This document shows, piece by piece, positions 1 through 37,929 of a DNA stretch of 37,929 nt. Position 1 is the first letter of the stretch. Each line of letters opens with the position of its first letter. Under the pieces are notes generated by a model. The model searched no databases and was not told where the DNA came from. It saw only the letters and a list, made by a program, of their open reading frames with translations. The DNA is from Caldimicrobium thiodismutans. Lineage in GTDB: Bacteria; Desulfobacterota; Thermodesulfobacteria; Thermodesulfobacteriales; Thermodesulfobacteriaceae. The position numbers and the translations under genes were made by a program. The DNA is taken from positions 1 to 37,929 of the forward strand of contig PNIE01000029.1 in assembly GCA_002877875.1 (NCBI GenBank), written 5' to 3'.

Positions 1-185
1 GTTCTGAAGAAGCAGTAGCAGGCCTTTGTGACCCCACGGGAAGAATATTTGGGCTCATGCCTCATCCAGAGGCCTTTAATCACTTCACCAATCATCCTAA
101 ATGGACAAGACTTGCCACTCCTCTGGCCGAAGGTTTAGCCCTCTTTGAAAATGCCGTAGTTTTGGTCAAAGAGAATCTTCTTTAA
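1..185 (+). CDS. purQ: Phosphoribosylformylglycinamidine synthase, glutaminase subunit/domain, C-terminal end (5'-truncated by window)
   Basis: Frame from base 3 reads SEEAVAGLCDPTGRIFGLMPHPEAFNHFTNHPKWTR...VKENLL*, which matches the PurQ-type GRIFGLMPHPE motif. Could be the C-terminus of a fused PurL. Confidence 0.75.
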   Translation, partial: SEEAVAGLCDPTGRIFGLMPHPEAFNHFTNHPKWTRLATPLAEGLALFENAVVLVKENLL

Positions 186-192
186 AAAACCT

Positions 193-939
193 ATGAATCA
201 CTTCCAACTGGCTAAGCTTCTCAAAAATATCTTTTTCCTTTTTAAAAAAAAGGGCATTTATATCCTACCCTTTTCACTTCTTACTTATTTAGCTATTTTT
301 TTCTATTCTCCCCAAATACTTCTTTATCTCGAAAAACAATTTCAACAAAAATTCGTTTTTTTTACTGTTTCTGAACCTATTTTATCTCTTCTGCGTTTTT
401 CTTTTACCATCTTTTTTATTATTACCTTTCCCTTTACCTATCTCGGACTAATATCTTTGGCTAATGAATTTTTAAATTTCAAAAAATCCTTTTTTATTTT
501 ATTCTATTTTTTAGGTTTATTATTTTTTTATTTGGGAGTGGCCTTTGCGTATTTTTTAACTTTGCCTTATGGAATAAAGTTTCTCCTCTCTTTTAAAACT
601 GAAAGCCTTGAGGCAAATATTTCTCTTTCCAACTTTGTCGATTTCTTCAGTTTTTTTTTACTTGCCTTTGGCCTTATTTTTGAGCTACCTCTTTTTTTAG
701 CTCTTCTAAGTCTCTTAAAAATTTTAAAACCTCAAAAATTAACTAAATATCGCCGAGAAATCTTTTTCTTTTGTGTAGTTTTTGCTGCTATTATCACCCC
801 TACTCCTGATGCTATAAATATGAGTCTTCTTGCTATTCCTCTCTATATTCTCTTTGAAGTAGGCTTAATTTTAGGAAAATTTCTTGAAAGAATTAATATT
901 CGCGAGGTGGATACCCAGAGAGAGCCTCAGCCAGATTAG
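193..939 (+). CDS. tatC: Sec-independent protein translocase TatC (divergent)
   Basis: Polytopic membrane protein with TatC landmarks: FGLIFELPLFLALLSLL, FAAIITPTPDAINMSLLAIPLYILFEVGL. N-terminal HLxELRxR motif not recognisable. Confidence 0.8.
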   Translation: MNHFQLAKLLKNIFFLFKKKGIYILPFSLLTYLAIFFYSPQILLYLEKQFQQKFVFFTVSEPILSLLRFSFTIFFIITFPFTYLGLISLANEFLNFKKSFFILFYFLGLLFFYLGVAFAYFLTLPYGIKFLLSFKTESLEANISLSNFVDFFSFFLLAFGLIFELPLFLALLSLLKILKPQKLTKYRREIFFFCVVFAAIITPTPDAINMSLLAIPLYILFEVGLILGKFLERINIREVDTQREPQPD

Positions 940-1438
940 CTGCCTTCTCAGGAGGCATTGCACTTAAAATGCTTGCCACCTGATTACTCTTCATTTGACT
1001 AAGAATCTTTATAGCCATATCTCTATCCATATTCAAAAGCTGCTCTGCAGCCTTCTTAGGACTCATCTCCGCATAGGCCTTAACAAGAAGTTTGATTCTC
1101 TCATCTCTAACGGCAGTGATCTTATTAAGTTTTTCCTCAACCTCCTGAGAAAGGGCTGTCAAGGCATTCATTTGTTCTTGAAGTTTTTTTTCCAAAAGCT
1201 TAAGTTCCTTTTCTTTAGCCTCAAGCTCTCTTTCTTTATCGAGAAGTCTTCTTTTTTCAAATACAAGGAAATCACTGAACTCAGGAGGACAGTTATACAT
1301 AGATCCTTCTCTTTGGGTAGGACTCTTTACATACTCAGAGTAAACATAAACTCCACCAAGTAAAAATTTAATAATCACAAAAAGGAAAACTAATTTAAAA
1401 AGGGTTCCTGTTTTTATGATCTTAGTTATTTTAATCAA
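893..1438 (-). CDS. MotE-like/MgtE-N-domain flagellar protein (N-terminal TM, coiled coil)
   Basis: N-terminal TM helix, coiled coil, then AEMSPKKAAEQLLNMDRDMAIKILSQMKSNQVASILSAMPPEKAANLAEAL; located directly after fliJ. Confidence 0.75.
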   Translation of the reverse strand: MIKITKIIKTGTLFKLVFLFVIIKFLLGGVYVYSEYVKSPTQREGSMYNCPPEFSDFLVFEKRRLLDKERELEAKEKELKLLEKKLQEQMNALTALSQEVEEKLNKITAVRDERIKLLVKAYAEMSPKKAAEQLLNMDRDMAIKILSQMKSNQVASILSAMPPEKAANLAEALSGYPPREY

Positions 1439-1868
1439 AACCCCTTCCCTTTCTTAATAAAACCAAATCATCAAGGTCTTTCAAAAATTTTCTATAATTT
1501 TCTCTATTGAATTTTAAAAGTGTTCTATGATAGAGTCTTTCCATAAGTCTTTTTTCTCTATTTTTTTGAAGAAGGTCCTTTCTAAGATCTTCTAAATATT
1601 TTTGCTGGGTCTCAATTTTTTTTTCGGCAATTTCTTTAAACTCCTTTAATACCTCAAAATAATTGAACCAGGCCTTTAATTCATCAGCAGAAAAAATTTT
1701 TGTCTCCTGAAGGTATCTAAAGGAGTCATTATATTCTTCCTCAAGAAGTTTTTTTTCTAGAAGAAGTTTTTCAAGCCCAATTTTTGCCTGATAAATCCTC
1801 ACTTTTACTTTTTCTTCCTGAAGTTCTTTATACCAGGTAAGAAGCTTCAATATTCTTAATTTTCTCAA
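1431..1868 (-). CDS. fliJ: Flagellar export protein FliJ
   Basis: Coiled-coil protein of 145 aa directly downstream of fliI in a flagellar operon. Confidence 0.75.
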   Translation of the reverse strand: MRKLRILKLLTWYKELQEEKVKVRIYQAKIGLEKLLLEKKLLEEEYNDSFRYLQETKIFSADELKAWFNYFEVLKEFKEIAEKKIETQQKYLEDLRKDLLQKNREKRLMERLYHRTLLKFNRENYRKFLKDLDDLVLLRKGRGFD

Positions 1869-1873
1869 TTACC

Positions 1874-3184
1874 CTAACTCCTTAAGATTTCCCTTAAGAT
1901 CTGGCAGGACTCTTCATAGGTAAATCTTTCCTCTAAATCCTGTTTAAGAAATTCTTTTAATTTAGGCATAAGCTCTAGAGCCCTGTCTATCTCTGGATTT
2001 GATCCCTTTACATAAGCGCCAATGTTAATCAAATCTTCTGCCCTTTTATAGGTAGCAAGAATATTAACAGCCTCTTGATAGAGTTTCAAGTGATCTTTAG
2101 AAACTATATCTTTCATAACTCTTGAAATGCTTGCCAAAACATCAATAGCAGGATAATGACCCTCTTGAGCAAGCTCTCTGGATAAAACTATATGACCGTC
2201 AACTATACTTCTTACTGCATCAGCTATAGGGTCATTCACATCGTCACCTTCAACAAGAACAGTATAGATTCCTGTTATAGAGCCACTATTTACTCGGGCT
2301 CCAGCTCTCTCAAGAAGTCTTGGAAGCATTGCAAAGACTGAAGGAGTATAACCCCTTGCTGTGGGAGGTTCTCCGTTAGCAAGGCCAATCTCTCTTCCTG
2401 CCATACAGAACCTTGTTAAACTATCCATAAGAAGAAGAACCTTAAACCCCTTGTCTCTAAAATATTCAGCCAAAGCTGTGGCATAAAAGGCTGCTCGCAC
2501 CCTCAGGGCAGGGCTCTCATCAGAGGTTGCTACCACCAAAACACTTCTTTTAAGGCCCTCTTCTCCAAGATCCTTTTCAATAAAATCCCTGACCTCTCTG
2601 CCTCTCTCACCAATAAGGGCTACTACATTGATATCTGCTTTAGTATACCGTGCTATCATTCCAAGAAGAGTGCTTTTTCCAACACCAGAGCCTGCCATAA
2701 TTGCCACTCTTTGGCCAGATCCAATAGTGAGGAAAGCATTAATTGCCTTTACTCCCACGTCTAAAATTTCTTTAATCCTCTCTCTTTCTAAAGGTTTTAA
2801 GGGATCTCCGTAAAGTGGATAAAAATCTTCAGGCTTAGGTTTTTTCTTATGATCCAGAGACTCACCAAGAGCATTTACTACTCTTCCAATGAAACTTTCA
2901 CCTACTGGCGCATTAGAAATCCCTAAGGGAATAACTCTTGCTCCAATCTCTAAACCGCGAATCTCATTTAGAGCTGTAAGAAGTAATTTTTCCTCTTTAA
3001 AACCTACCACTTCTGCCAATATTTCTATTTCTCTTCCTACTACCTTACAAAGCTCTCCCACCTTTAGTAAAGGACCAGAACTCTCAATGGTTAACCCTAA
3101 AACTTTAGTAACATAACCATAGACCTCAAAAGGAGGAATATCCTTAATTTTCCTGATGAAGGGGGAGAGGGAATTAATCTTCAT
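1874..3184 (-). CDS. fliI: Flagellum-specific ATPase FliI
   Basis: Walker A GSGVGKSTLLGMIAR; GERGREVRDFIEKDLG; LLMDSLTRFCMAGREIGLANGEPPTARGYTPSVFAMLPRLLERAG. Confidence 0.97.
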   Translation of the reverse strand: MKINSLSPFIRKIKDIPPFEVYGYVTKVLGLTIESSGPLLKVGELCKVVGREIEILAEVVGFKEEKLLLTALNEIRGLEIGARVIPLGISNAPVGESFIGRVVNALGESLDHKKKPKPEDFYPLYGDPLKPLERERIKEILDVGVKAINAFLTIGSGQRVAIMAGSGVGKSTLLGMIARYTKADINVVALIGERGREVRDFIEKDLGEEGLKRSVLVVATSDESPALRVRAAFYATALAEYFRDKGFKVLLLMDSLTRFCMAGREIGLANGEPPTARGYTPSVFAMLPRLLERAGARVNSGSITGIYTVLVEGDDVNDPIADAVRSIVDGHIVLSRELAQEGHYPAIDVLASISRVMKDIVSKDHLKLYQEAVNILATYKRAEDLINIGAYVKGSNPEIDRALELMPKLKEFLKQDLEERFTYEESCQILREILRS

Positions 3185-3950
3185 TATTTAAAGTCTCTAA
3201 AAGCTTTGCCCACCTCTTCTCAAAGGTAGCATCAATCACACCTAATTTGGTTTCTATAAAAAGCCCACCTTTGCTTATACCTGGATCAGGTACTATCTTT
3301 ATACGATAATTTTTGGGAAAGGAATCTCCCCTTTCATAAAGATAGGTAGCCTCTTCAGGATTAACTTTAACGATGACTTCTGTTCCTTCGGCAATGTATT
3401 TTAAAGCCTCTCTTAAAATTCTCGAAAGAAGATCCCTGTCAGTTTCAATGGTTTTTAAAACTAATTTTTTGGCAAGCTCTAAGGAGAGATCAAGTATCTC
3501 TTGGTCAAGATTTAAAATTAGCCCTTCAAGCTCATCATCAAGCCTCTTTAAAAATTCTTCAATTTTTTTTCTTTCTCTCTCCTTAAGTTGTTCCAATTCT
3601 TTATGAAGTCTTTTCTTTTCCTCCTCTAATTCAAGTTTTGCCTGCTCTAATCCCTTTTGAAAACCTTCCTCTTCAGCCTTTTTAAAACCCTCTTCATATC
3701 CCTTTTTAAATCCCTCTTCATATCCTTCTTCATAGGCCCTTTGAAAAATTTCCTCTAAATTAGGTTGATCAGAGCCTTCTTTCTCCTGTGGATCCTTATC
3801 GAATCGATTTTCTTCTTTTTTTAGATGATCTTCCTCCTTTATTAATTCCTCCCTTATTAGCGGAAAAAATTTCTCCTCCTCGAAATTTTCTTGCACAGGT
3901 TTTATAATTCTTAGATGCAAAGTTTTTTCAGCTTTTATAATCTTAGACAA
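3174..3950 (-). CDS. fliH: Flagellar assembly protein FliH
   Basis: GxxxG-rich segment (YEEGYEEGFKKGYEEGFKKAEEEGFQKGLEQ) followed by FliH/YscL-like C-terminus; operon position between fliG and fliI. Confidence 0.9.
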   Translation of the reverse strand: MSKIIKAEKTLHLRIIKPVQENFEEEKFFPLIREELIKEEDHLKKEENRFDKDPQEKEGSDQPNLEEIFQRAYEEGYEEGFKKGYEEGFKKAEEEGFQKGLEQAKLELEEEKKRLHKELEQLKERERKKIEEFLKRLDDELEGLILNLDQEILDLSLELAKKLVLKTIETDRDLLSRILREALKYIAEGTEVIVKVNPEEATYLYERGDSFPKNYRIKIVPDPGISKGGLFIETKLGVIDATFEKRWAKLLETLNNED

Positions 3951-4953
3951 ATTCCTCTTCTCCTCGGGTTAGAACAATTTTTCCTTCCTGTTCTAGTTTT
4001 TTAGCTACTCTGATAATATTCATCTGAGCCTTCTCTACCTCCGCAATTCTCACAGGCCCCATCATTTCAAGCTCTTCTTTAAGAAGATCTGCAGCACGCT
4101 TACTCATATTTCTGAAGAACTTTTCTCTCAACTCAGGAGATGCTCCCTTTAAGGCCAATTTGAGATCGTCTGTAGAAATTTCTCGCAGGAGGGTCTGAAT
4201 AGCAAAGTCGTCCACTTTAAGAAAGTCTTCAAAAGTAAATAGATATTTTCGGATCTCCTCTGCAAGAGCAGGATTTTCATCCTCTATTTCAGTAAGAATT
4301 TCATCTTCAAGCTCTCTTCCTGCATGAGATAAAATCTCTGCAGCCTTTTCAGCTCCTCCAATTTTTTTCCCAAGAGCTCCACCCACGGCCTTAAGCTCTT
4401 CTTCAAGGGCATCACTAATTTCTTTAACAATTTCTGGATCCACCTTATCTAACAAGGCAATTCTTAAAAGCACCTCACTTCTTATCTTTTCTGGTAAAAG
4501 TTGAAGTACCTGGCCTGAAAGATCTGGCTCAAGATGGACAAGGATGATAGCAATAGTCTGAGGATGTTCGTTAGCAAGAAAGTTAGCAATAGTTTTCGGA
4601 TCAAGTTTTTTAAGCTTTTTAAAGGTTTCTGGCCCAACCTCCCTTTTGATTTCCTCATATAATTGTTTACCCTTCTCTCCATAAGCCTCAATTAAACTTC
4701 TCTTTAAAAATTCATCGGGCGATAGATTAATGTTAGCAAGGAGATCTTTAGCCTCAACATTGGCTTCTTCAAGCACTTTTTTGGCAACCTCTGCAGGAAT
4801 ATAATCAATTTTAGCCATCTCAACACCAATTCTTCTTATATCCTCTTCATCAAGATATTTATAAACTTGGGAGGTAAATTCCTCTCCCATTAACATAAGA
4901 AAAATAGCTGCCTTTTGAGGCCCTGTAAGTTTTTCAGGATCTAACTTAGCCAT
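3943..4953 (-). CDS. fliG: Flagellar motor switch protein FliG
   Basis: LTGPQKAAIFLMLMGEE; LANEHPQTIAIILVHLEPDLSGQVLQLLPE; FEDFLKVDDFAIQTLLREI; MSKRAADLLKEELEMMGPVR. Confidence 0.97.
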   Translation of the reverse strand: MAKLDPEKLTGPQKAAIFLMLMGEEFTSQVYKYLDEEDIRRIGVEMAKIDYIPAEVAKKVLEEANVEAKDLLANINLSPDEFLKRSLIEAYGEKGKQLYEEIKREVGPETFKKLKKLDPKTIANFLANEHPQTIAIILVHLEPDLSGQVLQLLPEKIRSEVLLRIALLDKVDPEIVKEISDALEEELKAVGGALGKKIGGAEKAAEILSHAGRELEDEILTEIEDENPALAEEIRKYLFTFEDFLKVDDFAIQTLLREISTDDLKLALKGASPELREKFFRNMSKRAADLLKEELEMMGPVRIAEVEKAQMNIIRVAKKLEQEGKIVLTRGEEEFV

Positions 4954-4954
4954 A

Positions 4955-6514
4955 TTATTTAGCTTCAGCTAAGGCTTTTTTACGCTCTTCAAGACTTTCT
5001 TCCAACAACCACTTTTTAACAAGAGCTGCTGCTCGTTCTGGTTGACTTCTTATTATTCCTAAAGCAATCTCCTTGGGAAGGACTTCTTCCTCCTCCTCAA
5101 CCACAGCTTCTAATTTTTCAGCAGGTGGAACCTCTGGGACTGTAACTGCTTCTGGTTGGGCTGGTTTTAAACTCTTAAGGAGCGGTCTAATCACCAAAAA
5201 GTATAAGAGCGCCAAAGCCACTAGAATAATAAGAGGTTTATAAATCATGCCAATATAATCCACAATCCCTGGTTTGGGTGTAGGAGTCTCTATAAAAGTT
5301 TTAGCTTCAACCTTAACCTCATCCCCTCTTTCAGGATTGTATCCAATAGCACCCTTTACAAGATTCTCTACCCATTCAATCTTGGCTGTATCATTCTCAG
5401 AAAGCACTCTCTTATCCACAAGAACAGCTACACTAATTCTTTTAATACTGCCAGGGGAAATTTCAAGATTTCTAATTTTCTTTGACACCTCGTAATTTCT
5501 AACCACCCTTTTTTTAGAATAGCTTTCTCCCTGAGGTTGTGCTTGCCCTGTAGCCTCAAATTTCTCTGTAAGAGCTCCTTTTACTCCCGCAACTCCTCCC
5601 TCTTGAGGACTTGTAGTCTGTCTATTTTCCTCCTCAAGATCCTCTGAAATAACTGCACTTTGCTCAGGATTTACAACCTCCTCCTTTATGCTCTCATTGT
5701 CAAAGGACATCTCTACCGTCACCTGAGCAATAGCCTTCCCATAACCCAGGGCTTGAGAAAGCATCTCTTCAATCTTATTTTTAAGATTCTCTTCAACTTT
5801 TCTTTTATATGCCAGTTGATTTAGAGAAAGCCCCTCTTCATCATTTATTGGGTTTAATCTTTTTCCAGTCTGAGCATCAATTACTGAGACATTCTTAGGT
5901 TCGAGCTTAGCAACAGCCCCACTCACAAGATTAATAATTCCTTTTACCTGATCAGGAGTTAAAGTATAGCCTGGCTTTAATTCAAGCAGAACCGAGGCCT
6001 TAGGTGGCTTTTCTTCTTCAAGAAAAATGCTCTCCTTTGGAAGGGCTAAATGAACCCTCACAGATTTTACACCTTTAATGCCCTTTATAGTTCTTGCAAG
6101 CTCGCCTTCAAGAGCCCTTTGATAATTAACCTTTTCTTGAAATTCTGTAAGACCTAACTTTTCTTTATCAAAAAGTTCAAAGCCTGGCCCTGTTCCCCCA
6201 AGAAGTCCTTTGCTCGCTATCTCCATTCTAATTTCCGGAACCTTTTCTTCAGGTACATAAATACTTCCATCCTTTCCCACCTTGTAAGGAATTTTCTGTT
6301 CCTTTAAGTATTGTACAATCTGACCAGAAGTAGTTTCATCTAAACCAGAGTAAAGAAGCCCATAAGAAACCCTCTGGGTATACCATATAAGTGAGACGAT
6401 CAAAAGAGTTAAACCTAAGGCTCCTCCAAGATAAATAGCCTTTTGCCTGGGAGTTAACTTATTCCAGATCTCTCTAAGCTGTTCTAAAAGATTTCTAAAA
6501 TTAAGAGAAGGCAT
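4955..6514 (-). CDS. fliF: Flagellar M-ring protein FliF
   Basis: YSGLDETTSGQIVQYLKEQKIPYKV; GFELFDKEKLGLTEFQEKVNYQRALEGELARTI; RVHLALPKESIF. Confidence 0.97.
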   Translation of the reverse strand: MPSLNFRNLLEQLREIWNKLTPRQKAIYLGGALGLTLLIVSLIWYTQRVSYGLLYSGLDETTSGQIVQYLKEQKIPYKVGKDGSIYVPEEKVPEIRMEIASKGLLGGTGPGFELFDKEKLGLTEFQEKVNYQRALEGELARTIKGIKGVKSVRVHLALPKESIFLEEEKPPKASVLLELKPGYTLTPDQVKGIINLVSGAVAKLEPKNVSVIDAQTGKRLNPINDEEGLSLNQLAYKRKVEENLKNKIEEMLSQALGYGKAIAQVTVEMSFDNESIKEEVVNPEQSAVISEDLEEENRQTTSPQEGGVAGVKGALTEKFEATGQAQPQGESYSKKRVVRNYEVSKKIRNLEISPGSIKRISVAVLVDKRVLSENDTAKIEWVENLVKGAIGYNPERGDEVKVEAKTFIETPTPKPGIVDYIGMIYKPLIILVALALLYFLVIRPLLKSLKPAQPEAVTVPEVPPAEKLEAVVEEEEEVLPKEIALGIIRSQPERAAALVKKWLLEESLEERKKALAEAK

Positions 6515-6530
6515 AGTTTAGTTCTTCCCT

Positions 6531-6812
6531 TTAGATTTGCATTCTCATAATCTCTTGATAAGCCTCTAAAACCTTATTTCTTATGCGAAGAAGGAGTTTC
6601 ATACTTGCATCTGCAGTAGAAATTTTAAGAGCCATCTCTGCAGGATCAATATCTTCCCCTCTAGCAAACTTCTCAAGAGTAGCTTGAGCCTCTTTTTCCT
6701 TGTTATCAATCTCTTTTAACTTCTCAAATAAAACTTTTCCAAAATCTAAATTTCTATTAATTTTTTCTACTTCTTGGTATAAATTTAACTTACTTAGACC
6801 TTTAATTTTCAT
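6531..6812 (-). CDS. fliE: Flagellar hook-basal body complex protein FliE
   Basis: 93 aa with ALKISTADASMKLLLRIRNKVLEAYQEIMRMQI, a typical FliE C-terminus. Confidence 0.95.
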   Translation of the reverse strand: MKIKGLSKLNLYQEVEKINRNLDFGKVLFEKLKEIDNKEKEAQATLEKFARGEDIDPAEMALKISTADASMKLLLRIRNKVLEAYQEIMRMQI

Positions 6813-6829
6813 AATCTTCCTCCTAAATT

Positions 6830-7240
6830 TTATTTAAGAAGATCAAGGGTTCTTAAATACATACTTTTAGTAGTTGAAAGGACTGCTAAATTAGCTTCAT
6901 AAGCCCTACTTGCAGAGAGGAGCTCAACCATTTCAGTGATTACATCTACATTGGGATATTTAACTATGCCCCTCTCATCAGCATCAGGATGTCCTGGATC
7001 GTAAACCTCTTTAAAGGGAGAAGGATCATCCTTAATAGCAACTACCTCAACCTTTTGGAGGACGGGATTAGCTGGGTCAAGGGGAACGGCTTTTAGAACT
7101 ACATTTTTAGCTCTATAGGGCCCTCCTTCCAGGGTTCTCGTAACCTGTGCATTAGCAAGATTAGTAGCTGTGACATTAAGTCTAACTCTCTGAGCAAGAA
7201 GACCACTCTGGGCAATTTTTCCAGCCTTAAGAAGATTCAT
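6830..7240 (-). CDS. flgC: Flagellar basal-body rod protein FlgC
   Basis: GLLAQRVRLNVTATNLANAQ; YPNVDVITEMVELLSASRAYEANLAVLSTTKSMYLRTLDLLK. Confidence 0.96.
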   Translation of the reverse strand: MNLLKAGKIAQSGLLAQRVRLNVTATNLANAQVTRTLEGGPYRAKNVVLKAVPLDPANPVLQKVEVVAIKDDPSPFKEVYDPGHPDADERGIVKYPNVDVITEMVELLSASRAYEANLAVLSTTKSMYLRTLDLLK

Positions 7241-7242
7241 CT

Positions 7243-7638
7243 CTATCTACCTCCCTCTGTAATTATCTCTTTAAGTCTCTCTAACTCTTTTGATAAGGCC
7301 TGAAGAGTACTCTCATAAAGAAGTTGATTCTCCATAAGATTGGCCATCTCCTCTTCCAAACTAACATTATTAGGTGTCCCAAGAGTTTGAGGCGAAAACT
7401 CCTTAGTCCAATCTTCTAAAGTATGTTCTCTCTTAATAAAATGCTTAGGATGACTAATTTTTAAAAATCGTTCCTTTTCTAAATAACTTTCCATAATCTT
7501 TTCAAAGGGAAGATCCTTTCTTCTATACCCAGGAGTATCCACATTGGCAATATTTGAAGAAATAAATTCATGTCTTTTTGCTCTGAGCTTAAGAGACAGT
7601 TTTACTACATCCAGCAATTTTTGAAAATTTCCCCACAT
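7243..7638 (-). CDS. flgB: Flagellar basal-body rod protein FlgB (start revised from 7677 to the ATG at 7638)
   Basis: SLKLRAKRHEFISSNIANVDTPGYRRKDLPFE; AGGAGG-type RBS just upstream of the MWGNFQKLL start, directly after the upstream gene's stop. Confidence 0.92.
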   Translation of the reverse strand: MWGNFQKLLDVVKLSLKLRAKRHEFISSNIANVDTPGYRRKDLPFEKIMESYLEKERFLKISHPKHFIKREHTLEDWTKEFSPQTLGTPNNVSLEEEMANLMENQLLYESTLQALSKELERLKEIITEGGR

Positions 7639-7639
7639 C

Positions 7640-9010
7640 TCAAAAACCTCCTGGGGTAAGAAGCCCCTTTTCTTCATATTCCTTAAGTTTGTTTCTCAAA
7701 GTTCTAACGGTAATTCCAAGAAGTTCAGCAGCCTTAGTCTTATTTCCTTTTGTAAGTCTCAAGGCCTTCAAAATGACCTCCCTTTCCATCTCTTCCAAAG
7801 GTTTTATTTCTGATAAAATATTTTCAAATTTCATGCCATTTTGAGAAATCATCCCCCCTCCATAAGACTCTGTAGCCCCCTCAGAAAGAACTTCCTCAAA
7901 AGGATCTGTCAAATAGTTGACATCAATATAATCTTCAGGACAGGTTATAACTGCTCTTTCAATCATATTCTTCAATTCTCTAACATTTCCAGGAAAGGGA
8001 TAGTTTTTCAGGAATTTGAGGGTCCTTTCTGTAAAGCCTTTAAATTTCTTTTGATAGATAAGGGAAAATTTTTCCAGAAAATAATTAGCCAAAAGTAAAA
8101 TATCTTCCCTTCTTTCCCTAAGAGGCGGTATTTTGACAGTAATGACATTAATTCGGTAATAGAGATCTGCCCTAAATCGGCCTTCTGAGACTTCCTTCTC
8201 TATGTCCCGATTAGTTGTTGAGATAAGTCTAAAATCTACTTTAATAGGTTCATATCCTCCTAAGCGATCTACCTCTCCTTCTTGAAGAACTCTTAAGAGC
8301 TTACTTTGAAGATTAGGACTCATTTCTGTAATTTCATCAAGTAAGAGGGTTCCTCTATCCGCTAGCTCAATTTTTCCTTTTTTACGATAATTAGCCCCTG
8401 AAAAGGCTCCTTTTTCAAAACCAAACAATTCCGATTCAAGAAGGGTTTCTGGAAGGGCAGCACAATTTATAGCGATAAAGGGACCATCCTTTCTTGGGCT
8501 ATGAGAGTGAATAAACCTGGCAAGAAGTTCCTTCCCAGTTCCAGATTCCCCAACCAAAAGTACTGGAGCCCTGGTCTTAGCAACCTCTTTTAAGGCTGAG
8601 AGAATCTTTAGGAGTTTAGGACTTTGGGTTACAAAAAGCTCCTCCCCTCTTAAGATTTTCCCAATCTCAAAGGCATATAAAAGGCTCTTCTCAATAAGCT
8701 CAAAAGGCGTATTAAGAAGTTTAACATCCTTTGCTCCTTGACGTATAAGCTCTACAGCCTCTTCAAGGGATATACTCTCTACAAGAAAAATCACTGGAAT
8801 AGTTAATTTTCTTAAAAGCTCAATTAAATGGGGTTTTCCTCTTTCAGCAGGATCAATTTCATAAAGAAGGACTTGAATATCCTTAGGAAGGTTTTCTATA
8901 TCAAAGACTTCCCCATGCCAAAAAACTACTTCAAAGCCCTTTTCAATAAGCTCTTCTTTTAAGAGTTTAACCTCCGTTGAGTCTCCTTTTATCCCAACCT
9001 TTCCTTTCAT
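7640..9010 (-). CDS. Sigma54-dependent regulator (FlrC/FlgR-like) with degenerate receiver domain, AAA+ and Fis-type HTH
   Basis: [75 protein letters not shown]. Confidence 0.93.
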
Positions 9011-10848
9011 TAATAGACAATCTCCTGAACCCTTTGAGTAAGGTTTTGAATCTTTTGTTGTTGCTTAGCATAGAAAGAGAAATAATCCTTTTCCTTTAAG
9101 AGAGTTTCCATAATCTCTTTTGATTTCTTAAGATCTCCCTTTTTAGTCAAATAATAAACCTCAAGAAATCTTATTTCTCGATTTTGAGGAAACTTCTCAA
9201 GAGCCTCTTTAAGAATCTTCTCAAAGAAATCGGGAGCCCTATCTAAGGTCTCAGAAAGAATTAAGATATACCCATTGGGGTCATTTCCAAAAGAAGAATC
9301 TCTTAATATTTCATAAGCTAAAGCATAATTTTTATCCTCAAGGGCCTTAGTATAGGCTTTATAATAAAGTTCTTTCCGTAATAAGATAAAGTCTTTTTCA
9401 TAAGGTAAATTTTTAATAATGGAAAGAGCCTCTTTCAGATTCTTATCCATAATACTCTTGGCTTTTAGATAAAGAAAAAAGGGAGAACTCCTTAGGTCCT
9501 CCTTTAAATTTTGATTAACCTTTTCCCAGAGTAGTTTGAAAATCTCCGTTTCTCCATATAAATCAGCTAAATAGGCAAGTTTAAGATATAGATCAGGGAT
9601 GTTATTCTTAGATAAATTATAGGTGTAAGCCGTAAGAAAATAATCTAAACTTACCCCATATATTCTATACGTAAAAAATTCTTTTCCTAAGGCATAGTAA
9701 AAATCGCCACAGGCAGATTCTCTTAAATATTCATCTTCATTTTCTGCTATCTCCCTCAAAGTCTTCACCTTGCCACCTAAAAAATATTGAGAAACTATTA
9801 AAACCGAGGCCTCACAATAGAGTTTTTTAACCTCACTAAGATATTTGCTTTGAGAGTAGCCTTTAATAAACTCCTTAGATAGTTCCCTTACTCTTTCTAA
9901 GTTTTTTCTATCGAAATTAACCTTTATTTCCAAAAAAGAGGCCTCTTCCACAAGATCCTTATCCTCAGTGTATTTGGTCTTTATTTGGGTAATAAACATA
10001 AGAAGATCCTCTAAGGTTTTAGGAGGTAATAACTCTTTTATTTTAGCTTTTTCATAAGTTATCTGATAAAGTCTAAATTTAGAAATTGTGGCCTCTTTAG
10101 TTAAATCCCATTCAGTAATAATTAACTGATAATACTTTTTAGCCTCATCAATTTTCCCAAATTTGAAATAGGTCTCTGCAAGCTTGAAGAAAAAATCCTT
10201 TCCTCGTCTATAATCTCCGGTAAGATTTATAAACTCAAAGGCGAGTTTTTCTGCCTCTTTAGTTTTACCCTTTAAGATTAGATAATTAAAGCGGTCCTCA
10301 TAAAGTTCCTCTAAATATTCCTTGAGGAGCTTACTGGAGAGATCTTCTTCCCAAATCTTATTTTTAGCTATACTTTCAAGGATGTTCATTTTTTCCTTAA
10401 ATTCTTCCACACAAAAGGAACCTTTAAGTTCCCTTAAGACCTTTTCAGCCTCTGGCTTTTTATCAAGAATCAAAAGGGCTTTGACTTTTAAAAGGCCTGC
10501 CTCACAATAAAGGGAAGTCCCCCTTTTTAAACTCTGAGTCCTTTCGGCCAAATCTATTGCTTTCTCAGGATTTCCCGTATATAAATAAGCCTGCGAGAGG
10601 AGAAACATATCTTCTGCATTAACCCTTAAAAAGAGACCAATTTTTTCAAATTCTTCAATAACCTTCTTATATTCTTTATTTACAAAGTCCTTTCTAATCT
10701 CCTTTAAAATCATTTCTTGATCGGAAGTTCCAAACTTTTTCAAATCTAAATATTTATCTAAGGGAATGGAGGTTTGAGAATAGACCAAAAGGGCCTTAAT
10801 GAAAGACAAAACTAATATTAAACTAATTAGCCTTTTTAAAAACATCAA
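9010..10848 (-). CDS. Secreted/periplasmic TPR-repeat protein in flagellar operon
   Basis: N-terminal hydrophobic signal ([25 protein letters not shown]) and multiple TPR-like helices ([48 protein letters not shown]). Confidence 0.7.
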
Positions 10849-10865
10849 AGTAAGTTTAACAACTT

Positions 10866-11870
10866 CTATGCCAGCTTATATCTCTTCAATTTCTCAATAA
10901 GAGTCGTACGATTAAGTCCAAGAAGTTGGGCTGCTTGGCTTTTAACGCCACCTGTGAGTTCTAAAGCCTTTTTTAAATAATAAATTTCAATTTCCTGAAG
11001 AAGATCATTAAGGGATATCTCGCCCTTTTTAAGATCTGGAAGTTCAAGGAAGCTTTTGGTAAAAAAACACCTTTCTTCCAAGAGATTGTCCTTTTTTTCT
11101 ACTTTAGGTTCTTCAAAATTTTTTAAATGGGGAGGTAGATCCTCTACATCAAGCTCCTCGCCTTCAGATAAAATAACCATCCTTTCAAGCAGATTCTCTA
11201 ATTCTCTAATATTTCCAGGCCAGTGATATTTCATAAAAATTTTCATAACCCTATCGGAGATAGACTTTTCTCTAATATTTTCTCTTTCACAAATTTTTTT
11301 TAGAAGAAACTTGCAAAGAAGGGGAATATCCTCTTTTCTCTCTCTAAGGGGTGGGATCTCAACAGATATGACATTGAGCCGAAAATAGAGATCCTCTCTA
11401 AAACGCTTTTCCTTAACCAAAGCTTCAAGATTTTGGTTGGTTGCCGCTACAATTCGTGTATTTACCTTTATTGGCCTCTCTCCACCCAGTCTCTCTATCT
11501 GCTTTTCCTGTATAGCCCTTAAGAGCTTTGCCTGAAGTTTTAAAGGCAGGTCTCCAATTTCATCAAGGAAAAGAGTTCCTCCTTCTGCTTGCTCAAATTT
11601 TCCAGGCTTTGATTTTATTGCCCCAGTAAAGGCCCCTTTCTCATAACCAAAAAGCTCCGCCTCAAGAAGCTCCTCGGGAATGGCTGCACAATTTACAGCT
11701 ATAAAAGGCCCTTTTCGTTGACTACAAAAATGTAGATATCTTGCCAAAACCTCTTTCCCTGTCCCAGACTCTCCAAGAATGAGAACAGTGCTTGAAGAGG
11801 GCGCAACCCTCTTAATAATCTTAATAACTTCAGCCATTTGAGAATTTCTCGTCTCAAGAAGATAACTCAT
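10866..11870 (-). CDS. REC-less sigma54-dependent activator (FleQ/FlrA-like)
   Basis: AAA+ domain starts almost at the N-terminus ([30 protein letters not shown]), GAFTGA loop, C-terminal [27 protein letters not shown]. Confidence 0.92.
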
Positions 11871-11878
11871 TAAAGGAA

Positions 11879-11908
11879 ATTATATAATTTTTTTGACAAG
11901 TGTCAAAA
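11879..11908 (-). promoter_or_regulatory. Near-consensus sigma70 promoter with embedded palindrome upstream of the REC-less sigma54 activator
   Basis: Minus strand TTGACA-N16-TATAAT; the -35 lies inside TTTTGACA-CT-TGTCAAAA (11891-11908). Confidence 0.7.
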
Positions 11909-11934
11909 GATTGACTAAATGATAAGGAAAAGGT

Positions 11935-12972
11935 TTATTTCATTGCAGCTCCAGCTACCGTGCCAAGAACTGAAATTGGTACCTGTTCTTCTACTCCTTT
12001 AGCTGCCCTGTTCACACTCTTTAAAGTCTTCTTAACCTCAGTGTAGAGAGTTTCATCTTTTAAAAGTTTCCCGAGGGTACCCTCTCCTTTTTCAATACGG
12101 GCAACAATTTTATCTAAATTAGCTGCAGCATTTTTAAGATCCTTAGAGAGACTTTTTAAGTCTTTGTAAAGTTCATCGTCATTGATAAGTTTTCCTAAAG
12201 TGCCTTCGCCTCTCTCAAGCCTCTTGGAGACCCTTTCAAGATTTGAGGCTGTATTTTTTAAATTATTATAAAGAGTTTCATCCTTCACAAGTTTTCCAAG
12301 GGTTCCTTCTCCCTTTTCTACTTTTTCAGCAATTAGTCTTAAATTCTTAGCAATCTCCGTTAAATCTTTATAAAGCCTATCATCAGTTATAAGCTTTCCA
12401 AGCGTTCCTTGGCCTTTTTCTACTTTCTCCGCAATTTTTTTGAAACTTTCTGAGGCATCTTTAATATTGGCCACAAGAATTTTTAAATTTTCCTTTCCTT
12501 CCTGTGTTCCAAGAACTTCTTTTAAACCTTCCACAGTAGGACCAATACTTGCAAGAATCTGATCTAAATCTACCGGGCTTTCTGTTTTAGCAATAAGCCC
12601 TCCCTCAGAAAGAAAGGCCTGAGAGGTCCCTGGACGGATCTCTATATACTTATCTCCAAGAACTCCAAAGGTTCTAACCACAGCAGTTGCATCCTGTTGA
12701 ATTTTATATTTCTTATAAATTAAGAGCTCAACCTTGGCCTTACCCTCAGGAGTGAGGCTTATCTCTCCAACCTTTCCAATAGGAACTCCTGCCATCTCAA
12801 TTTTGGCTCCTTTAATCAAGCCTGAGACACTATCAAAAACCGCATAAAGTTTATAACTGTCCTTAGGAGTAAAAGCCTCCTGAGCAAGCCTAATGGTTAA
12901 AACAAGCAGGGCCAAAATACCAAAAAAAACAAAAATACCCACCTTTATCTCTGTTGCCCCTTTGTTGCCCAT
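11935..12972 (-). CDS. mlaD: MlaD/MCE-family lipid transport protein with tandem coiled-coil repeats
   Basis: N-terminal TM; MCE domain SGLIKGAKIEMAGVPIGKVGEISL...GDKYIEIRPG; adjacent to mlaF and mlaE; repeated EKGEGTLGKL. Confidence 0.92.
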   Translation of the reverse strand: MGNKGATEIKVGIFVFFGILALLVLTIRLAQEAFTPKDSYKLYAVFDSVSGLIKGAKIEMAGVPIGKVGEISLTPEGKAKVELLIYKKYKIQQDATAVVRTFGVLGDKYIEIRPGTSQAFLSEGGLIAKTESPVDLDQILASIGPTVEGLKEVLGTQEGKENLKILVANIKDASESFKKIAEKVEKGQGTLGKLITDDRLYKDLTEIAKNLRLIAEKVEKGEGTLGKLVKDETLYNNLKNTASNLERVSKRLERGEGTLGKLINDDELYKDLKSLSKDLKNAAANLDKIVARIEKGEGTLGKLLKDETLYTEVKKTLKSVNRAAKGVEEQVPISVLGTVAGAAMK

Positions 12973-12973
12973 T

Positions 12974-13723
12974 TTACACCTCCTTTTTTTCTAACTCTAA
13001 TAAGGCACTCTCTCTAAATTTTACTACAAAGGGATGGGTTGAGGCCTTTATCTTTTCCACATCTCCTTCTTCAATAATAAAGCCTTGATCAAGAAAGGCA
13101 ATATAATCAGCATATTTATAAGCAAGTAAGAGATCATGACTGATAATCACACAGGTGAGATGAAAGGTCTCCTTTATTTTCTTGATCAAATCCATAATGG
13201 TGATTTGAAGGATTGGGTCAAGCCCTGTGGTGGGTTCATCAAAAAGAATGACCTGAGGATTTAAGGCAAGCGTTCTCGCTAAAGCCGCTCTTTTCCTCAT
13301 TCCTCCAGATAGTGCGGAAGGATATTTGTCTTGGGCCTCAAAAAGCTCAACAGCGGATAACAACTCCTCAACCTTTTTCTCAATTTCCTTTTTGGAAAGG
13401 TTTGTGTGTTCCTTAAGAGGAAAGGCTACATTTTCAGCCACCGTCATGGAATCAAAGAGTGCCCCCTCTTGAAAGAGAAATCCAATTTTCTTTCTTATAG
13501 CCTGAAGTTGCCTCTCAGAGAGTTTGGTTATATCTTGATTTTCAAACCAAATTTCTCCCTCATCAGGTTTAAGAAGCCCTACAATGTGCTTTAGGAGGAC
13601 ACTCTTTCCCGTTCCACTCCTTCCCATAATAAACGTAATCTTATCACCAGGAATGACTAAATTAACCCCTTTTAGGACTTCATGGGAATTAAAGCTTTTT
13701 TTTAGGTTTACTATTTTTATCAT
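12974..13723 (-). CDS. mlaF: ABC transporter ATP-binding protein MlaF
   Basis: Walker A GRSGTGKSVLLKHI; signature LSGGMRKRAALARTLALNPQVILFDEPTTGLDP. Confidence 0.93.
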   Translation of the reverse strand: MIKIVNLKKSFNSHEVLKGVNLVIPGDKITFIMGRSGTGKSVLLKHIVGLLKPDEGEIWFENQDITKLSERQLQAIRKKIGFLFQEGALFDSMTVAENVAFPLKEHTNLSKKEIEKKVEELLSAVELFEAQDKYPSALSGGMRKRAALARTLALNPQVILFDEPTTGLDPILQITIMDLIKKIKETFHLTCVIISHDLLLAYKYADYIAFLDQGFIIEEGDVEKIKASTHPFVVKFRESALLELEKKEV

Positions 13724-13731
13724 AAACTCCT

Positions 13732-14499
13732 TTAGAAAAAGAGAGTTGTTAAAATGTAGTCGGACACAAGGATGCCCACAGAGGAGATAACCACAGCCTC
13801 TGTGGTAGCTCTTCCTACACCTTCAGCCCCACCTGAGGCATAATAACCTTTGTATCCACAGACAGCCACCATAAAGGCTCCAAAAAAGATGGACTTATAA
13901 ATTCCACTCATAATATCTATGAGCTCAACCATATCTTCCATTCTTGCCATAAAAATACCATGATCAATTCCTAGAACCAAAACCCCAATTAAATAGCCAC
14001 CGGCAATTCCAATAATATCTGCTATAGCCGTAAGTAAGGGTAGTACTATCATAGCAGCCCAAATTCTTGGAGTGATAAGATACTGAACGGGATTTACAGC
14101 CATAATTTTTAAGGCATCTATCTGTTCAGTTATGCGCATACTTCCTATTTCAGCTGTCATAGCTGAACCTGCTCTTGCAACCACCATTATGGCACTAAGA
14201 ACAGGACCAAGCTCCCGCGTAAGGGTAAGAGCTACCACTCCACCTAGAACGCTCTGCCCTCCAAACTTAACCAAGGCATGATGAACCTGATAGGCTGTAA
14301 CCATCCCTGAAAAAAGGGCTGTTAAAGCTACAACCAACCAGGATTTTACACCGATAAATTCCATCTGTTTAAAAAATAGACCTAATCTTAGAGGTGGAAG
14401 AAAGGTATAAAAAAAGGCCTTCCAAAAGAAGAGAAAGATCCCACCTGAATCCCTAAGAAATTTAATAAAATTTCTACCTAATCTCTGAAAGAGTTTCAT
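13732..14499 (-). CDS. mlaE: MlaE/YrbE-family permease
   Basis: [79 protein letters not shown]. Confidence 0.95.
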
Positions 14500-16151
14500 T
14501 CGAGCACTGCACCAGTAGAAGCAGATTTTACCAAAACATAATATTTTTTCAAGACACCTTTTAATTTTTTCTTAGGAGGGCTCCATTTCTTCTTCCTTTT
14601 CTCAAGCTCTTCGTCAGAGACTTTAAGCTCTAAAAGCCTTCCTGGAATATCGATTTCAATAATATCACCCTCCTCCACTAAGGCTATGGGACCACCTTCT
14701 GCTGCTTCCGGAGAAACATGCCCTATACAAGCGCCCTGAGTACCTCCACTAAATCTTCCATCCGTTATTAAGGCAACTGAAGCTCCAAGACCCATACCAA
14801 TCAACGCAGAGGTGGGTGAAAGCATCTCCCTCATACCAGGACCACCCTTTGGCCCCTCATAACGAATAACCACCACATCTCCAGGCCTTATTTTTCCCGA
14901 GAGTATGGCTTCATAGGCCTCCTCTTCTGAATTATAAACCCTTGCTGGCCCAGTATGTCTCATCATTTCAGGCAAAACAGCACTTGTCTTCACCACAGCC
15001 CCCTCAGGAGAAAGATTCCCATAAAGCACAGCAATTCCACCTTCATAGGCATAGGGATTCTCAATAGGTCTTAACACTTCGGGATTTCTATTTTCTGCCT
15101 TCTCAATAATCTCTCCTATAGTTTTTCCTGAAACAGTTAGGCAGCTGGTATCAATAAGTCCTTTTTTAGCAAGTTCCTTCATCACCGCTGGAATACCACC
15201 TGCCTGATGAAGTTCTGGCACACTGTGAGGCCCTGACGGAATAAGTTTTGCAAGAACCGATGTCTTCTTAGAAATCTCATCAAAAGTCTTTAAATCAAGG
15301 GGAATTTCAGCCTCTTTAGCAATCGCCATAAGGTGAAGTACCGTGTTAGTTGAACACCCAAGAGCCATATCCACAGCAATGGCATTCCTAAAAGAGGCAT
15401 CACTTATAAGTTTCTTTGGAGTAAGCCCCTTTTTTACAAGCCTTACAATAGCCCTTCCTGTCTCTTTGGCAAGTCTTATTCTTTCTGAATAAACGGCAGG
15501 TATAGTTCCATTCCCAGGAAGAGCAAGCCCTAAGGCCTCAGTTAAACAGTTCATAGAATTAGCAGTAAACATACCAGCACAGGAGCCACAGGTTGGGCAG
15601 GCACATTTCTCAAGCTCAATAAGCTCCTCTTCTGTCATCTCTCCCTTTTTAATTCTTCCAATGGCCTCAAAAGCTGAAATTAAATTTACCTTTTTACCTT
15701 GGAAATCGCCTGTAAGCATAGGACCACCAGCTATTAATATGGCTGGAAGGTTCAATCTAAAGGCAGCCATAAGCATACCAGGAGTGATTTTGTCACAGCT
15801 GGTAACAAGAACTAGACCATCAAAGGCATGAGCTTGAGCCATAATCTCTATAGAATCAGCAATAATTTCACGGCTAACAAGAGAATATCTCATACCCTCA
15901 TGATTCATCGCAATTCCATCGCAGACTCCAATAACCCCAAATTCCACCGGCACTCCCCCTGCTTGCCTCACTCCTGCTTTAACAGCTTCCACCAGGGTTC
16001 TCAAATGAATATGTCCTGGAACAATTTCATTGAAGGAATTGGCTATACCAATAAGGGGAGCCCTCAAATCCTCATCATCAAAACCAAGGGCCCTAAGCAA
16101 AGACCTGTGAGGAGCTCTTTCAATACCCTTCTTTATCCTGTCACTTCTCAT
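14496..16151 (-). CDS. ilvD: Dihydroxy-acid dehydratase
   Basis: [90 protein letters not shown]. Confidence 0.98.
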
Positions 16152-16273
16152 CTATCTCCCTCTAAAGCTTAAGGTAAACTAAAACAAATTAAAATTGATT
16201 GTAATAAAAAAAAACTTGCTGTCAAGGAAAAATGTATTAAATTTATATAAAATTTGTAAAGGGGGTTTGAAAA

Positions 16274-16501
16274 ATGGAGATGAGAGAGGCTGTTGAGAAG
16301 GCTCTTGAGAAGGTAAGGCCTATGCTTCAGGCTGATGGAGGAGATGTGGAGCTTGTTGAGGTTACACCAGAGGGAGTGGTTAAAGTTAGACTGCAAGGAG
16401 CCTGTGGAAGCTGCCCTATGTCTATGATGACCCTAAAAATGGGAATTGAAAGATATCTTAAGAGTGAAGTGCCTGAAGTTACCGAAGTGGTGGCTGTATA
16501 A
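16274..16501 (+). CDS. NifU C-terminal-domain (Nfu-type) Fe-S scaffold protein
   Basis: [24 protein letters not shown]...[30 protein letters not shown], with CxxC Fe-S motif. Confidence 0.93.
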
Positions 16502-16545
16502 AAATTTAAAAATTGAAAGATCATACTTCTTGGAGGTGTTAATCT

Positions 16546-16812
16546 ATGGCTCGTGTTACTATAGAAGATTGTCTTAAAAAGGTGCCCAGTCGTTTTAAAT
16601 TAATCCATCTTGCTATTGAAAGGGTGAAACAATTAAGAGAAGGAGCTCAACCCCTTATTTCGACCGATAATAAAGAGATTGTTCTTGCTTTAAGAGAAAT
16701 AGCTGCAGGACTTGTCACCCCTGAAAATATACAAAGTCTTTGGAAAAAGGAAAAACCTACTACCCCTTATGAAATTTCAGAAATTCTTAAACAAAGAAGT
16801 CTCAAGCCTTAA
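16546..16812 (+). CDS. rpoZ: RNA polymerase omega subunit
   Basis: [38 protein letters not shown]...[15 protein letters not shown]. Confidence 0.92.
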
Positions 16813-16817
16813 GAAAA

Positions 16818-17987
16818 TTGATTGAAATGAACGTCTATAAGGATTATTATGCCATTCTTGGAGTTCCACGAAATGCAACTCAGGAAGAGATTAAGCGGGC
16901 CTATCGTAGGCTCGCTATGAAATATCATCCTGACAAAAATCCAGGCAACAGAGAAGCTGAAGAAAAATTTAAAGAAATCTCTGAGGCATATGAAGTGCTT
17001 TCAGATCCTCAAAAAAGGGCTCTTTATGACCGCGAGGGATATGCAGGACTTAAAAAATCAGGTTATACAGGCTTTGAAGACATCTCGGATATTTTTAAAA
17101 CCTTTTCAGATCTCTTTGAAGAATTTTTTAATTTCTCCTTTGAAGAATCTTTTCAATCTAAGAGAAGAGATGGAGCAGATATTTCTACAGAGGTTTGGCT
17201 TGACTTTGAGAACCTTTTTCAGAATTCCAAGGTAAATCTTGAACTTGAAAGATGGGAGACCTGTGAGACCTGTCAAGGACTTGGGTATGATCCTCAAAAA
17301 GGGCTAAAAGTTTGTGAATATTGCGAAGGAAAGGGAAAAGTAGCCTATCGAGAGGGTTTTTTTAGGGTAAGTTATCTTTGCCCAGAGTGTGGCGGTAAGG
17401 GTTCAACTTATGTAGAAAAATGCCCAACTTGTAAGGGAAGCGGAAGAGTTCGTAAAAAAAGGACTCTTCAGATAACTATTCCTCCTGGAGTAGAGGATGG
17501 AACTATTTTTCGCATAAAAGGAGAAGGTGAGGGAGGGGTCTTTGGCGGAAAACCTGGTGATTTATATCTACGGGTTCGCATAAAACCTCATCGGTATTTT
17601 CGGCGTGAAAAAAATAATGTTTATGGAGAAATAAAGATCAATTTTATATCAGCCATTCTTGGGGATAAGATAAAAATTCCTTATTTTAATAAAGACCTTG
17701 AGATCGAAATACCCCCTGGAACTCAGCCAGGAGATGAGATAATCCTAAAAGGAGAGGGGCTGCCTCATCCTCAAACCAAAGAAAGGGGAGATTTAATTCT
17801 TAAGGTTTTAGTAGAACTGCCCAAAGAGGTCTCTCCCGAGGGTAAAGATCTTCTTCTTGCCTTTGCTAAAAAAGAAGGACTTTTAGATGAACCTATTTTA
17901 AATTCTCAAAAGAAAGAAGAAGTCTCAAAGAAGAAAAAAAAAGATAGTTTCTGGAAAAATATTATTTTTGGTGGAAGGGATGCCTGA
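16818..17987 (+). CDS. dnaJ: Molecular chaperone DnaJ
   Basis: J domain [36 protein letters not shown]; four CxxCxGxG-type zinc motifs. Confidence 0.97.
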
Positions 17988-18456
17988 GTTTACCCATCTT
18001 AAACAGGATGGGACTCTTTATATGGTTGATGTTTCAGAAAAGCCTGCCACTTTAAGAATAGCCATAGCCAAAGGTGAAGTTATTTTTCCTGAAGAGATTT
18101 ATGAGAGAGTTCTTTCGCAAGACATACCAAAGGGTGATTTTCTCTGTTGTGCAAGGGTAGCAGGAATTCTTGCTGCCAAAAAAACAGGAGAACTTATCCC
18201 CCTTTGTCATCCTTTACCTATAAGCCAAGTGGAGATTGATTTTCATTTTATACCCGAAAGGTATGCCCTTGAAATCGAGGCTAAAGTAAAAACGGTGTCT
18301 CAGACTGGGGTTGAAATGGAAGCCCTTACAGCGGTTGCTATTTCTGCTCTTACAATCTATGATATGTGTAAGGCACTCCATAAGGGAATAAAGATCCAAA
18401 GTATAAGACTTGTTTACAAGAGTGGAGGAAAGAGCGGAGAGGTCAGCCTTGAATAA
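17980..18456 (+). CDS. moaC: Cyclic pyranopterin monophosphate synthase MoaC (start at ATG 17980, overlapping dnaJ stop)
   Basis: [63 protein letters not shown]. Confidence 0.97.
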
Positions 18457-18473
18457 ACCTTGGGGAGGAGGGG

Positions 18474-18836
18474 ATGGATAAAGAGAAACTTAATTACTTC
18501 AAGGAATTACTTCTCAAAAGAAAGGAAGAGATTTTAAAAGATGTTTCGGAAACTTTAAAAAATCTTGAAGAAAGCTCAGAGAACCTTCCTGATGCCATCG
18601 ATCAAGCCACAAGAGAAACGGACCTTGCCCTTGGCTTGAGGCTAAGAGATAGAGAGCAGAAGCTTCTTAAAAAGATTGAGAGGGCTTTGAAAAAAATCGA
18701 AGAGGGAACCTACGGAATATGCGAGGCCTGTGGAGCTGAAATTGATGAAAAAAGACTTATGGCAAGGCCTGAAGCCACCCTTTGCATTGATTGTAAAAGA
18801 GCCCAAGAAAGAATGGAGAAAATAAAGGGTGAATAA
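18474..18836 (+). CDS. DksA/TraR-family zinc-finger transcription factor
   Basis: C4 zinc finger GICEACGAEIDEKRLMARPEATLCIDCKRAQE. Confidence 0.9.
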   Translation: MDKEKLNYFKELLLKRKEEILKDVSETLKNLEESSENLPDAIDQATRETDLALGLRLRDREQKLLKKIERALKKIEEGTYGICEACGAEIDEKRLMARPEATLCIDCKRAQERMEKIKGE

Positions 18837-18841
18837 CCCCT

Positions 18842-21800
18842 TTGAAATACATCGAGCTCTATTCTGCCAAACAGAACAATCTTAAGGGTTTTGATCTTTT
18901 TTTACCTTTTTATCAACTAATTGTTGTTACAGGGGTCTCTGGGGCAGGAAAATCAAGCCTTGTTTTTGATATTCTTTATGCCGAGGGAAGTAGACGCTAT
19001 CTTGAAACTTTTTCTTCCTATGTAAGACAATATCTTGAAAGACTTCCTAAACCCTTTGTAAAAGATTTAAAAAATATTCCTCCTGCTCTTGCTTTTCCTC
19101 AAGGAAATTTTGTAAAGACTTCTCGCTCAACAGTTGCCACCTTAACAGAAATAAGCCATTTTACAAAAATGCTTTTTTATCATTTAGCTATTCCCCGCTG
19201 TCCTATTTGTAATATACCCATTACTCAGAAAGATCCGGAAATTTTAGCTAAAGAGATTTTTCAAAAATTCCCAGGAGAGTGGGTATACCTTCTTGTTCCA
19301 GTTAAAGTTGAAAAAGATATCTATTACCTAAGAGAGGGTCTTCTTGCTTCAGGCTTTACCAGAGCTTTTGTGGAGGGAAAGGTTTTAGAACTTGATGAAG
19401 TAGAGGAACTTCCTGAAATTAATGAGCTTGAACTCCTCCTTCACCGTATAAAAATTGAAAAAGAAAATTTTCAGGCTCTTATCTCCTCTCTTGAGCAGGC
19501 CCTTAAAATCTCTGAGAAATTTAAGATAAGAACCCTCTATGGTGAAGAATTTTTTTATACCTTTAAAGAAGAGTGCCCAAGATGTGGTTTTAAAGCCCCT
19601 TTAAAGACCCCTGCCCTTTTTTCTTTTAACACCTCTCAAGGAGCTTGTCCTGAGTGTAAGGGTTTCGGGAATCTCCTTGTAATAGATCTTCCTGCCTTAG
19701 TAAGACATCCAGAGAAGTCTCTTAAAGCAGGAGCTATTCCTATTCTCGATTTTCCTGCCATGCTTGAAGTTAAGATGGATCTCTTTGATTTTTTGAAAAA
19801 AAGAGGGATCTCCTTAGATACACCCTTTGAAAAACTTCCTGAAGAGATCAAAAAAGCTATTTTTGAAGGTGAGGGCTCCTGGTATGGACTTAAAGAGGTG
19901 GTGGATTGGCTTGAGGCTCATAGATATAAACCCCATTTTCGCATTCTTCTTGCCAAATTAAGAAGGGAGATTATTTGTCCTACTTGTAAGGGAAGTCGTT
20001 TCAATCCTAAAGCCCTTCTCTTTTATATCAAAGATTTGAACATAGGTGCCTTTTATCAACTAGAGATCTCTCAGGCTAAAAAATTTATAGAGGATTTACT
20101 TAAGGAGGGGTTACCTCCTGCAGGAGAGAGATTGGCCTTAGAAGTAAAAAGACGGCTTGAATATCTTGAAGGAGTTGGCCTTTCCTATCTTACTTTAAAC
20201 AGAGCCAGTAAAACTCTTTCAGGTGGAGAGATTAGTCGTTGTTTACTTACAAGAGCTCTTTCCTCAAATCTTGTTGAAACCCTTTATATCCTTGATGAGC
20301 CAACAACAGGACTTCATCCAAGTGATACAGCCAAAGTTCTTGAATTTATGGAAAGAATTGTCTCACAGAACAATACTGTGGTAGTGGTGGAACACGATCC
20401 TGAAGTAATCCTTAAGGCTCATTTTCTTGTAGAACTTGGGCCTGAAGGAGGAGAAAGAGGGGGTTATCTCCTTCATGCCGGAAACCCAAAAAAACTAACT
20501 CTAAAAAAGACTCCTACCTCAGAGGCTTTAAAAAATCTCTTTCAAGAACGAGAAATATCAGAAAATATATCTCATTTCCAAGAATTTTTGGAGATCAAAG
20601 GAGCCCGCAGATTCAATCTCAAGAACGTAGAGGCCAAAATACCTCTTGGTAGGCTTACGGTTATTACGGGAGTGTCTGGTTCTGGAAAATCAACCTTTCT
20701 TGAGGAAATTCTTTACAAGGGTCTTATAGCGCTAAAGGATAAGAGAAAACCAGAGTATTGTGAGGAAATAAAAAACTTCCCTTCTCATTATCAAGTTCTC
20801 TATCTTACTCAAGAACCCCTTGCCAGATCTCCAAGAGCAGTCATAGCAACCTATACAGGTCTTTATACTTACATAAGAAGGCTACTTGCAAGCACTGATG
20901 AGGCCAAAAAATTTGGCTATACCGAGGCAAGTTTTTCCTTTAATTCTGAGACAGCTCAATGTCCAAATTGCAAAGGCCTTGGCTTTGAGATAGTGGAAAT
21001 GCAATTTCTCTCAGATTTAGTTATTCCCTGTGAGGTTTGTAAAGGAGCTCGCTTTAAAGAGGAATTTCTTGAAATACGTTGGCGAGGAAAAAATGTCGCT
21101 GAAATCCTTGATCTCACTGTAGATTCTGCCTATGAATTCTTTGGTAATCATCGGGAGATAAAAAGGATTCTTGAGATCTTGAGAAAACTTGGCCTTGGCT
21201 ATTTAAAATTGGGACAACCCCTCTCAACCCTTTCTGGAGGTGAGGCCCAGAGATTAAAGATAGCAGAACTTCTAACTCAAATTGGAACAGGCAAGGCTAT
21301 AATTCTTTTGGATGAACCTACGGTTGGGCTTCATTTAAAGGATATTGAGAGACTCCTTTTGGCTTTAAAGTATCTTAAAGAGGAAGGGCATACAGTAGTT
21401 GTTGTCGAACACCATCCGGAGGTTATGCTTTCAGCAGATTGGATTCTTGAATTTGGCCCAGAAGGGGGAGAAAAAGGTGGATATTTACTTTTTCAAGGGA
21501 CTTTAAAAGAATTATTAAAAACTCCTTGCCCTACATCCAACTATCTCAAGGAATATCTCCAAGGTAAACCAATTAAGGAAAATAAGCCTACCAGAAGCTT
21601 AGAATTTCAAGAAGAAAAATTCATCAAGCTCAGAGGGATTCGTCATCACAATCTAAGGAACATTGACCTTGACATCCCCAGGGAAAAATTGGTGGTGATA
21701 ACTGGGGTTTCAGGCTCTGGAAAATCAACCCTTGCCTTTGATGTAATTTTTTCTGAGGGACAGAGGCGTTTTCTTGAGACTCTTCCTGCCTATTTAAGAC

Positions 21801-24070
21801 AATTCTTTAAACTTTATGAAGAAATAGATTTTGATGATATCACTGGCCTTCCAGCCACTGTGGCTCTGGAACAGAGATCAGGAGAACTTTCTCCCAGATC
21901 CACCGTAGGAACTCTCACAGAGATCCTTCCTTATCTGAGACTTCTCTATGCAAGACTTAGTAAGGCCTTTTGTCCCTCCTGTGGAGTGGAACTAAAACCT
22001 AAAAGTAAAGGTGAAATTCTTGATCTTGCCTTAAACCTCTGGAAAAAGGAAGGACGTCATCTTCAAGTGCTTTCTCCTCTTGTGAGGCATAGAAAAGGCC
22101 ATTATAGACCACTTTTTGAAAGCCTTCTACGAAGAGGATTTCACAAAGTAAGGATTGATGGAAACTTTTATGAACTTCCCCCTATTCCCGAACTCTCAAG
22201 ATATAAAGAACATAGTATTGATCTTGTCTTGGGACTTCCAACTTCAGAAGAGAGCTTTTTATCTCTTGTTGAAAAGGCCCTTTCTGAAGGAAAGGGGTCT
22301 CTAATTCTTCATGGAAAAGAGGGGGATTATTATTTGAGTGAAAAACTTACCTGCACTAAATGCGGAATAACCTTACCGGAACCAGATCCACTCCTCTTTG
22401 CCTTTAATACCAAAGTGGGAGGATGTCCCACTTGTTTAGGGACAGGAAGCTTTGAAGGAGAGATTTGCCCTAGCTGCAAGGGTTCACGCTATAGAGAAGA
22501 AGTCTTTCATTTTAAAATAAAAGGGCTTTCTTTGCCTGAATTCCTTGACCTTCCCATTGATAAAGCCCTTGAATTTATGAAAAATCTCTCCTTTGAAGGT
22601 AAGGATAAAATCCTTGCTGAAACCCTTTTGCCTGAGATTAAAAATCGTCTAGAATATCTCTCAAGTCTTGGACTTTCCTATTTGACCCTTTCAAGATCTG
22701 CAGATACCCTCTCTGCTGGCGAGGCTAAGAGAGTAAGAATTGCAGGGGAGATAGGAAGTACCCTAACAGGCGTAGCCTATATTCTTGATGAACCAACTAT
22801 TGGTCTTCACCCAAGGGATACCCAAAAACTTCTTGAAATTATGAAGAAACTCAGAGACAAAGGAAATACTATTATTGTGGTTGAACACGATGAAGAGGTT
22901 ATAAAGCAGAGTGATTTTGTAGTAGATCTTGGAGAAGGGGGAGGTAAGAGAGGTGGAAAAGTCATTTTTGCAGGCAAAACAGAGGATCTTTTAAAGCAGG
23001 AGACATCTCTTACAGCTATGGCTTTAAAAGATACCTCAAGAAAAAAAATTATCAGCAAGAAACGCCCCCAAGAAAAATTTCTTACCCTAAGGGGGGTTCA
23101 ACTGAGAAATTTGAAAAAGCTTGATGTCCTCTTTCCCTTAAGAAATCTAATTTGTGTGGTTGGAGTCTCTGGCTCAGGAAAATCGACCTTGGTGTGCGAG
23201 GTTCTATACGAAAACCTAAGAAAAGTGCTTGAGAAAAAAGATATAAGAGAATTTTATGGAGTAAAGGAAATGGCTGGTTATGAGGAAATAAAGGAGGTTT
23301 ATCTTGTAGATCATTCACCGATAGGAAATACGCCTCGGTCTGTTCCTGCAACTTATATTCAGGTTTTTAGTGAGATAAGAAAGGCCTTTGCCCAAACTAA
23401 ATTAGCCAGGGAGAGAGGTTATGGGGAAGGCCGGTTTTCCTTTAATAAAGAAGAGGGGCAGTGTCCTCATTGTAAAGGCCAAGGAAAAATCAAAATAGAA
23501 ATCAAATTTCTTCCTTCTGTATATCAAACCTGTGAGTTTTGCCATGGAAAAAGATATAATGCAGAAACCCTTGAGGTAACCCTTAAAGGTAAAAACATAG
23601 CAGAGGTTCTTGAGATGGATTTCGGTGAGGCTAAAGAATTTTTCCAAAACTATCCAACTATTGCCCACAAACTTGAGCTTGTCTGCAAGATTGGGCTTGA
23701 TTATTTAACCCTTGGCCAGCCAAGTCCAACTCTCTCAGGGGGAGAAGCCCAAAGAATTAAACTCGCTAAAGAACTTGGAAAAATACATACCAAACCTGTG
23801 CTTTATCTTCTCGATGAACCTACAACAGGGCTTCACCTTTTGGATGTAGCCAAATTAGTTCAGGTACTTCAGGAACTGGTAGACCGAGGCCATACTGTTA
23901 TTGTTATTGAGCACAATTTGGAGCTAATCAAAGCTGCAGACTGGATTATTGAACTTGGTCCTGAAGGGGGTGAAAAGGGTGGTGAAATCCTTTTCCAAGG
24001 CCCCCTTGAGGACTTTCTTAAAGTAAATACACCAACTTCTATTGTTTTAAAAGAATACCTCTCCTCGTGA
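18842..24070 (+). CDS. uvrA: Double-length UvrA (tandem UvrA-UvrA fusion, four ABC ATPase modules), TTG start
   Basis: Four Walker A motifs ([45 protein letters not shown]), four signature/Walker B blocks ([41 protein letters not shown]) and multiple CxxC zinc motifs in one 1742-aa ORF. Confidence 0.95.
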
Positions 24071-24088
24071 ATTAAATCCCTCTTCCCT

Positions 24089-24116
24089 TGCATCCTCGTA
24101 TTTTGTGGTATAGTTT
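24089..24116 (+). promoter_or_regulatory. Putative promoter of CBS-domain gene
   Basis: TTGCAT ... TGG-TATAGT (extended -10-like) in the gap after uvrA. Confidence 0.4.
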
Positions 24117-24145
24117 AAAAAAGAGGCTTTTGGAGGTTTTTCTCT

Positions 24146-24739
24146 ATGAAGGTAAAAAACTGGATGATCAGAGAGGTAATTACTATTTCTCCGGAAAAAA
24201 CCATTGAGGATGCCTTGCAGCTTATGAAACTTCACTCTATTAGGCATCTCCCCGTGGTCAAAGAAGATAAACTTGTTGGACTTGTTACTGAATCAAGCTT
24301 AAGACCATATTTTTTTAATGATAAGCTTAAGCTCCCCATAAAAGAGGTTATGATCATCAATCCTATCGTTATAGATCCTGAAACCTCTATTGATGAGGCA
24401 GCAAAATTGATTTACAAATACAAAATCGGTGGACTCCCTGTAGTTAGTCATGGAAAGCTCGTTGGGATTATTACTGTGACAGATATTCTTGAGGCCTTTA
24501 TTGAGCTTATGGGAATTCTTAAGGCCTCTTCAAGACTTGATGTTATACCCAAAGAGGATAATCTTGATGATGTCCTTGAGGAAATAAAAAAGAAAGGAGG
24601 CAAAATTATTTCCATTGGTATGGATGTTAATCTAAACGGAGAGAAAGTGTACTTCATTCGCCTTGAAAGAATGCCTCTCGAAAACCTTGCTACCTCCCTT
24701 GAATCCAGAGGGCATAAAGTTATTGCCTTTATTGAATAA
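24146..24739 (+). CDS. Tandem CBS-domain protein (AcuB-like)
   Basis: MKVKNWMIREVITISPEKTIEDALQLMKLHSIRHLPVV...VMIINPIVIDPETSIDEAAKLIYKYKIGGLPVV; C-terminal ACT-like region. Confidence 0.9.
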   Translation: MKVKNWMIREVITISPEKTIEDALQLMKLHSIRHLPVVKEDKLVGLVTESSLRPYFFNDKLKLPIKEVMIINPIVIDPETSIDEAAKLIYKYKIGGLPVVSHGKLVGIITVTDILEAFIELMGILKASSRLDVIPKEDNLDDVLEEIKKKGGKIISIGMDVNLNGEKVYFIRLERMPLENLATSLESRGHKVIAFIE

Positions 24740-24826
24740 AAGTTCAATTATTAATCTTACAATTTTTTACCTTTTTGGTAAAATTTATTTTTTATATTTA
24801 AAATACTTTTTGATGGGGGATCGAAA

Positions 24827-26017
24827 ATGTCAGAAGAATTTAAGGTTAAAAGGACTATTGAGGAAATTAACAGAAAAATAGAAAAAGGCGAGGTTGTGGT
24901 CCTTACAGCGGAAGAATTTTCAAAGCTTGTTAAGGAAGTAGGTCCTCTTCAGGCAGCTAAAGAGGTGGATGTTGTTACTACAGGCACCTTTTCTCCTATG
25001 TGCTCATCTGGAGCCTTTATTAATTTTGGTCACACTGTCCCCGCTATAAAAGCCCACAGAGTTTGGTTAAATGATGTTCCAGCCTATGCAGGCCTTGCAG
25101 CGGTGGACATTTATCTTGGCGCAACAGAGCCCAGAGAAGACGATCCCCTAAACAAGGTCTTCCCTGGACAATTTCTTTATGGTGGAGGACATGTGATTCA
25201 CGACCTTGTTACTGGAAAAAAAGTTCTTCTCAGAGCGGTAGGCTATGGAACTCATTGCTACCCCAGAAAATCTCTTGAGATGGAGATCACTATTCATGAC
25301 CTTGTAAATGCTGTTCTCTGTAATCCAAGAAATGCTTATCAAAACTATAATGTAGCCATCAATCTCTCAGATCGAATTCTTTATACCTATATGGGTATTC
25401 TTAAACCCAATTTGGGAAATGCCAATTATGCCACAGCTGGATGTCTCTCTCCTCTCTTAAAGGATCCCTACCTTAAAACCATCGGTATAGGCACAAGAAT
25501 CTTTCTTGGTGGAGCTAAGGGTTATGTAATCTATGCGGGGACTCAGCATAAAATGGAGGTCAAGCGTACACCTAAAGGCGTTCCTATCCAGCCAGCTGCA
25601 ACTCTTATGGTTCTTGGGAATCTTAAAGAAATGAAGCCAGAGTGGCTTGTAGGCACCAGTCATTTAGGTTATGGATGTTCACTAGCAGTGGGGCTTGGAA
25701 TACCTATTCCTATTTTAAATGAAAAGGTTGCTGAATGGGCCGGATTATCTGATGAGGACCTTTTTGCCCAAGTGGTAGATTATTCTCATGACTATCCCAA
25801 CGGAATAAAACGCAACTACGGAATAGTAAGCTATGCCGAACTAAAAAGTGGAAAAATAAATATCCTTGGTAAGGAAATTCCAACTGTCCCCCTCACAAGT
25901 CTTATTAAATCAAGAGAGGTTGCTGAGATCCTTAAAGACTGGATTAAAAACGGAGAGATGCTCTTAACTGAACCAGTTTCAGCACTTCCTGGAGCGGAAC
26001 TCTTTCCTATGAGATAA
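24827..26017 (+). CDS. DUF39/HcyBio homocysteine biosynthesis protein
   Basis: TTGTFSPMCSSGAFINFGHTVPAIKAHRVWLNDVPAYAGLAAVDIYLGATEP; GGGHVIHDLVTGKKVLLRAVGYGTHCYPRK, as in the COG1900 family. Confidence 0.92.
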   Translation: MSEEFKVKRTIEEINRKIEKGEVVVLTAEEFSKLVKEVGPLQAAKEVDVVTTGTFSPMCSSGAFINFGHTVPAIKAHRVWLNDVPAYAGLAAVDIYLGATEPREDDPLNKVFPGQFLYGGGHVIHDLVTGKKVLLRAVGYGTHCYPRKSLEMEITIHDLVNAVLCNPRNAYQNYNVAINLSDRILYTYMGILKPNLGNANYATAGCLSPLLKDPYLKTIGIGTRIFLGGAKGYVIYAGTQHKMEVKRTPKGVPIQPAATLMVLGNLKEMKPEWLVGTSHLGYGCSLAVGLGIPIPILNEKVAEWAGLSDEDLFAQVVDYSHDYPNGIKRNYGIVSYAELKSGKINILGKEIPTVPLTSLIKSREVAEILKDWIKNGEMLLTEPVSALPGAELFPMR

Positions 26018-26025
26018 AAAACCCC

Positions 26026-26044
26026 CCGGGGCTTTTAGCCCCGG
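26026..26044. terminator. Bidirectional intrinsic terminator between convergent HcyBio and FKBP genes
   Basis: CCGGGGC-tttta-GCCCCGG perfect 7-bp stem, flanked by an A-run on the left (T-run on the minus strand). Confidence 0.8.
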
Positions 26045-26055
26045 CTTCTTCCCCC

Positions 26056-26520
26056 TTAAAGAATTATATCCTCATCAGATTCATTAAGAATCTTTACGAG
26101 CTTTATAGTAAAGTGTAGATCTTCTCCCGCAAGAGGTGGATTAAGATCAAGAATAATTTCCTCTTCACTAACATTCATCACCATAGCAGGAAAGGTCATT
26201 TCTCCTTGAGGAGTATCTACTATAAGATTTAACATCATACCAGGAAGAGGTTCCACATCGAGATTAATAGCCTCCCTGGGGATTGACCTTACAAGATTTT
26301 CATCCCTCTCCCCAAAGGCTTTTTCTTTTGGAATAATCACTTCCCTTTCCTCTCCTTCAGTCATTCCAAGAACTGCCTCGGAAAGCCCTGGAATAATCTC
26401 AGGAGAACCCACTTCAAATACAAAAGGCTCACCCTGAAAGGTATCCTCAAAGACCTCTCCAGAGGCAAGCCTTCCCACACAATGAATACTTACTACATCC
26501 CCTACCTGAACCTTACGCAT
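26056..26520 (-). CDS. FKBP-type peptidyl-prolyl isomerase (SlyD-like)
   Basis: VQVGDVVSIHCVGRLASGEVFEDT...EIIPGLSEAVLGMTEGEEREVIIPKEKAFGERDENLV. Confidence 0.93.
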   Translation of the reverse strand: MRKVQVGDVVSIHCVGRLASGEVFEDTFQGEPFVFEVGSPEIIPGLSEAVLGMTEGEEREVIIPKEKAFGERDENLVRSIPREAINLDVEPLPGMMLNLIVDTPQGEMTFPAMVMNVSEEEIILDLNPPLAGEDLHFTIKLVKILNESDEDIIL

Positions 26521-26544
26521 AACTAAACCCCTTTTAAATTATTT

Positions 26545-26597
26545 GATAGAAGATGAGATCACAGAGTTTCGGACTCAAAAGATCTCACTCTTCTATC
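26545..26597. repeat. Long imperfect inverted repeat / structured leader upstream of FKBP gene
   Basis: GATAGAAGATGAGATC (26545-26560) pairs with GATCTCACTCTTCTATC (26581-26597) over 16 bp with one bulged base; nested GAGT-TTCGG-ACTC in the loop. Confidence 0.8.
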
Positions 26598-26649
26598 CAA
26601 GAGGAAAGATAATCTCCTTTTTTAATTTTGCAAGTTTTTTTAGATAATT

Positions 26650-27135
26650 TTAAACTTTTTCAAGAACTATCAAAGAAAAGGCCATTATAGCAGGGCTTTC
26701 TTTAGGAAACAAAAGGCCTTCACTGGTTTTTGCTTTAAGCCCTACCCTTTCCTTTGAAATTCTTAAGAGTCTTGATAGATTTTCTTTTATCGCTTCATAG
26801 AAAGGAGAGAGCTTCGGTTTATCAAGAATGAGCGTAAGATCTACCTGATAAACTTTAAAACCCCTTTGCGAAATAGCCTCTAAAACTTTTTCAAGAAGAA
26901 GGGTGCTATCTATGTCTTTATAGGCTGGATCATTGTCTGGAAAAAGGGTTCCAATATCAGGAAGCCCTGAGGCTGAAAGCATAGCATCCATAAGGGCATG
27001 TAAAAGAGCATCTCCATCTGAATGACCAAGAGGGCCAAAAGATGAGGGAATCTCAACCCCACCGATCCTCAATTTTCTTCCTTCAACCAAAGGATGAATA
27101 TCGAAACCAAGGGCAAAGGAATATTTTAACTCCAT
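26650..27135 (-). CDS. ispF: 2-C-methyl-D-erythritol 2,4-cyclodiphosphate synthase
   Basis: GFDIHPLVEGRKLRIGGVEIPSSFGPLGHSDGDALLHALMDAMLSASGLPDIGTLFPDNDPAYK. Confidence 0.97.
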   Translation of the reverse strand: MELKYSFALGFDIHPLVEGRKLRIGGVEIPSSFGPLGHSDGDALLHALMDAMLSASGLPDIGTLFPDNDPAYKDIDSTLLLEKVLEAISQRGFKVYQVDLTLILDKPKLSPFYEAIKENLSRLLRISKERVGLKAKTSEGLLFPKESPAIMAFSLIVLEKV

Positions 27136-27138
27136 GAT

Positions 27139-28026
27139 TTACATTGAAGCCCTAAAGGCCGATTCAAAATCGGAATATTTGAAGTTAAAGCCCATCTCAA
27201 GCAACCTTTTTGGGATAACTCTTGCACTAGCCATAATAACTTCAGCCAGTTCACCATAGAGAAGTTTTAGGGCAAATTTGGGAACAGGAAAAAAAGTTGG
27301 TCTTTTAAGAAGCCTACCTATGATTTTTGTCATCTCTATATTTCGCAAGGGTGATGGTGCGGTGATATTGAAAACACCCTTTGCCTCTTTTTCGTAGAGA
27401 AAATCAATAGCTCTTACCAGATCTTCTATATGAATCCATGGAAACCACTGTCTGCCAGATCCAAGCCTTCCTCCCAAGCCAAGTTTAAAAAAGGGTAAAA
27501 TTGCGGAAAGCATCCCTCCACCCTTTCCAAGAACAATCCCAAACCTTCCGATGATTACCCTGGCTCCTTTTTTCTCCCCTTTTAAAGCCTCTTCTTCCCA
27601 GGCTTTACAGAGCTCAGAAACAAACATCTTTCCTTGGGGGCTTTCTTCAGTAAGTTCCTCTTCCCCACCATCCCCATAAAAACCCACCGCACTGGCATTA
27701 AAAAGCACATTTTTCTCTGTCAGCGCCTCAACTACCCTTTTTGTTGAGAGTATTCTTGAATCCCAGATACGTTTTTTGTATTCGGGAGTCCAGCGTTTAA
27801 AAATTGTCTCTCCTACAAGATTAATGATAAAATCTGCCTCTGGAACGAGCTTTTGCCAATCCCCTCCCTTTAAGGCATCTCCAAGGACTATTTCCACTTT
27901 AGGGCTTAAAGTCTTTATCCTCTCAGGGGATCTTACCAAAAGAAAGACTCTAGATTCTTTCTGAAGATAGTATTTGGTAAGATATTGTCCAACAAAACCA
28001 GTACCTCCAAGGATAAAGACCTTCAT
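27139..28026 (-). CDS. TIGR01777-type NAD(P)-dependent epimerase/dehydratase
   Basis: MKVFILGGTGFVGQYLTKYY; NLVGETIFKRWTPEYKKRIWDSRILSTKRVVEAL; SAVGFYGDGGEEELTEESP. Confidence 0.93.
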   Translation of the reverse strand: MKVFILGGTGFVGQYLTKYYLQKESRVFLLVRSPERIKTLSPKVEIVLGDALKGGDWQKLVPEADFIINLVGETIFKRWTPEYKKRIWDSRILSTKRVVEALTEKNVLFNASAVGFYGDGGEEELTEESPQGKMFVSELCKAWEEEALKGEKKGARVIIGRFGIVLGKGGGMLSAILPFFKLGLGGRLGSGRQWFPWIHIEDLVRAIDFLYEKEAKGVFNITAPSPLRNIEMTKIIGRLLKRPTFFPVPKFALKLLYGELAEVIMASARVIPKRLLEMGFNFKYSDFESAFRASM

Positions 28027-28250
28027 TTTTCTGAAATTCTCAGCGCCTTTTTAAGTTTTTTTAAAATCTTGGGTTGGTCCTTTTTAGGAAGGCAATTTTT
28101 GCAGAGATAGGCTCCTCTTCCAGGCATTATTCCCTTTTCATCAAGAAGGATCTCCCTATCTCTTGCTACAAATCTCACTAAGGTCCATTTTGGAGCCTTG
28201 ATTCTGCAAGCTACACAGGTTCTTTCAGGTATATGACCTTTCTTAAGCAC
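28023..28250 (-). CDS. ylxR: YlxR-family (DUF448) RNA-binding protein
   Basis: PERTCVACRIKAPKWTLVRFVARD...GRGAYLCKNCLPK, directly after nusA. Confidence 0.92.
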   Translation of the reverse strand: MLKKGHIPERTCVACRIKAPKWTLVRFVARDREILLDEKGIMPGRGAYLCKNCLPKKDQPKILKKLKKALRISEK

Positions 28251-29482
28251 TAGAGAGCACTCTTAGCTTTTTCAAGAATACTCTTAATTTCTTCTTCTGA
28301 GAGCTTTGTAAGCTGGGCAATCTTCTCAGGAGGAGTTTCAACCAAGGTCTTTAAATCTTTAATATCCGCTTCATAAAGGTATCCAGCAACCTCATCAGAA
28401 AGTCCAGTGACTTTGAGAAGTTTGAGGAATTCAGGGTCTTGCCTTCTCATATATTGAGTTTCACTCAAAATATCTATTCTCCATCCAAGAAGTTTGGAAG
28501 CAAGCCTTACATTTTCTCCCTTTCTACCTATTGCCAAAGAGAGCTGATCATCAGGAACGATAACTTCCAAAGTTTTTGAAGCCTGATCTATAATAACCTT
28601 AGTGCACTCTGCCGGAGATAGGGCATTATAAACAAATTTAGCAGGATCGGGATCATAAAGCACTACATCTATTTTTTCCCCTTTAATTTCCTGTAACACC
28701 GCTGAGATTCTTGAGCCTCTAACTCCTACACAAGCTCCCACAGGATCTATATTAGGATCTGTTGAGGTAACAGCCATTTTAGTTCTTGAACCTGGCTCTC
28801 GAGCAATGGCAACTATTTTAACAAGACCTTGCTGAATTTCTGGAACTTCCCTTTCAAAAAGCTTTTTAATAAAAGCAGGATGAGACCGTGAGACCACAAT
28901 TTGGGGTTCTTTATGTCTATAAACCTCAATAATTAAAGCCTTAACTCTATCTCCCCTATGATACCTTTCATTGGGGATTTGTTCTTCCTCTGGAAGAAGA
29001 GCCTCTGCCCTTCCTAAATTGAGGATTATATCTCTTCTATTGAAGCGGTGTACATATCCAGTAACAATTTCTCCCAATTTATGTTTATACTCATCGTAAA
29101 TAATTTGTTTTTCAGCAAGTCTAAGTCTTTGGGAAAAAAGGTTCTTTACAATTTGAGCTGCAACCCTTCCAAGGTCTTGAAGATTTATCTTTTCTCCTAT
29201 CATGTCCCCTATACTTACATTAGGGGAAAGATTCTTAGCCTCTTCAAAGGATATTTCTTTGGCAGGATCAACTACCTGATTAACTACTTCACGAAATCTA
29301 TAAATCTCAATCTCTCCGGTTTCCTCGTCATATTTAACTTCAATTCTTGCAGTATTTCCAAATTTCTTTTTGGCAGCGGTTTTAAGACCTTCTACTAAGG
29401 CCTCAACCACTATTTCCTTAGACAAGCCCTTTTCTTTGCTAAGAGTTTCCACAATCTTCTTAAGTTCTCTTTGGGTCTGCAT
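28250..29482 (-). CDS. nusA: Transcription termination/antitermination factor NusA
   Basis: S1 and KH features: REPGSRTKMAVTSTDPNIDPVGACVGVRGSRISAVLQEIKGEKIDVV; LAIGRKGENVRLASKLLGWRIDI. Confidence 0.97.
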   Translation of the reverse strand: MQTQRELKKIVETLSKEKGLSKEIVVEALVEGLKTAAKKKFGNTARIEVKYDEETGEIEIYRFREVVNQVVDPAKEISFEEAKNLSPNVSIGDMIGEKINLQDLGRVAAQIVKNLFSQRLRLAEKQIIYDEYKHKLGEIVTGYVHRFNRRDIILNLGRAEALLPEEEQIPNERYHRGDRVKALIIEVYRHKEPQIVVSRSHPAFIKKLFEREVPEIQQGLVKIVAIAREPGSRTKMAVTSTDPNIDPVGACVGVRGSRISAVLQEIKGEKIDVVLYDPDPAKFVYNALSPAECTKVIIDQASKTLEVIVPDDQLSLAIGRKGENVRLASKLLGWRIDILSETQYMRRQDPEFLKLLKVTGLSDEVAGYLYEADIKDLKTLVETPPEKIAQLTKLSEEEIKSILEKAKSAL

Positions 29483-29503
29483 ATCTATAACTCTCCTTAA
29501 AAT

Positions 29504-29974
29504 CTAAAAATTTATTTCAGGTTGAAGATTGGCTTTCTTTATTTCAGAAAAGGGTATCTCCCAAACCTTTCCTTCAGCCTCGATTCGAAGGATATCCCCC
29601 TCCATTCCAAGATTTATTCCCGTAATATTTCTCCTTCCAAAAAGGGGATTTTTTAAAGTTATTTTTATCTTTTCTCCCCTAAACCTTTCAAAATGTTCCT
29701 TAGTTTTTAAGGGCCTTTCAATCCCCGGGCTTGAAACCTCAAGATTATAGGAATGATGTATCAAATCCTCCTTATCAAGGATTTTTCCAATAATTTCGCT
29801 TATTTTAGCACAATCTCCTATAGTAACCCCTCCTGGTTTGTCAATATAAATTCTTAAAACCCAGCCAGCTCTCTCTCTTCGCCATTCAAGATCAACTATT
29901 TCAATCCCTTTCTTGAGAATAGGAATTTCTATCAAATTTCTTATTTTTTCTTTAATATCTTCCTCTAAACTCAT
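29504..29974 (-). CDS. rimP: Ribosome maturation factor RimP
   Basis: IDKPGGVTIGDCAKISEIIGKILDKED...YNLEVSSPGIERPLKTKEHFERFRGE, directly before nusA. Confidence 0.96.
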   Translation of the reverse strand: MSLEEDIKEKIRNLIEIPILKKGIEIVDLEWRRERAGWVLRIYIDKPGGVTIGDCAKISEIIGKILDKEDLIHHSYNLEVSSPGIERPLKTKEHFERFRGEKIKITLKNPLFGRRNITGINLGMEGDILRIEAEGKVWEIPFSEIKKANLQPEINF

Positions 29975-30379
29975 TTTTTAAATATCCCTTAAAATTTAAT
30001 ACCTTAATTTTAACTTCTTAAAACCCTTCTGTCAACTTACGATTTGTCATATGTATTTTCAAACATGAAACATCACCTTTAATTATTCTTTAAAATCTAA
30101 GCTCTTCTCAAAAAGCTTTTTACTTCAAATCAAAAGTTTTTGTCTAAAAAGGTTATTCTTTTTAAGAATTCTATTTAAGAGGTAGAAATTACATATGTTC
30201 CTAAGCTTTAAGGAAAATAAAAAAGGTATTTAAATGAATAAAGGAAAAAAGGGGAAAAGAGGCCCAGATGGCTTAAAGACTCTCTTGATCTCACTGAAAG
30301 ACAAGAAGTAATTTTAGACTTAATGAGGCAATTTATCCTCTTGACAAAGCTTAAAAAGCGATTAAATTTAGAATTAAAT

Positions 30380-30452
30380 TCCCCGGTAGCTCAATCGGCA
30401 GAGCGGTGGGCTGTTAACCCATAGGTTGCAGGTTCGAGTCCTGCCCGGGGAG
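30380..30452 (+). tRNA. tRNA-Asn (anticodon GTT)
   Basis: TCCCCGG...CCGGGGA acceptor stem; anticodon arm GGGCT-GTTAACCC; T-arm GCAGG-TTCGAGT-CCTGC. No encoded CCA. Confidence 0.96.
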
Positions 30453-30550
30453 CTTTTAACAACTAAAGCATCTCTATTAAGGTTTTAAATCCCCTTTAAT
30501 GAAATTCAAGCATTACCATCTCATCATAAAAAACAACTGGGGTATTAAAA

Positions 30551-31855
30551 ATGGAAGAGTTGACTCAAGAACAATTATCTTCTCTTGAAAGTGGAAAGCC
30601 TATCTACTTATCAGAACTAAGAAAAAAGAGTCTTACCGAATTATATCAAATTGGTGAAGCCCTTGGAATTGAAAATATTTATACCTACTACAAAAAAACT
30701 GATGTTATTTATCAAATTATTCATGCCCTTCTTCAAAGAGAGGTAGAGATAATTGTGGAAGGATTGTTGGAAGTTCTTCCAGAGGGCTTTGGATTTTTAC
30801 GCTTTAGAGATTACAATTATCTTCCCAGTTCTGAGGACATTTATGTCTCTCCTCCTCAGATTAGAAAATTTGGTCTAAAAACTGGAGACATTATTTACGG
30901 TTCTATTCGTCAACCTAAAGAGGGTGAAAAATACTTTGCTTTAGCCAAGATTGAAAAGGTAAACTACTTAGCCCCAGAAATTGTTAGAACCCGCACTCCC
31001 TTTGACCATCTCACTCCCATTCATCCAAATAAGTGGCTTCGTTTAGAAACAACCCCTGACAATTTTTCTACCAGAATAATTGATCTCTTTGTCCCCATAG
31101 GAAAGGGACAGAGAGGCTTAATTGTTGCTCCTCCAAGAACAGGAAAGACGGTCCTTTTGCAAAATATAGCTAATGGTATAGTTCATAACTATCCTGAGAT
31201 CTATCTTATTATTCTCCTTATTGATGAAAGGCCAGAAGAAGTAACAGAGATGCAAAGAATTGTTCCTAAAGCTGAGATAATCAGTTCTACCTTTGATGAA
31301 CCTCCTCAAAAACATACCCAAGTTGCTGAAATTGTTATAGAAAAAGCCAAAAGGCTTGTGGAATGCAAATATGATGTGGTTATACTTCTTGACAGTCTAA
31401 CAAGGCTTACCAGGGCTTACAATCTGGTTGTCCCCACTAGTGGAAAGCTTCTTTCAGGTGGCATTGATGCCAACGCTCTTCATAAACCTAAAAGATTTTT
31501 TGGTGCTGCAAGAAACATAGAAGAAGGTGGAAGTCTTACCATTATTGCTACCTGCCTTATTGATACAGGTTCCCGAATGGATGAAGTAATCTTTGAAGAA
31601 TTTAAAGGAACTGGAAACATGGAAATTGTCCTTGACAGACGCTTGGCAGACAGACGCATCTGGCCAGCTATAGATATTCACCTCTCTGGTACACGAAAAG
31701 AAGAACTTCTCTTACCTTCCGATATTCTCCACAAGGTTTGGCTCTTAAGAAAAGTTCTTGCCCCTCTTAGTGCAGTTGAATGTATGGAATTTTTAATTGA
31801 AAAAATGAAAGATACTAAATCTAACGAAGAATTTTTAAGTATTATGAATCAATAG
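30551..31855 (+). CDS. rho: Transcription termination factor Rho
   Basis: [85 protein letters not shown]. Confidence 0.98.
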
Positions 31856-31870
31856 ATTGGATAAAAAGAG

Positions 31871-31894
31871 TCTGGGGAGGTTACCCTCCCCAGA
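31871..31894. terminator. Strong bidirectional-type hairpin between rho and the convergent cytochrome gene
   Basis: TCTGGGGAGG-TTAC-CCTCCCCAGA, perfect 10-bp stem in the convergent intergenic gap. Confidence 0.75.
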
Positions 31895-31900
31895 AGAAGT

Positions 31901-33181
31901 TTAATAGGGCTCTTTCTTTGAGAAAGTTATCTGTTGTGTAGTTTTTCTCCAAAGTTGAGAATACTCATCTTTGCTGCCAAAGGGAACATACCAAAGTTCA
32001 ACCTCTACTATGTATTCGTAATTTTCAGGTTTTCCATCTTTAGCAGGTACAAAAATTCTATATTCTTCCTTCTTTTCCTCAAGGGGGTGGAAAGCCCAGT
32101 CAACTAATATTCCTGATTTATCATAAGGCCCTCTTCCCATTCGATCGCCTCTTCCAAGTTGTTGAGGAACAGGCATATAAACTTTGCTATCCTGATAAAC
32201 TACTTTTCCGTCAGGGGTTTTGGCGGTCACTTCCAGGACCATCCTGTTGGGAGTTGGTCAGCCATCAGGAATAGCGTGTCCTGTTTTGTTTTTGATTTCA
32301 ATAAGACCATAAATTAAGGGTTTAATGACTGATCCGTCTCTCCAATAAATAGGTCTAAAGTGAGTAGTAAATTCTATAGCCATCTCCTGCATTTTTTTAT
32401 CTCTGTAGGCTTGTATATTATGCCCAAGCCCACTTTCTCTCATATGACAGTCCTGACAAGTCTTAGGGCCACCTTTAGCCGCATAGCTCCATAAATAATA
32501 TCCATAAAGTGTTGCACATTGAGAGGGTTCATCTAACTCAAAATTGGGACCGAGTCCATGACATTGCCCACAAAAGATGGACTCTTTCATAGTATCTACT
32601 GCTTTCATTTTTGGCATTTTGGCGTAGGGATGTTCTCCATTTTTGCTACCATAAACCGTATCTTTTTGTGGATATCCATCAACCCATTTGTGAATTATCG
32701 CATTTCTTTGATGACAAATTAAACAGTTAATATTTAATTTTTCTAACTTTTCTTGAGCTAGAGCCGAGGTTTTCTCATCTCCTTCCATATAATCAATGGC
32801 AAGTTTGATTATCTCCTGGGCTACACTATCTTCTGCCTCTATAAGTTGAGGCAAATGACATTTAGCACATATCATTAAATGCTCAACCTTAAGATCTTTG
32901 ATATCTTTAACTCCTGCATAAGGAAAATTCTTTAACCCTATCTTGTAGGCAGTTAAAATTGTGGCAATAGTTCTTCCTGTCCCAAAGATAGATCTTGCAT
33001 GTAAACTTTGCTGCCACTGCTCAGCAATGTCAGCATGACAAGTTAAGCACTCAGAAGAATCATACATGGCAACTAATTCATCCACTGTTTTTGCTTTCTT
33101 AATCCTCCCAGAGCTGCCAGCCTGCAAACCGAAAGGAACCATTAAAAAAAGTAATAACAAAATGCATCGTAGCACCATCAT
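31901..33181 (-). CDS. Five-heme multiheme cytochrome c with in-frame TGA (putative selenocysteine, residue 308); joins track ORFs 32258-33181 and 31901-32242
   Basis: Signal peptide; five CxxCH sites (CLTCH, CAKCH, CLICH, CGQCH, CQDCH); a single in-frame TGA at 32260-32258 within NKTGHAIPDG[TGA]PTPNRMVLEVTAKTPDGKVVYQDSK; frame open for 119 codons afterwards. Confidence 0.8.
32234..32246 (-). promoter_or_regulatory. Candidate bacterial SECIS apical hairpin downstream of in-frame UGA
   Basis: RNA (minus strand) CAGGA-UGG-UCCUG, starting 12 nt after UGA; 5-bp stem; G-containing apical loop about 17-19 nt after the UGA. Confidence 0.5.
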
Positions 33182-33227
33182 AACTTTACCTCCTTTAAAA
33201 TTTTGAGATTTTTAGGGGTTTTAAAGT

Positions 33228-33255
33228 ATTCTATTAACTTAATATAAAAAGTCAA
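33228..33255 (-). promoter_or_regulatory. Putative sigma70 promoter of multiheme cytochrome gene
   Basis: Minus strand TTGACT-N16-TAGAAT, followed by a ~50-nt leader and strong AAAGGAGGT RBS. Confidence 0.6.
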
Positions 33256-33309
33256 ATTAATTTTTTAAATAAAATTAATTGATCAAAATCTATAAATTGA
33301 AAAATTTGA

Positions 33310-33329
33310 AAGGGGGCTTTTGCCCCCTT
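33310..33329 (-). terminator. Intrinsic terminator downstream of lon
   Basis: AAGGGGGC-tttt-GCCCCCTT hairpin, T-rich on the minus strand, just 3' of the lon stop. Confidence 0.75.
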
Positions 33330-33352
33330 AAGAGATCAGGCTTTGGAATTTA

Positions 33353-35788
33353 TTAATGTTCTAATTGATGTTCCTTTTTTTCAAGCTTTTCCTGTAGGTT
33401 TACAAGTTCCCAGACATCAAGATAGGGAGTTTCTTTGAATAGCTCTTCAGGTTTTTCAAGATCAAGGGCAGTTTTCAAAACCTCATCCATATTTTCAACC
33501 ATTACAATTTCGAGACCTCTAAGAATTTTAGGATTAATTTCTTTAAGATCCTTTTCATTTTCTTTTGGAATAATTACTGTTTTTATACCACCTCTTATAG
33601 CAGCGAGTAATTTTTCTTTAAGTCCTCCAATAGGCAAAACCCTTCCTCTTAAGGTTATCTCTCCTGTCATAGCCACCGTATTTTTCACCGGAATTTTCAT
33701 TAGAGCTGAAACTATGGCTGTAGCTATGGTAATACCTGCACTGGGACCATCCTTAGGTATAGCGCCTTCAGGCACATGCACGTGGATATCTACTTTCTTA
33801 TAAAACTCAAGAGGAAGTCCCAACTGAAGGGCTCGTGATCTCACATAACTAACAGCTGCCTGAACAGATTCTTGCATAACTTCACCAAGTTTACCAGTTA
33901 TTTTAAGATTCCCCGTTCCTGGCATAATAACTGCTTCAATCTGAAGAAGGGCTCCACCTGTCTCCGTCCAAGCAAGCCCTGTAGCAATTCCCACCTGGGG
34001 GTTTTCCTCAGCTATCCCATACCTGTATCTGGGAACCCCAAGAAATTTCTCCAAAACAGACATATTAATTCTAAAAGGCTTAAAGGCCTTTGGATCTTTG
34101 GCAACCTCTTTAGCAACCTTTCTACAAAGAGTAGCAATCTCTCTTTCCAGATTTCTTACTCCTGCCTCTCTCGTATATTTTCTGATTATTTCCAAAAGCG
34201 CCTTATCACTTATGGGGAACCATTCTGGTTTTAAACCATGGGCCTCAAGTTGTCTAGGAATAAGATAATGTTTAGCAATTTCAAGTTTTTCTTCTTCTGT
34301 ATATCCAGGAATTTCAATTACCTCCATTCTATCAAGAAGAGGGGCCGGAATAGTATAGAGAGTGTTTGCTGTGGTTATAAAGAATACCTGAGATAGATCA
34401 TACTCTACTTCGAGATAATGATCCTGAAAGGAGTGATTCTGTTCGGGATCAAGGACTTCTAAAAGAGCGGCTGCTGGATCTCCTCTGAAATCCATTCCAA
34501 TCTTATCAACTTCATCAAGGCAAAAAACTGGATTTATAGTGCCTGCTTTTTTCATACCCTGGATTATCTTTCCTGGTAAGGCTCCTACATAAGTTCTTCT
34601 GTGACCTCTAATTTCAGCCTCATCTCTAACTCCACCAAGACTGATTCTTACAAAATTCCTGCCAAGGGCTTTAGCAATAGATCTAGCAAGGGAGGTTTTC
34701 CCAACTCCTGGAGGGCCAACCAAACATAGAATAGGCCCTTTAATTTTATCTACCAGTTTTTGCACTGCAAGATGTTCAAGTATTCTTTGTTTAGGCTTTT
34801 CAAGGCCATAGTGTTCTTTATTCAGTAGTTCTTCTGTTTTAGCAAGGTCGATTACATCTTTGGTTTTTTCATACCACGGAAGACTTATTAGCCAGTCAAT
34901 ATAATTTCTTACCACGGTAGCCTCAGCTGACATTGGGGACATAAGGCTCAACTTTTTGAACTCCTTCCATACAACATTGGCTACATGTTTAGGAAGTCTT
35001 TTCTTTTTGATTCTCTTTTCAAGTTCGGCAAGCTCGCTCCTTCCATCCTCCCTTTCACCAAGCTCCTTCTGAATAGCCTTCATCTGCTCCTGAAGATAAT
35101 AATCTCTCTGATGCTTTTCCATCTGTTTCTTAACTCTTTCACGGATACGGGCTTCAATTTTAATAATCTCAAGCTCTCCACGGAGATAATGTAAAAGTAT
35201 TTCAAGCCTTTTCTTCACACTTACTGTTTCAAGTAGTTTCTGTTTTTGTTCTAAATTAAGAGGAAGAATAGCTGCCATTCTATCGGTAAGTTCAGCTGGA
35301 TCTTCTACCTGAAGTAAATTAGAAACAGTCTCAGGATTCAGTTTTTTATTATAGTGTGAATATTCTTCAAAGGCCTCCTTGCAAAGTTTAATAAGAGCAA
35401 TAGTTTCTACATCTGACTCAATGACCTCTGTTTTGATCTCCACTTCTACTTGATGAAAATCAGCGTTAGATAAGAATCTTATAATTCTTCCTCTGTTCAA
35501 ACCCTCAACAAGGATCTTGAGAGAACCATCGGGAAGTTTAAGTAGTTGAACTATTTTGCACAGAGTCCCAACTTGGTAAATATCTTTCTCTTCCGGATTA
35601 TCCTGTTTAGGATCCCTTTGGGCAGAAAGGAAAATAAGTTTATTTCCCCTATAGGCTGCCTCAATAGCAAGAATACTTTTTACCCTCCCAATGAAAAGAG
35701 GAACAGCTGTATTAGGAAAGATAACGATTTCTCTTAAAGGCAAAAGAGGATAAACCTGTAAAGTCTCTTCTTTTTCAGGGAATTCCAT
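33353..35788 (-). CDS. lon: ATP-dependent protease Lon
   Basis: [53 protein letters not shown]; catalytic [19 protein letters not shown]. Confidence 0.98.
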
Positions 35789-35795
35789 CTTAGAT

Positions 35796-37049
35796 CTACC
35801 CCTCCTTTACTTTCTTTTTACTATTAAAAATTAAGATGGGTCTCTCTTTTTTCAAGACAACGTCCTTGGTAATCACACATTCCTTAACGTCTCTTAAGGA
35901 GGGAATTTCAAACATAACATCTACCATTATCTCCTCAATAATAGCCCTCAATCCCCTTGCCCCAGTTTTTCTCTTGTAAGCCTCTTCAGCTATAGCCCTT
36001 AAAGCCTCTTCTGTAAATTTAAGTTCCACTCCTTCCATCTCCATCAACTTCTGGTATTGCTTCATTATAGAATTTTTGGGCTCAACAAGGACCCTAACTA
36101 AATCATCCACTGTTAACTCATCAAGGGTAGCAACTACAGGGAGTCTTCCCACAAATTCAGGAATAAAGCCAAATTTGATAAGGTCTTCCGGTTGAACTTG
36201 AGAAAGAATTTCTCCTAAAGTTAGTTCCTTGGTCTTTTTGATTTCTGCCCCAAATCCTATAGAGCCCTTTCCAAGTCTTTTCTTAATTATTTCTTCTAGC
36301 CCAACAAAGGCCCCTCCGCATATAAAAAGAATATTAGAGGTATCAAGGCGAATGTATTCCTGCTGAGGGTGTTTTCTTCCTCCTTTAGGGGGAATGTTAG
36401 CTATAGTACCCTCAAGAATCTTTAGAAGGGCCTGTTGAACCCCTTCTCCTGAGACATCCCTCGTAATAGATGGAGAATCACTTTTTCTTGCAATTTTGTC
36501 TATTTCATCGATATAAACTATACCTTTTTGGGCAAGTTCAATATCAAAATTGGCTGCCTGAAGGAGATAGAGAAGAATGTTTTCTACATCTTCTCCCACA
36601 TACCCTGCTTCAGTAAGGGGAGTTGCATCAGCGATGGTAAAAGGGACCTTTAGAAATCTTGCTAAAGTCTGAGCAAGAAGGGTCTTTCCTGATCCCGTTG
36701 GCCCTATAAGAAGAATATTAGTCTTCTGAATCTCAACTTCGTTCTTTTTTTTGGTAAACCTTTTTTCCCACTCAATTCTTTTGTAATGATTATATACCGC
36801 AACAGAAAGAATCTTTTTAGCCCGCTCCTGGCCAATAACATACTGATCCAAATAAGCCTTTACGTCTTTCGGTTTAGGTAAGGATACTTCCTCCTGGGAC
36901 TGATTTAGTTTCTCATATTCCTCCTCAAGAATTTCATTACAGAGTTCTACACACTCATTGCAAATATAAGCTGAAGAGCCTGCAATAAGTTTTATTACCT
37001 CACTCTGAGTTTTACCGCAAAAGGAACATCTTAGCTCTTTTTCTTTCAT
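35796..37049 (-). CDS. clpX: ATP-dependent Clp protease ATP-binding subunit ClpX
   Basis: N-terminal C4 zinc finger ([11 protein letters not shown]...CNECVELC); [36 protein letters not shown]. Confidence 0.98.
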
Positions 37050-37050
37050 A

Positions 37051-37644
37051 CTACTTTACCTCTCTTTTTTCTAAAATTTTATCTATAATACCATAAGAAA
37101 GGGCTTCCTCAGCAGACATATAGAAATCTCTTTCAGTGTCTTTGCTAATCTTTTCCTTGTCCTGTCCCGTATGTTTAGAGAGAATATCATTAAGAATCTC
37201 TCTTAGTCTTAAAATTTCTTTAGCCTGGATTTCAACCTCTGTAGCTTGTCCTTGAAAGGCTCCAATAGGTTGATGCAACATAATTCTTGAATGTTTTAGG
37301 GCATATCTCTTTCCTTTAGCACCTGCTGCCAGAAGAACCGCTGCCATACTTGCTGCCTGGCCAACACAAATAGTGCACACATCAGGTTTTATGTATTGCA
37401 TAGTATCATAAATGGCAAGCCCCGCAGTAACTAATCCACCAGGAGAATTGATATAAAGCATTATATCTTTATCTGGATCTTCTGCCTCAAGAAATAAAAG
37501 CTGAGCAATCACAAGATTAGCTATATGTTCATCAATAGCTGTCCCAAGAAAAATAATCCTCTCCTTTAAAAGCCTTGAGTAAATATCGTATGCTCGTTCG
37601 GTTCTGCCTGTCTGTTCGATTACAATAGGTACATAAAAACTCAT
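37051..37644 (-). CDS. clpP: ATP-dependent Clp protease proteolytic subunit ClpP
   Basis: [72 protein letters not shown]. Confidence 0.98.
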
Positions 37645-37647
37645 CTT

Positions 37648-37929
37648 TTAATTCTCCTTATAAATAGGTTTAGAATTTTCCACCAAAAATTTCATTACTC
37701 TCTCAGCAAGCATCTTTGGTAAAATATTATAGTAAACAATACGGCTTGCTTCTTCAAGAGAAACTTGAAGCCCTCGCTGAATGGTCTCAATTTGTTTACG
37801 AATCTCTTCCTCTTCAATTTCAATGCCCTCTATTTCAGCTATTTTTTCAAGCAAAATCTCTTCTTTGGCCAGTTTCTGAGCAGAGGGATATAATCTTTCT
37901 TTCAATTTTTCAAAGGAAAGTTGCATTTT
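37648..37929 (-). CDS. tig: Trigger factor, C-terminal part (truncated at window edge)
   Basis: Trigger-factor-like helical C-terminus directly upstream of clpP-clpX; the frame stays open to the window end. Confidence 0.75.
   Translation of the reverse strand, partial: KMQLSFEKLKERLYPSAQKLAKEEILLEKIAEIEGIEIEEEEIRKQIETIQRGLQVSLEEASRIVYYNILPKMLAERVMKFLVENSKPIYKEN

Follow-up and report, generated by a model that had tools for sequence, protein, structure and literature searches.

The window analysed here, the whole stretch of 37,929 nucleotides that makes up positions 1 to 37,929 of the Caldimicrobium thiodismutans contig PNIE01000029.1, contains two adjacent minus-strand open reading frames (ORFs) which share one frame and are divided by a TGA codon. 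The question raised by this locus is whether it holds two genes, a cytochrome gene interrupted by a stop codon, or a single selenoprotein gene in which TGA is read as selenocysteine (Sec). Taking family identity and Sec decoding jointly, sequence comparison indicates that it is almost certainly a single gene for the multiheme cytochrome ExtKL/MccSep with the TGA decoded as Sec.

Gene Structure and Reading Frame

The two ORFs, at 32258-33181 (307 amino acids) and 31901-32242 (113 amino acids), both lie on the minus strand in the same frame, and only the TGA at 32260-32258 and five sense codons (PTPNR) stand between them; the coordinates given in the first-pass annotation were thus confirmed. 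The minus strand from 33181 to 31901 forms a single reading frame of 426 residues in which the TGA, at residue 308, is the only one in frame, and a strong Shine-Dalgarno sequence (AAAGGAGGTAAAGTTATG) is found at the gene start. Read-through had been described as giving a continuous protein with a signal peptide and five CxxCH motifs, and this was recovered, with a hydrophobic signal-like stretch at the N-terminus and all five motifs. The part after the TGA, also noted earlier as fully open, comprises 118 sense codons without a stop, and only 6 of 20,000 base shuffles of this stretch stayed open. Standard annotation would split extKL/mccSep in two, so the gene is corrected here. The features of the locus are the following:

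31901-33181, minus strand: extKL/mccSep gene, predicted to encode a 426-residue pentaheme c-type cytochrome with Sec308 (NF040886, 559 bits against a cut-off of 250; PDB 9wt8/9wt9, E about 1e-149)
33182-33197, minus strand: Shine-Dalgarno region AAAGGAGG before the ATG, from the sequence
32258-32260, minus strand: TGA codon, putatively read as selenocysteine 308 (TGA in 38 of 43 homologues and Cys in 3; aligned with Sec325 of MccSep; tRNA-Sec, selA, selB and selD in the host)
32261-32281, minus strand: GHAIPDG segment directly preceding the Sec (residues 301-307), with G301, H302, P305 and D306 invariant in the family alignment of 33
32223-32242, minus strand: hairpin resembling a bSECIS, lying 18-37 nt past the TGA (it holds the four codons with the strongest synonymous conservation among 284 positions; 4 of 7 pairs show compensatory changes; 0 of 500 shuffles)

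Family Identity

Whether this family had already been described as a selenoprotein was left open at first; it has been. The profile search proposed for the joined protein gave 558.9 bits (cut-off 250) against NCBIfam NF040886, "multiheme c-type cytochrome (seleno)protein ExtKL", with residues 4-420 aligned to positions 7-422 of the 423 of the profile. In addition, the protein matched PDB entries 9wt8, "Multiheme cytochrome c selenoprotein (MccSep)", and 9wt9, its U325A mutant, at E values of 2e-149 to 4e-149, in an alignment which spans residues 22-423 and places residue 308 on Sec325. MccSep itself scored 606 bits against NF040886. All five heme motifs (C45/C48/H49, C105/C108/H109, C153/C156/H157, C204/C207/H208 and C242/C245/H246) were invariant in 33 sequences. 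NF041027 (the GSU2204 family), another listed selenoprotein family, had no match in the host genome.

The selenoprotein status of the family was predicted in 2007 from GSU2937 and GSU2936 (PMC1914089). ExtKL has since been discussed in PMC5877670 and PMC6148476, and a review on prokaryotic selenoproteins from 2026 includes it (PMC13188914). The family is therefore already known and structurally solved, and the locus is a further ExtKL/MccSep and no new system.

Conservation of the TGA Codon and Host Selenocysteine Machinery

Recoding of the TGA as Sec, the central claim of the first-pass annotation, is borne out by the homologues, by the host machinery and by a SECIS hairpin. Of 43 homologues covering the site, 38 carried TGA at exactly the column of residue 308, three carried Cys, and the remaining two, divergent tandem copies with PDS replacing PDG, carried Ile or Val. 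Since these two tandem paralogues have Ile or Val, Sec or Cys is dispensable in some copies. The host genome (1.30 Mb, about 84% complete) contained a tRNA-Sec (79 bits) and, above cut-off, selA, selB and selD, which completes the search for selA, selB, selC and selD that had been suggested. Its selD (L022) is itself a TGA gene (ASG-TGA-AAKLPQ), and TGA-containing selD genes are known for some bacteria. Within Thermodesulfobacteriaceae, an ExtKL copy above cut-off was found in 15 of 32 genomes, most such copies having the TGA, and selA was found in 30 of the 32.

A SECIS-like Hairpin Downstream of the TGA

Synonymous constraint and compensatory changes close to the TGA are expected of a bacterial SECIS element. 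Codon choice was compared between Sec copies wherever the amino acid was identical. Over the 284 positions obtained, mean codon identity was 0.42 (sd 0.14), and the four highest values fell at codons 314 (1.00), 316 (0.95), 319 (0.88) and 318 (0.83), that is, 16-33 nt past the TGA. The five non-Sec copies mostly used other codons at these four positions.

The commonest form of the hairpin was GUGGUC-C[UGGAN]G-U-GACCGC, with a bulged U. It paired in 92% of cells, a percentage biased in its favour by having been drawn from the same sequences; this bias does not apply in the same way to the compensatory changes, present at 4 of 7 pairs, or to the codon test. None of 500 shuffles reached this level of pairing and every slid register was far worse, it being noted that the shuffle counts ignore relatedness and the slid registers keep it. 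The window gene has an A-C mismatch in place of the outermost pair. When the window sequence was folded by itself, its minimum energy was no better than that of shuffles, and RNAalifold predicted no pairs. The hairpin was thus recovered by pair counting and synonymous codon conservation, not by RNA folding.

Together, the alignment of the TGA in one column and the covariation in the SECIS hairpin form a clear comparative signature of the ExtKL/MccSep family, and a Sec reading of the TGA at 32260-32258 is strongly supported by these comparisons. The TGA is a stop in the standard code and a decayed family copy does exist in the host genome (C97), as would suit an ordinary cytochrome gene hit by a nonsense mutation or a sequencing error, with a truncated protein or a pseudogene as the outcome. 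This reading was rejected, since the alignment of the TGA across homologues refutes it, and its probability is negligible: the same TGA occurs in homologues from many families, the frame downstream is open and conserved, and so is the hairpin. Conservation of the codon between genera and between families rules out an isolated nonsense mutation, the alternative that had been named at the outset as a possible refutation. Equally improbable is that the downstream ORF is a gene of its own, translated from the internal ATG at 32242-32240 (codon 314). The ATG is indeed present, but AGG abuts it directly, without the spacing of a proper ribosome-binding site, as had been observed before. Moreover, most relatives have CTG or GTG at this position, and the two closest (L009 and L065) have CTG; a separate gene downstream is therefore not conserved. 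In addition, the solved MccSep is one chain. The two-gene reading was rejected on these three grounds.

Predicted Structure

An AlphaFold model built from 33 family sequences had a mean pLDDT of 88 and a confident fold which continued across the TGA, with a helical heme domain to about residue 268 followed by beta strands. The best solved fold match was the pentaheme cytochrome c552 of Thermochromatium tepidum (5ze8; E 2.7e-14, TM 0.58/0.63) in a fold library ending in April 2026, MccSep being absent among the matches listed. Pentaheme c552 and the PHC of cable bacteria also gave a weak sequence match to the joined protein, and the PHC family is said to include ExtKL (PMC11976967). Invariant residues in the family alignment of 33 include, besides the five CxxCH motifs, H61, H254 and G301-H302-xx-P305-D306. 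H302, the invariant His of this last motif, is likely a distal heme ligand and a more obvious one than the Sec; Sec308 would therefore be near a heme.

Genomic Setting and Paralogues

Within the window, extKL/mccSep comes after clpP, clpX and lon and faces rho, standing alone between lon and rho, and the same neighbours flank it in four relatives (L009, L010, L013 and L065). The named relatives are Caldimicrobium and Thermodesulfobacteriaceae metagenome-assembled genomes (MAGs). None of the neighbours of the Geobacter-type ext cluster (rhodanese, porin, multiheme genes) was found at the locus, which has lon, clpX, clpP and rho instead. Neighbours of ExtKL vary elsewhere in the phylum. Thus, in Thermodesulfobacteriaceae, the ExtKL/MccSep selenocytochrome is found away from an ext cluster of the Geobacter kind. 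The addition to knowledge is small: a Thermodesulfobacteriaceae lineage with a stand-alone gene in a separate genomic setting. In the window as a whole, Rfam revealed one tRNA only, PADLOC gave no match, and the region 24827-26017 matched weakly, in a bacterium, the methanogenesis marker 16 metalloprotein (114 bits; cut-off 364).

Several paralogues were also observed. The second ExtKL copy of the host is a decayed fragment with several stops (L059; G000:C97:313-681), which resembles a second paralogue of the genus (L060, L076). The L060 copy, a Sec paralogue, lies directly after genes that by eye encode a NifS-like cysteine desulfurase and two NifU/IscU-like proteins, a neighbourhood with a possible link to sulfur or selenium. 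In L076, the ExtKL paralogue of genome G297, the Sec TGA is preceded by another in-frame TGA (GTPRTL-TGA-SMAG), which may be a mutation, a sequencing error or a second recoding. In the same genus, L058, L077 and L078 are Cys-containing ExtKL copies found alongside a Sec one; they are without the SECIS codons, and L058 has one in-frame TAA where relatives read Tyr.

Proposed Function

The window protein, a member of ExtKL/MccSep, is predicted to be an exported, probably periplasmic, pentaheme c-type cytochrome. Judging from the sequence, ribosomes would decode the TGA as Sec using SelB, tRNA-Sec and the hairpin. From the model and from homology, the mature protein is predicted to carry its five hemes in an N-terminal domain, which a beta domain follows at the C-terminus, with Sec308 within the beta part just past the invariant GHxxPD segment. 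The hemes most likely hand electrons to the Sec site or to a neighbouring heme, and a small oxidant may be reduced there, plausibly an oxyanion of sulfur or selenium. Such a reductase step, with a small chalcogen oxyanion as putative substrate, is our best guess and is proposed tentatively. For Geobacter, a role of ExtKL in selenite reduction has been suggested, though not proven (PMC5877670), and the extHIJKL cluster was linked to metal reduction (PMC6148476).

The main rival is that the protein is purely an electron carrier, whose hemes move electrons along the periplasm and whose Sec, rather than being catalytic, only tunes a heme site or gives it structure. We regard this as possible, if somewhat doubtful. 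The effect of extHIJKL deletion on Fe(III) citrate reduction in Geobacter (PMC6148476) would agree with it, as would the resemblance of the fold to pentaheme c552 and to the cable-bacteria PHC family (PMC11976967) and the position of the gene alone, without reductase neighbours, in the window and the four relatives. However, a conduit has no obvious need for Sec, the surroundings of the gene in the window, L009, L010, L013 and L065 showed no extI-type porin, and redox chemistry at the site is suggested by the retention of Sec over deep divergence and by its replacement with Cys in three copies. Returning to the reductase reading, an extended form of it appears unlikely: stand-alone ExtKL in Thermodesulfobacteriaceae would act on its own in the periplasm as a Sec-dependent reductase of a sulfur or selenium oxyanion, without relying on the ext outer-membrane conduit of Geobacter, and the Sec and Cys paralogues of one genome would be specialised for different substrates.

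Comparison with Known Systems

The c552 of T. tepidum, likewise pentaheme and the best fold match, is only 19% identical to the window protein over the structural alignment and is not called a selenoprotein in the database records examined. MccSep (PDB 9wt8/9wta/9wtb; U325A mutant 9wt9/9wtc) has its Sec325 at the place of residue 308 and comes from another species. ExtKL of Geobacter sulfurreducens (GSU2937-GSU2936) shares the five CxxCH motifs, the in-frame TGA after GHxxPDG and the beta C-terminal part, and the window protein lies far above the NF040886 family cut-off; the two differ in that the Geobacter gene sits in the extHIJKLMNOPQS cluster (PMC5877670), whereas here it is a lone gene between lon and rho.
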